DNA of 64,000 nucleotides from Fictibacillus solisalsi (GTDB taxonomy: Bacteria > Bacillota > Bacilli > Bacillales > Fictibacillaceae), in contig NZ_FNHW01000001.1 of the NCBI RefSeq assembly GCF_900103485.1, positions 2,501,057 to 2,565,056 of the forward strand. Reading direction: 5' to 3'. Below are positions 1-64,000 of the stretch, one piece after another (the stretch's first letter is position 1; every line of letters starts with the position of its first letter). A program made the position numbers and the translations under genes. The notes beneath the pieces were generated by a model that saw nothing but the letters and a program-made list of their open reading frames with translations, did not search any database and was not told the origin of the DNA.

Positions 1-736
1 GATAACTGGAATACGTTACCATAATGGCAAAAGCAATGGATAAAGAGAAGAAAATCTGGCCATACGCGGCTACCCATACTTTCCCGTCTGCAATCTTACT
101 CCAATCCGGCTTGAAGAATGCCTCCAGTCCCTGTACCGCTCCATCAAGGGTCAAGGCTCGGATGACAATGATTAAAAACATAATCACAAGTGATGGTATA
201 AAAATTTTATTTAGTCGCTCAATCCCTTTGGATACGCCTCTATAAAGTACAAAAAGAGTAACCATCCAGACGAAAAGAAGCGGAACCATGATTCCTGGAA
301 CCAAACCGCCAATTTCTCCCTGCTTTTCAGAAAGTTTTAAAACCTTTCCAAAGAAAAAGCCTTCTGTATCCGTTCCCCACTGGGTTCCGAACGAATAGAT
401 ACAGAACTTTACCGCCCAAGCGATAATGACCGCATAATAGGTCGAAATGACAAAGGCAATCAATACCTGCCACCAGCCTACCCATTCTGCTTTTTTACTG
501 ATTCTGAAAAAGGAAAGCGGTGCCGAGCCTCTAAACTTGTGCCCGATCGTAAATTCCAGAATCAAAATAGGAATCCCTGCTGTCAAGAGCGCAAATAAAT
601 AAGGAAAAAAGAAGGCTCCTCCACCATTATCATAGGCTACCGCGGGGAATCTCCAAATATTACCCAGTCCAACAGCCGACCCTACTGCTGCGAGAATAAA
701 GCCATATCTTGATCCCCATTGTTGTCTCTTTTCCAT
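1..736 (-). CDS. Sodium-dependent neurotransmitter-family (SNF/NSS) symporter, N-terminal part
   Basis: Only the N-terminal 245 residues are inside the window; the gene runs off the left edge. The protein begins MEKRQQWGSRYGF and continues with the family signature AVGLGNIWRFP (about residues 20-30), which lines the Na+/substrate site of LeuT-type transporters. Several hydrophobic helices follow. The ATG at 736 follows an AGGGGG-like ribosome site. Members import amino acids or related solutes with Na+ across the cytoplasmic membrane; the substrate cannot be told from this fragment. It is separated from dfrA by a terminator and is probably its own transcription unit. Confidence 0.9.
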   Translation of the reverse strand, partial: MEKRQQWGSRYGFILAAVGSAVGLGNIWRFPAVAYDNGGGAFFFPYLFALLTAGIPILILEFTIGHKFRGSAPLSFFRISKKAEWVGWWQVLIAFVISTYYAVIIAWAVKFCIYSFGTQWGTDTEGFFFGKVLKLSEKQGEIGGLVPGIMVPLLFVWMVTLFVLYRGVSKGIERLNKIFIPSLVIMFLIIVIRALTLDGAVQGLEAFFKPDWSKIADGKVWVAAYGQIFFSLSIAFAIMVTYSSY

Positions 737-863
737 TGAGTGCCCCCTAACTTGCAAGATATATGAAATAATTCAGATAATTTCGTCTCTAACTATACGC
801 AGGTCTAGGCAAAAAGTCAAAGGTTTTTTGAATATTTTGTCGAATACCGCCCTTTATTACCTA

Positions 864-901
864 TAAAAAAGTCCTCCTTCCTGTGAGCGGAAAGAAGACT
901 T
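864..901 (-). terminator. Rho-independent terminator after dfrA
   Basis: An imperfect stem AAGTCCTCCTTCC / GGAAAGAAGACTT (with G-U pairs) lies just past the dfrA stop and is followed on the minus strand by six T residues. Confidence 0.7.
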
Positions 902-908
902 CATGATT

Positions 909-1385
909 TTAATTTTTTTCTAACGTGAGAAATTCATGCGGATATTTATTTTTTTCATCAAGAATCCCCGTTGTTCGGTCAATAATGTTCCATTCCGATT
1001 CATCATATTCCGGGAAGTAGGTATCGCCATCAAAAGACTCATCAATACGAGTAACGTACATACGCTCCACATAAGGCATAAATAGACGGAAGACCTCTGA
1101 CCCTCCAATTACGCAAAGCTCCGTGTCCTGCCTGTCCAGTGCATCCTGGACCGTGTGCAAAACGGTGCACCCCTCCGCCTGAAAGGATTCATCTCTTGTT
1201 AAGATAATGTTCTCACGTCCAGGCAGAGGTTTCCCAATGGATTCATAGGTCTTTCGGCCCATAAGAATAGGCTTGCCCATGGTTACTTTTTTAAAATGTT
1301 TCAAATCTGCGGGCAGATGCCATGGCAAATCATTCTGCTTTCCAATCAACCGGTTCCTGTCCATTGCGAACACGTAGGAAATCAT
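909..1385 (-). CDS. dfrA: Dihydrofolate reductase
   Basis: 158 residues, the normal bacterial length. Reduces dihydrofolate to tetrahydrofolate with NADPH in the cytoplasm and is the trimethoprim target. Visible landmarks are the PW pair at 21-22, the catalytic acid D27 in [14 protein letters not shown] at 43-51 (NADPH-binding region) and IGGSE at 93-97. The start codon overlaps the thyA stop by four bases (ATGA), so the two are translationally coupled. ThyA makes dihydrofolate when it forms dTMP and DfrA recycles it, so the pairing is functional. Confidence 0.97.
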
Positions 1386-2176
1386 ACCGAAACCTCGCCC
1401 TTGATTTTAGGATGATGTTCATAATTCACAAGCTCAAAATCATCAATCGTGAAATCAAAAATGGACTTCACGTCAGGGTTGAGCTTCATGACCGGCAGTG
1501 GCTTTGGATCTCTTGTCAACTGCAGCTTTACCTGATCCAGATGATTTGAATAAATATGAGCATCACCGACCGTATGGATAAATTCTCCCGGCTCGAGGTC
1601 GCACACCTGCGCAATCATCAGGGTTAACAAGGCATATGACGCAATATTAAACGGCACCCCAAGAAAAAGATCCGCCGACCGTTGATAAAGCTGGCAGGAT
1701 AATTTTCCATCTGCAACATAAAATTGAAAAAGGGTATGGCATGGCGGGAGTGCCATATTTGGAACATCAGCCGGGTTCCATGCAGAAACAAGCAGCCGTC
1801 TGGAGTCCGGGTTATGTTTGATGTCATGAATCAGATTGGAAATTTGGTCGATCGTTTCCCCATTCGGTGCCTGCCATGAACGCCATTGATGGCCGTACAC
1901 CGGGCCGAGATCGCCATTTTCATCAGCCCATTCATCCCAGATGGTTACGTTATGTTCACGCAAATAGGCAATGTTCGTATCTCCTTTTAAAAACCAAAGG
2001 AGTTCATGAATGATGGAACGCAACGCCAGCTTTTTGGTGGTCACTACCGGAAATCCATCCTGAAGGTTGTACCGCATCTGACGTCCAAACACAGAGACGG
2101 TTCCAGTACCTGTCCGATCTTCTTTTTTTGTTCCGTTTTCCAGTGTATCCTGCAGCAAATCCAGATATTGTCTCAT
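1382..2176 (-). CDS. thyA: Thymidylate synthase (ThyA type)
   Basis: 264 residues, matching the length of E. coli ThyA. Converts dUMP to dTMP using methylenetetrahydrofolate. The nucleophile is C146 in [10 protein letters not shown]; the dUMP phosphate-binding arginines lie in [12 protein letters not shown] (about 124-135) and in [14 protein letters not shown]. It is the first gene of a thyA-dfrA operon. The ribosome site GAGAGGTG is somewhat far from the ATG, but no better start fits the conserved N-terminus MRQYLDLLQ. Confidence 0.97.
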
Positions 2177-2361
2177 TCCAGCCGTGCACCTCTCTTAATC
2201 ATTTCTACTTCCTCTATCCTACCCTAAATAATACGAGGATTAAAGTCGAAAAAAGTTTGTCTCATTTTCTTTACATTTTTGAAATTTTCGCGCATTTTGT
2301 CTCTATCATTGGTATACTGATAGTGGAGTTAACTTGGTATTGAAATACAGGGGGGATGACC

Positions 2362-2544
2362 TTGGATTTCAAAAGGCTTTTACAATGGATGTATTACTTG
2401 CAGGTTGCCTTTTTTGTTAGCGGCATTTATCTTTTGTTTGTATATATCCTTACCAGCAATACGAAACGGATTCAGGTCATGATAGGCGTACTTTGCTTTA
2501 ACCTCATATCGATAAAATTGATGAAAAACCGTTATAAAATTTAA
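2362..2544 (+). CDS. Small predicted membrane protein
   Basis: About 60 residues with two hydrophobic stretches (LQVAFFVSGIYLLFVYIL and MIGVLCFNLISIKL) separated by a short polar loop (TSNTKRIQ), so a two-helix membrane hairpin is likely. I prefer the TTG at 2362 because the run of six G at 2350-2355 then has 6 bases of spacing; the ATG at 2356 would sit directly on that site. A clean terminator follows the stop. It is the only plus-strand gene in the first 13 kb. No family recognised. Confidence 0.65.
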   Translation: MDFKRLLQWMYYLQVAFFVSGIYLLFVYILTSNTKRIQVMIGVLCFNLISIKLMKNRYKI

Positions 2545-2545
2545 A

Positions 2546-2580
2546 AAACTGTACTCGAAAATGGAGTACAGTTTTTCTTT
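2546..2580. terminator. Bidirectional terminator
   Basis: Perfect stem AAACTGTACTC / GAGTACAGTTT with a short loop, T-rich on both outer sides. It can end the small plus-strand gene and the convergent yunC. Confidence 0.85.
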
Positions 2581-2881
2581 ATACCATTTTTAAAAGTGCG
2601 TCCCTGCCGGACATGCCCACTTCTATGCCTATGGCATAAGCTTCGGTTGTAATGGATTCCAACGGTGCGTTTATGAGCTGTTCAATCGTGCGCACACCGA
2701 CAGCTCTGCCTGCAATAATTTTGCGGTCAGAGAGCTTTTCATTAAGGAGGCCAACATCCAAAGCCCCGCACATGATATAGCCTTTGTCATTGTAGACCGC
2801 TAGCAGATTTGTTTTGGGCAGCTGGACGGTTACCGCAGTAAATGGGTTTCCGTCAATGATAACCGGGTTCAATTCAATCAC
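2579..2881 (-). CDS. yunC: YunC-like DUF1805 protein
   Basis: 100 residues starting with GTG at 2881 after AAAGGGGTGG. The sequence (VIIDGNPFTAVTVQLPKTNLLAV, then YIMCGALDVGLLN and IAGRAVGVRTIEQL) matches the small DUF1805 family called YunC in B. subtilis. Its biochemical role is not established. It lies just downstream of yunD in the same orientation, as in B. subtilis. Confidence 0.85.
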   Translation of the reverse strand: MIELNPVIIDGNPFTAVTVQLPKTNLLAVYNDKGYIMCGALDVGLLNEKLSDRKIIAGRAVGVRTIEQLINAPLESITTEAYAIGIEVGMSGRDALLKMV

Positions 2882-2940
2882 GCTTCCACCCCTTTCCTCC
2901 TATACTTTATGTACAAGATGAGAAAGAGTGCGTCCACGTT

Positions 2941-4335
2941 TTACCCAATCATGGATGCAAGCTTCCATTCCAGCAAATCACGGAGCGTTTCTGGAAGCAT
3001 AAAGGTTTTATTCTCGTTCCGAGCAATCGCAGGATACAGCTTTCCAAACGTAAACATGTCAATCACGGCAACCCTGTAAACCTCTTCATCTACGATCGGT
3101 TCACCGTTCATTTCAATCCGTCTTACATGCAGCTGCCGGTCTTCAAGCAGCTCTTCCTCTGCTGTAATTCCGGAAAAGGCCATGCGCCCCATCACTTTGC
3201 CTCGAAAGCCAAATCCCTTCACTTCCCTGTGAATCATTTCCTGGCTCAGCCCAGCATTCACAATCTCCTTTATTTCATCTCCCGTCAGATCCACCAGACA
3301 AGGATTGATCGGATGCGGACAGATCCGGTGCAGGTCTCCTTTTGTTACCGGCCCTGCAGGAAGGCTTTCCAGGATGACGCCGGAATTAATCATGGAATAA
3401 GAGGTCTGGCACCATTCCTTCAACGCATCTGCCATCAACTGGGAAAATGGCGATGGCTCATACCATGAGATATTAAGAGGGTTCTTTAGCGTGCCCACTT
3501 CCTGCTTCAGTTCCGTTTCACCTTTTATCATCAGTTCGCTTAAAAGCTGTTGTCCCTCACGATCTTCCTCTTCATCGAAGGGATCAATCAGCACAGCAGA
3601 TTTAGATGTGATTTTCTTGGTAGACGGGTCATATTGAACATTAACTTCTCCCAGATACATTCCGAATTTACCGGTCTGGACAATCAGGGTTCCATTGATC
3701 TCTTTGCCTTTTGGAAGCACATGATGCGTATGGGCACCCAGGATCAGATCTATCCCTTCAATTTCTTCTGCCATTCTTTCATCAAAATTCAGTCCCAGAT
3801 GTGATAGCACAATGACAATATCACTGGTCTTCTTTAATTCGGCGACAATTTCTGGCAATAGAAGAAAAGGATCTTCCACCTGCCATCCGAGAGATTGATA
3901 GAACGCCTGAAAAGCGATTGTTACGCCAGTGACACCAACCTTCAGGCCATCTTTTGTCGTAAAAATCTCAGACGTTTTCGCCCACGGCGGACGCTCTCCT
4001 TTTTCGTTGAAAATATTGGCAGCAAGAACCGGAAAGTCCGCCTTCGTATAGAGTTCATCCAGTTCTTCCTTAGTCAGTGTAATCCCTTCATTATTGCCGA
4101 TGGTCGCTGCTGCGGTTCCTGCCTGGTTTAATAAAAGCGTGTTTCCCTGACCGAGCGTCCCCTCGGTAAGCGGATTCGCCCGGTCCATAAAATCACCGCA
4201 GTCAAAATAAAATACGGATTCTTCTTTATCTTGCGTTCTTTTTTGTGCCGTTTTTATATGGTGCACGATACGCGTCCAGCTTTCAAAATGGCTGTGAATA
4301 TCATTCGTGTGATAAATGGTTAATGTATTTAGCAT
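2941..4335 (-). CDS. yunD: Metallophosphoesterase / 5'-nucleotidase family protein YunD
   Basis: 464 residues with the two-domain 5'-nucleotidase layout. The N-terminal calcineurin-like metal site is complete: NDIHSHFE (11-18), GDFMDRAN (47-54), GNNEG (80-84), LSHLG (177-181) and GAHTHH (200-205). The C-terminal third resembles the substrate-recognition domain (INSGVILESLPAGPVT). No signal peptide is seen, so it is probably cytoplasmic, unlike secreted UshA-type enzymes. It has a good ribosome site (AGGGGGC) and sits between yunF and yunC, as in B. subtilis except that the intervening yunE is missing. Confidence 0.9.
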   Translation of the reverse strand: MLNTLTIYHTNDIHSHFESWTRIVHHIKTAQKRTQDKEESVFYFDCGDFMDRANPLTEGTLGQGNTLLLNQAGTAAATIGNNEGITLTKEELDELYTKADFPVLAANIFNEKGERPPWAKTSEIFTTKDGLKVGVTGVTIAFQAFYQSLGWQVEDPFLLLPEIVAELKKTSDIVIVLSHLGLNFDERMAEEIEGIDLILGAHTHHVLPKGKEINGTLIVQTGKFGMYLGEVNVQYDPSTKKITSKSAVLIDPFDEEEDREGQQLLSELMIKGETELKQEVGTLKNPLNISWYEPSPFSQLMADALKEWCQTSYSMINSGVILESLPAGPVTKGDLHRICPHPINPCLVDLTGDEIKEIVNAGLSQEMIHREVKGFGFRGKVMGRMAFSGITAEEELLEDRQLHVRRIEMNGEPIVDEEVYRVAVIDMFTFGKLYPAIARNENKTFMLPETLRDLLEWKLASMIG

Positions 4336-4418
4336 AATGCCCCCTGAACCTTAAGAACCTGCCAATGATCGGCAGGCCAAGCTGTATAGTTTCGAATATA
4401 ACGCAAGGCTTCTGTGCT

Positions 4419-5264
4419 TTAAAACAAATCCAGCTGCCTTGGCGAAAGCCCTTCATAATCCAGATGAAGCATATCAATAAACTGTCTGGCATTATCGGCT
4501 GCATCCCCGCCGGAATTATTGTTAAACAGCACTACAATCTCCTTGGACTCCTTGTCTAACGCTTCGATATGTTGTTTCCATTCCAGCAGCTCATTTTCAT
4601 TGTACCGGTACAGATACCGTACCTCTCTCCAGTTAGCTTGTCCATGATTGTTCCATCCATGTACATTTCTCCCATGCAGCCGGATAATTGTTACATCTGA
4701 AGACGTGGGTGTCAGAACGGTTGGGACAGAACCTTGCCCTGCCTGCGGTTCATCGCAGATGGTATGGATCCATTGTTCGTTTTTCATAAAATCCAGCGTT
4801 TTGTCCTTCATTTCATCCGTAAACCAGGATTGGTGCCGGAATTCCAGTGCTACCGGAATTCCTTCCATCATCTCCCGCGTAAACCTGAGCATCTGAACGC
4901 TTTCCTTGTTGCATTCAAACCAGGGTGGATACTGAAATAGGACAGCCTTCATCTTTCCTGCTTCGATCACAGGTTTGATGGACTCTTTAAAAAGGTCGAA
5001 CATTTCCTTTGTCGTTTCAAAAGGAATCTTTCCCCGGGCATGTCCGGTCATTCCCTGATAGGCCTTAATGACAAATGAAAAGCGGCCCGGTGTATCCTTA
5101 ATCCATTTTTGATAATTCTTCAGCGGCTGTATGGCATAAAACGATGCATCTACTTCCACAACGGGAAAATAACCGCTGTACAGCTTTAACTTATCGGTAG
5201 ATTTTGTCCCTTCCGGGTATAACGACTGGTGATCCCCCCAGCCGGTCACTCCAACTAATATCAT
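4419..5264 (-). CDS. yunF: DUF72 family protein YunF
   Basis: 281 residues from the ATG at 5264, chosen because AGAGGAG lies just upstream and because MILVGVTGWGDH is the typical family N-terminus; upstream in-frame codons overlap a terminator. DUF72 proteins are predicted TIM-barrel proteins of unknown function. Conserved features include YFPVVEVDASFYAIQ, VLFQYPPWF, EFRHQSW and the terminal NNNSGGDAADNARQF. Last position of the yunF-yunD-yunC set. Confidence 0.9.
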   Translation of the reverse strand: MILVGVTGWGDHQSLYPEGTKSTDKLKLYSGYFPVVEVDASFYAIQPLKNYQKWIKDTPGRFSFVIKAYQGMTGHARGKIPFETTKEMFDLFKESIKPVIEAGKMKAVLFQYPPWFECNKESVQMLRFTREMMEGIPVALEFRHQSWFTDEMKDKTLDFMKNEQWIHTICDEPQAGQGSVPTVLTPTSSDVTIIRLHGRNVHGWNNHGQANWREVRYLYRYNENELLEWKQHIEALDKESKEIVVLFNNNSGGDAADNARQFIDMLHLDYEGLSPRQLDLF

Positions 5265-5322
5265 TGGGATTCTCCTCTTTGGCCATAAGTTTACTATTCT
5301 ATTCCCCAAAAATTCATTATGT

Positions 5323-5352
5323 AAAAAAGCGAACCCCTTTTGGCGTCCGCTT
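5323..5352 (-). terminator. Probable terminator
   Basis: Stem AAGCGAAC / GTCCGCTT (one mismatch) followed on the minus strand by a run of T. It lies about 200 bases past the polysaccharide deacetylase stop and before yunF. Nothing else is visible in the 5265-5548 gap apart from a CCTGCAT/ATGCAGG hairpin near 5476-5498 without a T run. Confidence 0.55.
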
Positions 5353-5548
5353 GTATTCATATCTTCTCATAAAAAAAGAAAAAGAGGGAACATAACGTAC
5401 CCACTTCTCCAATAATTATCTCAAAATTTGAAATCGATATCAAGTATTTACTTCCCGTCTATGAAGCAAGAAGGAGCCTGCATTACTAATGGATGCAGGA
5501 ATGTTTCCCAGCCGTTTGTATAAAACGGTGCACCCCGTTTCATTTCAA

Positions 5549-6514
5549 CTATTCACTTGTCAGTGTTGGAACGGTAACAAATTTATAGCCTTTTGCACGC
5601 AATTGATCAATCATCTTCGGCAGGGCTTTAACCGTTTCAAATTTACCTTGTTCATGATATGAATGTTGGAGAACAATGACTCCGGGACTGGCATTTTTGT
5701 TCACAGCCGATAAAATTTCTTCTGCCGACTTTCCATCCCAGTCCTTTGTATCTACCGTCCACATGACCGACTGATAGTTTCGATTAAGCAGGTCTAACTG
5801 ATGATCGTCGATTTCACCATATGGTGGTCTGAACAGATTGGTTTTCTTACCCGTAATTTTTTCAATTTCAGTACTCGTAGATTCTACGGTTTTCTCCAGT
5901 TCCTGATCCGTCAGATGTGTAATATTTGGATGATCCCATGTATGGTTTCCAATGGCATGTCCTTCACTTGCAATCTGTTTTAACTGGTCGGGATATTTCT
6001 TTGCTCTTTCTCCCATAACAAAAAAGGTAGCTTTTACTCCTTTATCTTTTAAAATCTTTAAAATTTGTGGAGTATAATGGTTATCAGGTCCGTCATCAAA
6101 TGTAAGGGCGATTTGTTTCTGGTCGGTTTTCCCCATATAATAGCCAGTTTGCTTTTTCATTGGCACGTTGACGGTTTGACCCGGATAAATCATTTGATAG
6201 TTATCGATTTGTCGATTGGCCGCCTTCATTTTGGATGTGGTGACCCCATATTTAACCGAGAGCTTCCAGAGCGTATCTCCTTTTTTCACCTTATGGCTGG
6301 TGGGGTTGGGAATTTCCAAATACTGTCCTTTTGCAAGTTTAGTGGAAAATAACTTGTTCAGATTTGCTATTCGTTCCTCGGACGTATGATTCTTTTCTGA
6401 AATTTCTTTGAGGGTATCGCCTGTCTGTACGGTATAAGAGGCGGCCATGGCAGATGGGTTAACCATCAGTTGGCCTGCCAAGCAAATCCCCAGTATGGTG
6501 CTCAATCTCTTCAC
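5549..6514 (-). CDS. Secreted LysM polysaccharide deacetylase (CE4/NodB)
   Basis: 321 residues. A signal peptide (1-24, MKRLSTILGICLAGQLMVNPSAMA) is followed by two LysM wall-binding repeats (about 27-69 and 74-118) and a NodB domain. Catalytic and metal motifs are present: TFDDGP (138-143), H191-x3-H195, RPPYG (229-233), D259 and H284. Such enzymes remove N-acetyl groups from peptidoglycan or related glycans outside the cell. It is monocistronic, flanked by terminators. Which sugar is deacetylated cannot be read from the sequence. Confidence 0.93.
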   Translation of the reverse strand: MKRLSTILGICLAGQLMVNPSAMAASYTVQTGDTLKEISEKNHTSEERIANLNKLFSTKLAKGQYLEIPNPTSHKVKKGDTLWKLSVKYGVTTSKMKAANRQIDNYQMIYPGQTVNVPMKKQTGYYMGKTDQKQIALTFDDGPDNHYTPQILKILKDKGVKATFFVMGERAKKYPDQLKQIASEGHAIGNHTWDHPNITHLTDQELEKTVESTSTEIEKITGKKTNLFRPPYGEIDDHQLDLLNRNYQSVMWTVDTKDWDGKSAEEILSAVNKNASPGVIVLQHSYHEQGKFETVKALPKMIDQLRAKGYKFVTVPTLTSE

Positions 6515-6612
6515 TTGTTGTTCCTCCCGGTTGTTTTTTGCTTAAGGAGCTTTATCTCCCTTATGGATTAGTTTTCGGAAGGCTAAATTCTTTTTGACCG
6601 TTTATTTATTGA

Positions 6613-6646
6613 CACAAAAAACCAAACCTGGTTTCTGGTTTGGTTT
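6613..6646 (-). terminator. Terminator after the DinB-like gene
   Basis: Perfect 10-base stem AAACCAAACC / GGTTTGGTTT, followed on the minus strand by T residues. Confidence 0.8.
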
Positions 6647-6654
6647 CTTTGTTC

Positions 6655-7119
6655 TTATCGCACATAAAATTCTGGAGGCTCGATTCCGAGCAGGCGAAGA
6701 TATGTAAAACCCTGGCCACGATGATGAATCTCATTTTCCAGCCCGTATTGAAGTCGTGCAAAGTGGCTCATTTCCGGTCCAAAAAAAGGATCTTGCATCA
6801 CAACTTTCAATCTTTCCTCATTCATTTCCTCAAACAGCCTTCTCGTTTGATCACGAACTTCCTGGCTGATTTGAAGAAATTCTTCTTTTTTATTTGCCCC
6901 TTCAAACACATCCTTGTACTCCCATTTGTCCAATGCCACTCCATGTATATAGCCATTTTCGATATTCACAATTTCCTTTATCATTTCTGAGAAAGGACGC
7001 AGCTTTTTATCCGGCGTATACTCGAAGAATTTGTCATCCGGAAAAGACTCAATGGCTCTTAGAGTCAATCTTCTGTTGCCTTCCATAATCTCTAAAAAAT
7101 CGTTTTTGGTCAGGAACAT
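6655..7119 (-). CDS. DinB-family putative metal-dependent enzyme
   Basis: 154 residues, typical DinB/YfiT four-helix-bundle length. The family's three metal-binding histidines fit H99 region (MSHFARL), H134/H135 in EIHHRGQ, and one in the first half (IENGYIHGVAL). Related proteins include bacillithiol-dependent transferases, but no specific substrate can be assigned. GGAGAG precedes the ATG. It stands alone between two terminators. Confidence 0.85.
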   Translation of the reverse strand: MFLTKNDFLEIMEGNRRLTLRAIESFPDDKFFEYTPDKKLRPFSEMIKEIVNIENGYIHGVALDKWEYKDVFEGANKKEEFLQISQEVRDQTRRLFEEMNEERLKVVMQDPFFGPEMSHFARLQYGLENEIHHRGQGFTYLRLLGIEPPEFYVR

Positions 7120-7196
7120 TTCAATCTCTCCTTTTCGTTCATTTCAGTTTCCAACTACAAATTCCACCAAAAGCATGAAAAATCCTGTTTTTTTGC

Positions 7197-7228
7197 AATA
7201 AAAAAAGCCCTGGTATAATAACCAGGGC
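7197..7228 (-). terminator. Terminator of the suf operon
   Basis: Perfect stem GCCCTGGT / ACCAGGGC with a six-base loop and a T-rich tail on the minus strand, 12 bases past the sufB stop. Confidence 0.9.
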
Positions 7229-7240
7229 CAGCTTTAACAA

Positions 7241-8638
7241 TTATCCAATAGAACCTTCCATCTCGAACTTGATGAGACGGTTCATTTCAACCGCGTATTC
7301 CATTGGAAGTTCTTTTGTAAATGGCTCGATGAAGCCCATTACGATCATTTCTGTTGCTTCTTGTTCAGAAATACCGCGGCTCATGAGATAGAACAACTGA
7401 TCTTCTGAAACTTTAGAAACGGTAGCTTCGTGCTCCAGTGTGATGTTGTTATTTAAAATTTCGTTGTACGGAATCGTATCTGATGTGGATTGGTTATCCA
7501 TAATCAGCGTATCACACTTGATGTTGGATTTGGATCCTTCAGAACGCCGTCCGAAGTGTGAAATTCCCCGATAGGTTACTTTACCGCCATGTTTTGAAAT
7601 GGACTTCGAAACAATGGTGGAAGAGCAGTCAGGTGCCAGGTGGAGAACTTTTGCCCCCGCATCCTGATGCTGTCCTTTACCGGCAATCGCGATAGAAAGG
7701 ATGGTGCCTTTTGCTCCGCGGCCTTTCATGACAACCGCAGGATATTTCATGGTTAAGCGTGAGCCGATGTTTCCGTCGACCCATTCCATTGTTGCATTTT
7801 CTTCGGCAACCGCACGCTTTGTAACCAGGTTGTAGATGTTGTTTGCCCAGTTCTGAATCGTTGTGTAACGCGCATAGGCATTCTTCTTTACAATGATTTC
7901 AACAACCGCACTGTGAAGTGAATTGGTTGAATAAACTGGTGCTGTACATCCTTCTACGTAGTGTACAGAGCTGTCCTCATCGGCAATGATCAATGTACGC
8001 TCAAATTGACCCATGTTTTCCGAGTTGATTCGGAAATAGGCTTGAAGCGGAGTGTCACATTTTACGCCTTTTGGCACATAGATGAAGGATCCGCCGGACC
8101 ATACAGCTGAGTTCAATGCTGCGAACTTGTTGTCGGATGGAGGGATAACAGTACCGAAATACTGCTTGAAGATCTCTTCATGCTCACGAAGCGCTGTATC
8201 TGTATCGGTAAACAGGATCCCCAGTTCAGTAAGATCTTCTTTCATGTTGTGGTATACCACTTCTGATTCGTACTGTGCAGAAACACCCGCAAGGTATTTT
8301 TGCTCAGCTTCAGGAATTCCAAGCTTGTCGAATGTCGCTTTAATTTCTGGCGGCACTTCGTCCCATGACTTTTCAGATTTCTCAGACGGCTTTACATAGT
8401 ACGTAATGTCATCAAAGTTCAAGTCTTTTAAGTTTCCACCCCATTGAGGCATAGGCATTTTATAGAATTGCTCTAACGATTTCAAACGGAAATCGAGCAT
8501 CCATTCTGGTTCGTTTTTCATTTTGGAGATTTCTTCTACAACTTCTTTTGTCAATCCGCGTTTTGAGCGGAAGATCGAAACGTCTTTATCGCGAAATCCA
8601 TACTTGTATTCGCCGATTTCAGGCATTTTTTTAGCCAT
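7241..8638 (-). CDS. sufB: Fe-S cluster assembly scaffold SufB
   Basis: 465 residues. Forms the SufBC2D complex on which Fe-S clusters are built. The sequence is highly conserved ([16 protein letters not shown] at the N-terminus, [22 protein letters not shown] near 375-396, [24 protein letters not shown] near 430). It is the last gene of sufCDSUB and has the strong site AAGGAGGGATG. The roughly 120-base gap from sufU is the largest in the operon. Confidence 0.97.
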
Positions 8639-8759
8639 CGTTTCATCCCTCCTTAAAGGATACAGTTCTCTTGCAATGGCACTTATTATTATTGTAGCAC
8701 ATCATGCATTTATCACAAGGAAACAGGCAGGGGACCGTGCTCCTGTCCTGTTCGTTTTA

Positions 8760-11708
<2,949 letters not shown>

Positions 11709-11729
11709 GTACAAATCCTCCTAACTTGC

Positions 11730-12515
11730 TTACGCCTCTTGGCCAACAGTTTCGTCTTCGATTCCAAGTTCTTCTTTGATCCAGTCATAGCCTTCTGCTT
11801 CAAGGCGCTGTGCAAGCTCAGGTCCTCCTGATTTAACAATGCGGCCTTGCATCATTACGTGGACTTTATCCGGGGTAATGTAGTTAAGCAAACGCTGGTA
11901 GTGAGTGATGATCAAGCAGCCAAATTCAGGGTTTCTCATTTCATTTACACCCTTGGCAACAACTTTAAGTGCATCAATGTCTAGACCGGAGTCAATTTCA
12001 TCAAGAATCGCAATTTTTGGTTCAATCATCATTAATTGAAGAATTTCGTTACGTTTCTTTTCACCACCGGAGAAGCCTTCATTCAGGTAACGGTGTGCAA
12101 ACGAGCTGTCCATTTCAAGAAGTTCCATTTTCTTGTCAAGCTCACGGATAAATTTCATAAGAGAAATTTCTTGGCCTTCCTCACGGCGGGCGTTAATCGC
12201 AGAACGCAAAAAGTCTGCATTCGTAATACCGCTTACTTCGCTTGGGTATTGCATTGCAAGAAAAAGTCCTGCTTTTGCACGTTCATCAACTTCCATCTCA
12301 AAAAGATCTTCTCCGTTAAATGTAACGTTACCCTCTGTCACTTCATATTTTGGGTGCCCCATTAACGCTGAAGATAAAGTGGATTTACCTGTTCCGTTCG
12401 GTCCCATGATTGCATGGATTTCCCCGCCATTTATTTCAAGGTTTAACCCTTTGATAATTTCCTTGTCTTCGATAGAAACACGCAGGTTTTCAATCTTTAA
12501 GTTTGGTGTAGACAT
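11730..12515 (-). CDS. sufC: Fe-S assembly ATPase SufC
   Basis: 261 residues, the same length as B. subtilis SufC. ABC-type ATPase: Walker A GPNGTGKS (38-45), signature FSGGEKKR, Walker B AILDEIDSGLD. It dimerises with SufBD and drives scaffold opening. The ATG at 12515 is preferred over the one at 12521 because GGAGG then has nine bases of spacing. First gene of the operon; the C-terminal GIEDETVGQEA is almost invariant in the genus. Confidence 0.97.
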   Translation of the reverse strand: MSTPNLKIENLRVSIEDKEIIKGLNLEINGGEIHAIMGPNGTGKSTLSSALMGHPKYEVTEGNVTFNGEDLFEMEVDERAKAGLFLAMQYPSEVSGITNADFLRSAINARREEGQEISLMKFIRELDKKMELLEMDSSFAHRYLNEGFSGGEKKRNEILQLMMIEPKIAILDEIDSGLDIDALKVVAKGVNEMRNPEFGCLIITHYQRLLNYITPDKVHVMMQGRIVKSGGPELAQRLEAEGYDWIKEELGIEDETVGQEA

Positions 12516-12615
12516 ATGCATTTACCTCCATCTTATATTTCAATGAAATATATTGTTAATGTGAACAAGAATGAAAGCTTCTCTCATTCCATTCTCAATT
12601 TATTCTCATTCTAAT

Positions 12616-12642
12616 ATTATAACAAATTTATTCTATCTTCAA
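12616..12642 (-). promoter_or_regulatory. Probable SigA promoter of sufCDSUB
   Basis: On the minus strand a perfect -10 TATAAT (12616-12621) is preceded by GTTGAA or TTGAAG (spacing 16 or 15). It lies about 100 bases upstream of sufC. Between it and the gene are near-repeats of TGAGAAT and an inverted repeat GAATGA/TCATTC, possibly an operator, but no known box is matched well. Confidence 0.5.
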
Positions 12643-12677
12643 CCTTAGGAGCTTTCCGGAAAAAGATAAATCAAACA

Positions 12678-12708
12678 GAAAAATCAGCATTCAACGGTGA
12701 ATGCTGAT
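12678..12708 (-). terminator. Terminator after a small minus-strand gene
   Basis: Perfect 11-base stem ATCAGCATTCA / TGAATGCTGAT with a four-base loop; on the minus strand it is followed by TTTT. It sits 14 bases past the stop of the small reading frame at 12722. Confidence 0.8.
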
Positions 12709-12721
12709 CCCACTTCATATA

Positions 12722-12871
12722 CTATAGGATTTTTCGTTCCATTTCATTACTTACTTCCAAACTTTTTTGATATTCTTTTTCACGTTCTTGTTCAATATCC
12801 AATCGCTTGTCAAGGTTGCGTTCATACTCGGCGTAACCAATGCCATGATTCTTATGCATAGCCTTTTCCAT
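12722..12871 (-). CDS. Possible small charged protein
   Basis: A 49-residue frame (MEKAMHKNHGIGYAEYERNL, then DKRLDIEQEREKEYQKSLEV and SNEMERKIL) rich in Glu, Lys and Arg and likely helical, followed at once by a strong terminator, which argues that it is expressed. The start is uncertain: neither ATG (12871 or 12859) has a good ribosome site. A good site, AAAGGATGA, lies about 30 bases further up, but the ATG there is out of frame. Either the start is an unusual ATT codon or there is a frameshift. No family recognised. Confidence 0.45.
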   Translation of the reverse strand: MEKAMHKNHGIGYAEYERNLDKRLDIEQEREKEYQKSLEVSNEMERKIL

Positions 12872-13099
12872 TTCAGAAGTGTGGTTAACTTTGATCGAGT
12901 GAATAATAAATCATCCTTTCGTATTATGAACCCTAATTGTGAATACCCTTAGATTAACAAACCTATGCTTCCTCATCAATTTCCATATCATTTGATATAA
13001 AAAAAGCCTATACGGTATAAACCGGATGCATCATAATGTCTTCCATATCCTTATAAATCCGGTTATATCCTCATCTATTCTCTCATTTTCTGAAAAGCG

Positions 13100-13127
13100 A
13101 AAAAAGAAGCTCCCTCAGGAACTCCTT
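13100..13127 (-). terminator. Terminator after yurZ
   Basis: Stem AAGGAGTTCC / GGAGCTTCTT (two G-U pairs) with TTTTTT following on the minus strand. The 12872-13099 stretch before it holds an AACCGGAT/ATCCGGTT inverted repeat but no gene I can support. Confidence 0.7.
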
Positions 13128-13511
13128 TTAATGCATGGGATTATTTAATTCCTGAATGCATTCCTGTACCAGTGTCACTCCCTGGCTCATCGCCGCTCCG
13201 CCGCCAAAAGCTGCTGCTACCCCAACCGCTTCGAGGATCTCATTTTCACTTGCTCCCTGGTCCAGACACCCTTTTGTATGATAAATAATGCAATATTCGT
13301 CCTGGGCGCAAATACTGATTCCCAAAGCAATCAGCTGCTTGTTTTTCTCTGAAATTTCACCTTCTTTAAAGCAGTGCCGGGTAAATTCGTTGTAGGAATG
13401 GGCCAGTTCCGGCATATGATCCGTATACTTTCCAAGGCCTTCCTTATACCTGATTAAATGAAATTGTGTTGAATTCTTTCCGGGCATTTCTTGATGTTCC
13501 ATTTGTTTCAT
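13128..13511 (-). CDS. yurZ: Carboxymuconolactone decarboxylase (AhpD-like) family protein
   Basis: 127 residues, one AhpD-like helical domain. The family redox motif appears as C-x3-H-x3-C-like [15 protein letters not shown] (about 71-85), so a peroxidase-like or thiol function is possible, but the substrate is unknown. It lies between suf and met genes, as yurZ does in B. subtilis. Confidence 0.85.
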
Positions 13512-13679
13512 CCTCCTGTCCTTAAAGTAGACAAGCCTTAGTATGGGTTAATGCTTCTTGTCTTATGCCCTTCACTTTTTCCAGCAGAAATTTTTGTTTC
13601 CACTTGAAAAGGGAATATAATGAGAGAAAAGACATAGAATTTTTTAAAATTTTTTGCAAGAAAACTGAAGGAGAAAAAA

Positions 13680-14525
13680 ATGGAAGAAAAAAAAGTAAAA
13701 AAATCATTGATGGCCGGAGCAGTTGGAATAGGGACAATAGCAGCTGCTGCAGGCACTGCCGCAATTTATTCTTCATTTATAGAGCCTTACTGGTTTGACA
13801 TTAAGAAAGTAAAAATCAAACTGCCGCGCCTTCCCGAAGCCTTTAAAGGGCTTCATATTGTTCAGATCAGTGATTTCCACCTGGGATTCCATTTCAGGGC
13901 AAGACATATCAATAAGATGGCTGAAAAAATACATGAGTTACAACCGGATCTTGTCGTTTTTACCGGGGACCTGGTCAATTCAAAACGTTCTCGCAGGGCT
14001 GCAGTAAAAAGCATACCTGGGTTAAAGAGTATTGTTGCACCGCTTGGGAAATTCGCTGTGCTCGGAAATCATGATTATCTTGAAGACATTGATACAATCT
14101 CAGAGCTATTGAGAAAAAGCGGCTTTGAACTGCTTATAAATGAGAACAGAGAACTGACAAAGGGGAATGACAGCTTCCATATCGCAGGACTTGATGACTA
14201 CCTGCAAGGAGAGGCCGATATCGAGAAATCACTGGAGGGCATACCAGAGGATCAATTTACGCTTCTTCTTGCGCATGAACCAGATTATTTTAAGGTAAGT
14301 TCAAAGTTCCCTATTGATCTTCAGCTGTCTGGTCATAGCCACGGCGGACAAGTGCGGATGCCGCTGTATGGGCCAATCATCACGTCCCGTATGGGAAGAA
14401 AATATCACACCGGCCATTACCAGTCAGAAGAAAAACATTTGTATACCAACAGAGGAATGGGAACGACCCACCTTCCTTTTCGCTTCTTTTGCCGGCCGGA
14501 GATTACATCCATCACGTTAAAATAG
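13680..14525 (+). CDS. Membrane-anchored metallophosphoesterase (YkuE-like)
   Basis: 281 residues. An N-terminal hydrophobic segment (about 9-33) anchors or exports the protein; there is no twin-arginine motif. The calcineurin-type metal site is complete: DFHLG, GDLVNS, GNHDY, HEPDY and SGHSHGGQ. Relatives such as YkuE and LpxH-like enzymes cleave phosphodiesters or lipid-linked phosphates at the membrane; the substrate here is not known. GGAGAA precedes the ATG, and a terminator follows. Confidence 0.9.
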   Translation: MEEKKVKKSLMAGAVGIGTIAAAAGTAAIYSSFIEPYWFDIKKVKIKLPRLPEAFKGLHIVQISDFHLGFHFRARHINKMAEKIHELQPDLVVFTGDLVNSKRSRRAAVKSIPGLKSIVAPLGKFAVLGNHDYLEDIDTISELLRKSGFELLINENRELTKGNDSFHIAGLDDYLQGEADIEKSLEGIPEDQFTLLLAHEPDYFKVSSKFPIDLQLSGHSHGGQVRMPLYGPIITSRMGRKYHTGHYQSEEKHLYTNRGMGTTHLPFRFFCRPEITSITLK

Positions 14526-14541
14526 AAAACAGTCATAAAAG

Positions 14542-14578
14542 AAGACGGCGCCTGGACTTAGGACACCGTCTTTTTTTC
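14542..14578. terminator. Bidirectional terminator
   Basis: Stem around GAAGACGG / CCGTCTTT followed by a long T run on the plus strand; shared by the convergent phosphoesterase and RDD genes. Confidence 0.75.
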
Positions 14579-15013
14579 TTATCCTTCCTTTTGAGGGGGA
14601 AGATGGGTGACATAGGTTCCTGCGATAAAATCGTGGATGCTTCTTTTGTCTTTTCGGATACCCACCATAAAAGCACTGACAATCAATGCGATTCCAAGCG
14701 TTACCGCGTAAATGATTCCGCCGACCAAAACTCTCATCAGCATGGCACCGATCCCCAGTTTGCTGCCGTCCGCTTTAACGACCCGAATCCCGCAAATTCT
14801 CTTTCCTACCACGTATCCTTGCCAATAGATGGGCAGCAATAGTGCATAGAGGAAACTGATGATATCGAGGTACCAATTTTCTCCCGGTTGATCGGAAGCA
14901 AAGTCTCCGGAAATTAAAAAGCCAATGATAGCTAATGGAATGCCGATAATAATGCCATCCAGCAAACAGGCTCCTACCCTGATCCAAAATCCCGCTGGCT
15001 GTTGAATGTCCAT
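14579..15013 (-). CDS. RDD family membrane protein
   Basis: 144 residues with three or four hydrophobic helices. The Arg-Asp pattern of the RDD family is seen as FWIRVGACLLDGIIIG near the N-terminus, with GKRICGIRVV in the middle. Some RDD proteins have been linked to Na+/H+ or compatible-solute transport, but most are uncharacterised. Good site GGGAGGGG upstream. Confidence 0.88.
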   Translation of the reverse strand: MDIQQPAGFWIRVGACLLDGIIIGIPLAIIGFLISGDFASDQPGENWYLDIISFLYALLLPIYWQGYVVGKRICGIRVVKADGSKLGIGAMLMRVLVGGIIYAVTLGIALIVSAFMVGIRKDKRSIHDFIAGTYVTHLPPQKEG

Positions 15014-15069
15014 CCTGTACCCCTCCCTGATTGGTTACTTTAAGTCATCTAACTTTATTACAATGGGAC

Positions 15070-15096
15070 AAAAAAAAGAACAGCCTGTGGCTGTCC
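15070..15096 (-). terminator. Terminator of metNPQ
   Basis: Stem GAACAGCC / GGCTGTCC with a short loop and a run of T on the minus strand, just past the metQ stop. Confidence 0.9.
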
Positions 15097-15107
15097 TTTT
15101 ATCGCAC

Positions 15108-15935
15108 TTATTTGTTTACAGGTACAACTGCTCCTTTGTACTTCTTCTTAATGAAATCCTGGATTTCTTTTGAATGAAGAACCTGTACAAGGGTTTTGAC
15201 TGTTTTCGTATCCTTATCGCCTTTACGTACAGCGATAATATTAACAAACGGTGAATCTGCTCCTTCAAGTGCAATCGAATCTTTTTGAGGATTCAATCCA
15301 GCATCAATTGCATAGTTAGTATTGATCAGTACCGCATCTCCTTCACCATTTTGGTAGGCTTTTGGAAGAAGTCCGGCTTCAACATCCGCTTTGAATTTAA
15401 GGTTCTTTGGATTTTCTGCAACATCCTTAATTTGAGCATTATAGCCTTTGCCTTTTTTGAGCTTGATGAGCCCTTCTTTTTCAAGAAGTGACAACATACG
15501 GCCATGGTCGGCTACAGAGTTGCTCATAATGATGGTTGCGCCCTTTGGAAGGTCTTTTAGCGATTTATACTTTTTGGAGTATACACCGATCGGCTCAATA
15601 TGAATTCCGCCTGCATTTTCAAATTTGTAGTTTTTATTTTCCTTCATTTGTGACTCTAAATAAGGAATATGCTGAAAGTAGTTGGCATCAATCTCTTTAT
15701 TTGCAAGAGCTTTGTTCGGTAATACATAGTCCTGAAACTTTTTGATTTCAAGATCGATTCCTTTTTTCTTCATTAGCGGTACAGCCTGTTCAAGAATTTC
15801 CGCATGCGGAACGTTGGATGCACCCACAACGATTTTGTCATCAGCTAGCTTTTTGTCTCCTCCGCCATTTGCCCCGCAAGCAGCAAGTGCTGTTGTCATG
15901 GCCAGCAAAAGAACAAGTGTAATCAATTTTTTCAT
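15108..15935 (-). CDS. metQ: Methionine ABC transporter substrate-binding lipoprotein MetQ
   Basis: 275 residues. Lipoprotein signal with lipobox LAAC (C20) and a NlpA-type binding domain (KIVVGASNVPHAEILEQAV). It captures methionine outside the membrane for MetNP. Conserved features include FQHIPYLE and DAVLINTNYAIDAG. Last gene of the metN-metP-metQ operon under an upstream SAM riboswitch. Confidence 0.95.
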   Translation of the reverse strand: MKKLITLVLLLAMTTALAACGANGGGDKKLADDKIVVGASNVPHAEILEQAVPLMKKKGIDLEIKKFQDYVLPNKALANKEIDANYFQHIPYLESQMKENKNYKFENAGGIHIEPIGVYSKKYKSLKDLPKGATIIMSNSVADHGRMLSLLEKEGLIKLKKGKGYNAQIKDVAENPKNLKFKADVEAGLLPKAYQNGEGDAVLINTNYAIDAGLNPQKDSIALEGADSPFVNIIAVRKGDKDTKTVKTLVQVLHSKEIQDFIKKKYKGAVVPVNK

Positions 15936-15959
15936 GGTGTTCCTCCTGATTGTTTATTT

Positions 15960-16625
15960 TTATCGTTTATCCAGGCGTCGGGTAATAGTATCCCCGATAA
16001 ATTGGATAAGAAAGACGATAATCAAAATAATAACAGTGGCAACGAATGTTACATCATTTTGTGTACGCTGGAATCCGTCAAGAAAAGCCCGGTCACCCAA
16101 GCCTCCTGCACCAACCACACCCGCCATGGCGGTATAGCCCACAAGTGCTATGGAAGTTACAGTGATTCCTGATACAAGAGCAGGCATGCTTTCAGGAATC
16201 AGCACTTTAAATATAATTTGGGCATTGCTCGATCCCATGGATTTCGCAGCTTCAATAACTCCTTTATCCACTTCGCGGAGAGCAATCTCAACCATTCGTG
16301 CATAAAACGGCGCTGCTCCGATAATCAGTGCCGGCAGTGCGGCATTGGCACCAAGCATGGAACCGACCAAAAAGAGTGTAAATGGTATCAGCAAAATGAT
16401 TAAGATAATAAAGGGAATCGAGCGGAAAATATTGACGATCCCCGCTGTAATCACATTAAAAAATCTGTTCTCCCACAGATTTCCTTTGCCCGTAAGAAAT
16501 AAAGCCAATCCTAAAAATAAGCCAATAACGAAGGTGGCAATAACAGCTACTGCTGTCATGTACAGCGTCTGACCTGTAGAGGCTAACATCACATCCCATT
16601 CTACATTCGGGAAAAGATTACTCAT
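15960..16625 (-). CDS. metP: Methionine ABC transporter permease MetP (MetI)
   Basis: 221 residues with five predicted helices and the ABC coupling loop EAAKSMGSSNAQIIFKVLIP (about 136-155). The start overlaps the end of metN by eight bases, with GGAGGTGG inside metN acting as ribosome site. Forms the membrane channel of the importer. Confidence 0.95.
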   Translation of the reverse strand: MSNLFPNVEWDVMLASTGQTLYMTAVAVIATFVIGLFLGLALFLTGKGNLWENRFFNVITAGIVNIFRSIPFIILIILLIPFTLFLVGSMLGANAALPALIIGAAPFYARMVEIALREVDKGVIEAAKSMGSSNAQIIFKVLIPESMPALVSGITVTSIALVGYTAMAGVVGAGGLGDRAFLDGFQRTQNDVTFVATVIILIIVFLIQFIGDTITRRLDKR

Positions 16626-17643
16626 AAGAAACCACCTCCACTTCCACCTGCTGTTGATTCATGTAGTTGATTGCCCCGGAAACCTCTGAGTCGGCCCCTT
16701 CGAGCTGAATAAAGAGTGATCCATATGCCCCGTTTTGTGTTTGGGAAACCTTGCCCTGGAGAATGTTAACCTGAACGTTGAATTTGCGGATAACATCTGT
16801 GACAACAGGCTGCTCGGCTCGTCCCCCGACAAATGTCAGCTGTACAATTTTGCTTTGCGGCTTTTCTGAAGCCAGCTGCTTAATCACATCGGTTGTTTCC
16901 TCAGGTTCTGTGACTTGCTTCACAAAATCCTTCGTAATTTCCTCAGAAGGATGACGGAATACATCCAAAACTGGCCCCTGCTCTACCACTTTTCCGTTTT
17001 CCATCACCGCCACCCGATGGCAGATCTTCCGTATGACATGCATTTCATGAGTAATCAAGACGATCGTCAATCCGAGTTTTCCGTTAATCTCGACGAGCAG
17101 ATTCAGGATGCTGTCGGTGGTTTTCGGATCAAGCGCCGATGTCGCTTCATCACAAAGAAGCACTTTCGGATTATTGGCCAATGCCCGGGCAATACCGACC
17201 CTCTGTTTTTGCCCTCCGCTCAATTGGGACGGATAAGATTCTCCCCGGCCTTCGAGTCCAACCAGTTTAATCAGTTCATCCACCCGTTTTAAACGTTCCG
17301 CTTTTGCCACCCCGGCAATTTCAAGCGGGAAAGCAATGTTCTCCCTCACGGTACGAGACCAGAGCAAATTAAAATGCTGAAAAATCATGCTGATTTCCTG
17401 ACGGGCCTTCCGAAGTTCGTTTTTGCTCAGCGTGGACAAATCCTTTCCGGCTACCGTTACACTTCCGCTCGTAGGCCGTTCCAGCATGTTAAGCATACGG
17501 ATCAACGTACTTTTTCCGGCACCGCTGTATCCAATTATTCCGAAAATTTCACCTTGCTCTATTGTAAGATCGACCTGGTCAACCGCATTGACCGGTCCGT
17601 CCTTCGTCTTAAAAATCTTGCGTACTGCATCTAAAGTTATCAA
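16618..17643 (-). CDS. metN: Methionine ABC transporter ATPase MetN
   Basis: 341 residues beginning at a TTG (17643), giving MITLDAVRKIFKTKDG, which matches MetN N-termini; GAGGAA sits nine bases upstream. The longer frame upstream runs through the riboswitch terminator and is not coding. Walker A GYSGAGKS, signature LSGGQKQR, Walker B LLCDEATSALD. The C-terminal NIL domain (about 265-341, VQLTFVGGRAEQPVV) binds methionine and gives feedback inhibition of transport. Confidence 0.95.
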   Translation of the reverse strand: MITLDAVRKIFKTKDGPVNAVDQVDLTIEQGEIFGIIGYSGAGKSTLIRMLNMLERPTSGSVTVAGKDLSTLSKNELRKARQEISMIFQHFNLLWSRTVRENIAFPLEIAGVAKAERLKRVDELIKLVGLEGRGESYPSQLSGGQKQRVGIARALANNPKVLLCDEATSALDPKTTDSILNLLVEINGKLGLTIVLITHEMHVIRKICHRVAVMENGKVVEQGPVLDVFRHPSEEITKDFVKQVTEPEETTDVIKQLASEKPQSKIVQLTFVGGRAEQPVVTDVIRKFNVQVNILQGKVSQTQNGAYGSLFIQLEGADSEVSGAINYMNQQQVEVEVVSYE

Positions 17644-17666
17644 AAGACTGGATTCCTCACTTTCAT

Positions 17667-17704
17667 AAAAAATGCCCTTCTGCGAATATGAGCAGAAGGG
17701 CATT
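17667..17704 (-). terminator. SAM riboswitch terminator
   Basis: Perfect 13-base stem AATGCCCTTCTGC / GCAGAAGGGCATT followed by T residues, between the aptamer and metN. It would form when SAM is bound. Confidence 0.93.
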
Positions 17705-17721
17705 AAATAGATATGTGCCAT

Positions 17722-17834
17722 TCTCTCATCTCCCAAAGCTTATGCTTTGCAGGAATTGGCACCTTTTTAAACAGGATTGCTGTCTAACGGTTGCCGGGTT
17801 TCATCGGGCCAGTCCCTCCACCTCTCGCGATAAG
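17722..17834 (-). promoter_or_regulatory. SAM-I riboswitch (S-box) aptamer
   Basis: The minus strand carries the S-box conserved core: CTTATCGCGAGAGGTGGAGG, GGCCCGATGAAACCCGGCAA, GGTGCCAATTCCTGC and the closing GAGATGAGAG. The order and spacing match the four-way junction. Followed by an intrinsic terminator and metNPQ, it should shut off methionine import when SAM is plentiful. Confidence 0.97.
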
Positions 17835-17894
17835 AACGAAATGTTTTAAGTTTTCAGCTTGCTGTATGGATTTTATCATCACGTACTTTTGCTG

Positions 17895-18218
17895 TCAAAC
17901 CATTTCTTTTGGTCTGCTTTGTTCACTGCGGGCCAAGTAAAGCAATGAGTCGAGTTTTAACTGTTCCCGGTATGTACCTGTAAAAGACAGCTTTCCTTTT
18001 TTGATCAGCGTGCTCAAGGTGCATTCACCTGTGCAAACAAGCCGTAATTCCTCATCATGTCCTGAGAGCAGTATACTTCTTTCCTTCCCTGTGATCGTAT
18101 TGGTAAAAGTGAAACAGATGGTTTTCCCTTCAGTTGACACCTTTGCTGCCTCGTTGCCGACAAGCGGACGGAGAAACTCTGTTTTTTGAATATCATTTAC
18201 CCACTGATCCCAATTCAT
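17895..18218 (-). CDS. yusD: SCP-2 sterol-transfer-like protein YusD
   Basis: 107 residues from the ATG at 18218 (GAGGGGG seven bases upstream; a TTG one codon earlier is less well spaced). The body resembles a short SCP2 domain (VCTGECTLSTLIKKGKLSFTGTYREQLKL). Function unknown. The position downstream of the met operon matches yusD in B. subtilis. Confidence 0.75.
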   Translation of the reverse strand: MNWDQWVNDIQKTEFLRPLVGNEAAKVSTEGKTICFTFTNTITGKERSILLSGHDEELRLVCTGECTLSTLIKKGKLSFTGTYREQLKLDSLLYLARSEQSRPKEMV

Positions 18219-18317
18219 CAAGCATCCCCCTCATAAATTCCCTTAAGTAAGGGTTCGGGGAGACTGGATCTTCTTCCTGTAAAGATCCTTCGACAGTTAA
18301 ATTACTTCTGTCGATTT

Positions 18318-19619
18318 TTAGCTTGCCTTCTTTTTTTGATGACGGTGACCAGGATGTTTCTTTTTAGCCGGGGCTTGGCCTTTGCTCCACTTTTTCTCAT
18401 GCTTAAACCGCTGTTTTTGCGGCCCCGGTTTGCCTTTGTTCATCTTTTTCTTATGAATGGGGTTGGTTTTCACCTTTATCTTGTTTTGATTCTTCGGTGA
18501 ATTTTGGAACTGGGACTCCGGCTTTAAATCGTTTGGCCGGGCTCGACCTGGTCGATTCTTCCTTTTTTTGTCCTGATGTTTATGTTCAGGGTCTACAAAT
18601 TGAACCTTAGCCCGATTATTTTGACTTATCATTTTCCTATCATCCGGCTTGCCAGGTTCAGCAGATTTAACTGCCATTTTTTTATTGTTTTGAACGGTAT
18701 CCCTTTTTTTCTTCGTTTTATTATATGATGTTTTTCTTACTGGTTCAGGTTTGGTGGATAATTGTTTAACCGTCCTTTTTTCGTCAATCTTTACAGGCTG
18801 GAGATTTCTTTCGTTCCGCTTAATTTTTTCGGGTACTTTCATGGTTTTCTTATTCTTTCCGCGCTTCGTACCGCTTTTGTTCTCCATCTTTTTTTTCAGC
18901 TCAGAAAATGACATCTTTTTGACATCTTTTAAGGAAAGCGGATTGTGCTTTTGTTTCGCATCAAGATACATCAAATATTTCCCTGGCGATACTCCATTTT
19001 TGCTTGCGGCATTTCGCTTTTTTACATCAAGTTTCTTGATGACGATGGCTGCTTTCTCATTATAGACGGCAGCATTGCGTTTAATGGCTGTTACAGCTTC
19101 CTGGATGGATGATGATACCTTTTTATCGCTTTGATCCACAACAGCAGAAGCAATCAGCACGTCCGGATGCTTGGACAGATATCCTTGATGGTCATAAGCA
19201 TTAAGCAGTGAAGAAGCAAATTGAAACAGGCTGACATCCTTCGTATACTGAAGGGTTTGGATCAGGTTTTCTCCTTCAGGGTTGAACGCTTTTACTTGAA
19301 CAACCTGAAGATTGTCATTAACGGCAGCCTCGAGGCTTGGATTCACGTCAAAACTGACATAAGCCGCAACAGTTTGGTCGTTGCGGCTCAACGGGTTTAC
19401 ACCCGAAAATAACACAAATATAAGTAGTGCACCTATAGTCAAAGAAAGTGAAGGAAGAAAAAAACGCCTGGTCCTGCTTCTGTAAAAACTAGAGACGTCA
19501 TATTCCATTCCCGGCACCAGTTTTTTCCCTCGTGGCAGTTTAACCGAGACAAATGACCCGTCTTTTGTTAAAAGGATCGCTTTTCCTTTCTTTACTTCCA
19601 TCAAAATACCGTTCTTCAT
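18318..19619 (-). CDS. rsgI: Anti-sigma-I factor RsgI
   Basis: 433 residues. The N-terminal RsgI domain (1-50, MKNGILMEVKKGKAILLTKD) binds SigI in the cytoplasm. One transmembrane helix (about 53-73) follows, then the conserved extracytoplasmic domain (YVSFDVNPSLEAAVN). The last 190 residues are extremely Lys/Arg/Pro rich and probably disordered. Regulated proteolysis of RsgI-type proteins releases SigI. Operon partner of sigI; no carbohydrate-binding module as in clostridial RsgI proteins. Confidence 0.92.
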   Translation of the reverse strand: MKNGILMEVKKGKAILLTKDGSFVSVKLPRGKKLVPGMEYDVSSFYRSRTRRFFLPSLSLTIGALLIFVLFSGVNPLSRNDQTVAAYVSFDVNPSLEAAVNDNLQVVQVKAFNPEGENLIQTLQYTKDVSLFQFASSLLNAYDHQGYLSKHPDVLIASAVVDQSDKKVSSSIQEAVTAIKRNAAVYNEKAAIVIKKLDVKKRNAASKNGVSPGKYLMYLDAKQKHNPLSLKDVKKMSFSELKKKMENKSGTKRGKNKKTMKVPEKIKRNERNLQPVKIDEKRTVKQLSTKPEPVRKTSYNKTKKKRDTVQNNKKMAVKSAEPGKPDDRKMISQNNRAKVQFVDPEHKHQDKKRKNRPGRARPNDLKPESQFQNSPKNQNKIKVKTNPIHKKKMNKGKPGPQKQRFKHEKKWSKGQAPAKKKHPGHRHQKKKAS

Positions 19620-19723
19620 TCCACATATCCCCCCTGAAGGCGAAGGATCTGCTTCGTATCATAACCATCATGAGCCCGCTTTTCGGCCACACAAATAATT
19701 ACAACCGTTTAACTTCCCCTTAT

Positions 19724-20467
19724 TTAAGGCTGAATATAAGACTTTAACGCTTTAAAGTCTCCTAGATATATTAGCGATACCGCTATTATATACTTTCGAT
19801 TTCGCTCTATCGTTTTACGACTGCAGGAGACCATGCTTAACAAATCTTTTATGGGAAGTTGTTTTTTCTCCAATAAAAACTCAGCCATTTCCCGGTTTTC
19901 AACGAGCAGCCGGGCAATTTCTTTCGCATTTTCGCGTGCATCAACGTGCTTAGGACAATGTTTGCTTAGCACTTTGAAATTCAAGCTGAAATCTTTAAGC
20001 AGCTTTTGATACTCTTCAATTTCATACACACGATTTTCAGCCTGAATGCTTTCTTCATAATGATCCATCGCCGCTTTTTGTTCAGCATAGCTGTCCTCAA
20101 CGCGGCCTTCTTCGTCCTCTTCATCAGGCTGGAGATAAATTAACCGGTTCTGCCTTACTTCTTTACGAATATAATCAATCACTCTTCTGCGGATCACCAT
20201 ATCGGCAAAAGAGAGGAATCGGCTTCCCTGTCCCTCCTGATATTGATCAATTGCCTCATTGAATGCATACAGACCTACACTAAATTCGTCCATTGTTCGA
20301 TCTATATATTGACTGCAAACCTTTGATGTCACCTTTTTAATAAAGGGCTGATAGGCTTCAATCAGTTCATTTCGTAAAAAATCATTTCCTCTTTGGATAT
20401 TCATCACTTTATCTTCAATGTTATTTATAGTGCTGTTCTTTATTCTTGATACAAATGCAGTAGACAT
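19724..20467 (-). CDS. sigI: RNA polymerase sigma factor SigI
   Basis: 247 residues. Region 2 is visible as DRTMDEFSVGLYAFNEAIDQYQ and FLSFADMVIRRRVIDYIRKE (about 60-110), and a C-terminal helical region typical of SigI (VSCSRKTIERNRKYIIAVSL). SigI is a heat- and envelope-stress sigma factor in Bacillus. Upstream of rsgI with about 100 bases between. GAGGTGAA precedes the ATG. Confidence 0.94.
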   Translation of the reverse strand: MSTAFVSRIKNSTINNIEDKVMNIQRGNDFLRNELIEAYQPFIKKVTSKVCSQYIDRTMDEFSVGLYAFNEAIDQYQEGQGSRFLSFADMVIRRRVIDYIRKEVRQNRLIYLQPDEEDEEGRVEDSYAEQKAAMDHYEESIQAENRVYEIEEYQKLLKDFSLNFKVLSKHCPKHVDARENAKEIARLLVENREMAEFLLEKKQLPIKDLLSMVSCSRKTIERNRKYIIAVSLIYLGDFKALKSYIQP

Positions 20468-20842
20468 TATTTCACCTCTTAAATCCAGGTTGTTTTAACT
20501 TTTGGAGGTCGAAATTTCCCCAAAAGTCGACAGGAGCAAACAAGTTTCAAGCTCTCCTATACATTTATACCATTGATTTGAAGGTTTGTAGGATACAGTT
20601 GTATAACAATATTACAGGACTACTGCCTTTTTGTAATCTTTCTGTCACGTTTCTGAAAAACACAAAACCATCTTTTGTGCCCAGAATTCGTAAATAACCA
20701 CTGTCTTGCTTGGTATCATAGCTTTTTTAAGGGTATCTCATCTCATTTAATGGCTGAAATGTGATGTAAAACGATTTACACATTTTTGTTTTATTTTACC
20801 ACACCAACCATGTATTACATGAAAAAACACCCCCTAAAAAAG
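20468..20842 (-). promoter_or_regulatory. sigI upstream region
   Basis: About 375 bases with no supported gene. A plausible SigA-type promoter on the minus strand is TTACAA-N16-TAATAT around 20607-20634. I found no ACCCCC...CGAA pair of the kind reported for SigI-dependent autoregulation. A 23-codon TTG frame ending just before the sigI ribosome site exists but is not convincing. Confidence 0.35.
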
Positions 20843-20867
20843 AAAAAAAGACACTGAATGTGCCTTT
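20843..20867 (-). terminator. Terminator after yusE
   Basis: Stem AAAGACAC / GTGCCTTT with a five-base loop and a seven-T run on the minus strand. Confidence 0.85.
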
Positions 20868-21196
20868 TACAGGTACTTTTTTAAGTTTTGATACAAAAAA
20901 TCAACCGATTGCATGGCATAAATCTTGCGTACCGCAATCCCCCGGTTTAAAAAAAGGAGACAAGGCACACTTGTAATGTTATATTTTTCAGCCAGTTCGG
21001 GCATGGCATTTAAATTGATTGCACCCACTTTTGGCTGTTTTTTTCCGGGCTGGTCCAGCGCTTCCAAGGTGATCTCCAGCATTCGTCTGCCCATTTTACA
21101 GGTGCCGCAAAGTGGGGTTTGAATATAGAGAGCAGCCGGTTCCTCTGCCGACTCTTCAATATAACCCTTTGTCTCTAAGTTGGTTAAATCCTTCAT
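20867..21196 (-). CDS. yusE: Thioredoxin-like protein YusE
   Basis: 109 residues from the ATG at 21196 (GGGGAGAAG upstream; a TTG four codons earlier has no usable site). Redox motif C30-G-T-C33 in TPLCGTCKMG, and the cis-proline loop ITSVPCLLFLNRG. Probably a cytoplasmic thiol-disulfide oxidoreductase; the partner is unknown. 16 bases downstream of the sugar dehydrogenase gene in the same operon. Confidence 0.88.
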   Translation of the reverse strand: MKDLTNLETKGYIEESAEEPAALYIQTPLCGTCKMGRRMLEITLEALDQPGKKQPKVGAINLNAMPELAEKYNITSVPCLLFLNRGIAVRKIYAMQSVDFLYQNLKKYL

Positions 21197-21212
21197 ACTT
21201 CTCCCCAATCCT

Positions 21213-22250
21213 TTAAAAACTGCTCATTTCGAGCATCTTGTCATCATTTTGTTTCGGTGTTCCCCTGCCATCTTTATTGTTGGTTAAAAAATAAAGCGTT
21301 CTGTTATGAACTTGAACATCCCTGAGGCGGCCATGATTGCTCGCTATCGTTTCCATTTGTTTACCAGAGATGTTTACTCTGATAATTTTTTCTCCGCGCA
21401 GACAGGCAATATAAATCTCGCCGCCCTGGATGGCAATGCCCGACGGCGCCCATGTCTCTCTTCCCGAATGAAGAAGAGGCTTTTCCATATTTCCTTTGGA
21501 TTCATCCCCTTTGATGACCGGCCATCCGTAATTTCTTCCCGCTTTGATCACGTTTATTTCGTCATAGTTGGCTGAACCATGCTCACTTGAAAACATTTTG
21601 TCTCCATCCCATGCAAGCCCCTGTGGATTGCGGTGTCCGTAGGAATAAACGTAGGAATGTTCAAAGGGATTATCCTTTGGTATAGATCCATCGGCGTTCA
21701 TTCTTAAAATCTTTCCGGCAAGACTGTCCTTTTTCTGGGCAAGCGAATCATCCCCTGAATCTCCTGTAGTTGCATACAGTTTACCGTCAGGTCCAAATTT
21801 GATTCTTCCGCCATTATGAATCGACCCTCCCGGTATCCCTTCAAGCAGCACATGATCTTCTATCAAAGATTTCTTTCCTGCTTTTAAAGAAGTGATTCGA
21901 TTGTACACTTTTCCCTTTTCCTTGTAAGTGTAATATGCATACGCCCTATGATTCTCCCTGGCCTTCGGATCAAATACAAAGCCAAGGAAACCACCCTCCC
22001 CTTCTGAAAAAACCTTTTTGGATAACGATAATGGCACAGGAACCTTCTTACCTTGTTTCGTCACTTTCGTCATTATCCCGGTCCTTTCAGAAATATAGGT
22101 CTCTCCATTATAAAAATCGATCTGCCAGGGGACATTTAAATTCTCTGCAAAAATCTTTGTTTTTTCCTGTAGTTGCTTTTCGTTTTTCCCGGTTTTCTCA
22201 GAAGAACATGCAGTCAAGATCAGCAGGAGCAACAGGCAAAAGCGGTACAT
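21213..22250 (-). CDS. Putative PQQ-type soluble sugar dehydrogenase lipoprotein
   Basis: 345 residues. Lipoprotein signal with lipobox LTAC (C15). The rest is a six-bladed propeller of the glucose/sorbosone dehydrogenase family: PWQIDF, GEGGFLGFVFDP, SIHNGGRIKFGPDGKLYATTG, GHRNPQGLAWD, SSEHG and RNYGWP. Family members oxidise aldoses using PQQ outside the cell. No PQQ synthesis gene is in the window, so the cofactor source is open. Sits between yusF and yusE with very short gaps (9 and 16 bases), breaking the B. subtilis order. Confidence 0.88.
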   Translation of the reverse strand: MYRFCLLLLLILTACSSEKTGKNEKQLQEKTKIFAENLNVPWQIDFYNGETYISERTGIMTKVTKQGKKVPVPLSLSKKVFSEGEGGFLGFVFDPKARENHRAYAYYTYKEKGKVYNRITSLKAGKKSLIEDHVLLEGIPGGSIHNGGRIKFGPDGKLYATTGDSGDDSLAQKKDSLAGKILRMNADGSIPKDNPFEHSYVYSYGHRNPQGLAWDGDKMFSSEHGSANYDEINVIKAGRNYGWPVIKGDESKGNMEKPLLHSGRETWAPSGIAIQGGEIYIACLRGEKIIRVNISGKQMETIASNHGRLRDVQVHNRTLYFLTNNKDGRGTPKQNDDKMLEMSSF

Positions 22251-22259
22251 ACATTTCTC

Positions 22260-22607
22260 CTATCCCAAACAATTTTTATTTATCGTAAAACGGGCACCCA
22301 GCAAAATATTTGCTAGGTACATGAGCGGTGTCTTTGCCACTTCCCGGTACATTTTATGAATGTATAAATGTTCAGCGTTCGGAAGTTCTCTTTGCAGCAT
22401 TTTCCGCAGTTTAGCACCAGCTTCATCTGCATCGACCAATATATAAACATCTCTGTTTTCAATTTCGATTGCCAGCTCTTCAAGGCGTGAAAGCCCCATT
22501 GTTCCATTCGTACAGATAATTTCAACAGGCTCATTCAATATGGAGATCAGCTTATCCTTGTCAGATTTCCCTTCAACGATTATAACTTTATCACTGTTGT
22601 TATCCAT
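22260..22607 (-). CDS. yusF: Toprim-domain protein YusF
   Basis: About 115 residues, essentially a lone Toprim domain: the glutamate motif IIVEGKSDK near residue 12 and the DxD motif LVDADEAG near 58-65. Similar stand-alone Toprim proteins resemble the ribonuclease M5 catalytic half, but no RNase function is proven for YusF. First gene of a yusF-sugar dehydrogenase-yusE operon. Confidence 0.88.
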   Translation of the reverse strand: MDNNSDKVIIVEGKSDKDKLISILNEPVEIICTNGTMGLSRLEELAIEIENRDVYILVDADEAGAKLRKMLQRELPNAEHLYIHKMYREVAKTPLMYLANILLGARFTINKNCLG

Positions 22608-22805
22608 CAATCATCTCTCCTATTTCTTCTAAAGAACAAGTATTAAAACGATTGATATTCCTCTTAGTTATTATAATACCCTTTATTTTATTAGAATCCT
22701 CTTTCAAATGTTAATTAAAACTGGCCGTTTCTTCTGGGTTCCCACCCTTTTTTACCATAAGAAAGCAACCCAGTAAGGAAAATCGTACTAACTTCTCTTA
22801 AAGTC

Positions 22806-22830
22806 GTTTAACGAGAACGAAAAGGGGATA
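22806..22830 (+). promoter_or_regulatory. SigB-type promoter of the gsiB-like gene
   Basis: GTTTAA (22806-22811), 13 bases, then GGGATA (22825-22830), close to the SigB consensus GTTTAA-N13-15-GGGTAT. It lies 80 bases upstream of a general-stress protein gene, which supports the call. The rest of the 22608-22909 gap shows nothing else. Confidence 0.75.
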
Positions 22831-22909
22831 TTGTTTCTCTAAGTTCAACAGTACCATGCAAAAATAGCTGTTGAAAAATTACTTTTTACCATAAGAGGAG
22901 GAATTAGAA

Positions 22910-23299
22910 ATGGCTAGAAACAATAATGACAACAGAGATGGAATGAGCAGAGAAGAAGCAGGTCGCATGGGCGGAGAAAAGACATCCAAAACCCATGGGA
23001 AAGATTTCTATCAGGAGATCGGCAAAAAAGGCGGGGAGTCTACTTCCGAAAGCCACGATAAAGACTTCTATCAGGAAATCGGTCAAAAAGGCGGAGAGTC
23101 AACTGCTTCCAGCCATGATAAAGATTTCTACCAGGACATTGGTAAAAAAGGTGGGGAATCCACAGCCGACAGCCATGATAAAGATTTTTATCAGGAAATC
23201 GGTAAAAAAGGCGGAGAAGCTACTTCCCAAAATCACGATAAAGATTTTTACAGAGAAATTGGACAAAAAGGCGGTAACAGCCGCAATAACAACGATTAA
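22910..23299 (+). CDS. gsiB: GsiB-like general stress protein with KGG repeats
   Basis: 129 residues, close to B. subtilis GsiB (123). Very hydrophilic, with five tandem 20-residue repeats from residue 29 of the type HDKDFYQEIGKKGGEST, plus a degenerate first unit (MSREEAGRMGGEKTSKTHG). This is the LEA group-1/KGG motif of desiccation-protective, disordered proteins. Strong site AGAGGAGG upstream, SigB-type promoter, and a perfect terminator downstream. It is encoded opposite to its neighbours. Expected under heat, salt or ethanol stress. Confidence 0.92.
   Translation: MARNNNDNRDGMSREEAGRMGGEKTSKTHGKDFYQEIGKKGGESTSESHDKDFYQEIGQKGGESTASSHDKDFYQDIGKKGGESTADSHDKDFYQEIGKKGGEATSQNHDKDFYREIGQKGGNSRNNND
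22994..23279 (+). repeat. Tandem 60-bp coding repeats in the gsiB-like gene
   Basis: Five units of exactly 60 bases, encoding the KGG repeats. Units differ mostly at third positions and in the three-residue spacer (SES, ASS, ADS, SQN), so they are diverging but have kept register. Confidence 0.92.
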
Positions 23300-23311
23300 T
23301 ATAAATCAAGC

Positions 23312-23345
23312 AAAAAAGGACAAGCCCTCGGCTTGTCCTTTTTTG
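23312..23345 (+). terminator. Terminator after the gsiB-like gene
   Basis: Perfect stem AAGGACAAGCC / GGCTTGTCCTT with a short loop, then TTTT. Confidence 0.95.
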
Positions 23346-23389
23346 TTATAAAATAATCATGAAAGTGTGCCGGACTTACAGGGCGTTAA

Positions 23390-23647
23390 CTAACACCAGC
23401 CCTCATCGCAACCCTGAACATAGCTTTTGGGATATTTCTGTGCTGAATTATTCTTTTTATAGATTTTATCAGCATCAAATTCAAACCCTTCAGCCATTTC
23501 ATATTGATTGCCCTGATTGGAAAAAACGACGCGTCCGATTTTTTGGTTGTCATGGAACAAAGACATATAGCCTGCATCCATTTTTCCATACACTTTGGCA
23601 GTGATATCTGATTTAGCATCCTTTTGATTTGAATCGTTCATGTTCAA
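23390..23647 (-). CDS. yusG: YusG-like DUF2553 protein
   Basis: About 85 residues. Matches the DUF2553/YusG type (ITAKVYGKMDAGYMSLFHDN, IGRVVFSNQG, YEMAEGFEFDADKIYK) and ends with a Cys-containing tail (YVQGCDEGWC). I take TTG at 23647 as start because AAGGAA is nine bases upstream; a GTG at 23656 abuts that site. Function unknown. Lies downstream of gcvH as in B. subtilis. Confidence 0.8.
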   Translation of the reverse strand: MNMNDSNQKDAKSDITAKVYGKMDAGYMSLFHDNQKIGRVVFSNQGNQYEMAEGFEFDADKIYKKNNSAQKYPKSYVQGCDEGWC

Positions 23648-23728
23648 TGAAGTCACTTCCTTCCGGAGATGATGTTTCTATTGTCTCCGTAAAGAAGCGA
23701 CCTACTCATTGAAATTTTTTGTAAGGGA

Positions 23729-24115
23729 TTAATCCTCTTTTGTCATTTCTTCATATTGTTCAGCAGACATGAGGTTTTCTGTTTCAGAAAGATCAGATGC
23801 TTCAACCACAATCATCCAGGCCTTTTCATAAGCAGATTCGTTTACGAGTTCAGGGCTGTCATCCAGCTCTTCATTGATCTCAACTACTTTTCCGGAAATT
23901 GGAGCATAGAGCTCGGAAACAGTTTTCACGGATTCAACGCTGCCAAATGGCTCGTCCGCTTTGATTTCGTCTCCTACTTCCGGAAGTTCTACGAATACGA
24001 TATCTCCCAGCTCATCTTGTGCAAAATCGGTAATACCAATTCTTACTTTATTTCCTTCTTCAACTTTTACCCATTCATGTTCTTCTGAATAACGCAATTC
24101 TTTTGGAAAATTCAT
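23729..24115 (-). CDS. gcvH: Glycine cleavage system H protein
   Basis: 128 residues. Carries the lipoyl group at K64 in [15 protein letters not shown]; shuttles the methylamine intermediate between glycine cleavage enzymes and, in Bacillus, is a platform for lipoate transfer to other complexes. N-terminus [14 protein letters not shown] is typical. The other gcv genes are not nearby, as in B. subtilis. Confidence 0.97.
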
Positions 24116-24182
24116 TCGTATCCCTCCAGGCTTTCTTGTTATTTATAATAACTATAATATTAAATTTATTATAGTTAAGCAA

Positions 24183-24545
24183 CTATTTTGATGCCCATGT
24201 CTGTTGATATGTATCTTCTTTAAATCCAACGGTCACCTGTGTTCCATCGGTGGCAATCGGGCGCTTCAGCAGCATACCGTCAGAAGCCAGTAAATCAAAC
24301 AGTTCCTCATCGGAAGCACTTTTGATTTTATCCTTTAAGCCGAGCTCTCTGTACTTCATTCCACTCGTATTAAAGAATTTTTTTAAATCCAGTCCGCTTT
24401 TTGAGACAAGCTCCTTGATTTCCTCTTTTGAAGGAGGGTTTTCAACGATATGGACAGATTTGAATGGAACATCATGATTTTCCAGCCATTTCCTTGCTTT
24501 CTGGCATGTTCCGCATTTTGGATACTGGTAAAAAGTCAGGCTCAT
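24183..24545 (-). CDS. yusI: ArsC/Spx-family protein YusI
   Basis: 120 residues from the ATG at 24545 after AAAGGAGTG; the upstream frame extension overlaps a terminator and is not coding. Thioredoxin-like fold with CGTCQKARKWL (C10-x-x-C13), then FFNTSGMKYRELGLKDKI and LLKRPIATDG, the Spx/ArsC signature. Close to B. subtilis YusI, whose role is unknown. Could be a reductase or a regulator of RNA polymerase like Spx. Confidence 0.9.
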   Translation of the reverse strand: MSLTFYQYPKCGTCQKARKWLENHDVPFKSVHIVENPPSKEEIKELVSKSGLDLKKFFNTSGMKYRELGLKDKIKSASDEELFDLLASDGMLLKRPIATDGTQVTVGFKEDTYQQTWASK

Positions 24546-24631
24546 TTGTTTCACTCCTTCCTTTCCATAGTAACACAAAATAGTGTTGCCACGTAAAGGG
24601 AAATTAATCATCAGCCTCATCAGAGATGAAC

Positions 24632-24662
24632 ACAAAAAAATGCTCCGGCTATGTACCGGAGC
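24632..24662 (-). terminator. Terminator of the fadNAE operon
   Basis: Stem GCTCCGG / CCGGAGC and a seven-T tail on the minus strand, 45 bases past fadE. Confidence 0.9.
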
Positions 24663-24707
24663 CAAATGAGAGAGTACTTTCAAGATAAGGCAGTGGTAGT
24701 ATGAAAC

Positions 24708-26492
24708 TTAAATAACGTAACGTTCTTCCTCCAATACAACAGCGGCAATTTCACGTTTTTTCTTGATGACATTGGTCGGTGTATGGCGTGTGAGCTTGCG
24801 CAGCGCAGACAGCATCATGCGAAGGGTATCCCCTTCTTCCACTCCGATAATCGATTCTTTGGCATGAGCTTCCATACGGTTAAAGGCTTCCTGGCAGAAC
24901 ACCTCGGTCATTAACAGCTTTTGCGTATTCTTCTCAAGGCCGGTTCGGTTGATGGCTTTTTCCGTACGCAATACGGTTGATTCCATTGCGTATACCTCGC
25001 TTACCAAATCTGCAAGGTTTGCAAGAATCTCCTGTTCATTTTCAAGCTTCGGCCCAAACTTTTGCACCGCAAGACCGGCCACCATTAAAATGATCTTCTT
25101 GCCCATGCTGACGAGATACTTTTCCTGTTCGAGTGGTTCTGTTCCCACTTCCTGTGGCATCATCATCATTAATTCATTCTGAAGGGCAGTTGCCTTTTCA
25201 ATCAGCGGCAATTCACCTTTCATCGCTTTGCGGACAAGCGTTCCCGGAACAAGCAAGCGGTTGATTTCATTCGTTCCTTCAAAAATCCGATTGATACGGG
25301 AATCCCGGTAGGCTCCCTCTACTTCATATTCAGCCATAAAGCCGTATCCACCATGGATTTGTACGGCTTCGTCCACCACATAATCTAGAACTTCTGAAGC
25401 AAAGAACTTATTCAGGGAGCACTCAATGGCATATTCAGCAATGGCTTTTGCCACTTCTTTTCCATCTTTTTGAGCCTCGGCATCCAATCCGCCCAACCGT
25501 TTTTCAAAAAGGCCTACCGTACGGTAAACAGAGCTTTCGGAAGCATAGGTCTGGACTGCCATGTTGGCGATTTTCTCCTGAATAAGTGGGAAGGAACTGA
25601 TTTTGCGTTTGAACTGGGAACGTTCATTGGCATATTTGGCTGAGACCTCAATTCCGCGTTTTGCCCCGCCCACGCAGCCTACCGCAAGCTTATAACGGCC
25701 AATATTCAAGATGTTAAAGGCAATCACATGGCCTCTTCCCGCTTCTCCGAGGAGGTTTTCCTTCGGCACAGGAACATCCTCCAGGATCAAGGTTCTTGTT
25801 GAAGAGCCCTTTATCCCCATTTTCTTTTCTTCGGGGCCTGTAGATACTCCAGGAAAGCCCCGCTCCACGATAAATGCAGAGAATTGTTCGCCGTCAATCT
25901 TCGCGTATACAATAAATACATCCGCAAATGCCGAGTTGGTAATCCATTGTTTTTCACCGTTCAGGATATAATGAGTCCCCTCTTCATTCAGCTTTGCAGT
26001 GGTTTTAGCACCCAAAGCATCTGAACCTGATCCAGGTTCTGTCAGAGCGTATGCGGCAATTCTGGTTCCAGTGGCCAGATCAGGAAGGTACCGTTGTTTC
26101 TGGTCTTCGTTTCCGAACAGTACTATAGGAAGAGAACCAATTCCTACGTGCGCGCCGTAACTTAAAGAGAAGCCTCTGGCACGGGCAAACCTTTCCGTGA
26201 TCAGGGAAGATGAAATTTTGTCGAGCTCAAGGCCGCCGTAAGCTTCCGGAACATCTGCACCCAACAGGCCAAGTTCTCCCGCTTTGGTCAGCAATTTTCT
26301 TGAGATATCAAACTGATGGTTTTCAATTTTGTCAATTTGCGGGACCACTTCTTTTACAACATAATCTTCCGTGGTTTTAGCAATCATTAAATGTTCTTCT
26401 GAAAAATCCTCCGGTGTGAAAAGATCCTCCGCTTGTATATCCTCCACTAAAAAACTTCCGCCTTTAAACACTTTTTCCATTGTGTTAGACAT
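24708..26492 (-). CDS. fadE: Acyl-CoA dehydrogenase FadE
   Basis: 594 residues, longer than classical acyl-CoA dehydrogenases (about 380) because of the C-terminal extension typical of Bacillus FadE/YusJ. FAD enzyme for the first step of beta-oxidation. Visible motifs: YALTEPGSGSDALGAKTTA, QWITNSAFADVFIVYAK, and VQIHGGYGFMAEYEVEGAYRDSRI with EGTNEINRLLV near 390-420 (substrate-binding and catalytic region). Third gene of fadN-fadA-fadE. Confidence 0.96.
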   Translation of the reverse strand: MSNTMEKVFKGGSFLVEDIQAEDLFTPEDFSEEHLMIAKTTEDYVVKEVVPQIDKIENHQFDISRKLLTKAGELGLLGADVPEAYGGLELDKISSSLITERFARARGFSLSYGAHVGIGSLPIVLFGNEDQKQRYLPDLATGTRIAAYALTEPGSGSDALGAKTTAKLNEEGTHYILNGEKQWITNSAFADVFIVYAKIDGEQFSAFIVERGFPGVSTGPEEKKMGIKGSSTRTLILEDVPVPKENLLGEAGRGHVIAFNILNIGRYKLAVGCVGGAKRGIEVSAKYANERSQFKRKISSFPLIQEKIANMAVQTYASESSVYRTVGLFEKRLGGLDAEAQKDGKEVAKAIAEYAIECSLNKFFASEVLDYVVDEAVQIHGGYGFMAEYEVEGAYRDSRINRIFEGTNEINRLLVPGTLVRKAMKGELPLIEKATALQNELMMMMPQEVGTEPLEQEKYLVSMGKKIILMVAGLAVQKFGPKLENEQEILANLADLVSEVYAMESTVLRTEKAINRTGLEKNTQKLLMTEVFCQEAFNRMEAHAKESIIGVEEGDTLRMMLSALRKLTRHTPTNVIKKKREIAAVVLEEERYVI

Positions 26493-26513
26493 GCTTTTCC
26501 CTCCCGTTTTGGC

Positions 26514-27695
26514 TTAGCCCACTAGTTCAAAAACGCCGGCAGCACCCATTCCGCCGCCAATACACATGGTTACAACTCCAAATTGTTCTCCTCTTCTCTT
26601 CATCTCATGAAGCAGAGTAAGCGTCAATTTGGCCCCGGAGCATCCAAGGGGATGGCCTAAAGCAATTCCCCCTCCATTAACGTTCACTCTATCCTCAGGA
26701 AGACCCAGCTCACGTATCACCTGAACAGCTTGTGAGGCAAATGCTTCATTCAATTCAAATAACCCAATATCAGCTACCTCAAGGCCCGCAAGTTTAAGTG
26801 CTTTTGGGACAGCAGCTACAGGGCCGATTCCCATAATTTCCGGAGGCACGCCTGCCACAGCAAAACTTCTGAATTTAAGAAGCGGCGTTAACCCTTCTGC
26901 CTCTGCTTTCTCACGGTCCATTACAAGTACTGTGGCTGCTCCGTCGCTGGTTTGAGATGCATTGCCTGCTGTTACTGAACCTCGTACCGAAAAGGCCGGG
27001 CGCAGTCGTGCAAGTCCTTCTAACGATGTATCAGGTCGAACGCCCTCATCCGTATCCACTGTAAATTCCTTTTCGTTCAGTTTATTGTCTTCACCCAGCC
27101 ATCGTTTCGTGACGGTAACTGGAACGATTTCATCCTTAAATTTCCCTTCCCTGATGGCCCGCGCTGCGTTTTGATGGCTCCTGACCGCAAACGCATCCTG
27201 GTCTTCACGGGTCACACCAAACCGGTTGGCGACTTCTTCCGCTGTATATCCCATTCCCATGTAATATTGCGGGACGGTCTCCACCAACCGCGGATTCGGT
27301 TTGACCACGTGCCCCTCCATCGGTAGAAGGCTCATCGATTCCGCTCCGCCGGCCAATACAGCCTGTGCATGGCCAAGCATGATTTTTTCTGCGCCATAGG
27401 CAATACTTTGCAGTCCTGAAGAACAGAACCGGTTGACCGTGATTGCCGGAACGGTATCCGGAAGACCTGCGCGTGCACCGATCAGCCGGGCCATATTCAT
27501 TCCTTGTTCGGCCTCCGGTATGGCACAGCCCATAATCAGATCATCAATTGGACCATCATATCCGCCTGCGCGACGCAGCGTCTCTTTTACTGTTATTGCT
27601 GCCAGCTCATCCGAACGCATTTGAGCGAAGGATCCTTTTTTTGCTTTGCCTATCGGCGTTCTTGCTCCTGCTACGATTACAGCATCTTTCTGCAT
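26514..27695 (-). CDS. fadA: Acetyl-CoA C-acyltransferase FadA (thiolase)
   Basis: 393 residues. Last step of beta-oxidation, cleaving 3-ketoacyl-CoA. Nucleophile C91 in [12 protein letters not shown], the histidine in [18 protein letters not shown], and the second cysteine in [20 protein letters not shown] upstream; 14 bases after fadN, 21 before fadE. Confidence 0.97.
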
Positions 27696-27709
27696 GTTTT
27701 CCCCTCCTT

Positions 27710-30106
27710 TTAGTTGCGAAGCGGTTTTCCTTTTGTCAGCATGTGCTGCATTCTTGCCTGTGATTTTGGTTCTCCGGCAAGACTCAGGAAGGCCTCCCGT
27801 TCAAGATCCAGTAAATATTGTTCATCAACCAATGTCCCTTCAGGAACTCTTCCTCCTGCAAGCACAAAAGCAAGCTTTTTCGCGATTTTCAAATCATGAT
27901 CCGATACATATCCCCCGAAACGCATGGTTTCTGCGCCAAGACAAAGGGTTGCATAACCCGCTTCGCCGACCACCGGAATCTTTGAGCGCTTTGGCGGCTG
28001 ATAGCCCTGTTTTGCCAGAGACAGCACACGCTGCTTGGCATCATATAACAGGTGATCCCCATTTACAGAAATACCGTCTTGAGGACGCAGGTAACCAAGT
28101 TTTGCAGCTTCTTGTGCAGAAGTGGACACTTTGGCCATGGCGATGGTTTCAAATACTTGATTGACGACTCCCTGCAGATCAAGCTTTGCACCTTTAGGCA
28201 GGCGCTCCACTTGGCGGCGAAGAAGCTCTTTGTTTCCGCCTCCGCCAGGTATCAGTCCGACGCCGACTTCCACGAGACCCATATACGTTTCAGCGGACAT
28301 TTGCATTTCGGCTGCAGGCATGGAAATTTCTGCTCCGCCACCAAGACTCATGCCAAAGTTTGCTGTAACCACCGGCTTTTTACTGTAGCGAACCATGTTC
28401 ATCGTATTCTGGAACTGGCGGACCATCATATCGAGTTCGAAAAAGTTATCATCCTGTGCCTCCATCAGGATCAGCATTAAGTTTGCACCGACACAAAAAT
28501 TCTTGCCCTGGTTTCCAATGACCAGACCTTCGTAATTTCGTTCTACTTCCTCCAGTGCTTTATGAATCATCATAATGATGTCCGGCCCAATGGCATTGTT
28601 TGGTGATGTGAATTCAAGGCAGGCAACACCATCGCCCATATCTATCAGGCTGGCGCCCGTATTCTTAGTTATTAGACCGCCTTTATTTTTAAGCAGTGAC
28701 AGATGAACGGTTTTTGGATTTTCATCGACTTTTTTGTAGTCGCCTTTATGGTAGAACGAAACCCCGCCATTCTCAGTCTGATAAAACGAGGTATTTCCAC
28801 ATCCCACCATCTCATGAATCCAGGCAGGAACGGTTTCGCCTTCTTCTTCCATCCGTTTGACCGATTCACTGACACCAATGGCATCCCAGATTTCAAATGG
28901 ACCATGCTCCCATCCGAATCCCCATTTCATTGCATTATCAATGGCTGCAATATCATCTGCAATTTCGTATGCTTTTTCTGCCGAGTAGATTAATACCGGT
29001 TTGACGATAGACCACAGCATCTCGCCTGCCCGGTCTTTACTGTATAAAAGCGCTTTCACTTTTTGCTCTGTTGTCTTCAACTGTTTAGCTTGTTCTGTCG
29101 TTGGCGTTTTCAGCTTTTGCCGTGGCTTGTATTCCAGAGTTGATGGATCAAGCTCAAGGATTTCTCCTCCCTGCTGGCTCTTTTGTTTCATATAAAAGCC
29201 CTGCCCGGATTTGCTTCCCATCCAGCCTTTTTCCACCATCTCATTTAAAAAAGGCGGAACATCAAATACTTCCTTTTCTTTGCCCTCCACCTGGTCATAC
29301 ACGTTTTTGGCTACATGAAGGAAGGTATCCAGTCCAACTACATCGAGTGTCCGGAACGTAGCACTCTTCGGACGGCCAATGAGAGGTCCAGTGACGGAGT
29401 CGATTTCACCAACACTGTACCCCTGTTTCATCATTTCCTGCACAGTGACCATCAGTCCGTATGTTCCAATCCGGTTGGCAATAAAGTTCGGTGTGTCTTT
29501 AGCGACAACAACGCCTTTGCCGAGTATGTTTTCCCCAAATCCCTTCATAAAAGATACTACTTCGGGGCTGGTATCGTCCGTTGGAATGATTTCCAACAAT
29601 TTTAAGTATCTTGGCGGATTAAAGAAGTGAGTTCCCAGGAAATGCCTTTTGAAATCATCTGACCGATCCATCGCCATTGCATCAATGGAGATTCCCGATG
29701 TATTCGAGCTGATAATGGACCCTTTTTTTCTGAACTGCTCCACTTGCTCAAAAATTTGGCGTTTGACATCAAGCCGTTCAACTACTACTTCAATAATCCA
29801 GTCCACATCATTCAATTTGGATAAATCATCTGTAAAATTCCCGACTGAAATCAAATCCAGATTTTCTTTTACTGCCAGTGGTGCCGGTTTTTGTTTCAGC
29901 ATGCGTTCCTTTGCCTGCAATGTGAGCCTGTTTCGGTATTGAGGACTTTCTTCTGTCAGACCCTTGGATTTTTCAGCGTCTGACAATTCCCTCGGCACCA
30001 TATCCAGAAGTAATGTAGGAATTCCCACATTCGCAAGGTGTGCTGCTATTCCTGCACCCATCACACCAGACCCTAATACAGCAGCCTTTTGAATGGTTAT
30101 GGCCAT
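27710..30106 (-). CDS. fadN: 3-hydroxyacyl-CoA dehydrogenase / enoyl-CoA hydratase FadN
   Basis: 798 residues from the ATG at 30106 (AAAGGAGG upstream; upstream in-frame codons run into the operator). The N-terminal Rossmann site is [18 protein letters not shown] and the dehydrogenase core [19 protein letters not shown]-terminal crotonase-like domain holds [12 protein letters not shown] and [12 protein letters not shown], so the order is dehydrogenase then hydratase, as in B. subtilis FadN and opposite to E. coli FadB. First gene of the operon, under a FadR operator. Confidence 0.96.
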
Positions 30107-30127
30107 CTTATTTCCTCCTTTAGCTAT

Positions 30128-30145
30128 TGAATGAATACTCATTCA
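30128..30145 (-). promoter_or_regulatory. FadR operator upstream of fadNAE
   Basis: TGAATGAATACTCATTCA, a perfect 7-base inverted repeat (TGAATGA/TCATTCA) with a four-base spacer, matches the Bacillus TetR-type FadR operator TGAATGAnTAnTCATTCA. It lies 21 bases before the fadN start. FadR releases when long-chain acyl-CoA binds, inducing beta-oxidation. Confidence 0.93.
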
Positions 30146-30307
30146 TTTTTAGCCCAAAAAAATAAATGACTACTTTTTAAATTTAGTTCTACCCTCATCA
30201 TAAGACATTTCAATTATTTTGACAACATAGAATTTTCTTTCTTTTTTAAAAGCTTTTTGTCATAGTTAAATGGTAAAAAGTTTCCTCTATTGAAAGGAAG
30301 TGGCATG

Positions 30308-31186
30308 ATGTCCATAAAACTTAGTGTTCTTATTCTGCATGGGATCGGCAATCAAGATGAAACCTATGCCGACGACTTTATGAAAGCACTCCGCAGCCAC
30401 TTTGCAAAAAATATTGCCTCCCTCCACCCTGCCCCAGGATCACAGGTGGAGATGGTGCCCGTTTATTGGGGTGGCGTTTTTAATGAACGGGAGGACGAAT
30501 TATGGGCAAAGGTCAATAAGGAAAATACGTTAAACTATGCCTTCCTTCGTCAATTTGTTATTCGTTTTTTCGGTGATGCCATTGCTTACCAGCCATCGCC
30601 CGTTTCATTTCCACATTTGAATCCAAACTATGAAAAAGTGCATGAAGCGGTGGCTTCCGGCATGAACAAGCTTCGGGAAAAGACAGGTGATCTATCCCCT
30701 CTTACCGTTGTTTCCCACAGTCTTGGCACGGTGATCGCCAGTAACTATTTTTATGATCTGCAATATCTTCAAGAAAAGGTCCCTGAAGCCATTAAGCAAT
30801 TAAAATCGGATACTCCTCTGGAAAATGGAGAAACCCTTGCCAATTTTTACACCCTGGGAACTCCTATGCCTTTATGGACCCTCAGGTATAACGACTTTGA
30901 TAAGCCGATTGAAGTCCCTTCTCCTCAACTCAAAAAACACTTTCCCCACTTAGACGGGGAATGGCTCAACTATTATGATCAAGATGACGTAATTGCCTTC
31001 CCCTTGAAATCATTAAATGAAGTGTACAACCGGTTGGTGAAAAAGGATATTGAGGTTAGCAGTGGAAATATTTTTACCTCCTGGTCCCCATTCTCCCATA
31101 TCTTTTATTTCAAGACCGACAAAATCATTAAAGAAATCGCACGTTCTCTCTCCGAACAATGGAAAATGGTGAATAACGTTTCATAA
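30308..31186 (+). CDS. Alpha/beta-hydrolase-like protein, lipase/PGAP1-type
   Basis: About 292 residues from the ATG at 30308 (AAGGAAG seven bases upstream; an ATG one codon earlier is also possible). The N-terminal HGIGNQ and the nucleophile elbow SHSLGTVIASNYFYD (serine about 150 residues in) mark an alpha/beta hydrolase without a signal peptide. Substrate unknown. It is divergent from fadN and followed by hairpins shared with the 3-hydroxybutyrate operon's regulatory region. Confidence 0.78.
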   Translation: MSIKLSVLILHGIGNQDETYADDFMKALRSHFAKNIASLHPAPGSQVEMVPVYWGGVFNEREDELWAKVNKENTLNYAFLRQFVIRFFGDAIAYQPSPVSFPHLNPNYEKVHEAVASGMNKLREKTGDLSPLTVVSHSLGTVIASNYFYDLQYLQEKVPEAIKQLKSDTPLENGETLANFYTLGTPMPLWTLRYNDFDKPIEVPSPQLKKHFPHLDGEWLNYYDQDDVIAFPLKSLNEVYNRLVKKDIEVSSGNIFTSWSPFSHIFYFKTDKIIKEIARSLSEQWKMVNNVS

Positions 31187-31207
31187 TTTTCCGAAAAGCC
31201 GGAACCC

Positions 31208-31225
31208 TTTCCGGTTTTCCGGAAA
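31208..31225 (+). promoter_or_regulatory. Candidate activator site 1 (distal) for the sigma-54 promoter
   Basis: TTTCCGGTTTTCCGGAAA, a perfect 7-base inverted repeat, forms the core of a larger perfect 16-base inverted repeat (31199-31234, CCGGAACCCTTTCCGG and its complement, loop TTTT). No T run follows directly, so it is not simply a terminator. A near copy lies 69 bases downstream. Confidence 0.6.
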
Positions 31226-31232
31226 GGGTTCC

Positions 31233-31257
31233 GGTCTTACTAAGACCCTTGTTTTTT
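31233..31257 (+). terminator. Terminator after the alpha/beta hydrolase gene
   Basis: Short stem GGTCTT / AAGACC followed by CTTG and six T. Confidence 0.65.
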
Positions 31258-31276
31258 AAAAAGAAAAGATAAAGTA

Positions 31277-31294
31277 TTTCCGGTTTCCCGGAAT
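31277..31294 (+). promoter_or_regulatory. Candidate activator site 2 (proximal) for the sigma-54 promoter
   Basis: TTTCCGGTTTCCCGGAAT repeats the distal site with two base changes and keeps the 6-base inverted arms TTCCGG/CCGGAA. Its centre is about 73 bases upstream of the -24 GG, a usual distance for sigma-54 enhancer sites. Confidence 0.6.
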
Positions 31295-31356
31295 TATTGG
31301 AAGCTTAAATTGTTCACACATCGTTCAACTCTTTATTCCACAGGTTGAATTAGCTT

Positions 31357-31372
31357 TGGCATGAAACTTGCA
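31357..31372 (+). promoter_or_regulatory. Sigma-54 (SigL) promoter of the 3-hydroxybutyrate operon
   Basis: TGGCATGAAACTTGCA matches the consensus TGGCAy-rN4-TTGCw, with GG at 31358 and GC at 31370 (exact -24/-12 spacing). The transcript would start near 31383, just before the AAAAAGGAGTG ribosome site of the first CoA-transferase gene. It needs an AAA+ activator. Confidence 0.9.
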
Positions 31373-31410
31373 AGACTACTGACCGAGTCTGAAAAAGGAG
31401 TGAACATCAC

Positions 31411-32100
31411 ATGAAGCCTGTATTATCTTCGTTTCAAGAAGCTGTTAAAGAAATACCAGACGGATCCGTTCTAATGGTGGGCGGTTTTGGACTGGTTGGC
31501 ATTCCGGAAAATTTGATTCTTTCTCTTGTTGAAGCAGGAACCAGGGATTTGACCATTATTTCAAATAACTGCGGAATAGATGACTGGGGGCTTGGCCTGT
31601 TGCTGAAAAACAAGCAGATCAAGAAAATGATTGGTTCCTATGTGGGAGAGAACAAAGAGTTTGAACGCCAGGTGCTGGCTGGAGAGATTGAAGTGGAACT
31701 CATCCCCCAAGGAACATTGGCCGAGAGAATTCGGGCAGGCGGCGCAGGCATTCCGGCTTTTTATACACCTGCTGGAGTAGGAACGCCTCTTGCTGAGGGC
31801 AGGGAAATCCGTACATTTAATGAAAAGGAATACATGCTGGAGACAGGGCTTCAAGCCGACTTCAGTTTGATCCGTGCCGCGAAAGCAGACAAAATGGGGA
31901 ATCTGGTTTATCACAAAACTGCCCGAAATTTCAATCCCATGATGGCTGCAGCCGGAAAAGTTACGATTGTGGAGGTTGAAGAGCTATGTGAGACAGGAAG
32001 TTTGGGTGCCGACGAGATCCATACTCCTGGCATATATGTTCAATCGCTAATCGTTGGGATACAGGAAAAAAGAATTGAAAAGCTGACTGTAGCAAACTAG
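31411..32100 (+). CDS. scoA: 3-oxoacid CoA-transferase subunit A
   Basis: 229 residues. Alpha subunit of a succinyl-CoA:acetoacetate (or AtoDA-type) CoA-transferase, which activates acetoacetate. Motifs: [15 protein letters not shown] (N-terminus), ISNNCG and [17 protein letters not shown]. First gene of the sigma-54 operon. Whether succinyl-CoA or acetyl-CoA is the donor cannot be fixed from sequence alone. Confidence 0.93.
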
Positions 32101-32118
32101 AAGATTGGAGGAAAGCAT

Positions 32119-32796
32119 ATGAGTACAAAAATACTAGACAAAAAAGCAATTAGAGAAAAGATTGCAAAACGAGCTGAGCAGGAAATTGAAAGCGGTTTCT
32201 ATGTCAATTTGGGAATCGGCATGCCTACCATGGTTGCAAATCACCTTTCAGCAAACAAAAGCGTGGTCCTACAATCTGAAAACGGGCTTCTTGGGATCGG
32301 TCCTTATCCTGCTGAGAAAGACGTTGATCCTGACTTAATTAATGCCGGGAAAGAGACAATCACCGCCATCAAAGGTGCTTCTTATTTCGACAGCGCGGAA
32401 TCCTTTGGCATGATTCGAGGGGGACACATCGATATCGCCATCCTTGGCGGTATGGAGGTGTCAGAGAAAGGCGATCTTGCAAACTGGATGATTCCAGGAA
32501 AAATGATCAAAGGAATGGGCGGCGCGATGGACCTTGTTCATGGGGCAAAACAGATCATTGTCATTATGGATCATGTCAGCAAGGACGGTACAAGCAAAAT
32601 CTTAAAGGAATGTACTCTGCCCCTTACCGGCAAGGGTGTTGTCAACCGAATCATTACTGAACGAGCCGTCATTGATGTGACTGAAGATGGGCTGTTGCTT
32701 GCAGAAGTAGCCACAGGCTACACCATTGAGGACATCAAGGAATGCACCGATCCGTCTCTCATTATTTCAGAGCACATTAAAATGGATGCCTATTAA
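32119..32796 (+). CDS. scoB: 3-oxoacid CoA-transferase subunit B
   Basis: 225 residues. The catalytic glutamate is E54 in [12 protein letters not shown], which forms the CoA thioester. Other landmarks: [13 protein letters not shown] and [18 protein letters not shown]. Begins 18 bases after scoA with TTGGAGGAAAG upstream. Confidence 0.95.
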
Positions 32797-32847
32797 AGCT
32801 TTTTTAAAAAGAAAACTTGGTCATGAAAAGTATAGGGGGTTTTTGTT

Positions 32848-34242
32848 GTGGATATTATTATTATCTTACTGGCGCTGTTTTTTCTTATGTTTGTCGCCTA
32901 CCGTGGCTTTAGCGTTATCCTGTTTGCGCCAATTGCGGCCCTGTTTGCCGTATTGTTAACCGACCCGGGCCATGTTCTACCGTTTTTCTCGGGTGTATTT
33001 ATGGAGAAAATGGTTGGGTTCATTAAACTGTATTTCCCGGTATTCTTACTGGGTGCAATTTTCGGAAAAGTTATTGAAATGTCCGGCTTTGCAAAGTCCA
33101 TTACGAGAGCTGTCATTAAACTCATTGGACCAAGCCGGGCCATGCTCGCCATTGTTCTGGTTGGCGCCATCCTGACATATGGCGGGGTTTCACTATTTGT
33201 AGTAGCTTTTGCTCTTTATCCTTTTGCTTCCGAACTTTTCAAAATGGCAGACATCCCGAAACGCTTAATACCAGGAACCATTGCTCTTGGGGCGTTTACG
33301 TTTACGATGGATGCTTTTCCTGGTACTCCACAGATACAAAACATCATCCCCACCACCTTTTTCAAAACCGATACATGGGCTGCCCCATGGCTTGGATTGA
33401 TTGGCGGACTGTTTGTTCTCGGCGTCGGAATGACGTATCTGGAATGGAGAAGAAGGAAGGCTGCAAGAGCGGGAGAGGGCTATGGGACCGGCCACATCAA
33501 TGAGCCGGATCAGATTCCTGACGAGAACCTCCCCAACGCATTTATTGCCATATTGCCGCTCCTTCTTGTAGGAATCTTCAATAAAGTATTCACCTCTATG
33601 ATTCCTAAATATTACGGAACCGTTTTTGATTTTTCGAAGATCGGAATGAAGGATGTTCCGCCTGTTGAAATCCCTAAACTCGCAGCGGTTTGGGCGGTGG
33701 AAGGTGCTCTTGTCATCGGAATTGTAACCGTTCTTATTTTTGCCTTCAAGCAGGTCAAAACAAACTTTAATGCCGGTATCAACCTCTCCATCGGTGGGGC
33801 ATTGCTTGCAACCCTGAATACAGCTTCTGAATACGGATTTGGTGGCGTCATCGCTGCACTGCCTGGCTTTGCATCTGTTAATAAAGGAATGGCAGACACC
33901 ATCCAGGATCCCCTCGTAAACGAAGCAGTGACAACAACCGCCCTGGCTGGTATTACGGGTTCTGCATCAGGTGGCTTAAGCATCGCGCTAGCGACCATGG
34001 GTGATAAATATGTGGAACAGGCAGATAAACTCGGGATCGATCCTGAAGTGCTTCACAGGGTCGCATCCATGGCGAGCGGAGGAATGGATACCCTTCCTCA
34101 TAATGGAGCGGTAATTACCCTTCTTGCTGTTACAGGTTTAACACATAAACAATCATACTTGGACATATTCGCCATGACGATCATAAAAACCATTGCCGTC
34201 TTTTTTGTTATCGGTCTCTATTACCTGTTTGGAATTGTTTAA
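32848..34242 (+). CDS. GntP-family permease, probably for 3-hydroxybutyrate
   Basis: 464 residues starting with GTG (AGGGGG upstream), about 12 hydrophobic helices. GntP/CitMHS-like signatures: TYGGVSLFVVAFALYPFA, PGTPQIQNIIPTTFF and HRVASMASGGMDTLPHNGAV. The family transports gluconate and small hydroxy or keto acids. The operon context (CoA-transferase and hydroxybutyrate dehydrogenase) points to D-3-hydroxybutyrate or acetoacetate. Confidence 0.85.
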   Translation: MDIIIILLALFFLMFVAYRGFSVILFAPIAALFAVLLTDPGHVLPFFSGVFMEKMVGFIKLYFPVFLLGAIFGKVIEMSGFAKSITRAVIKLIGPSRAMLAIVLVGAILTYGGVSLFVVAFALYPFASELFKMADIPKRLIPGTIALGAFTFTMDAFPGTPQIQNIIPTTFFKTDTWAAPWLGLIGGLFVLGVGMTYLEWRRRKAARAGEGYGTGHINEPDQIPDENLPNAFIAILPLLLVGIFNKVFTSMIPKYYGTVFDFSKIGMKDVPPVEIPKLAAVWAVEGALVIGIVTVLIFAFKQVKTNFNAGINLSIGGALLATLNTASEYGFGGVIAALPGFASVNKGMADTIQDPLVNEAVTTTALAGITGSASGGLSIALATMGDKYVEQADKLGIDPEVLHRVASMASGGMDTLPHNGAVITLLAVTGLTHKQSYLDIFAMTIIKTIAVFFVIGLYYLFGIV

Positions 34243-34285
34243 GAATAGAGAGAGAAATAGTCATACACCAAAAGGAGAATCAGAA

Positions 34286-35068
34286 ATGGCATTACTTGAA
34301 AATAAAGTTGCATTCATCACAGGCGCCGCAAGCGGGATCGGACTGGAAATCGCCACTGATTTTGCAAAAGAAGGAGCAAGAGTGGCCATTTGCGACCTGA
34401 ACGCTGATAAAGCAGAACGCGCGGCTGCCTCCCTTAAAGAACAAGGCTTCAAAGCCATTGGCATTGCATGTGATGTTAGTAACGAAGACGCCTTAAAGCA
34501 AGCCATGGATGACACCGTCAGTGAGTTTGGCAGGCTGGATGTGGTGATCAACAATGCTGGCCTACAGCATGTGTCACCATTGGAGGAATTCCCGACAGAG
34601 AAGTTTGAGCTTCTGATCAAGGTGATGCTCACTGCTCCGTTCATGGCTACAAAACATGCTTTTCCCATTATGAAAAAGCAAGGCTTTGGACGTATCCTTA
34701 ATATGGCATCTATCAACGGACTCGTTGGATTCGCCGGGAAAGCCGCTTATAACAGCGCCAAGCACGGTGTCATCGGCTTAACTAAAGTAGCAGCACTTGA
34801 AGGGGCTCAACATGGCATTACCGTCAATGCGATCTGCCCCGGTTATGTCGACACTCCGCTTGTACGGAACCAGCTGTCAGATCTGGCCCGCACGCGCAAC
34901 GTGGAGCTTGAAAAAGTACTTGAAGAGGTCATCTATCCATTAGTTCCGCAAAGACGATTGCTTACTGTTAAAGAAATCTCGGATTATGCCATCTTTTTGG
35001 CAAGCGATAAAGCCGCTGGAGTGACCGGGCAGGCCGTCGTAATCGACGGCGGTTATACAGCTCAATAA
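34286..35068 (+). CDS. bdhA: D-3-hydroxybutyrate dehydrogenase (SDR family)
   Basis: 260 residues from the ATG at 34286 after AAAGGAGAA; the longer frame overlaps the permease. Classical SDR: TGAASGIG (12-19), NNAG (89-92) and the catalytic S142, Y155, K159 in NMASINGLVGFAGKAAYNSAKHG family region. NLQHVSPLEEF and the C-terminal GQAVVIDGGYTAQ fit 3-hydroxybutyrate dehydrogenases. Oxidises 3-hydroxybutyrate to acetoacetate for the CoA-transferase. Confidence 0.92.
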   Translation: MALLENKVAFITGAASGIGLEIATDFAKEGARVAICDLNADKAERAAASLKEQGFKAIGIACDVSNEDALKQAMDDTVSEFGRLDVVINNAGLQHVSPLEEFPTEKFELLIKVMLTAPFMATKHAFPIMKKQGFGRILNMASINGLVGFAGKAAYNSAKHGVIGLTKVAALEGAQHGITVNAICPGYVDTPLVRNQLSDLARTRNVELEKVLEEVIYPLVPQRRLLTVKEISDYAIFLASDKAAGVTGQAVVIDGGYTAQ

Positions 35069-35095
35069 ATACGTGAGTTCGAACAAAATAACAAC

Positions 35096-35133
35096 GAGAA
35101 GAGTCCGCTTAAATTTACCCGGGCTCTTCTTTG
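35096..35133 (+). terminator. Terminator after the 3-hydroxybutyrate dehydrogenase gene
   Basis: Stem GAAGAGTCCG / CGGGCTCTTC with a loop of about 12 and a weak T tail. It may be partial, letting some transcription reach the next gene 20 bases on. Confidence 0.65.
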
Positions 35134-35153
35134 TTTAAATGGAGGAAGCATTT

Positions 35154-36692
35154 ATGAAAAGAAAATGTTTTGGAATCATCGCGGCCGCTTCACTGTTAAT
35201 CTTCTCCAGCATGCAAACCGCACATGCCGACAAGAAAGACTCCCCCTATCCCGAATTTAAAGGCGCACATGATGTTAGAGAAACAATATTTGATGGAAAA
35301 GATGGTAACTGGCTGACGACCAAAAATCCAAAACAATATGAAGCGGCTACCGTTTATGGAAACCTGGGCCTTGCTCCCTACAATTGGGGAGATAAAGCGA
35401 AAGGCACTGGCTGGAATAAGCTGTATCAGCCTGCTGAAATTACAGGAACACAAGTAAATGGCGCATTCGAGGATGCACAATTTGTAATCAGGGTGCCCCA
35501 TAACTGGAACGGAAAACTAGTCGTGGCAGGCATCCCGGCAACCAGAAATGAAACCTCAACCGATCTTCTGTTCAGTGATTATATGCTTTCGAAAGGTTAT
35601 GCTTTTGCAGCCATTGATAAAGGCACACAAGGAACATCCGATCCTGACGATCCTTTTGCAAAAGTGAAGAATGCGCTTGCCAGTGAAGAAGACAGCATCT
35701 CGGAATGGCATCAGCGATTCAGGCAGATAACGATTGCTGCCCAGCACTATCTTGAAAAGAATTATCCTCACCAGCTGATCAAGAAAAGTGATAAGGACAA
35801 TCCGGCGAGCAAACTCGTTACAAAAAAACACCGTGTTCCCACCTATGCTGTGGGTATTTCCAATGGCGGTTATGTGGTCCGCTATGCACTCGAACATGAC
35901 GGCATGAAAAAATCCGGCAGGCCTTCTTTATTTGATGGCGGAATTGATTGGGAAGGCGTTTTATGGAGAACGCATGATCCAAATTTAATTACGTCTCTCA
36001 CCCCTGTAGTAAATTCTGCTGAAAAGGCATTGTACGGGACACCATCAGAGCAGGCAAAGGCGAGAAAAGAACTGTATAAAGCCGGCGTTCCGAAAGGTTC
36101 TGAAAATCTATGGTCCTATCATGATCAGGTCTACTGGTTTGTTACACTAAACATATACAGGGACGAGCTTGATCCTAGTGCACCAAATCGGATACCATGG
36201 CAAAATTACTTGAATTTTATCAACGGTGTCCGGGATCGGACCTATGATTCTATTTTTCAAAACTATGACTACAACACCCGCCCCGCTTCTGTAAAAAGGA
36301 ATGTGGAAGCCATACAGAACACTGGCAGAATCAATGTTCCATTAATCAGCCTGACAGGTTCCTGGGATTCATTGATTTTCCCTTCCGTTCATGCGGATCC
36401 CTATGACAAGCTGATCAAGAAAAACGGCCGCGGCAATCTCCACCGCCTGTACACCATCGAGAAAGGAAACCATGTGGACAGCTTGGTATGGAATACAGCA
36501 ACAGATCCAAAAAAAGAATTGCAGCCTTTGCTTCCGTATGTGTATCAATCCTTTAACATGCTGGTGGACTGGGTGGAAAATCACAAGAAGGCGCCAAAAA
36601 GCAAAACCGTTCCCGTACCGAAGGATAACACGAAAGTGATCGATATAAAGACAGGGGAAGAGCATGAGCCTCTCACAACGGCAGGAAATTAA
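35154..36692 (+). CDS. Secreted alpha/beta hydrolase, possible 3-hydroxybutyrate oligomer or PHB hydrolase
   Basis: 512 residues from the ATG at 35154 (GGAGG eight bases upstream). Signal peptide 1-26 ending in ALA-like THAHA (QTAHADKK). The nucleophile elbow is [14 protein letters not shown] (S236), and a likely catalytic histidine lies in [11 protein letters not shown]. It does not look like a classical short lipase or like known intracellular PHB depolymerases. Its place directly after the 3-hydroxybutyrate operon suggests it releases hydroxybutyrate from an external polymer or oligomer; this is inference. A tannase- or esterase-like activity is the alternative. Confidence 0.7.
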
Positions 36693-36699
36693 AGCTAAG

Positions 36700-36732
36700 A
36701 AAAAAGGATACCCAGACGGGCATCCTTTTTTT
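36700..36732. terminator. Bidirectional terminator
   Basis: Stem AAAAAAGGAT / ATCCTTTTTT with an inner CC/GG pair, between the convergent secreted hydrolase and proline dehydrogenase genes. Confidence 0.88.
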
Positions 36733-37648
36733 ACTTTCCAAATACACCTTTCACGACAAACATGACGTTCGCCGGGCGTTCAGCCAGGCGGCGCATGAAA
36801 TAACCGTACCAATCGTTACCGTATGGTACATAGATGCGCATTTTATATCCTTCCTGCATCAGCTGCTCCTGCCGCTCTACTTTAATGCCGAAGAGCATTT
36901 GGAATTCAAACTGGTCATATGGGATGGAATGTTTCTTAACCAGGTCTTTCGTATAATTGATAATCTCATCATCGTGAGTGGCAATGGCTGTATAATTGCC
37001 ATTCAGTAAATGAGTTTCTATCAGCTTCTTATAGTTTTCATCCACATCTGATTTCTCAGGAAAGGCAACTTCCTGTGATTCTTTATATGCGCCTTTCACG
37101 AGCCGGAGATTGGGATGATATTCATTCAGATTCTTAACGTCTTCCAGCGACCGGTAAAGGTACGCCTGGATCACTGTTGATATATTATCAAATTCGCTTT
37201 TTAGCTTTTTAAAGATTTCCAGTGTCTTTTCACACCGGCTGTAATCTTCCATATCAATGGTCACAAATACATTGTATTTTTGGGCGGCTTCCATGATTTT
37301 TCGCATGTTGGCCATTACCAGGTCATCACTGATGTCCAGTCCCATGGACGTGAGCTTTAAGGATAACTGGGAATTTACATTTTCCTTTGAAATGGCTTTA
37401 ATGGCATCAATACAATGCTCTGTCATTTCTTTCGCTTCGAGTTCGTTGTCAACAAACTCACCGAGATGGTCAATCGTGACAGGCATTCCTTTTTCATTCA
37501 ATTTTTTGATGGCCGAGATTGAGCTGTCCAGTGAAGCTCCGGCGACAAAACGGCTTGCCCCAAATTTCAGGCCGTACCTTTTTGCCAGTTTTGTCATCGT
37601 TTTGTTTTTTGCCAGAAACAGAAAGAAATCTCTCATCGCCTGTTCCAT
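36731..37648 (-). CDS. fadM: Proline dehydrogenase
   Basis: 305 residues, a PutA-type FAD TIM barrel: NSQLSLKLTSMGLDIS, FVTIDMEDYSRCE, LRLVKGAYKE, IATHDD and the C-terminal FMRRLAERPANV that binds proline and FAD. Oxidises proline to pyrroline-5-carboxylate at the membrane. B. subtilis has a proline dehydrogenase (FadM/YusM) at this place next to the fad genes; I use that symbol because of position. Confidence 0.92.
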   Translation of the reverse strand: MEQAMRDFFLFLAKNKTMTKLAKRYGLKFGASRFVAGASLDSSISAIKKLNEKGMPVTIDHLGEFVDNELEAKEMTEHCIDAIKAISKENVNSQLSLKLTSMGLDISDDLVMANMRKIMEAAQKYNVFVTIDMEDYSRCEKTLEIFKKLKSEFDNISTVIQAYLYRSLEDVKNLNEYHPNLRLVKGAYKESQEVAFPEKSDVDENYKKLIETHLLNGNYTAIATHDDEIINYTKDLVKKHSIPYDQFEFQMLFGIKVERQEQLMQEGYKMRIYVPYGNDWYGYFMRRLAERPANVMFVVKGVFGK

Positions 37649-37878
37649 CGTTAATTCCCCCTATAGATTCAGTCTCTCTCTTTCATGGTGCCAGGCACCG
37701 AAGTTTACTGAACTTTCAATGATGTATGCGCTTTAATCATATCATTAGTTTTTCCTATATTGTCTTTTTTGAAAAATTTCGACATTTTTTTCTTGAAAAA
37801 CCTGCTTGGGTATTGTTTTTTCCTTATATCAGTATATGAAAGAAAAAGGAGAAGCTCCTCTATGTCACTGGCAAAAAA

Positions 37879-38133
37879 TTAAGATTTCCCGCTATTCCTG
37901 CGGTGCTTTTCATTCAGCTGCTTAATCTCGGATACTACTTCTTTTATGCCTTGTTTTCCTTCCGGATATTTCTCATTCCAATGTTTTGCCAAGGCAGGCA
38001 TCGTTTTCGATATGTAGGAATACAAAGCCCACATTTTCACCTTTTCTTTTTTGTCATCATCACTTTCACCAAGAAGCAATTCCGTATATTTCTCCAACAG
38101 ACTCTCAAACTGTTCCTGAAGCTGCTGTTCCAT
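37879..38133 (-). CDS. yusU: YusU-like DUF2573 protein
   Basis: 84 residues from the ATG at 38133 (GGAGGGG upstream); upstream in-frame codons overlap a terminator. Small acidic helical protein (MEQQLQEQFESLLEKYTELL, WALYSYISKTMPALAKHWNE). Matches the DUF2573 family; function unknown. Confidence 0.82.
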   Translation of the reverse strand: MEQQLQEQFESLLEKYTELLLGESDDDKKEKVKMWALYSYISKTMPALAKHWNEKYPEGKQGIKEVVSEIKQLNEKHRRNSGKS

Positions 38134-38198
38134 CGCTGACCCCTCCTGTTTCCGCCATTGTAACAATGGAACTCGCAAAAAGAAAGGCAACGGGTATT

Positions 38199-38229
38199 AA
38201 AAAAAGGATCCCGGATGGAATCCTTTTTT
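38199..38229. terminator. Bidirectional terminator
   Basis: Stem AAAAAAGGAT / ATCCTTTTTT with a CCCGGATGGA-type loop, just past the CopD-like gene stop. Confidence 0.88.
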
Positions 38230-38230
38230 G

Positions 38231-39313
38231 TTAAATAAAAGCCGAGAACATGACAGCCAGATAAAACGAAAGAGCGGCGCCAAAAGATAGCAGTAAAACC
38301 ACCAGCATTGAAACGTTACGGCGGATCGCTAAATAGCTGACGGCAAGCAGCAGCAGACCGGCAGCCAAAAATCCTGCGCCGATCAAAGTGGGAACGATTT
38401 CTACAGTGGAGTTGATGTTCACCTTGCCTTCAACAAACGCAGTGAACAGCTCCGAAGGCTTTTGAAAGGCCAATGTCTGCGAAACATCATGTGGTGGCTC
38501 CTGCTGGGTCATAAAGCCGGTTACCGCAAAAATAATAAGGAGAATCATACCTTCAAGTCTCATCCATTTGTACGGAACAAAAGACGTGTCAGCCAGGTTT
38601 TTCCGTACCCAGATGGTGTTGATTCCTGCGTAAAAGACCACAACGATCAACAGTACATGCTTGATCAGAAGAGCCTGTCCATAATTGATCATCCATGAGT
38701 TAAAATATTCGGGCACAATATAGCTCATCAGCCAAATGCCAGCTCCAATTGTTGACAGAAGACAAATGAAAGCAAAAGGAGTAAACCATTTAAAAAAGGC
38801 AGGCAGCTTTTCCCTGTCCTTTGAAAACCAGCTGACGATCAGCAGCGTTCCCGTCCAGCCTGTAACGGAAAGAAAGTGAAGGGCATGTGCTGATAGCCCG
38901 CCCCATTGATTTAATGAAGCCGCATGACTTGTATATCCAATCGCGATGGTGAGGACGACGCCTATGCCTAAAGAAAGCCTGGACAAAAAACGGTCCCTCG
39001 AAACATCGTTAAAGTAAACCATCACAAATAGAAGCAATGATAAGGCAAGAATAAAAAACCACCCTTTGCCGATGTCAAAGGAAAATAAGATATCATTAAG
39101 TGTTGGCCAGAAACCGAAATCCTTCCCAAGGCTTAAAGCCAGTTCGAGAACTTGAGAAAATGCCGTCACAGGGACGAGGGCAATCCACAGCAGAAGTCCT
39201 TTCTTGGAAACATGAATGGAGGGGCGCCGATTATCAGATAGGGAATAGAGAATAAAAGTACCGATAAAAAGAGAAAAAACAAGATATAAAACAGCCTTTG
39301 CTACAAACAGCAT
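38231..39313 (-). CDS. CopD-family copper-resistance membrane protein
   Basis: 360 residues, about eight or nine transmembrane helices. The CopD core holds conserved histidines: TSHAASL, SAHALHFLSVTGWTG and LLIKHVLL. Related to the C-terminal part of YcnJ. No CopC domain is fused, and no copper genes lie beside it. Likely handles copper at the membrane; evidence is family level only. Confidence 0.85.
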   Translation of the reverse strand: MLFVAKAVLYLVFSLFIGTFILYSLSDNRRPSIHVSKKGLLLWIALVPVTAFSQVLELALSLGKDFGFWPTLNDILFSFDIGKGWFFILALSLLLFVMVYFNDVSRDRFLSRLSLGIGVVLTIAIGYTSHAASLNQWGGLSAHALHFLSVTGWTGTLLIVSWFSKDREKLPAFFKWFTPFAFICLLSTIGAGIWLMSYIVPEYFNSWMINYGQALLIKHVLLIVVVFYAGINTIWVRKNLADTSFVPYKWMRLEGMILLIIFAVTGFMTQQEPPHDVSQTLAFQKPSELFTAFVEGKVNINSTVEIVPTLIGAGFLAAGLLLLAVSYLAIRRNVSMLVVLLLSFGAALSFYLAVMFSAFI

Positions 39314-39395
39314 ATGAAAAAAAGTCCCCCTGTGAGTTTTTATGTATCGTTAGTAACTTACCATAAAATCACAAGGGAAACTACTCTGTTCACAT

Positions 39396-39911
39396 TTATT
39401 TGATTTTTATGGTCCTCGCAATGGCAATAAGATCAAGCAGCTCAATCACGGCCGGTTTTTGGCTTTTATACAATTCCAAAATTTCCAGTTTACGTTTGAG
39501 AATATCAACAAAAAGAAGCTTCTTAATCGTAAAATCAAACATATAAAGATTTTCATCAACCAAATTATACATAATTTCTGACAGGGCTTTGTGCTCGGGA
39601 TGGCCATACTCCCCTTTCAGATTGTGGGTGACAATTTTCTTATACTCTCTTTCTGCCAGCACCCGGCGTAAATCAGCCTCTAATTTAGGACGGTTCACAT
39701 GTTCGGTCCAGGCATCCCGGTAGCTCCAGATCTCATAATCCGTCACTTCAACTTGTTTCATAACGGTTTCAAATTCCTTTTTGCGGGTAGCATCATTCCG
39801 GTCGGAAATACAAATCACTTTCCAGCCTTTTTCCTGGATCAGTTCATCTCCCCCGAAAAATATCTCATCATCGGGGTGTGCTACGACCATTAGTTTATTT
39901 GGTTCTTTCAT
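39396..39911 (-). CDS. PIG-L/LmbE-type N-acetyl-sugar deacetylase
   Basis: 171 residues, shorter than typical BshB (about 220). Zinc site AHPDDE (12-17) and HNLKGEYGHPEHKAL (about 113-127, GHPEH). LmbE enzymes remove acetyl groups from GlcNAc conjugates. AAGGAGGA precedes the ATG, 24 bases after the GNAT gene, so the two form an operon. Confidence 0.85.
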   Translation of the reverse strand: MKEPNKLMVVAHPDDEIFFGGDELIQEKGWKVICISDRNDATRKKEFETVMKQVEVTDYEIWSYRDAWTEHVNRPKLEADLRRVLAEREYKKIVTHNLKGEYGHPEHKALSEIMYNLVDENLYMFDFTIKKLLFVDILKRKLEILELYKSQKPAVIELLDLIAIARTIKIK

Positions 39912-39935
39912 TGTGATTGTTCCTCCTTGTACAAT

Positions 39936-41048
39936 TTAAAACCGGTCTTTGGACCAGAAAATATACGATGACTCAGGAAATAGCTCCCTAATCTCGGAAT
40001 GCCGGGCAGGGATCTCATCTGCTCCCCTCATAAGATAGTGAAGAAACTCGGATTGCTTTAACTCTGTATTGCCGTTCTCCCAGCTGAAAAGCCAAGAATC
40101 TTCCAGGAATGATAACTGCAGATGATCCATGCCAAGATGTCTTCCCCGCTGCTCAAAAACGGATTGAAATTGCTGCAGCACTTCATCCTGATCGATCATC
40201 TTCCACATGCCTTCTTTATTTTCTTCTATCTCATAAGGTACATCTTTCAAGATAAAATGATTCATGGGAAGCAGGCACCTTACCGTTTTTATTTGGGTAT
40301 CGAGCAGGGAAAGAACTAATGGGATCATGCTGTCATTTTCGTCGTCCAAACTGCAAAGTTCATGGATCGTAAGCACGTCATTCTTTTTTTCAGCCCAAAT
40401 ATATGACAACACTGTATTGTCCCTTACTGCCTTTTGAAAAATATCATTATCGTTCTTATTTTCTATTTGTTTCTTCCAATAATCTTCAGACCGGATTCGT
40501 GGTCCATTCAAGGGAGTTGAAAACGCTTCGTAAATGGCAAGGATAGATTCCAGATCATTTCCGGTCACCGCTTGAATGTCCAGCTTACCGTCCGGAATCG
40601 CACCGTCCCATTCTTGTTTCATGTGACCGGCTTGTATAATGGGAACGGGTTGATTTACCGTCTGCCATCCAGCCTTTTCATAAAAGCCCGGAATACCGGT
40701 GAATAAGTTGGACAAACCATATTGTCGTTCTAACAGCTTTTGTTCAACTTCCTCCAAAATCCGGTGGGTCAACCGATGACCGCGATAGTCGGGATGGGTG
40801 GCCACGTTCCCTATGCCGGCTGTTTTGACCTCAACACCCGACACCCAGATGGAAAAAGGAAAGATTTGAACGACAGAGGCCATATCCCCCTCCTTCTCGG
40901 CGATCCATGTGGTATTGAATGAGTAGGCGGGTTCTTTATTCAGGCGGCCCTCAAAGAATGTCTGCTCTTCAGGGAAAACCGTTCCCAAAAGATGAATCGC
41001 ATTCTCCAGCTCCTGATGATCATTTACGGTTCGAATGGTAAATTCCAC
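39936..41048 (-). CDS. GNAT N-acetyltransferase
   Basis: 370 residues starting with GTG after AAAGGAGGG. The acetyl-CoA site is in the N-terminal half: GIGNVATHPDYRGHRLTHRILE (about 78-99). The large C-terminal region may be a second GNAT-like domain, as in Eis-type enzymes, though its motifs are weak. Substrate unknown. Upstream partner of the LmbE-type deacetylase. Confidence 0.82.
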   Translation of the reverse strand: MEFTIRTVNDHQELENAIHLLGTVFPEEQTFFEGRLNKEPAYSFNTTWIAEKEGDMASVVQIFPFSIWVSGVEVKTAGIGNVATHPDYRGHRLTHRILEEVEQKLLERQYGLSNLFTGIPGFYEKAGWQTVNQPVPIIQAGHMKQEWDGAIPDGKLDIQAVTGNDLESILAIYEAFSTPLNGPRIRSEDYWKKQIENKNDNDIFQKAVRDNTVLSYIWAEKKNDVLTIHELCSLDDENDSMIPLVLSLLDTQIKTVRCLLPMNHFILKDVPYEIEENKEGMWKMIDQDEVLQQFQSVFEQRGRHLGMDHLQLSFLEDSWLFSWENGNTELKQSEFLHYLMRGADEIPARHSEIRELFPESSYIFWSKDRF

Positions 41049-41092
41049 TGTACACCCTCCTTTAATGCATCCATTCCCGTTCTAAAAGAAAA

Positions 41093-41120
41093 AAAACAAG
41101 CTCCCGTTCACGGGAGCTTG
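41093..41120 (-). terminator. Terminator after the coiled-coil membrane protein gene
   Basis: Perfect stem CAAGCTCCCGT / ACGGGAGCTTG with an eight-base T run on the minus strand. Confidence 0.93.
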
Positions 41121-41131
41121 CAAAATAAGCA

Positions 41132-41908
41132 TTATGCTCTTTTTTTCATTTTCTTTGCGGTACTGCGAAATTCTTTAAGCCCTTTGCGTGTAATGTTGAA
41201 ATGCTGGTCAACCAGTCCGGCATCCAAAAGAGCTTCGGAAGCAGAACTGCTCATTTTTGGCTGTACTGCTTTAACCTTTTGATTAAGTTCGTCAAACGTC
41301 GCGCTCAAGATTACATCTTTTCCCAGAACGGCCGCTACATCATTCACACTATTGATTTCCTTGCCATCAGCCAATCCTTCATCATCTGATGGTTCATCCT
41401 GCCGGGAAAGCTGTGTGAGCACCTTATCCATGTCGAGCTGGATAATTGCAGCCTCTTTTTCTTTTTGCAAGAGATAGCCGATATAATCGCGTCTATCTTC
41501 TTCAAGGAGATCCTGATTGGCCATCAGGCGATCAATGATTTCGTTTTGCACTTTTTTAACCCGCTTCAGCTGGTCTTTATGTTCTTCAAGATCCATTTGC
41601 AGTTCAGCTTCATTTTTCGCAGGCTCAGAAGCATCTGTTACAGAGGTTCTATCATTTTTTTTGTTTCGCGTAAACAGACTGCCGGTGTTTCCTCCCAGCA
41701 GTTGAATGACCTCATTCACCTTGGAGTAATACAGTACAGAAATCGCAATCGCAAATACAGCCAGAATAAATGATAATAAATCCGAAAAATGAAACGTGAA
41801 TTTGGCCGTGGCCACTTTAAACATGAGTACCATGCAAAATAAGCTGATTAAAAGGATTTTAAACCAGCTGTTCCTGTTTTTTATTTTGTCATCCATTGAT
41901 TGTTTCAT
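41132..41908 (-). CDS. Membrane protein with coiled coil, function unknown
   Basis: 258 residues from the ATG at 41908 (GGGAGGAA upstream). Two transmembrane helices (about 17-34 and 41-60) are followed by a cytoplasmic charged coiled coil (about 95-160) and a C-terminal folded part (DVAAVLGKDVILSATFDELN, ALLDAGLVDQHFNITRKGLK) that looks like a small winged-helix or SMC-hinge-free domain. No family recognised. Monocistronic. Confidence 0.8.
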   Translation of the reverse strand: MKQSMDDKIKNRNSWFKILLISLFCMVLMFKVATAKFTFHFSDLLSFILAVFAIAISVLYYSKVNEVIQLLGGNTGSLFTRNKKNDRTSVTDASEPAKNEAELQMDLEEHKDQLKRVKKVQNEIIDRLMANQDLLEEDRRDYIGYLLQKEKEAAIIQLDMDKVLTQLSRQDEPSDDEGLADGKEINSVNDVAAVLGKDVILSATFDELNQKVKAVQPKMSSSASEALLDAGLVDQHFNITRKGLKEFRSTAKKMKKRA

Positions 41909-42133
41909 ATAAAACGTTCCTCCCAACTTCTATACAACGGCGTTACGCCGGTAACTTCACAACAATTCGATGCGTCTTGAGCGAATATGGCGATATCTGT
42001 ATTGTAAACAAAAGGAAATCCATTGAACAAATGTAATTTATGCCTCCATTACCTTTTTACAAAAATGAATGGATGACTTATTATACACTTTTACTGCAAA
42101 TCCTACAGTAAAATGGGAGAAGTTATGCAATTG

Positions 42134-42164
42134 CAAAAAAAATAAGACATATCATATGTCTTAT
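42134..42164 (-). terminator. Terminator after the small CxxC gene
   Basis: Perfect stem ATAAGACATA / TATGTCTTAT with a three-base loop and an eight-T run on the minus strand; it overlaps the stop codon of the small gene. Confidence 0.9.
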
Positions 42165-42298
42165 GCACCTTGCTTATTTCGTTCATTGCTTAACACGGTG
42201 ATTACGATATCCTGCGTATTGGTTCCTTCACAAACAGGGCACCCTTCACTTCCATGATCGTGATGAAGAATGGTTAAACAGTCTTTGCAGTATTTCAT
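42161..42298 (-). CDS. Small zinc-ribbon-like protein (CxxC...CxxC)
   Basis: 45 residues, beginning MKYCKDCLTILHHDHGSEGC. The two pairs C4-x2-C7 and C20-x2-C23 (GCPVCEG) are the layout of a one-finger zinc ribbon, with histidines between. GGAGGAAAAAAA precedes the ATG, and a strong terminator overlaps the stop; both support expression. Function unknown: it could be a small metal or nucleic-acid binding protein. Confidence 0.75.
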   Translation of the reverse strand: MKYCKDCLTILHHDHGSEGCPVCEGTNTQDIVITVLSNERNKQGA

Positions 42299-42380
42299 TT
42301 TTTTTCCTCCTTTTACTTACTGACTTGCTCTATCCATCTATACCCGAATATTTGAAATGAAAACCTTTTTGATAATGGAA

Positions 42381-42409
42381 GCCGGGCAGCACTTACATGC
42401 TGGCCCGGC
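42381..42409 (-). terminator. Hairpin after pbuX, weak terminator
   Basis: Stem GCCGGG-CAGC / GCTG-CCCGGC with one bulge. The minus-strand tail has few T residues, so termination may be partial. Confidence 0.5.
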
Positions 42410-42415
42410 CAATGA

Positions 42416-43734
42416 TTATTTAACGGAAAGGGCCTGGACAGCTGCTTCCTTCCGCTGTTTCGCATTTACCTTTTTTCTCTCTGAATTAAAAACAAGGTTT
42501 AAGACAATAGCTGTTAAGCTTCCGGCCACGATGCCATTGTCGGTTAAGATCTGTATACCCTGCGGAAGTTTCGCGAACAAATCGGGTTCAACGGTCACGC
42601 CAAGACCGAGCCCGACAGAACAAGCGATAATCAACAGGTTTTCCTGTTTTCCAAAATCTACTTCACTTAGCATTTTGATGCCGGAAGCGACAACCATACC
42701 AAACATGGCGACCGTTGCGCCTCCCATGACAGGTGTGGGAATCAATGTCGTCAGCGTGGCCACTTTTGGAACAAGGCCGAGCACGACAAGCATTCCTCCG
42801 GCAGTATAGATTACATTTTTGGTGCGGATGCCTGAAAGCTGTACAAGCCCGACGTTCTGAGAATAGGTCGTATATGGGAAGGCATTGAAGATACCTCCAA
42901 GAATGATTGCTAATCCTTCCGCACGATAACCTTTTGTCATTTGTTCAGGTGTAACATCTTTGCTGCAGATTTTTCCAAGGGCAATAAATACCCCGGTCGA
43001 TTCAATCATGCTGACAATGGCAACAAGAACCATTGTAAGGATGGCACTTGCATGGAAGGTTGGAGCTCCGAAGTAGAAAGGCTCTACCATATGAAACCAT
43101 GATGCATCTGCTACCGGTGCGAAATCGACTTTTCCCATAAAGGAAGCAGCAACTGTTCCTGCCACCAAGCCGAGCAGTATGGAGACAGCCCGTATAAATC
43201 CAGTGAATAAACGGTAAACGATAATGATAAATGCCAACACGCCAAACGAAAGCATGAGGTTTTCCGGTGAGCCAAAGTCTTTGCTTCCCTGGCCCCCCGC
43301 CATATCCTGAATGGCAACCGGGATGAGAGTAACTCCAATAATCGTGACAACAGACCCGGTTACAATCGGCGGGAAAAGTTTAAGGATTTTGCCGAATAAA
43401 CCAGCCAATAATACAACGACAACGCCTGCAACCAGAATGGAGCCATAGATGGCAGATATGCCGTACTGGGAGCCGATAGCAATCATTGGCCCAACTGCTG
43501 TAAACGTACATCCGAGAACCACTGGAAGACCGATCCCGAAAAAACGATTGTTCCATACCTGCAGCAGGGTTGCAAGGCCGCACGTTAACAAATCAATGGA
43601 AACGAGATAGGCGAGCTGTTCGGTTGAAAGCTTCAAAGCCCCTCCCACAATTAAAGGCACGATTACCGCCCCTGCATACATTGCCAAAACATGTTGAATG
43701 CCAAGTGAAAACAACTTACCATTTGTCATTTTCA

Positions 43735-43735
<1 letters not shown>
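42416..43735 (-). CDS. pbuX: Xanthine permease PbuX (NCS2 family)
   Basis: 439 residues, NCS2 purine transporter with about 14 helices. Signatures: HVLAMYAGAVIVPLIVGGAL near residue 14, PVVLGCTFTAVGPMIAIG and the substrate-site region FNAFPYTTYSQNVGLVQLSGI. Overlaps the xpt stop by one base (TGATG). Imports xanthine for Xpt. Confidence 0.94.
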
Positions 43736-44331
<596 letters not shown>

Positions 44332-44366
44332 TTATCTCCTTTATACGGGTTTACTGATAAAAACAT

Positions 44367-44422
44367 GAAAAAAAGACCCGGAGAAACGCCTCTCTACGAA
44401 TGAAGCGTTCCCCCAGGTCTTT
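44367..44422 (-). terminator. Purine riboswitch terminator
   Basis: Long stem AAAGACC..GGAACGC / GCGTTTCTCCGGGTCTTT followed by a long T run on the minus strand, between the aptamer and xpt. Confidence 0.88.
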
Positions 44423-44478
44423 ATATCCCCCGAAAGAGAAACGTGAAGTTCACTAAACTAAAACAACACGTTTTAAGC

Positions 44479-44553
44479 GACACCCGTAGTCGGATCATTT
44501 ACGGCGATCCGGTAGAGACTTGCAGGCCATATCCCTGCTATTATACGAGTCTA
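44479..44553 (-). promoter_or_regulatory. Guanine-type purine riboswitch aptamer
   Basis: On the minus strand: TATAATAGCAGGGATATGGC, then CTGCAAGTCTCTACCGG, then CCGTAAATGATCCGACTACG. These are the purine aptamer's junction and kissing-loop sequences. The C in CCGAC before the closing stem is the guanine-specific base (adenine types have T). A -10 TATAAT lies upstream at 44567-44572. Confidence 0.95.
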
Positions 44554-44700
44554 TGAAGTTAGACACATTATAAAATAATTTACGAAAAAAAGAAAGTATC
44601 GTTCGGAAAAAAGTTTGTATTCCGGACATTTTTTTATATTTCCAAGAAGAAAACGACTAAAATCCAAACAATCTGGCTGCTTTACACCCGAAAAAGAAAC

Positions 44701-44738
44701 AAAACCGGCTTCTATTTACAGAAGCCGGCTTTTTTTAT
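44701..44738. terminator. Bidirectional terminator by sodC
   Basis: Perfect stem CCGGCTTCT / AGAAGCCGG with seven T on the plus side and T-rich sequence on the minus side. Confidence 0.85.
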
Positions 44739-45307
44739 TTTTTGATAACGCCACAAAGTATACGATCCCCCGAATTGCCAGATGGGTCCGTTTTATAATC
44801 ATCCGCCTGGGCGTGAACAACAAGAGCCGTACCGCCTTCTTTTAGCAGTGAATTATCCTTGCCCTCCTGGAGCGTAACAAGAGATGACATTAAATCAGCG
44901 CTTGCGTTTCCAGACTGGTCCGCCGTAATATTTTTCAGATCTCCCACATGCGGTCCTTTCGGATTTTCAAAACCATGCAGTTTTTTTGTCGTGTTAAAAT
45001 GCTTGCCGGCTGATTCGAATTTTGGCACTTCACATACGCCGTTTTCATGAAAGTGGATACCGTGCTTTCCTGGTGCAAGACCTTTGGCTTCCACTTTTAC
45101 TTTTACTCCTTCAGCGGCTTGTTCAAGGGTCGCAATCCCTGCCTTCTGACCATGCGAATTCATGAGCTGGACCGTAATCGGCGAAGATTTGGACATGCTT
45201 GATGCCCCTTCCGATTTTGGGTCACTTTTCATATTATTATTACTGCTGCAAGCTGAAAGCAGGATGCCAAGCGAGAGTATGCCAACACTCCTTGCCCATT
45301 TTTTCAT
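44735..45307 (-). CDS. sodC: Cu/Zn superoxide dismutase lipoprotein
   Basis: 190 residues from the ATG at 45307 (AAAGGAGGT upstream). Lipoprotein signal with lipobox LSAC. By comparison with SOD1, all copper and zinc ligands are present: HFH in GIHFHENG, H in AGKHFN, H in KLHGFEN, H and D in GPHVGDL, and H in VVHAQADD; the active-site arginine is in SGDRILCG. The disulfide cysteines (ENGVCEV and ILCGVI) are also kept. Detoxifies superoxide outside the membrane. Unlike B. subtilis YojM, which is known to lack copper ligands, this copy should be active. Confidence 0.93.
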   Translation of the reverse strand: MKKWARSVGILSLGILLSACSSNNNMKSDPKSEGASSMSKSSPITVQLMNSHGQKAGIATLEQAAEGVKVKVEAKGLAPGKHGIHFHENGVCEVPKFESAGKHFNTTKKLHGFENPKGPHVGDLKNITADQSGNASADLMSSLVTLQEGKDNSLLKEGGTALVVHAQADDYKTDPSGNSGDRILCGVIKK

Positions 45308-45445
45308 AAAAATACCTCCTTTAAAAGTCAACTCATTTAGAGTGTTGACGGAAAAGGAGGGCATTTAAACCTTTAACAGTAGAAATAAACTGTTGGAAAG
45401 ATATTTCTTCGTTTTCCGAAACGTTAGACCCCATTGCTTATTCGT

Positions 45446-46312
45446 TTACTTCATGGTTATATCATCCAGTGTGATGTTCTTCTCATGAACCAAATACGTT
45501 AATGCACTTTTGAATGATGAAAATACCGGGACATTTAAGGAAATATCAGCTTGTACAATGCCCTGGCTAAGCTCTGGACTGAATCCTGTTAAAAGTGCTT
45601 TGACCCCCATGAGCCGCATGGAAGCAGTCAACTGTTCAATTTGAAGAGCCAGTTCCTGTATACCCAATGCCGAAACCTGGAGCGAAGTAATTCCTGTAAA
45701 ATCTACCACAACCGTGGTCATGCTCTGGCTGGCTACAGCATACAAAAGTTTGGTACGAATTTGCTCCAGCCGGTATACGGAAAGATCACCTGCTAAAGGA
45801 ACAAGGATGGTATCGGGAATAATAGAAGGAATAATAGGCACCGAAAGTTCGGAAATCACGGATTCTTGCTCCTTCAGCAATTCTTCTTTATGAGCCACGA
45901 CATCTTTATATTTATTTTCAAAGGCCAGGCTTAAGGAGTAGATGGTAAAATCATTATTTCTAAACAACAATGAACCCATCTCAAAAACATTGAAACCAGT
46001 AAAAAGCTCTTGTTGATAGGCGTACTCCAATTTGCTCCATATTTCCTGGCGCAACAAACTTAACTCCTGGATGGCCGTCTCCACCTCTTTTTGATAATGG
46101 TAATAGAAATCCGCAGCTCTCTTTGTCCATTGATCGATGCTTTTTTTAAAGTCTCCCTTATTTTTATGCAAACTTTGGCCGATCAAATCGATAAATTCAG
46201 AAATCATTTCAGCATCCATAAGAAAGTCATGGTCTCGTGTATCTTGATTCATGAACTCCTTTTTGCTTTGGCTGCTAATCCAACGGCCGATTTCCTCTAT
46301 TGTGTCTACCAT
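45446..46312 (-). CDS. RsbR-like STAS-domain stressosome protein
   Basis: 288 residues from the ATG at 46312 (GAGAGGAAG upstream). An N-terminal helical region of about 160 residues (not a haem globin I can recognise) precedes a STAS domain (about 170-285, VPLAGDLSVYRLEQIRTKLL, VVVDFTGITSLQVSALG). This is the RsbR layout; the phosphorylatable Thr/Ser lie in DFTGITS. RsbR paralogues form stressosomes that control SigB through RsbT. No rsbS or rsbT is nearby. Confidence 0.85.
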   Translation of the reverse strand: MVDTIEEIGRWISSQSKKEFMNQDTRDHDFLMDAEMISEFIDLIGQSLHKNKGDFKKSIDQWTKRAADFYYHYQKEVETAIQELSLLRQEIWSKLEYAYQQELFTGFNVFEMGSLLFRNNDFTIYSLSLAFENKYKDVVAHKEELLKEQESVISELSVPIIPSIIPDTILVPLAGDLSVYRLEQIRTKLLYAVASQSMTTVVVDFTGITSLQVSALGIQELALQIEQLTASMRLMGVKALLTGFSPELSQGIVQADISLNVPVFSSFKSALTYLVHEKNITLDDITMK

Positions 46313-46400
46313 TGATTCGCTTCCTCTCCACAATTAACAACTTCTTTTCTATCCCTTATTTTATCAAATAAACATTTGATTTTGTTTATATCGCAATTTA

Positions 46401-46436
46401 AAAGCCACCTTTTTTTAAAAGGCGGCTTCATTTTTA
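46401..46436. terminator. Bidirectional terminator or hairpin
   Basis: Stem AAGCC-CCTTTT / AAAAGG-GGCTT with T residues on the plus side; it overlaps the ABC permease stop. Confidence 0.6.
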
Positions 46437-47759
46437 TATATCCCTTCTCAGTGCTTTCAAAACATCCACTTGTGTTGCACGGACGGCTGGCCGCAATCCG
46501 GAGATCAAAGTCACGCTGAAGCAAATGGCAATACAGATTAATGGTAAGGATACCGGAATGTAGGAGAAATAAAAGTTTTCAGGTGGTTTCTCATGAAAAA
46601 ACTGCTCAATCAGTACAGGAAGAATGAGGTTCACGCCATAACTGAACAAATAGGCAATCGCCGTTCCAATTAATGCGCCCATGATCCCAATAAAACTGCT
46701 TTCCATCAGAAAGATTTTTTTGATCACACCCGGATGGGCACCAATCGCTTTCATAATACCAATATCTTGCGCTCTTTCAGTTACAGCCATCGTCATCGTG
46801 TTGAAAATACCAATGGAGGCAATTAAAACCGCAACAGTCCCAACCGTAATCAGGCCAATTTTTATAATCAGGAAAATTACGTTGATCTGCTTTAGTTCAT
46901 TTTGTGCAGAATAAGTGCTATAGCCCATCTTTTCAATTTTTTTTGAAACACCCTCCACCTCATCTGCTGTATGAGTGTATACTTTCACATTATTAAATAC
47001 ATTGTAATCCATCTTTATAGGCTTATTTTCCGGCAGATTCATGATCCCTCTTGGTGTTTTGGTAAAACGCTCAATGTCTTTTAACAAACCTTCAGAAATA
47101 AAAACGGACTCATTCAGCATCCATTGCTTGGATGGTTTCTTTCCAATACCGGCAATGGTGAGCGGAAAGTTTTTCTTTACTATCTTTTTGCCCTTCATCT
47201 GCTGAATTTCCAGTTGAACGGTTTTCCCCAGCAGGTCCCCTTTATATTGGCTTTCCTTCAACTTGTTCTGCAATTCCTTTTCTGAGAGATTTTTCGTTTC
47301 CTCATCGGGAATCTTAGCAAGACCCTGCGCAAAATCATACCCGACTATGATTTCATTTTTATGTATCGGCATTCTTCCCCTGCTCAATTCAAATCCTGCC
47401 TTCTTTTCTGCAGGAATATCAGCAACCATGGTTTCTGAACGGGATTCATATTTTTCCAGGTGATACGTTAAATTATTTTCAACAATCTGTTTGCGAGTGA
47501 CCGTTTTTGTGTTTTTTAGCTCATCGAGCTTTTGGATATCCTTCCGAGTAAAAGGCTTTTCCCCATGCACTTCAATTTCCGTCATCAGCCTGCCGTTCGT
47601 AATATCCTTTATCGCTGTTTTGTGGATGCCAAAACCGATTGAAGCCAGAACGATTAAAAATGCACAACCAATCGTTGCTGCCAATACCGTCATGATCACG
47701 CGTGTTTTATTCTTTTTCATATTTGCCCGGACAAAACGATACCTATCCTTGAACTTCAT
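46434..47759 (-). CDS. MacB/FtsX-type ABC transporter permease
   Basis: 441 residues. N-terminal helix (about 20-45, VIMTVLAATIGCAFLIVLA), a large extracytoplasmic MacB-type domain (about 50-300) and three C-terminal helices with the FtsX motif FNTMTMAVTERAQDIGIMKAIG. Such pumps use mechanical transmission to export peptides or act on envelope targets. It overlaps its ATPase gene by 17 bases. Confidence 0.9.
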   Translation of the reverse strand: MKFKDRYRFVRANMKKNKTRVIMTVLAATIGCAFLIVLASIGFGIHKTAIKDITNGRLMTEIEVHGEKPFTRKDIQKLDELKNTKTVTRKQIVENNLTYHLEKYESRSETMVADIPAEKKAGFELSRGRMPIHKNEIIVGYDFAQGLAKIPDEETKNLSEKELQNKLKESQYKGDLLGKTVQLEIQQMKGKKIVKKNFPLTIAGIGKKPSKQWMLNESVFISEGLLKDIERFTKTPRGIMNLPENKPIKMDYNVFNNVKVYTHTADEVEGVSKKIEKMGYSTYSAQNELKQINVIFLIIKIGLITVGTVAVLIASIGIFNTMTMAVTERAQDIGIMKAIGAHPGVIKKIFLMESSFIGIMGALIGTAIAYLFSYGVNLILPVLIEQFFHEKPPENFYFSYIPVSLPLICIAICFSVTLISGLRPAVRATQVDVLKALRRDI

Positions 47760-48447
47760 AGACGCTTTCCCCCTCCATTACAAACCCATCCGCTATTTCT
47801 ATCGTTCGGTGTGCGATCTGTGCCACTTCCTGATCGTGAGTGATGATCAAAAAGGTAATCCCGCGTTCTCTGTTCAATTTCTGAATGAAAGCAAGAAGCT
47901 CCTTTTCATTGTCACTGTCCAGGCTGCCGGTAGGTTCATCCGCCAGTATAATCGGAGGATGCACGATAAGTGCCCTTGCAATACTCACCCGTTGCTGCTG
48001 GCCCCCGGATAATTCACCCGGATAATGTCCGCCATATTCTAATAACCCCACTGTTTCAAGCATCCCCTGGGTCTGTTTTTGCCTTTCCTTTTCATTCACC
48101 CCTTTTAAAATAAGCGGCAATTCCACGTTCTCGAAAGCCGTCATGCTGGGGATCAATTGAAAGCTTTGAAAAATAAATCCCATCTGGTTCAAGCGGAAAT
48201 CCGCCCATTGCCCTTCATTAAATGATGTAACATCCGTACCATTAATTCGAATCATTCCTGAAACAGGTTTGATATAGCCGCTGATTAAGTTAAGCAAGGT
48301 GGATTTTCCTGAACCGCTTTTGCCGACAATTGCTGCAATTTCTCCCTGTTTTACATGTAAATCCACATGATGAAGGACAGGTACCACTTTTTCCTTTCCT
48401 TTTTGCCCGATTCGAAATTCATGAGAAAGCCCATTAACCTCTATCAT
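47743..48447 (-). CDS. MacB-type ABC transporter ATPase
   Basis: 234 residues from the ATG at 48447 (GGAGGGG upstream); the upstream in-frame extension crosses the promoter. Walker A GKSGSGKST, signature LSGGQQQRVSIARAL, Walker B IILADEPTGSLDS, typical of LolD/MacB-type partners. No two-component system is adjacent, unlike BceAB pumps. Confidence 0.92.
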   Translation of the reverse strand: MIEVNGLSHEFRIGQKGKEKVVPVLHHVDLHVKQGEIAAIVGKSGSGKSTLLNLISGYIKPVSGMIRINGTDVTSFNEGQWADFRLNQMGFIFQSFQLIPSMTAFENVELPLILKGVNEKERQKQTQGMLETVGLLEYGGHYPGELSGGQQQRVSIARALIVHPPIILADEPTGSLDSDNEKELLAFIQKLNRERGITFLIITHDQEVAQIAHRTIEIADGFVMEGESVYEVQG

Positions 48448-48540
48448 TCTTTTCCCCTCCGCCATTGTATTGCTTGTTACAAAACCGATGTTACAGAGCA
48501 CGTGTGAAGGAGTCAATAAATCCCAGTAAACCTTCAATCT

Positions 48541-48559
48541 TTCTTAAGATTCTTAAGAA
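48541..48559. repeat. Tandem and inverted repeat in the divergent promoter region
   Basis: TTCTTAAGATTCTTAAGAA holds two exact 9-base direct repeats TTCTTAAGA; the second with the next base forms the 10-base palindrome TTCTTAAGAA. It sits between the ABC operon and the RocB-like gene, upstream of a GATAAT -10-like hexamer. A candidate operator. Confidence 0.5.
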
Positions 48560-48627
48560 TTTACAATATGTGTTAGGATAATATCAATTACTAGAAAGCA
48601 AGCTACTTCATAGAAAAGAGGGATTAT

Positions 48628-50241
48628 ATGAACAGATGGCAAGACAAGGAATCGCTAACGGCACTTGTAAAAGAACTCGTGGAAATACCAAGCATCTCAA
48701 CTGAACCGGCTGAAATTGCGATGGCTGAACATCTCTACTACACGCTAAACTCTCTGGATTATTACAAATACAACCCTAGCCATTTGCAGCTACACCCTAT
48801 GCCGGATGGACGCAAGCTATTAACAGCCTTTGTCCGAAATGGCCCCCATGAGGATACTGTTATTCTGTTAAGCCATTTTGATGTGGTGAACATAGAAGAC
48901 TATGGCGACTTGAAGCATCTGGCCTTTCGTCCGGCAGAACTGACGGAAAAAATCGAACAACTGCCAAATCTTCCGGATGAATTAATGGAAGATTTGGAGA
49001 ATGGCCAATGGCTGTTTGGACGCGGCACCATGGACATGAAAGCCGGTGTGGCCCTACACCTTTCCATGATTGAACAGGCGGCCGAGGGCCACTTCCCGGG
49101 AAACATTTTAATGGTTTCCGTTCCAGACGAAGAAGTGAATTCCGCCGGTATGCTTGCTGCCATCCCTGCGCTGGAGCAATTGAAACGCCAATACTCAATT
49201 TCCTATAAAGCCTGCCTGAACGGGGAACCCGCTTTTACCCGCTACCCCGGGGACAAAAATCATTATTTATATACCGGTACAGTGGGCAAACTACTTCCCG
49301 GTTTTCTTTGTTACGGCCGGGAAACCCATGTGGGCGAACCCTTTGGCGGATTAAACGGAAACTTGATGGCAGCAGAAATGACAAGAATGCTGGAGCTTAA
49401 CCTCGATTTTTGCGAAACGCTTGGGGATGAGGCGATACCGCCTCCTGCTAATCTGCTGCAGAAAGATTTAAAAGACCATTACTCCGTTCAGATCCCACAT
49501 GCAGCAGTCACGTTGTTTAATTTGCTGATGATGGAAAAATCCTTTTCCGAAGTGAACCTGCAGCTGCTCAGGCTTGCAAAAGAGGCGGCCAAAAATGTGG
49601 AATCCTTTTTTTATGAAAAAGCGCTTGCTTATTCAAAGCTGGTACCGTTTGACGTAAAAAAGCCTGCCATAACTGTCTTTACGTTTCAGGAGCTGTTTGA
49701 AAAAGCACTTGAACTGCATGGTCAGGAGGAGATTACACGGAGGGAAAACTATATTTTATCCACTCATCCCCATCTCGATGACCGGGATGTAACCACCATG
49801 CTGGTCAATGATCTGGCCAGTCTTTGCAAGCAATATGCGCCAATGATCGTTCTTTTTTATGCCCCTCCCTTCTATCCAGCCGTATCATCCAGGGAGGATT
49901 CATTGATTCAGAAGGTTTCAGGAGATGTCATCCAGTTTGCTGAAAGCCAATTTCAAATCACATTAAAAAAACAAAACTATTTTGCCGGACTTTCCGACTT
50001 GAGCTATGTTGGACTGTCCTATAAACAAGAGGAACTGCGCCCGCTTCTCGACAACATGCCGGTTTACGGTGAACGGTACCATCTTCCATTGAATGATATG
50101 AAGGAGCTGACGATGCCTGTGATGAATTTAGGCCCAATGGGACGGGATGCGCACAAATGGACCGAGCGGCTTCAACTTTCCTCCCTATTGGCAACTCAGC
50201 ATATGATTTCCTATACCATTTCAAAACTCTTGGAAAGCTAG
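48628..50241 (+). CDS. RocB-like M20-family peptidase
   Basis: 537 residues. M20 zinc peptidase with LSHFDVV (metal His/Asp), GRGTMDMKAGVALHL (bridging Asp) and VPDEEVNSAGM (Glu pair). The length and N-terminal layout match RocB, the arginine-utilisation protein of unknown reaction. Next to an arginine-deiminase-fold gene, which supports a role in arginine or guanidino-compound breakdown. AGAGGG precedes the ATG. Confidence 0.88.
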   Translation: MNRWQDKESLTALVKELVEIPSISTEPAEIAMAEHLYYTLNSLDYYKYNPSHLQLHPMPDGRKLLTAFVRNGPHEDTVILLSHFDVVNIEDYGDLKHLAFRPAELTEKIEQLPNLPDELMEDLENGQWLFGRGTMDMKAGVALHLSMIEQAAEGHFPGNILMVSVPDEEVNSAGMLAAIPALEQLKRQYSISYKACLNGEPAFTRYPGDKNHYLYTGTVGKLLPGFLCYGRETHVGEPFGGLNGNLMAAEMTRMLELNLDFCETLGDEAIPPPANLLQKDLKDHYSVQIPHAAVTLFNLLMMEKSFSEVNLQLLRLAKEAAKNVESFFYEKALAYSKLVPFDVKKPAITVFTFQELFEKALELHGQEEITRRENYILSTHPHLDDRDVTTMLVNDLASLCKQYAPMIVLFYAPPFYPAVSSREDSLIQKVSGDVIQFAESQFQITLKKQNYFAGLSDLSYVGLSYKQEELRPLLDNMPVYGERYHLPLNDMKELTMPVMNLGPMGRDAHKWTERLQLSSLLATQHMISYTISKLLES

Positions 50242-50334
50242 AACCTTTACGCATATTTTTCTTATTTATGAGAAAAAATATAGCAGGAATCTTTACAGAT
50301 GCGATGAGAAAATGATTAGAAAATGAGGGATCAA

Positions 50335-51171
50335 ATGGCCTGTTTTAGCGAATATGATCGATTGAAAGATGTAATTCTGTGTGAGCCCAAGTTCATGAAA
50401 ATTCGTGAAGTCATTAATGAAACACAGAAATACTATGCCGACGAAAATATCGACACAGAGCTTGCGGTAAAACAGCATAAGACATTTATCAAAGCCCTTG
50501 AAGAGAAAGGGATTACGGTGCACTGCCTTCCCCCTTTACAGGAATATCCAGAGCAGGTTTTCACGAGAGATATCGGCTTTACCATCGGACATACGCTGTA
50601 TATCTCGGCAATGGGGCGGGAAATCAGGCAGGGAGAAGAAAAGATACTGAAAGAGTGGATAAATGAAGAACACATTACGATTAAAGATTTGCAGCACGAC
50701 AGTATTGAAGGCGGTGATGTGCTGCTGGACCGAAAAACCGTGTATGTTGGCGTGAGCCACCGCACAAGCCGGGAATCGATTGCCAATCTCCAGAAGCACG
50801 AGCGGGATTATACCATCATCCCGGTTCCCTTCAATGAGAAATATTTGCATCTTGACTGTGTGTTCAACGTTTTATCACCCGAGGAAGCCATCATTTATCC
50901 CCCTGCATTTCATGAAGAGGAGTTAAAATTGCTGACTTCACGGTACAAAACGATTGAAATTGATGAAGATGAGCAATTTACGCTTGGCACAAATATATTG
51001 TCGATCGGAGACAAAACCATTTTTGCCCTCCCGGTAAATAAAAAAATCAATGCCAAACTCAAAGAAAGAGGCTATCACGTGATTGAGGTGGACATTACCG
51101 AGATTATTAAATCAGGCGGTGCTTTCCGGTGCATCACACTTCCGCTGGACCGCCAAAAACCAACTCCATAA
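50335..51171 (+). CDS. Arginine deiminase/DDAH superfamily protein
   Basis: 278 residues from the ATG at 50335 (TGAGGGATC upstream; an ATG at 50323 is possible but has no site). The guanidino-modifying fold is shown by FTRDIGFTIG, EGGDVLLD, GVSHRTSRE, HLDCVFNVL (catalytic His) and the C-terminal SGGAFRCITLPL (catalytic Cys). Probably hydrolyses arginine or a methylated arginine to citrulline. Follows the RocB-like gene by 93 bases, with a shared terminator. Confidence 0.88.
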   Translation: MACFSEYDRLKDVILCEPKFMKIREVINETQKYYADENIDTELAVKQHKTFIKALEEKGITVHCLPPLQEYPEQVFTRDIGFTIGHTLYISAMGREIRQGEEKILKEWINEEHITIKDLQHDSIEGGDVLLDRKTVYVGVSHRTSRESIANLQKHERDYTIIPVPFNEKYLHLDCVFNVLSPEEAIIYPPAFHEEELKLLTSRYKTIEIDEDEQFTLGTNILSIGDKTIFALPVNKKINAKLKERGYHVIEVDITEIIKSGGAFRCITLPLDRQKPTP

Positions 51172-51179
51172 CCTTGGAA

Positions 51180-51216
51180 CAGCATCCGCTGCAACCTGCA
51201 GCGGATGCTTTTTTTG
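51180..51216 (+). terminator. Terminator after the deiminase-like gene
   Basis: Perfect 13-base stem AGCATCCGCTGCA / TGCAGCGGATGCT followed by seven T. Confidence 0.95.
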
Positions 51217-51431
51217 CCTTATTGGTTTCCGACCATTATAAAACAATTTTATTTTCTAAATGCTGAGGTTCTGATAAAACTCGACAGAATTACGTTTCAC
51301 CATTCAGTAAATAATGTCCTCTATCCGGGTGAATTGGCTCATTTATCCAGTTTAATGTCAAATTACAACGATTGCTGTAACATTATGAAACACAAATGTA
51401 ATATTATTTCACGAAAACTTGTCGATTTTAA

Positions 51432-51441
51432 ATGCTATAAT
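51432..51441 (+). promoter_or_regulatory. Extended -10 promoter of the M23 hydrolase gene
   Basis: TGCTATAAT (TGnTATAAT) with no good -35. The 51217-51431 stretch also has TGTAAC and TGTAAT 21 bases apart; they resemble WalR half-sites but not at the WalR spacing of 11. Nothing else is seen there. Confidence 0.45.
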
Positions 51442-51494
51442 AATCTCTGTGATTAATAGACTGGTAACATTTGCACGAAGAGGGGGACTTATTG

Positions 51495-52862
51495 TTGAAG
51501 AGGAAGATTTTAACAGCTGCTTTATCAATTAGTATTGGACTATCCGGGTTTACATACACATCAGCATCTGCAGAAACGCTGAAAGAAGTTCAACAAAAGC
51601 AAGCCGAAAACCATGCAGAACAAGCTAAGAAAAACAAGCAGGTTAAAAAAGTACAGGGTGAACAGGACCAGCTCCTGAAGGAATTGGATAAGCTCCAAGC
51701 ATCGTTAAAAAAGACAGCGGACGATATTCAAAACAAAAAAGATGAAATCGCTCAAACAAAAGCGGACATTGAAAAATTGAAAAGCGAAATTGCAGAACTT
51801 GAAAAGCGCATTAAAGCACGTGATGCCTTACTGAAAGAGCGTGTTCGCAATATGTACGAAACAGGCGGCCCTGTAAAATACATAGAAGTGCTGCTTGGTT
51901 CACAGGGATTCGGTGATTTCCTTGACCGCATGATCAGCCTGAACATCATCGCGGAGCAGGATAAAACGATTCTGGAAGAACATAAGCGTGACAAAGAAGC
52001 AGTCGAACAAAAAAAGCAGCAGGTGGAGTCAAAGCTTTCTTCACTGAACGGCCAATTGGATGAGCTGAATTCATTGAATAGCCAGCTGAAGGATCAAAAA
52101 AGCAAGAAAAATAAGATTATGAAGCAACTTCGCAGCGAAGAAAACCACCTTCATGATGACATCGGAAAGCTTGAAGAAAAAGATGCTCTTCTTGCCGATC
52201 AGGAAAAAGCAATCAAAGCAGAAATTGCACGAGCGAAAAAAGAAGCGGCTGAACGTGCGCGCCGTGAAGCAGCAGCTAAAGCTGCCGCAGCCAAAGCAGC
52301 AAAAGAAGCGGCAGCAAGAGAAGCCGCCCAAAAAGCAGCGGCTGAACGTGCAGCAAAGGAAAAAGCAAGCCAGCCGGCTCATGAATCTGCACCAGCACCA
52401 GCTCCGTCAAAACCTGCTCCAAAGCCTGAGCCAAAACCTGAACCATCGTATACACCGCCTAGCTCTTCCGGAAAATTCATCTTCCCATCAGCAGGGGTTG
52501 TTACTTCACAGCTTGGTTCAAGATGGAACAAGTTCCATGCAGGAGTTGATATTGCAGCCGGAGGTATTGTTCCAATCCATGCAGCCGCATCCGGAACGGT
52601 AATCCGCTCTTACACCTCATCTTCTTACGGAAATGTGGTCTTCTTGTCCCATTATATCGATGGACAGCTTTACACAACGGTTTACGCCCACATGAGAGAC
52701 CGCGCAGTAAGCACCGGCCAGACGGTTTCCCAAGGACAAACTCTTGGCCACATGGGCAACACCGGTCATTCCTTTGGACAGCATCTTCACTTCGAGCTTC
52801 ATAAAGGACCTTGGAATGTTGGTAAAACCAACGCGGTTAACCCGCTTCCTTACATTCAATAA
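51495..52862 (+). CDS. Secreted PcsB-type coiled-coil M23 peptidoglycan hydrolase
   Basis: 455 residues from a TTG (GAGGGGGA eight bases upstream), giving the signal peptide MKRKILTAALSISIGLSGFT. A long coiled coil (about 28-245) with a PcsB-like segment (VRNMYETGGPVKYIEVLLGSQ) is followed by an Ala/Lys-rich stretch, a Pro-rich linker (APAPAPSKPAPKPEPKPEP) and an M23 LytM domain. Zinc ligands: H348/D352 in HAGVD, and HLH in GQHLHFELH near 430; a further His is in VYAHM. The coiled coil probably binds FtsEX, as in CwlO and PcsB, to control wall cleavage. Confidence 0.93.
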   Translation: MKRKILTAALSISIGLSGFTYTSASAETLKEVQQKQAENHAEQAKKNKQVKKVQGEQDQLLKELDKLQASLKKTADDIQNKKDEIAQTKADIEKLKSEIAELEKRIKARDALLKERVRNMYETGGPVKYIEVLLGSQGFGDFLDRMISLNIIAEQDKTILEEHKRDKEAVEQKKQQVESKLSSLNGQLDELNSLNSQLKDQKSKKNKIMKQLRSEENHLHDDIGKLEEKDALLADQEKAIKAEIARAKKEAAERARREAAAKAAAAKAAKEAAAREAAQKAAAERAAKEKASQPAHESAPAPAPSKPAPKPEPKPEPSYTPPSSSGKFIFPSAGVVTSQLGSRWNKFHAGVDIAAGGIVPIHAAASGTVIRSYTSSSYGNVVFLSHYIDGQLYTTVYAHMRDRAVSTGQTVSQGQTLGHMGNTGHSFGQHLHFELHKGPWNVGKTNAVNPLPYIQ

Positions 52863-52872
52863 AAGAACAGTA

Positions 52873-52909
52873 AAAACCACCCGGTTATCATTTGCCGGGT
52901 GGTTTTTCT
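52873..52909. terminator. Bidirectional terminator
   Basis: Perfect stem AAAAACCACCCGG / CCGGGTGGTTTTT between the convergent M23 and tgl genes. Confidence 0.93.
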
Positions 52910-53678
52910 ATACAAGCAGACGCCGAAGCGGATGTCCTGTATATTCCGCCATTCTTCTAAAGTTCGGACGGATGATCTGCGCGGTCAAAAAGGCAGACGT
53001 CGTGGCTCCCGGACGCCTACGCTGGTTGAGAATTTCAATGAATTCACCGAGCATTCCCACTCCGATGCCATGGCCGAAAAACATCCCGTTTCCTAAGTCA
53101 ATCAAATTCTCGCCCTGCCACTGAGGAGTCGCAGGATGAAACTCCGGATTCTGAATGTAGCGGATGTCCCCAGGCAAGGAATCCCCGCTCGTCACAGCAG
53201 TCAGCTGAAGGTCCTCATCATGTTCAGTGCTCCACAACAACAATCCCCGAAACAGCTGATTAAAGGTTGTCGGTCCAATCGTCTCCAGCAACCCTTTATA
53301 GAGGATAATCATCATGGAGGTGGTACATTCGAAAGCATATTTTCGCCCATTAACAAAAATATCGGTAATCGCATCCGCCGGTGTAACATCCGGACGGATC
53401 AGAAATCCACCATAGGCCGTTAAAATCCAGAATTTCCGGTTCGCTCTTGCTGTTTGAAACGTCGCAAACCGCGCTCCGCTGTTCTTCAGCGCATAAGCAG
53501 ATGAAACAATGTTTGCACGATATGTGATTTCGAATTGAAGCTGCCTGGAACTATCATAAAAAAAGGACTCCCTGCTGTTCAGCAGTCGTACCGCAGTTGC
53601 ACGCTGGGCCTCAGAAAATTGTCCGAATCCCGGTATATCTTCTAATGTGTTCAGTTGCTTCCCTTTTATATAAACCAA
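52908..53678 (-). CDS. tgl: Protein-glutamine gamma-glutamyltransferase Tgl
   Basis: 256 residues from a TTG at 53678 (six G upstream), giving MVYIKGKQL. B. subtilis Tgl is about 245 residues. Nucleophile C118 in YAFECTTSMMI; partner residues in QWQGENLIDLG and FFGHGIG. Other matches: ANIVSSAYALKNSGARFATF and YIQNPEFHP. Cross-links spore-coat proteins; in B. subtilis it is made in the mother cell late in sporulation. Confidence 0.92.
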   Translation of the reverse strand: MVYIKGKQLNTLEDIPGFGQFSEAQRATAVRLLNSRESFFYDSSRQLQFEITYRANIVSSAYALKNSGARFATFQTARANRKFWILTAYGGFLIRPDVTPADAITDIFVNGRKYAFECTTSMMIILYKGLLETIGPTTFNQLFRGLLLWSTEHDEDLQLTAVTSGDSLPGDIRYIQNPEFHPATPQWQGENLIDLGNGMFFGHGIGVGMLGEFIEILNQRRRPGATTSAFLTAQIIRPNFRRMAEYTGHPLRRLLV

Positions 53679-53874
53679 CGTTAGCCCCCCTGTTCCCACA
53701 GGATAATATACAAGATATGGGATAGGGAGAAGAAAGGTGATTACTTGGCCCAAAGTGATAAGCCCGAAATCTTAAAATGTGGCTCTTTTGCCATGGTAAA
53801 CGGAAAAAAAACGGTTATTTTCAGGAGATCATTGAGATATTAAAAAAGAAAAAATTTTCAAGGAGATAAAAGAC

Positions 53875-54717
53875 ATGGACAGCCGAAAAAACCGCCTTAC
53901 TTTTCTTTTTGTTCTTATGCTAATGATCCTTCCCTTCCATGCAGCAGAAGCAAGCGAATTCCCTTTTACCGTCTATCCTGTTCCCGAAAAAGGAACCATT
54001 TTAAAATGGGAAAAAGTGAACCGGCTTTTGCCTACCGGAAAAAAATTCAAGGTCATTGACCTGGAAACCGGCTTTTATTTTTCTGTGCAGCGCCGCGCCG
54101 GGAACAAACATGCCGATGTTCAGCCGTTGACCTATAAAGACACCGCAGTCCTGAAGCACCTTTATAACGGGAAATGGAGCTGGCGCCGGCGGGCTATCCT
54201 CATACCAGTTAAGGGGAAAATGCTGGCCGCTTCCATGCATGGCATGCCCCACGGAGCGGGAGCGCTACAAAACGGCTTTCCGGGCCATTTTTGCATTCAT
54301 TTCGCCGGAAGCACCACGCATAAAACACGCAACGCGGATCCTTCCCATAAATTGATGATCCTAAAAGCAGGGGGAAAACTTGAAGATTACGCCCATCACG
54401 CCAACCCGCATCAGATTGTTCAAATGTACTTATTGTCACTCAAAGAAAATGATCCAGATTTGATGAAACCGGTTCTTCCTGAAAAAGGGGCGGAAAGCAA
54501 AAAGCTTTTGAAAACGGGTAAAGGCGTAACCGCCATCCATTATGATATCCGGGGGAAAGAATCAAAAAAGCATCGAACGTTTAAAACCGTTATTCCCGTT
54601 AAAACGGTGATTTACAGAGAAAATAAAGGTGTGGAAAAGACGATGATTCGCATCACAGTGGCGAGGCTGACACCATGGTCCGCTTGGAAAATCAACAAAG
54701 TGGATTGGGGTAGATGA
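53875..54717 (+). CDS. Secreted protein with an L,D-transpeptidase-like Cys/His motif
   Basis: 280 residues. Signal peptide 1-25 (FLFVLMLMILPFHAAEA). The central MHGMPHGAG and NGFPGHFCIHFAGSTTHKTR hold a Cys followed by His two residues later, and several conserved-looking His, reminiscent of the YkuD HGxxSHGCxR site but not a clean match. DPSHKLMILKAGG follows. The C-terminal 100 residues are basic. May act on the cell wall; the family is not certain. AAGGAGAT precedes the ATG. Confidence 0.6.
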   Translation: MDSRKNRLTFLFVLMLMILPFHAAEASEFPFTVYPVPEKGTILKWEKVNRLLPTGKKFKVIDLETGFYFSVQRRAGNKHADVQPLTYKDTAVLKHLYNGKWSWRRRAILIPVKGKMLAASMHGMPHGAGALQNGFPGHFCIHFAGSTTHKTRNADPSHKLMILKAGGKLEDYAHHANPHQIVQMYLLSLKENDPDLMKPVLPEKGAESKKLLKTGKGVTAIHYDIRGKESKKHRTFKTVIPVKTVIYRENKGVEKTMIRITVARLTPWSAWKINKVDWGR

Positions 54718-55021
54718 GCTTACTCAGGAAAAGTTAACAAGTATTTTCGTTTTTTGAAGGAGCCAGTTTCTTGCAGTTTAAGGGATCTCACCTTTTGCTA
54801 GCTGCGGAGGAGGACGGTACAAGAAGAAAATGCAGGAATTTGCTGTGGCTGCTGTATTTTTTGTGATTCAGGGGATTTTAGTAAGTAAAAATCCCCTGTT
54901 TGAGTTTCCAAAAAATAAAATACAGCGTGTTTGAATGATTTACTTGCGGAATTTGAAATTTACTGACCAAAAAACCATATTATGCCAACTACACTTACTC
55001 CCTTTCGACTTCACGCCCCTG
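54718..55021. other. Intergenic stretch with one hairpin
   Basis: About 300 bases with no supported gene. A hairpin CAGGGGATTTT / AAAATCCCCTG at 54869-54898 is followed by TTTG and may end the plus-strand secreted-protein transcript. A 34-codon plus-strand frame runs through the hairpin and is not accepted. Confidence 0.6.
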
Positions 55022-56398
55022 TCACTCCACCCCATACTTTTTCAGCTTGTCATACAAGCTTGTCTTGCCGATACCAAGGGTTTTGGCTGTTTTCAGCCGG
55101 TCGCCATGGTGCTCCCTTAGCGCAGCCTGCAGCACCCGCCTTTCTGTTTCCTCCAAGATCTCCTTCAGGCTCCGTTTTCCCAGGGACAGAACGGAGACTT
55201 CTTTTAAATAATCTGGAAGGGCATCCTTTGTAATCCGATCGCCATGGCACAAATGCACGGCGGCTTCGATAACGTTCTCCAGCTCGCGCGCGTTGCCGGG
55301 CCAATTGTGGCTGTCAAACAAACCGGCTACCTCTTCCTGGAGGCCAAGGATCCGCCTTCCGGAGCGCTTATTGATTTTGGCAAGAAAATGCCGGGATAGC
55401 TCTTTGATATCTTCCGGCCGGTCACGCAATGGAGGGATGTTCACCTGAATCACATGAATCCGGTAAAACAGATCCTCCCGAAACCGCTGCTCTTCCACCA
55501 TTTTCTCCAGCGGCTTATTGGTGGCCGCGATCACACGCACATCCACCTTTATCGGCTTCACGCTGCCGACCGCTTCCACTTCCCGATCCTGAAGCACGCG
55601 CAGCAGCTTCACCTGCATGTGAAGGGGCATATCACCGATCTCATCGAGAAAAATAGTCCCCCCGTCAGCCAGTTGGAATTTGCCAAGCTTTCCTCCCTTT
55701 TTGGCGCCAGTAAATGCTCCTTCCTCGTAGCCAAACAGCTCCGATTCCAAAAGATGTTCCGGGATGGCACCGCAATTGACCTTGATGAAAGGCTTATTCG
55801 AGCGTTCACTTAATTGATGGATGCTGTGGGCAAACAGTTCCTTGCCCGTCCCGCTTTCACCCCGAATCAGCACCGAAACGTCACTGGCTGCTACTTTTTT
55901 GATCCGCTCTTTCAAAACCTTTATCTCAGATGATGAGCCTACAATATCATGAAGAGAATATTTTGCGCCGGTATTCTCCTCCTGAACACTCCGGTAATAT
56001 TCCAGTTCCGTTAACAGATTTTTGATATGGGAATTCATGGTCCGCCACTCCTCAGTATCTCTAAAGGTAACGGTTCCGACTGCACCAACAACCTTGCCGG
56101 CCTGGCGGATGGGAAGACGGTCCGCAATCATATAATTGCCTTCAATGAACTGCAGATCGGCAATCTCCTCTTTTCCAGTTCTGGCCACAATATGCATTCT
56201 CGTATTTTCAATCACATCGGTCACATGTCTGCCGACCGATCCGTGCTGATCCACTTTAATAAAATCGCAATATGCCTGATTTAAGTATGTGATGATGCCA
56301 TTAATGTCAACGACAACCACACAATGAAAGGCATTATCAATAATCGTTTTCAGGAGTTCATCTTTAAACTGAAGTTCTGTAATCAACACGTCCGACAC
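55022..56398 (-). CDS. PAS-AAA+-Fis sigma-54-dependent transcription activator
   Basis: 458 residues. N-terminal PAS-like sensor (about 10-115, [20 protein letters not shown]), AAA+ core (about 150-380) with Walker A GESGTGKE (180-187), the sigma-54 contact loop GAFTGA (227-232), Walker [10 protein letters not shown] (248-256) and the arginine-rich FREDLFYRI, then a Fis-type HTH (about 415-457, [20 protein letters not shown]). No receiver domain, so it senses a ligand rather than a kinase. It follows the acyl-CoA ligase gene by about 55 bases. Its target is unproven; the sigma-54 operon at 31.4 kb is a candidate. Confidence 0.95.
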
Positions 56399-56452
56399 CT
56401 CTACTCTTTCATGAAGAAGCCGCCTTTGCTAAAGCAGAGGCAGCCTGATGGT

Positions 56453-58087
56453 TTATTTCGTCTCTACTCTACCTTCACCTGCATAGTGATCACGAACCTG
56501 GTCTCTGAGGGCACGCTTTAAAAACTTGCCGACCGATGTTTTCGGAATTTCATCCATAAACAAAACATCGTCGGGAATCCACCATTTGGCAAACTGCGGT
56601 TTTAAATACTCTTTGATGTCTTCCTTAGTAACCTGGCCACGTTTTCCTTCCTTCAACACCACACAAGCAATCGGCCGCTCCTGCCACTCTGGATCAGGAA
56701 CCGCGACCACGCATGCCTCGAATATATCCTCATGAGCGATGAGAGCGTTTTCAAGATCAACAGAAGAAATCCACTCTCCCCCGCTCTTTATCAAATCCTT
56801 CGTGCGGTCTACAATTTTTATTGTCCCTTCCTCATCCACTGTGACAACATCACCGGTATGAAGCCAGCCATCTTCAAATGCGGAAGACGGCTCTTCACCG
56901 TAATATTCATCAGCGATCCAATTGCCCCGGAGAAGAAGCTCTCCCATTTCATTGCCATCCCATTTAACGTCTCCGTTTGCGCCTTTTATCTTCATTTCCA
57001 CACCCGGTACTAGGTAGCCCTGCTTCGCCCGGATATTCAGCTTATCTTCATTACTGAGATCCTGCTGGTAGCTTTTAATTCGGGAAAAAACCACAAGTGG
57101 ACTGGTTTCTGTCATACCATAAGCGTGTGCAAACGGGATGTTATGCTTGGATTCAAACGCTTGGATCAGTCCTTTAGGGGCGGCTGAACCCCCGCATAAA
57201 ATACAGCGAAGACTGCTTGTATCGTATTCTCCTTCATCAAGCACTTTCAGCAATCCGAGCCAGATCGTCGGCACCCCTGCAGTAATAGTGACTTTCTCCT
57301 GTTCAATCAGATCCGCAAGTAGCTTTGGAGTAAACTGTGGTCCCGGAAGCACTTGGGTGGTTCCAAACCAGACGGCGGCAAACGGAAGACCCCAGGCGTT
57401 CACATGGAACATTGGAACAACAGGCATACAGATATCGGATTCTGAAACACTTCCTCCATCCACATGCCCGAGCGCCATACTATGAAGAACAATGCCGCGG
57501 TGGGAATAGACAACACCCTTTGGATTTCCTGTGGTGGCTGATGTATAGCACATGCCCGCTGGTTCATTTTCATCGATATCCGGATTAAAAGCAAAGTTCG
57601 GATCACCTTCATCGAGCAAGGCTTCATAATGATAAAGCGGCTCTAAAGACGATTCGGGAAGTTCCGGCTCATCGGTCATCAGGATAAACGATTGCACACC
57701 TGTAATCTCTTCCCTGATTGCTTCAATCAGCGGCAATATATCCTGATCAATCAAAAGCACTTTGTCTTCTGCATGATTGATGATATACGCAATATGAGCA
57801 GGTGACAAGCGGATGTTGATCGTATGTAGAACAGCTTCTGCACCGGGAATCCCAAAATAAGCTTCGAGATGGCGGTGATGGTTCCAAGCCAGTGTTCCTA
57901 CCTTGTCTCCCTTTTGGACACCTATTTTTTTTAGCGCACTGCTAAGCCGCCTTGTACGATTGGCAATTTCACGGTATGTAAATGTTCGAATTCCAGAAGC
58001 CGTCCGGCTGACCACCGTTTTTTTAGGGAAAAACATTTCAGCATGCTCCATCATCGCTGTAACGCGTAAAGGCACATTCATCATCAT
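56453..58087 (-). CDS. Acyl-CoA synthetase (AMP-forming, AlkK-like)
   Basis: 544 residues. Adenylate-forming enzyme: phosphate loop YTSATTGNPKGVVYSHRG (181-198), AYGMTETSP, DGWLHTGD and the C-terminal IPKTSVGKFLKRALRDQ with the catalytic lysine. The sequence resembles medium- and long-chain fatty acyl-CoA ligases of the AlkK type. GGGGAGG upstream. It is the first gene of a two-gene unit with the sigma-54 activator; a GG-N10-GC pair upstream (58122-58137) is too poor to call a sigma-54 promoter. Confidence 0.92.
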   Translation of the reverse strand: MMMNVPLRVTAMMEHAEMFFPKKTVVSRTASGIRTFTYREIANRTRRLSSALKKIGVQKGDKVGTLAWNHHRHLEAYFGIPGAEAVLHTINIRLSPAHIAYIINHAEDKVLLIDQDILPLIEAIREEITGVQSFILMTDEPELPESSLEPLYHYEALLDEGDPNFAFNPDIDENEPAGMCYTSATTGNPKGVVYSHRGIVLHSMALGHVDGGSVSESDICMPVVPMFHVNAWGLPFAAVWFGTTQVLPGPQFTPKLLADLIEQEKVTITAGVPTIWLGLLKVLDEGEYDTSSLRCILCGGSAAPKGLIQAFESKHNIPFAHAYGMTETSPLVVFSRIKSYQQDLSNEDKLNIRAKQGYLVPGVEMKIKGANGDVKWDGNEMGELLLRGNWIADEYYGEEPSSAFEDGWLHTGDVVTVDEEGTIKIVDRTKDLIKSGGEWISSVDLENALIAHEDIFEACVVAVPDPEWQERPIACVVLKEGKRGQVTKEDIKEYLKPQFAKWWIPDDVLFMDEIPKTSVGKFLKRALRDQVRDHYAGEGRVETK

Positions 58088-58279
58088 TGGTTACCTCCCC
58101 TGGATTGATAAAAATGTAAAACCCTTGCGGTTGTGCATCCTCAATTGTACCTAGATTACTACTTCACCACAGGCTTTAAAATCCCTTGTTTAACCTGAAG
58201 AAAAGGGCTGGATGGGAGTAATTTCCTAATTAAAGGGGATACTTTGAATACCAGACAAAAAGAAAGGAGGAACAGCACC

Positions 58280-58438
58280 ATGAAAAAGGAACGCAAAGAC
58301 GAACCCACTGTTGCACCCGGAATGAATGATGCAGAGGAATTGAATCAGGAGGCAACTGAAGAAGAGGTTGAAAACGGAGAGTTTACTGAAGTAACCACCA
58401 TGTCTTGGGATGAAGTCGATCCCAGTGGATCAGAATAA
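58280..58438 (+). CDS. Small acidic protein
   Basis: 52 residues from the ATG at 58280, seven bases after AAAGGAGGAAC. Sequence begins MKKERKDEPTVAPGMNDAEE and ends TTMSWDEVDPSGSE; 15 of 52 residues are Glu or Asp. It is probably unstructured. The excellent ribosome site and the following terminator argue that it is a real gene. Function unknown. Confidence 0.75.
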   Translation: MKKERKDEPTVAPGMNDAEELNQEATEEEVENGEFTEVTTMSWDEVDPSGSE

Positions 58439-58440
58439 AA

Positions 58441-58484
58441 AGGAAAAAGGCGCTGTGTGAAATAAAGCACAGCGTCTTTTTCCT
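58441..58484. terminator. Bidirectional terminator
   Basis: 17-base stem AGGAAAAAGGCGCTGTG / CACAGCGTCTTTTTCCT (one G-U pair) between the convergent small gene and the LtrA gene. Confidence 0.92.
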
Positions 58485-58488
58485 ATGA

Positions 58489-59580
58489 TTATCTTGTGGT
58501 TATTGCAGCATAAAGGATAAAAAACAAAGCCAGTTCTCCAATAATCATAATATTTGGGGTTACAACGATAAGATTAATGATAAAGAAAGCAACAAGAATT
58601 CCAAAAAAAAGTACAAGATGATGGTAGCCTAAACGATCTTTTTCATACCTATACTGATGAAAGACAAGAGTGGTAGACACAAAGTAAACGAATACAGAAC
58701 TAAATACAAAATACACGATAAATAAATAGTCGACTTCGTGCAGAAACAACAGCTGTATGGAAGCAGCAATCATGCTCAACGACATTAAAATAAACAAATG
58801 TCCGTATATGATGGTTTGCCCCGCAGTTTGAATTTCTTTATTCACTTTCTTTTCCACGTTGTCAAAATACTGCCACCACATGGCGATGATCAGGATGAAT
58901 GAAAGAATGGAAAATGAGATGGAGTTCCAATCCCCTTTTTGCGGCTGCATTACGGCCAGCGTACTGACAACCGTTTCCCCAAAAAGAATTAAGGTTAATA
59001 AAGCAAACCGTTCCAGCAAATGAGCAGTATGTGGCGGGCCTTTTACAAGATAACGGCGCCCCGCAACGGGCATCAACATATCAATTAAAATGCCTGCATA
59101 CAGTACTGCATAGCGAATCCAGGAATCAAAGAAAAGGGACAGGGAGGACACGGCAATACCAATCCAAAAGGTTCTGCCCAAATACCAGGCAACGCGCTTT
59201 ACATCTCCCTCTTCCACATTCTGAACAACCAGATATTGAATGGCCGTTAGTCCTCTAAGGCCCATATAGCCGATCAGAAATGAAAGATAATAGTGATCAA
59301 AATCTACAGACAGGCTGGAGATCATGGTCAATACGAACACCATTTGAAGAATCATAAACAGGCGCTGATATGAAGAGTCTTCTCCAAACCGGTTAACGAA
59401 CATTGTCTGCCCTGTCCATGCCCACCAAATTGGAACAAACATCAATACAAATTTCACGAGATATTCAGTATGAATATAACCATCTTCAACATGCAGTATC
59501 GCATGTGTTGCCTTAGCTACTGCTGCTACAAACAACAAATCGTAAAAGAGTTCCAGCCACGTTACTTTTTTCTCCTCCAA
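58489..59580 (-). CDS. LtrA (low temperature requirement A) family membrane protein
   Basis: 363 residues and about 10 to 12 transmembrane helices. The LtrA hallmark VTWLELFYDLLFVAAVAK lies at the N-terminus, with FGEDSSYQRLFM and ERFALLTLILFGETVVS following. The start is TTG (AAAGGAAAT just upstream). The name comes from a Listeria mutant; the molecular role is unknown. Confidence 0.88.
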   Translation of the reverse strand: MEEKKVTWLELFYDLLFVAAVAKATHAILHVEDGYIHTEYLVKFVLMFVPIWWAWTGQTMFVNRFGEDSSYQRLFMILQMVFVLTMISSLSVDFDHYYLSFLIGYMGLRGLTAIQYLVVQNVEEGDVKRVAWYLGRTFWIGIAVSSLSLFFDSWIRYAVLYAGILIDMLMPVAGRRYLVKGPPHTAHLLERFALLTLILFGETVVSTLAVMQPQKGDWNSISFSILSFILIIAMWWQYFDNVEKKVNKEIQTAGQTIIYGHLFILMSLSMIAASIQLLFLHEVDYLFIVYFVFSSVFVYFVSTTLVFHQYRYEKDRLGYHHLVLFFGILVAFFIINLIVVTPNIMIIGELALFFILYAAITTR

Positions 59581-59629
59581 ATTTCCTTTTCCCCTTCCCG
59601 TCCACCATACAAAATATGTAATTACCGTC

Positions 59630-60385
59630 CTATATATAGAGCGATTTGATCTTTTCTGCGATTACATCAATATTGCTTGCAACTTGCGGGAAGGAATAAC
59701 CGACATACAAAGGGGAAGCGGCAAAGCGCGGAACCACTTTGGCGATGATCGTTTCATCCATCCGGTAAAAGAAAAGGTTGTAGCTGTTGCAATTTTTATT
59801 AAAATGATTCAACAGGAAGTGTGTGGACAACTGAATATAATCCGCCAGCTCCTTCGTTTTTCCCTGGTCCTCCATAAGAATATTCAGCTCATAAAATCCC
59901 ATTTTTGGCTTGGTGGAAATGTTAAATTCGATGCCTTTTTGCTGGTCAATTGTTATGCCCTCAAACTGGGAGGCACTGATGTTCTCATGGTAATCCGCTT
60001 CCTTGAAGCCAATAATCTGCATATGGGGGTGGCGTAGTGTTCCTCCCGAAAACGGCCCATGATTTTTAAAGAAGATAACGGATTTGTAATCCCCGCTTTT
60101 AATTGTTTTTTCCCATGCCTGAAGTCCAAAATCGATCAGCGCGTATAGATGGTCTTTACTGTACTCGGAAAGCTCTGAAAAACAGTCCTTCGTTTCAATC
60201 AACACAGTTTGAAAGGCATCGGCCAGCACAGGATATTTGTTCTTCAGCCAAATGATATCTCCCTTTTCTTCGAGGATATCTGTAAGGCTTTCCCGCTCAC
60301 AAAACGGGCACTTGGTTGCCGTATTCCTGATGCTTTCCGGTTTTTGAGTGCCGATATTCATATTAAAAAGCAGAGGAGTTTGCAC
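59630..60385 (-). CDS. DUF4931 protein, GalT/HIT-like
   Basis: About 252 residues; I take the GTG at 60385 because AAAGGG lies eight bases upstream (another GTG overlaps that site). A zinc-knuckle-like CPFC (about 26-29), a distant HIT motif with GGTLRHPHMQIIG and NHGPFSGG suggest a nucleotidyltransferase fold related to galactose-1-phosphate uridylyltransferase. Substrate unknown. Confidence 0.8.
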   Translation of the reverse strand: MQTPLLFNMNIGTQKPESIRNTATKCPFCERESLTDILEEKGDIIWLKNKYPVLADAFQTVLIETKDCFSELSEYSKDHLYALIDFGLQAWEKTIKSGDYKSVIFFKNHGPFSGGTLRHPHMQIIGFKEADYHENISASQFEGITIDQQKGIEFNISTKPKMGFYELNILMEDQGKTKELADYIQLSTHFLLNHFNKNCNSYNLFFYRMDETIIAKVVPRFAASPLYVGYSFPQVASNIDVIAEKIKSLYI

Positions 60386-60446
60386 GAAAATCACCCTTTG
60401 TATAATGGATAAAGAAATGTACTTACTATCTTTCTTCCCTTAGGCA

Positions 60447-60474
60447 GGAAAAACCTCTTCTTAGCGAAGAGGCT
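60447..60474 (-). terminator. Terminator after pbpC
   Basis: Stem AAGCCTCTTC / GAAGAGGTTT on the minus strand with a T-rich tail; it overlaps the pbpC stop codon. Confidence 0.85.
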
Positions 60475-62488
60475 TTTCTTTCATATACGATTTAAATGAA
60501 TTTTTTACTTTCGGAATGACGTAGTGGCTGCCGCCTTTATCCTGAACCCCTTCGATCATCATGGAAATCAGAAGACTCGGATCTTTTTGGTTGAATGCCA
60601 CGAAGTAGCCGTTTTCCTTACCCTTTTCACCAATCTTGGACTTCAGTTCGGCGGTGCCCGTCTTGCCGGCTAGAACTAAATTTTTCAAAGGCGGCTTATA
60701 GCCGGTCCCCCTCTTGTCCTCCACCACCTTCACAAGATCACTGCGGATTCTTGAAGCTGTTTCAGATGAGATTACATTTTTCTTCCAGATTTTTTGTTCA
60801 GGCTTGTCTTCTTTCTCCAGTTTTGGAGCGATCAGGTTGCCATTGTTGATAAATGGTGTATAGGAGAGCCCGAGGTGCAAGATGTTCATTTCCACTCTGC
60901 CCTGCCCGTAACCTGTATCAGCCAGCATGCCTTCTGAATTGATATCATCCTTTGTCAGTGAAGAATTTTCAAAATCCAGTTCAAAGGGTATATCTTCATT
61001 AAACCCAAACTTTTCTGCTCCTTTTACCATATCGTCTTTTCCAATGGCCAGTGCGGTTTGAGCAAAATAAATGTTATCGGAATACATCAGTGCCTTCTCC
61101 AAATCAACGGACGGCACTGTCGCCACACGGGTTACAAATTTCTTGTCCCAGCCCTTTTTCTGCCACTTTTTGCCTGATATCTGAACTTCCTTGTTCGGAT
61201 CCAGCTTGTTGGTTTCAAGGCCGATGGATGCTGTAATCGGCTTGAAGGTAGAGCCAGGTGCGTACGTATAAGCGAAACGATTTAGCATCGGCTGCTTTGG
61301 ATCTTTTTCCAGGCTTTGATATTTCGACGAGGAAATGCCAAGAACAAAATCATTCGGATCAAATCCAGGGCTGTTGACAAGCGCCAATACTTCCCCGGTT
61401 TTTGGATTGATGGCAGAAGCGGTGCCGACATCCTTTTTCATTTGATTGTACAGATCAGACTGAAGATACATATCAATGTTCAAGGTTACGGATTTTCCGT
61501 CAACTGCTTCTTTTTCGGCCACTTTCCTTTTTTCATTTTCCCCCGAATCAACAATACGGATGACACCGCCGTTTGTTCCTCGAAGCTGTTTCTCATAAAA
61601 CTTTTCAAGTCCTCTTCTTCCGATCATATCGGTAGATTCATAGCCATGAGATTGGAGTTTTTTTAGCTCATCGGCTTTGATCGGCTGAACGAATCCGGTA
61701 AGATGGGACGCGGCTTCCTTATAAGGGTAAACCCTTGTCTCAATCGATTGAGTGGAAACCCCTTTAATTTTCTCCACCTTTTTCAGGCGCGGATCACCTT
61801 CTGCAATGGTTTTAACAGGAACAAAGAAACCAGGCTGCACCCATGAAGCATTCAGGGCATTATCAATGGTTTTCTTATCGATGCCAAGCACTTTTGCGAG
61901 TTCTTCTTTGCTTGCCTCTTTGTTTTCAGGAAGGTTCTGCGGAACAATTCCGACCTGGTAAGCCATCCCATTAACGGCAAGTCCATTGCCGTTGCGGTCC
62001 AGAATTTCTCCTCGTTTTGCTTTATTGGTCTGTACTCTCACCTTATCCCCCTTTTCCATTCCCGGGAAGATCAGTGAGTAGTCCCAATTAATGTACCAAT
62101 TCTTCTTGTCGTTCTTTTCCTGTTCCTTCATTTTTATCTTGTGCTTATAGTTTACAGGGCCAGCTACTGTATCCATTTTCACGTTGTATGTATACGTAAT
62201 GTTTCCATTTTTATCAGGTTCCGGCTCTTCTTTTGGAATCACTGGCTTGATCGAAATCTTTTGGGCGTTGACTCCTCCGTAAATCGCAGAATATTTTTTT
62301 ACAAAGTCATCCTTTTTGATGGCTTTCTTACTGCTGTCAGACAGCATATCGTACATCTTATCGAAGTTCATAGACTGCCAGTTTTTCATATAGTCTTTAA
62401 TTCTGGGCTCGGGATTTGGAGTGTCGGAACACCCGGCAATCACCATGAGCAGCAACGCGATCAACATTATACCTAATCTCTGTTTCAC
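60461..62488 (-). CDS. pbpC: Class B penicillin-binding protein (PBP3/MecA-like)
   Basis: 675 residues. Lipoprotein signal with lipobox VIAGC (C20), an NTF2-like MecA N-terminal domain (about 30-145), a PBP dimerisation domain (GEILDRNGNGLAVNG onward), then the transpeptidase: S413-T-F-K416, S470-D-N472 and K609-T-G611. Cross-links peptidoglycan outside the membrane. Same layout as B. subtilis PbpC and staphylococcal PBP2a; such proteins can have low beta-lactam affinity. Monocistronic. Confidence 0.94.
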   Translation of the reverse strand: MKQRLGIMLIALLLMVIAGCSDTPNPEPRIKDYMKNWQSMNFDKMYDMLSDSSKKAIKKDDFVKKYSAIYGGVNAQKISIKPVIPKEEPEPDKNGNITYTYNVKMDTVAGPVNYKHKIKMKEQEKNDKKNWYINWDYSLIFPGMEKGDKVRVQTNKAKRGEILDRNGNGLAVNGMAYQVGIVPQNLPENKEASKEELAKVLGIDKKTIDNALNASWVQPGFFVPVKTIAEGDPRLKKVEKIKGVSTQSIETRVYPYKEAASHLTGFVQPIKADELKKLQSHGYESTDMIGRRGLEKFYEKQLRGTNGGVIRIVDSGENEKRKVAEKEAVDGKSVTLNIDMYLQSDLYNQMKKDVGTASAINPKTGEVLALVNSPGFDPNDFVLGISSSKYQSLEKDPKQPMLNRFAYTYAPGSTFKPITASIGLETNKLDPNKEVQISGKKWQKKGWDKKFVTRVATVPSVDLEKALMYSDNIYFAQTALAIGKDDMVKGAEKFGFNEDIPFELDFENSSLTKDDINSEGMLADTGYGQGRVEMNILHLGLSYTPFINNGNLIAPKLEKEDKPEQKIWKKNVISSETASRIRSDLVKVVEDKRGTGYKPPLKNLVLAGKTGTAELKSKIGEKGKENGYFVAFNQKDPSLLISMMIEGVQDKGGSHYVIPKVKNSFKSYMKEKPLR

Positions 62489-62705
62489 TTCAACTTTCCC
62501 TCCTGGCTTTTCACTCTCTTTTTCTATTTTAATCCATTTAAAAGGATAATCGTAGCGATAACTCTTTTTTTCTCATTTCATCTCCCACTATGCTACCACA
62601 ATTTCGTTAAAACTCGCCGGTTTCTGTCGAATATGAGGTTAAAAACATGTCGTTTTCGGGAAACTTCAAAGTAATAAATTCCACACATAAAAGAGGTGCA
62701 TTATC

Positions 62706-62849
62706 ATGAACAGCGGTAATTGGTATGTGAAAAAACGTTCGGCTTACAAGACATGGAAGGAAAGGCTGGATAGGGAAATGACCTTTCAGCAATCCCTGAT
62801 ATACGGAATCCCCACCATTGTTATGATTGGGTTTATTTTTCTAAAATAA
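62706..62849 (+). CDS. Small single-pass membrane protein
   Basis: 47 residues beginning MNSGNWYVKKRSAYKTWKER. A basic, amphipathic N-terminal half is followed by one hydrophobic helix (SLIYGIPTIVMIGFIFLK) at the very end. AAAGAGGTG lies seven bases before the ATG, and a perfect terminator follows the stop. Divergent from pbpC. Function unknown; it could be a membrane-associated regulator. Confidence 0.7.
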   Translation: MNSGNWYVKKRSAYKTWKERLDREMTFQQSLIYGIPTIVMIGFIFLK

Positions 62850-62850
62850 A

Positions 62851-62891
62851 GCAAGCCTTCATCTCCCTTTGCGGGATGAAGGCTTGCTTTT
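62851..62891. terminator. Bidirectional terminator
   Basis: Perfect 13-base stem GCAAGCCTTCATC / GATGAAGGCTTGC followed by TTTT on the plus strand; lies between convergent genes. Confidence 0.93.
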
Positions 62892-62899
62892 GGATTCCT

Positions 62900-63796
62900 T
62901 TATACTTGGCCAACCCAATTTTCCTGAGATTGTTTTCTCCATTCGGTGCGGATGGCATCATATTCATCTTTCGGCAAGGCCCCTTTTGCAAGCAGCTGTG
63001 CGTTTTGGGTCCAGCGCTCCGGATTCTGGGTTCCAACAATTGCTGTATGAACACCAGGAGTGCTTAATGTAAAACGAAGAGCTTTCTCCACAGATGCCGT
63101 GAATTCATTGTCCAGAAAATCATATTGTAGATGTTGCAGCCGCTCCCAATACTCCTGAATATATTCATTGTCCGGCTTTTCCCCCGACTTCCAGGCCACA
63201 TTGGCGATCGGGCGCTTGGCAATCACACCCATTCCCCGCTGTTGCGCTTCTGGAAGCGTCAATTCTATGGCTTGCTGATCGGCTATGTTCAAGGAGGTTT
63301 CAAACACATCAAAGGCATTGGTTTGAATAGCGAACAAAGCGTCGTCACTATCCCCGCTGTAGCCGATATAACGGGTTTTACCCTGTTCCTTCGCCCGTTC
63401 AAGAACTTCGATAACGTCTCCCTGCTTCAATAAATCCTTTGAGCAGCTGTGCAAAAGAACAACGTCCAGCCGATCGGTGTTCAAGCGTTTCAGACTGCGG
63501 TCAATGCTCTCTGAAAGCATTTGGGGATCCCAGTCCGGCGCATCAAAACCTGACGCATGTCCACATTTGGTAATCAAGTAGAAGTCGTTCCTTCTGTGAG
63601 ACATCGTTTTTCCAATCAATTCCTCGCTGTTACCATAGCATTCTGCAGTATCAATAAAATTTAACCCTGCATCAAGCGCACTGCCCAGCAGCCGGTCCAC
63701 CGTTTCTGCAGTAGCGCCGGAATATCCAATTTCCGCCCCGCCAAACCCCAATACTGAAACTTCCATATCCGTTTTTCCAAAAGCTCTTCTTTCCAT
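62900..63796 (-). CDS. Aldo/keto reductase
   Basis: 298 residues. NADPH-dependent TIM-barrel reductase: catalytic D49 and Y54 in FIDTAECYGNSEE, and K77 in LITKCGH (the usual His follows nearby). LQYDFLD and VHTAIVGTQNPE mark the cofactor side. Substrate not predictable. Confidence 0.9.
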   Translation of the reverse strand: MERRAFGKTDMEVSVLGFGGAEIGYSGATAETVDRLLGSALDAGLNFIDTAECYGNSEELIGKTMSHRRNDFYLITKCGHASGFDAPDWDPQMLSESIDRSLKRLNTDRLDVVLLHSCSKDLLKQGDVIEVLERAKEQGKTRYIGYSGDSDDALFAIQTNAFDVFETSLNIADQQAIELTLPEAQQRGMGVIAKRPIANVAWKSGEKPDNEYIQEYWERLQHLQYDFLDNEFTASVEKALRFTLSTPGVHTAIVGTQNPERWTQNAQLLAKGALPKDEYDAIRTEWRKQSQENWVGQV

Positions 63797-63839
63797 TAAA
63801 GATCCCTCCTGAAAAAATATACGGCATACGATTCAGCTG

Positions 63840-64000
63840 CTATTTCGGCCGATCCAATGTAAATATATCACCAAGCCTGGAGTAATTATTGCCTGCCAGA
63901 CGGCTCACTGGTTTTAAACCAACAGCATCAATCCGTCCCTTTTCGTAGAGCTCCTCTTTAATATGGTAGTGGACGACACGCCCGATCAACAGGTCACAAG
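63840..64000 (-). CDS. Flavin reductase-like protein, C-terminal end
   Basis: Only the last 52 residues are in the window (start lies beyond the right edge): CDLLIGRVVHYHIKEELY, GRIDAVGLKPVSRLAGN and NYSRLGDIFTLDRPK. This tail is typical of the flavin reductase (DIM6/NTAB, flavoredoxin-like) family, whose ends read GxLxPLxRxGGNxY. FMN-binding oxidoreductase; role unknown. Confidence 0.8.
   Translation of the reverse strand, partial: CDLLIGRVVHYHIKEELYEKGRIDAVGLKPVSRLAGNNYSRLGDIFTLDRPK

Follow-up and report, generated by a model that had tools for sequence, protein, structure and literature searches.

The scoA-scoB-permease-bdhA operon of Fictibacillus solisalsi is very probably expressed by sigma-54 RNA polymerase under the activator encoded at 55022-56398, which, judging from sequence comparison, would act at three upstream dyads, the nearest of which appears to change its distance to the promoter mainly by whole turns. 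The window, i.e., the whole stretch of 64,000 nt that was analysed, covers positions 2,501,057-2,565,056 of the forward strand of contig NZ_FNHW01000001.1 (assembly GCF_900103485.1). The features that mark a sigma-54 regulon are found together: a sigma-54 gene in the genome, a conserved -24/-12 promoter before the operon, an activator with an AAA+ domain, a GAFTGA loop and a DNA-binding domain, and upstream activator sites whose conservation is apparent from co-conservation and synteny. The individual elements are as follows.

31189-31204, no strand: site 1, distal candidate enhancer palindrome TTCCG-N6-CGGAA, TTCCGAAAAGCCGGAA; all 10 arm letters present in the window genome and in the five operon-carrying congeners
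31199-31234, no strand: longer inverted repeat read from the sequence, 16-base arms 31199-31214 and 31219-31234, loop TTTT
31209-31224, no strand: site 2, distal candidate enhancer palindrome, 20 bp from site 1; perfect, conserved in congeners
31233-31257, plus strand: located between site 2 and site 3, terminator-like hairpin with a T run; may terminate gene 30290-31186
31278-31293, no strand: site 3, proximal candidate enhancer palindrome, 69 bp from site 2; perfect, conserved in congeners
31357-31372, plus strand: sigma-54 -24/-12 element TGGCATGAAACTTGCA; zero mismatches, core identical between the window genome and five congeners
31411-32100, plus strand: scoA, 3-oxoacid CoA-transferase subunit A; TIGR02429 above cut-off
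32119-32796, plus strand: scoB, 3-oxoacid CoA-transferase subunit B; TIGR02428 above cut-off
32848-34242, plus strand: GntP-like permease; PF02447 weak (E 3e-4, below cut-off), adjoins bdh in relatives
34286-35068, plus strand: bdhA, 3-hydroxybutyrate dehydrogenase; TIGR01963 and NF009093 above cut-offs
55022-56398, minus strand: sigma-54 activator with PAS, AAA+ and Fis-type HTH domains, predicted binder of the three sites; PF00158, PF02954 and orthologue synteny

The family matches agree with the gene order scoA-scoB-permease-bdhA given in the preliminary description. The permease, for which an NCBIfam search returned no match, probably carries 3-hydroxybutyrate or acetoacetate, as its genomic context indicates. 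Gene 30290-31186 lies upstream of the site array. The promoter before scoA, initially termed near-consensus, proved to be a perfect element with a -24/-12 core that is invariant across six species. Taken alone, the -24/-12 pattern at up to one mismatch is not beyond chance in the window (3 found versus 2.98 expected), and 24 strict sigma-54-like matches occur in the genome, the scoA promoter among them. The genome holds one PF04552 match (E 2.2e-64), which identifies its sigma-54 gene, and from the sequence we infer that sigma-54 transcribes the operon in vivo.

Upstream of scoA, three palindromes of the form TTCCR-N6-YGGAA start at 31189, 31209, and 31278. Two of them had been recognized beforehand as 17-mers 69 bases apart, and both copies (31208-31224 and 31277-31293) are indeed perfect and the only perfect ones in the 4.8-Mb genome; the third copy, site 1, had been overlooked, so that the proposed layout of a sigma-54 enhancer pair holds as regards conserved sites upstream of a promoter and has to be extended from a pair to three sites. 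Likewise, the distance of about 73 bases between the nearer copy and the -24 element is correct from centre to GG, whereas the actual gap is 63 bases and the start-to-start distance 79 bp. TTCCG-N6-CGGAA occurs at 14 places genome-wide, three of them within 105 bp here and eleven away from the scoA promoter; since the backward-read control gives 8 places, single copies are near chance. Hence the weight rests only on the sites and the promoter combined and on their conservation, not on single patterns. A matrix trained only outside the genus of the window, and thus held out, ranks exactly sites 1-3 as its top three in the window, with site 2 best (23.8 bits), site 3 second (21.6), and site 1 third (19.9).

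The search for the repeats before scoA homologues in related genomes, set as a test beforehand, showed that all three sites and the promoter are conserved in the five congeners found to carry the operon, an outcome in favour of the proposed reading. With the window genome included, all 10 arm letters are intact in each of 18 sites, whose positions hardly vary; the arms are conserved by letter and the centres are variable. In a further congener (G001), neither the activator (at E <= 1e-110) nor this scoA copy was found, and over the 9 kb inspected, the one scoA that it retains is accompanied by no sites and no promoter. Activator and operon are separate in this genus, and no site is left behind the activator there, which argues that the sites serve the operon.

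Outside the genus the two are neighbours. Of 397 genomes sampled from the order, 141 encode an orthologue of the activator at E <= 1e-150, and 154 activator loci outside the genus were examined. The first recognized gene after the activator is the permease in 79, scoA in 48, and bdhA in 12 (139 of 154); 12 others are followed by an acyl-CoA synthetase gene and three by no recognized gene. In all 151 loci with a neighbour, this gene shares the orientation of the activator and has its start 194-630 bases past the activator stop codon. In 137 of the 139 loci, the stretch between activator and operon gene contains a sigma-54 element along with two or three sites (three in 130), and permease-bdh or scoAB-permease-bdh beside the activator is preceded by the site array in most relatives. 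Altogether, 152 of 160 regions contain a sigma-54 element by the pattern used, 141 of them with three sites and 11 with two, and 8 regions lack the element. The 152 regions hold 411 sites of at least 14 bits, compared with none after shuffling; positions in relatives were picked by a matrix trained on those same regions, and only the window test was held out. A bare pattern scan of the 397 genomes (site, gap of 37-67, -24/-12) yielded 76 hits versus 1 in the backward control: 64 follow the activator in the same orientation, 9 belong to operons of this type, including that of the window, 1 comes after a more distant activator, and 2 are unexplained. The 12 acyl-CoA synthetase loci account for four of the eight regions without the element and four of the eleven two-site regions, which implies that the regulon differs there. 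At 24 scoA loci outside the genus, no sigma-54 element or perfect dyad was found within 400 bp upstream, and one has a one-mismatch dyad. A second scoAB copy (G000:C4:1719660), which has no sigma-54 element or perfect dyad in that interval either, was rejected as an orthologue of the promoter region, as were, by the same upstream search, the top-scoring scoAB matches from the rest of the family. Boxes that fit the cre consensus with up to one mismatch are seen in 52 of 152 regions versus 2 of 152 after shuffling; as the cre-like match in the window has two mismatches, catabolite repression is left out of the main claim.

The distance from the proximal site to the -24 element falls into discrete classes. 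In 134 of the 141 three-site regions it is 55-58, 66-70, or 78-82 bases and in the other seven 98-202, while distances of 59-65 or 71-77 never occur among them; these counts leave aside 19 of the 160 regions (8 without an element, 11 with two sites), and the period test covers 137 of the 141, four beyond 110 being set apart. Among two-site regions, 6 of 11 lie at 96-170. The distribution suggests that the site-to-promoter distance changes mostly by whole helical turns. The three classes might instead be an accident of shared ancestry, with three old promoter lengths inherited and no helical constraint at work. The species are related, and the null model jittered one representative per genus rather than following a tree; moreover, operons outside the orthologue group are not all within the classes, as four of eight related operons with no orthologue in front have pattern distances of 59, 59, 61, and 75, and in another such operon (G384) a nearer dyad lies about 47 bases from the promoter. 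Against this, two or more classes occur within each of six genera, and two or three within several families; the steps measure about 11 or 23 bp with none landing between, and the observed concentration was reached in 0 of 2000 runs of the jittered null. We consider common descent as the sole cause improbable.

The activator at 55022-56398 had been proposed in the preliminary description from its place in the window only. This assignment is well supported by the relatives, where its orthologues stand directly upstream of the same genes with the same sites between. Within the window, some 24 kb separate the activator from the operon and the two converge, so that the pairing rests on the relatives, and the gene immediately upstream of the activator encodes an acyl-CoA synthetase. 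This arrangement, together with the 12 loci elsewhere in which the activator precedes an acyl-CoA synthetase, could mean that the palindromes bind another regulator, a repressor or a different activator, and that the protein at 55022-56398 controls something else, for example the adjoining synthetase. Such a reading is very unlikely in view of the 137 other loci with sites and element between activator and operon. In addition, the 350 bp preceding each of the other 23 strict sigma-54-like matches in the genome contain no comparable site (best 7.3 bits versus 19.9-23.8), and neither a perfect or one-mismatch dyad nor a strict sigma-54 element was found near 55022-58087. Of 11 strong activators encoded in the genome, nine are accompanied, at no more than about 4 kb, by their own strict sigma-54 site, and a further one is in tandem with one of those nine; the activator at 55022-56398, the sole strong one without a site within that distance, has no strict site nearer than the scoA promoter. 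As the predicted binder of the three dyads, it is well supported by co-conservation and synteny.

Part of the array also forms hairpins. The perfect 16-base inverted repeat pointed out earlier is real and consists of the right half of site 1, the whole of site 2, and an extra half site; however, it is not preserved whole in the alignment of the five congeners and represents a local elaboration on sites 1 and 2. That the palindromes serve the upstream gene as terminators or attenuator hairpins in its RNA and have no enhancer role is scarcely credible, even though the distal pair folds strongly in the window (z = -5.0 for RNA 31187-31260), in relatives the reverse complement of site 2 is similar to site 1, a T run of at least five follows site 2 in 74 of 141 three-site regions, and site 3 of the window fits a loose terminator pattern on the minus strand, since site 3 has the same sequence and is followed by such a run in only 19 of 141, the arms are conserved by letter with variable centres as in a protein site, and helical phasing to the promoter is meaningless for a terminator. 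A terminator consensus scan of 31000-31500 found 2 versus 0.8 expected from shuffles, which is weak by itself. In many relatives the distal pair does also look like the terminator of the activator gene. A bolder reading combines two propositions: that the spacing is quantised in steps of one helical turn, about 11.3 bp, evolution thereby recording the helical repeat of an enhancer-promoter loop in vivo, and that the distal pair is a higher-order palindrome immediately past the activator stop codon, often with a T run, doubling as DNA enhancer and as RNA terminator of the activator gene that insulates the operon from read-through, both being kept across many genera of the order. On this combination we are nearly evenly divided, leaning slightly against it.

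In the mechanism we favour, sigma-54 RNA polymerase would transcribe scoA-scoB-permease-bdhA from 31357-31372, and the PAS-AAA+-HTH activator would bind the three TTCCR-N6-YGGAA dyads and turn the operon on. The distal dyads, 20 bp or about two turns apart and hence on the same face, could accommodate two dimers side by side; the third lies further down, at a distance to the -24 element that is apparently free to change mainly by whole turns. The PAS domain may sense the substrate, the likely ligand being 3-hydroxybutyrate or acetoacetate, upon which the bound activator would oligomerise and contact the polymerase over a short loop to open the promoter. The presumed outcome is induced uptake of 3-hydroxybutyrate and its conversion to acetoacetyl-CoA.

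AtoC, a response regulator of the two-component type, controls the CoA-transferase genes for acetoacetate use. The present system resembles it in the predicted sigma-54 control of CoA-transferase genes; in contrast, the protein at 55022-56398 contains a PAS domain and reaches 349.1 bits against the AtoC equivalog NF008469 (cut-off 714), just as it stays below the cut-off of the PrdR equivalog NF041552 (456.6 of 795 bits). The operon is an orthodox sigma-54 regulon with helically phased spacing for which activator and site were not found in print: a search of titles and abstract openings, mostly of papers outside subscription, did not find either named. A regulator called BdhR is said to exist in Bacillus thuringiensis; a literature word search found no paper on it. 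AtoC of Escherichia coli, acting on acetoacetate, is listed among sigma-54 activators, and the same source reports a deletion in the GAFTGA element of YplP of Bacillus subtilis (PMC3162934). YplP was rejected as the same protein, being set apart by that description, as GAFTGA is intact in the translation of 55022-56398. GabR-gabT of B. thuringiensis likewise combines a PAS-AAA+-HTH activator, a sigma-54 promoter, and a catabolic operon, the latter induced by its substrate, with a site region a short distance upstream, demonstrated there by protection and predicted from sequence here; its genes differ, as does its site, described as a repeat of 21 bp whose inverted copies are separated by 5 bp within a protected region of 96 bp, and the present site sequence was not found in the accessible part of that report (PMC4279683). 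AhcR and CrbR of Clostridiales, sigma-54 activators of butyrate/butanol-pathway genes (atoE-hbd-cotX for AhcR), also have upstream sites found by genome comparison, yet these read TGT-N10-12-ACA and mostly lie 100-250 bp upstream, whereas the start of the proximal TTCCR-N6-YGGAA site is mostly 55-82 bp from the -24 element (PMC6615313). The sigma-54 link of CoA-transferase genes is partly in print already, as COG1788 and COG2057 are enriched under sigma-54 in Clostridia and Bacilli; in the accessible part of that work, no activator, site, or spacing was found for CoA-transferase genes in the predicted regulons of Bacilli (PMC12316311).

A sigma-54 activator present in 141 of 397 sampled genomes is thereby assigned a target, a predicted binding site, and a likely class of substrate. 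This ties 3-hydroxybutyrate use in the order to sigma-54 and may extend to PHB turnover. With its spacing classes, this one enhancer exists in many natural versions that differ in distance by whole turns, a ready test set for the effects of loop length and helical phase on sigma-54 activation.

On re-reading the sequence, the sigma-54 promoter before scoA, the genes scoA, scoB, permease and bdhA, and two 17-mer repeats, which have no other perfect copy in the genome, lie where the preliminary description had placed them. The motif underlying these repeats, TTCCG-N6-CGGAA, has 14 copies in the genome (8 for a backward-pattern control), three of them inside 105 bp at the scoA promoter. The repeats had been counted as two; a third, more distal dyad lies at 31189-31204, and the 16-base inverted repeat previously reported is present as a local extension of the distal pair.

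30290-31186, gene upstream of the sites
31189-31204, site 1 (distal pair)
31209, start of site 2 (distal pair)
31233-31257, terminator-like hairpin with T run, between sites 2 and 3 (terminator-like pattern)
31278, start of site 3 (proximal)
31357-31372, sigma-54 -24/-12 element
31411-35068, (+), operon scoA-scoB-permease-bdhA
55022-56398, (-), predicted sigma-54 activator gene

With a matrix trained without regions of the window's genus, the three sites take the top three ranks of the 64-kb window (site 2 at 23.8 bits, site 3 at 21.6, site 1 at 19.9), ahead of a next-best score of 10.6. No score exceeds 7.3 bits upstream of the genome's 23 remaining strict sigma-54-like matches. Conservation was examined at 30 loci encoding ScoA relatives, six from the window's genus (G000, the window's genome, and G002-G006) and 24 from outside; named ScoA relatives point to the Bacillales as the window's order. 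In this search before scoA homologues, which the preliminary description had proposed, all three dyads and the promoter are kept in 6/6 genus loci, the dyads at about -222, -202 and -133 and the -24/-12 element at -53 or -54 from the scoA start codon. The arm letters are 10/10 in all 18 genus dyads and the six central letters vary. In the six-region alignment, invariant positions amount to 10/10 in the promoter core, 25/30 in the dyad arms (where the alignment displaces site 3 by one base in two rows), 5/18 in the dyad centres and 27/133 in the rest of the upstream region. Within 400 bp, the 24 loci outside the genus show neither a sigma-54 element nor a perfect dyad. The search also covered a seventh congener, G001, in which neither an activator at E <= 1e-110 nor a close copy of the window scoA turned up; the 9 kb fetched around its remaining scoAB contains neither dyad nor promoter. 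The window's genome has a second scoAB copy (L228, C4:1719660-1720343; ScoA 79% identical), and the 8 kb fetched there contains neither a sigma-54 element nor dyads.

A PF00158 search of the genome found 11 strong sigma-54 activators and six weak matches. The genome has 24 strict sigma-54-like elements in all. Nine of the strong activators have such an element no more than about 4 kb away, and a tenth is in tandem with one of these nine; for the window activator, the nearest such element is the scoA promoter. The assignment of 55022-56398 as the operon's activator is strengthened by synteny, since the orthologues in relatives directly precede operon genes with dyads between. Among the 20 neighbourhoods inspected first, the activator is usually followed by a pair of dyads, then a single dyad, the sigma-54 element, and permease-bdhA or scoAB-permease-bdhA. 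The extended set comprises 160 loci drawn from activator matches, 154 of them from 150 genomes outside the window's genus. The first recognised gene after the activator in these 154 is permease (79), scoA (48), bdhA (12) or acyl-CoA synthetase (12), on the activator's strand and starting 194-630 bases past its stop codon; three loci have no recognised neighbour gene. Between activator and gene, 137 of the 139 permease-, scoA- or bdhA-first loci carry a sigma-54 element together with two or more dyads, and 130 carry three. Named species with this arrangement are Halobacillus litoralis, Oceanobacillus piezotolerans and Virgibacillus litoralis, and also Brevibacillus dissolubilis (activator 44%). 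Activator and scoA lie 21-31 kb apart in 6/6 genomes of the window's genus (the window itself, about 23 kb), with no dyad remaining behind the activator.

The 154 regions behind activators, together with the six scoA promoters of the window's genus, make up 160 regions, 152 of which have a sigma-54 element by search pattern, with three sites in 141 and two in 11. These 152 regions hold 411 sites of at least 14 bits; shuffled copies of them hold none. A bare DNA pattern (one dyad, gap 37-67, -24/-12 element) gave 76 matches in 74 of the 397 genomes of the order (backward control, 1), 64 of them at most 400 bases behind an activator on the same strand. The other 12 comprise the window operon, eight operons with permease and bdhA, one match behind a 40% identical activator relative (L430, G381:C59) and two with no recognised neighbour. 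A 47-59% activator follows six of the eight permease and bdhA operons, and none was seen in the stretch for two. At loci L427-L429, L432, L433 and L436 the order is permease-bdhA-activator, with dyads before permease at a different spacing and an activator of 47-59%. A stricter two-dyad pattern gave 22 matches in 21/397 genomes (control, none), all 22 behind an activator match as judged by eye.

Spacing falls mostly into discrete classes. In the 141 three-site regions, site 1 is separated from site 2 by 19-22 bp (by 20 in 100 regions), and site 3 starts 55-58 (44 regions), 66-70 (53) or 78-82 (37) bases before the -24 element, with seven others at 98-202 and none at 59-65 or 71-77. The same three classes recur among the 64 bare-pattern matches behind activators, with 17, 21 and 26 members and nothing in between, in a search that permitted any distance of 53-83. 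Periodicity was assessed on 137 regions with distances up to 110, taking a single representative for each of 36 genera and 2000 jitters as null. The best period from site 3 to -24 is 11.3 bp at a concentration of 0.82 (nulls <=0.52); the site 2 to site 3 step also shows a period, though a less sharp one (0.51 at 11.5; scan maximum 0.53 versus null maximum 0.52). More than one class occurs in six genera. We read this spacing as a probable face-of-helix rule acting across a short loop. Helical-face dependence of this sort is familiar from nif promoters, and the rule as such is therefore of a known kind; what may be new is reading it from evolution. Against generality, 6/11 two-site regions lie at 96-170, and four of the eight related operons that fall outside the orthologue group lie at 59, 59, 61 and 75 by pattern, while a fifth (L431) has a nearer dyad at about 47.

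The distal pair appears often to double as the activator gene's terminator in relatives, as suggested by its complementarity, folding, T runs and closeness to the stop codon. Site 1 matches the reverse complement of site 2 at a mean of 13.6/16 letters (11.4 and 11.8 for pairs with site 3), the span folds at a mean of -18.4 kcal/mol versus -4.6 when shuffled, and a T run of at least five follows site 2 in 74/141 regions, site 1 in 18 and site 3 in 19. Site 1 starts 2-48 bases past the start of the activator stop codon (<=40 in 134/135). In the window, the gene upstream of the sites is not the activator; the hairpin at 31233-31257 possibly belongs to this gene (30290-31186), for which neither Pfam nor NCBIfam gave a match.

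The 12 loci with the activator before acyl-CoA synthetase (L223, L225, L226, L341, L346, L353, L358, L370, L372, L379, L380, L381) are a main source of exceptions, supplying 4/8 regions without a sigma-54 element and 4/11 two-site regions. Target or substrate may have changed there, since 4/12 lack the element by pattern; four of the genomes (G060, G102, G329, G360) hold a second activator copy. In 52/152 relatives' regions there is a cre-like (CcpA) box with no more than one mismatch, versus 2/152 shuffled, and this excess makes glucose repression likely in many relatives; the window match has two mismatches.

A literature search for the activator or the dyad site returned no paper naming either in its title or the opening of its abstract. 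The excerpted text on B. thuringiensis HD73 lists eight activators, none named for 3-hydroxybutyrate operon genes (PMC4428206), and that of a 2025 survey counts CoA-transferase subunits among the genes that in Clostridia and Bacilli are enriched under sigma-54 (PMC12316311). For activators of C4 genes in clostridia, the corresponding excerpt gives motifs that differ from the window's dyad (PMC6615313).

The sequence, conservation, synteny and spacing of the sites were read directly from the genomes; from sequence we infer activator binding, a ligand and sigma-54 dependence. A sigma-54 gene is present in the genome; the activator combines PAS, AAA+ (with GAFTGA) and Fis-type HTH domains. In the ordinary working model, activator dimers would occupy the three dyads, a ligand would drive their assembly, and the activator would contact sigma-54 polymerase across the short loop, with induction of 3-hydroxybutyrate uptake, oxidation and CoA activation as the expected outcome.
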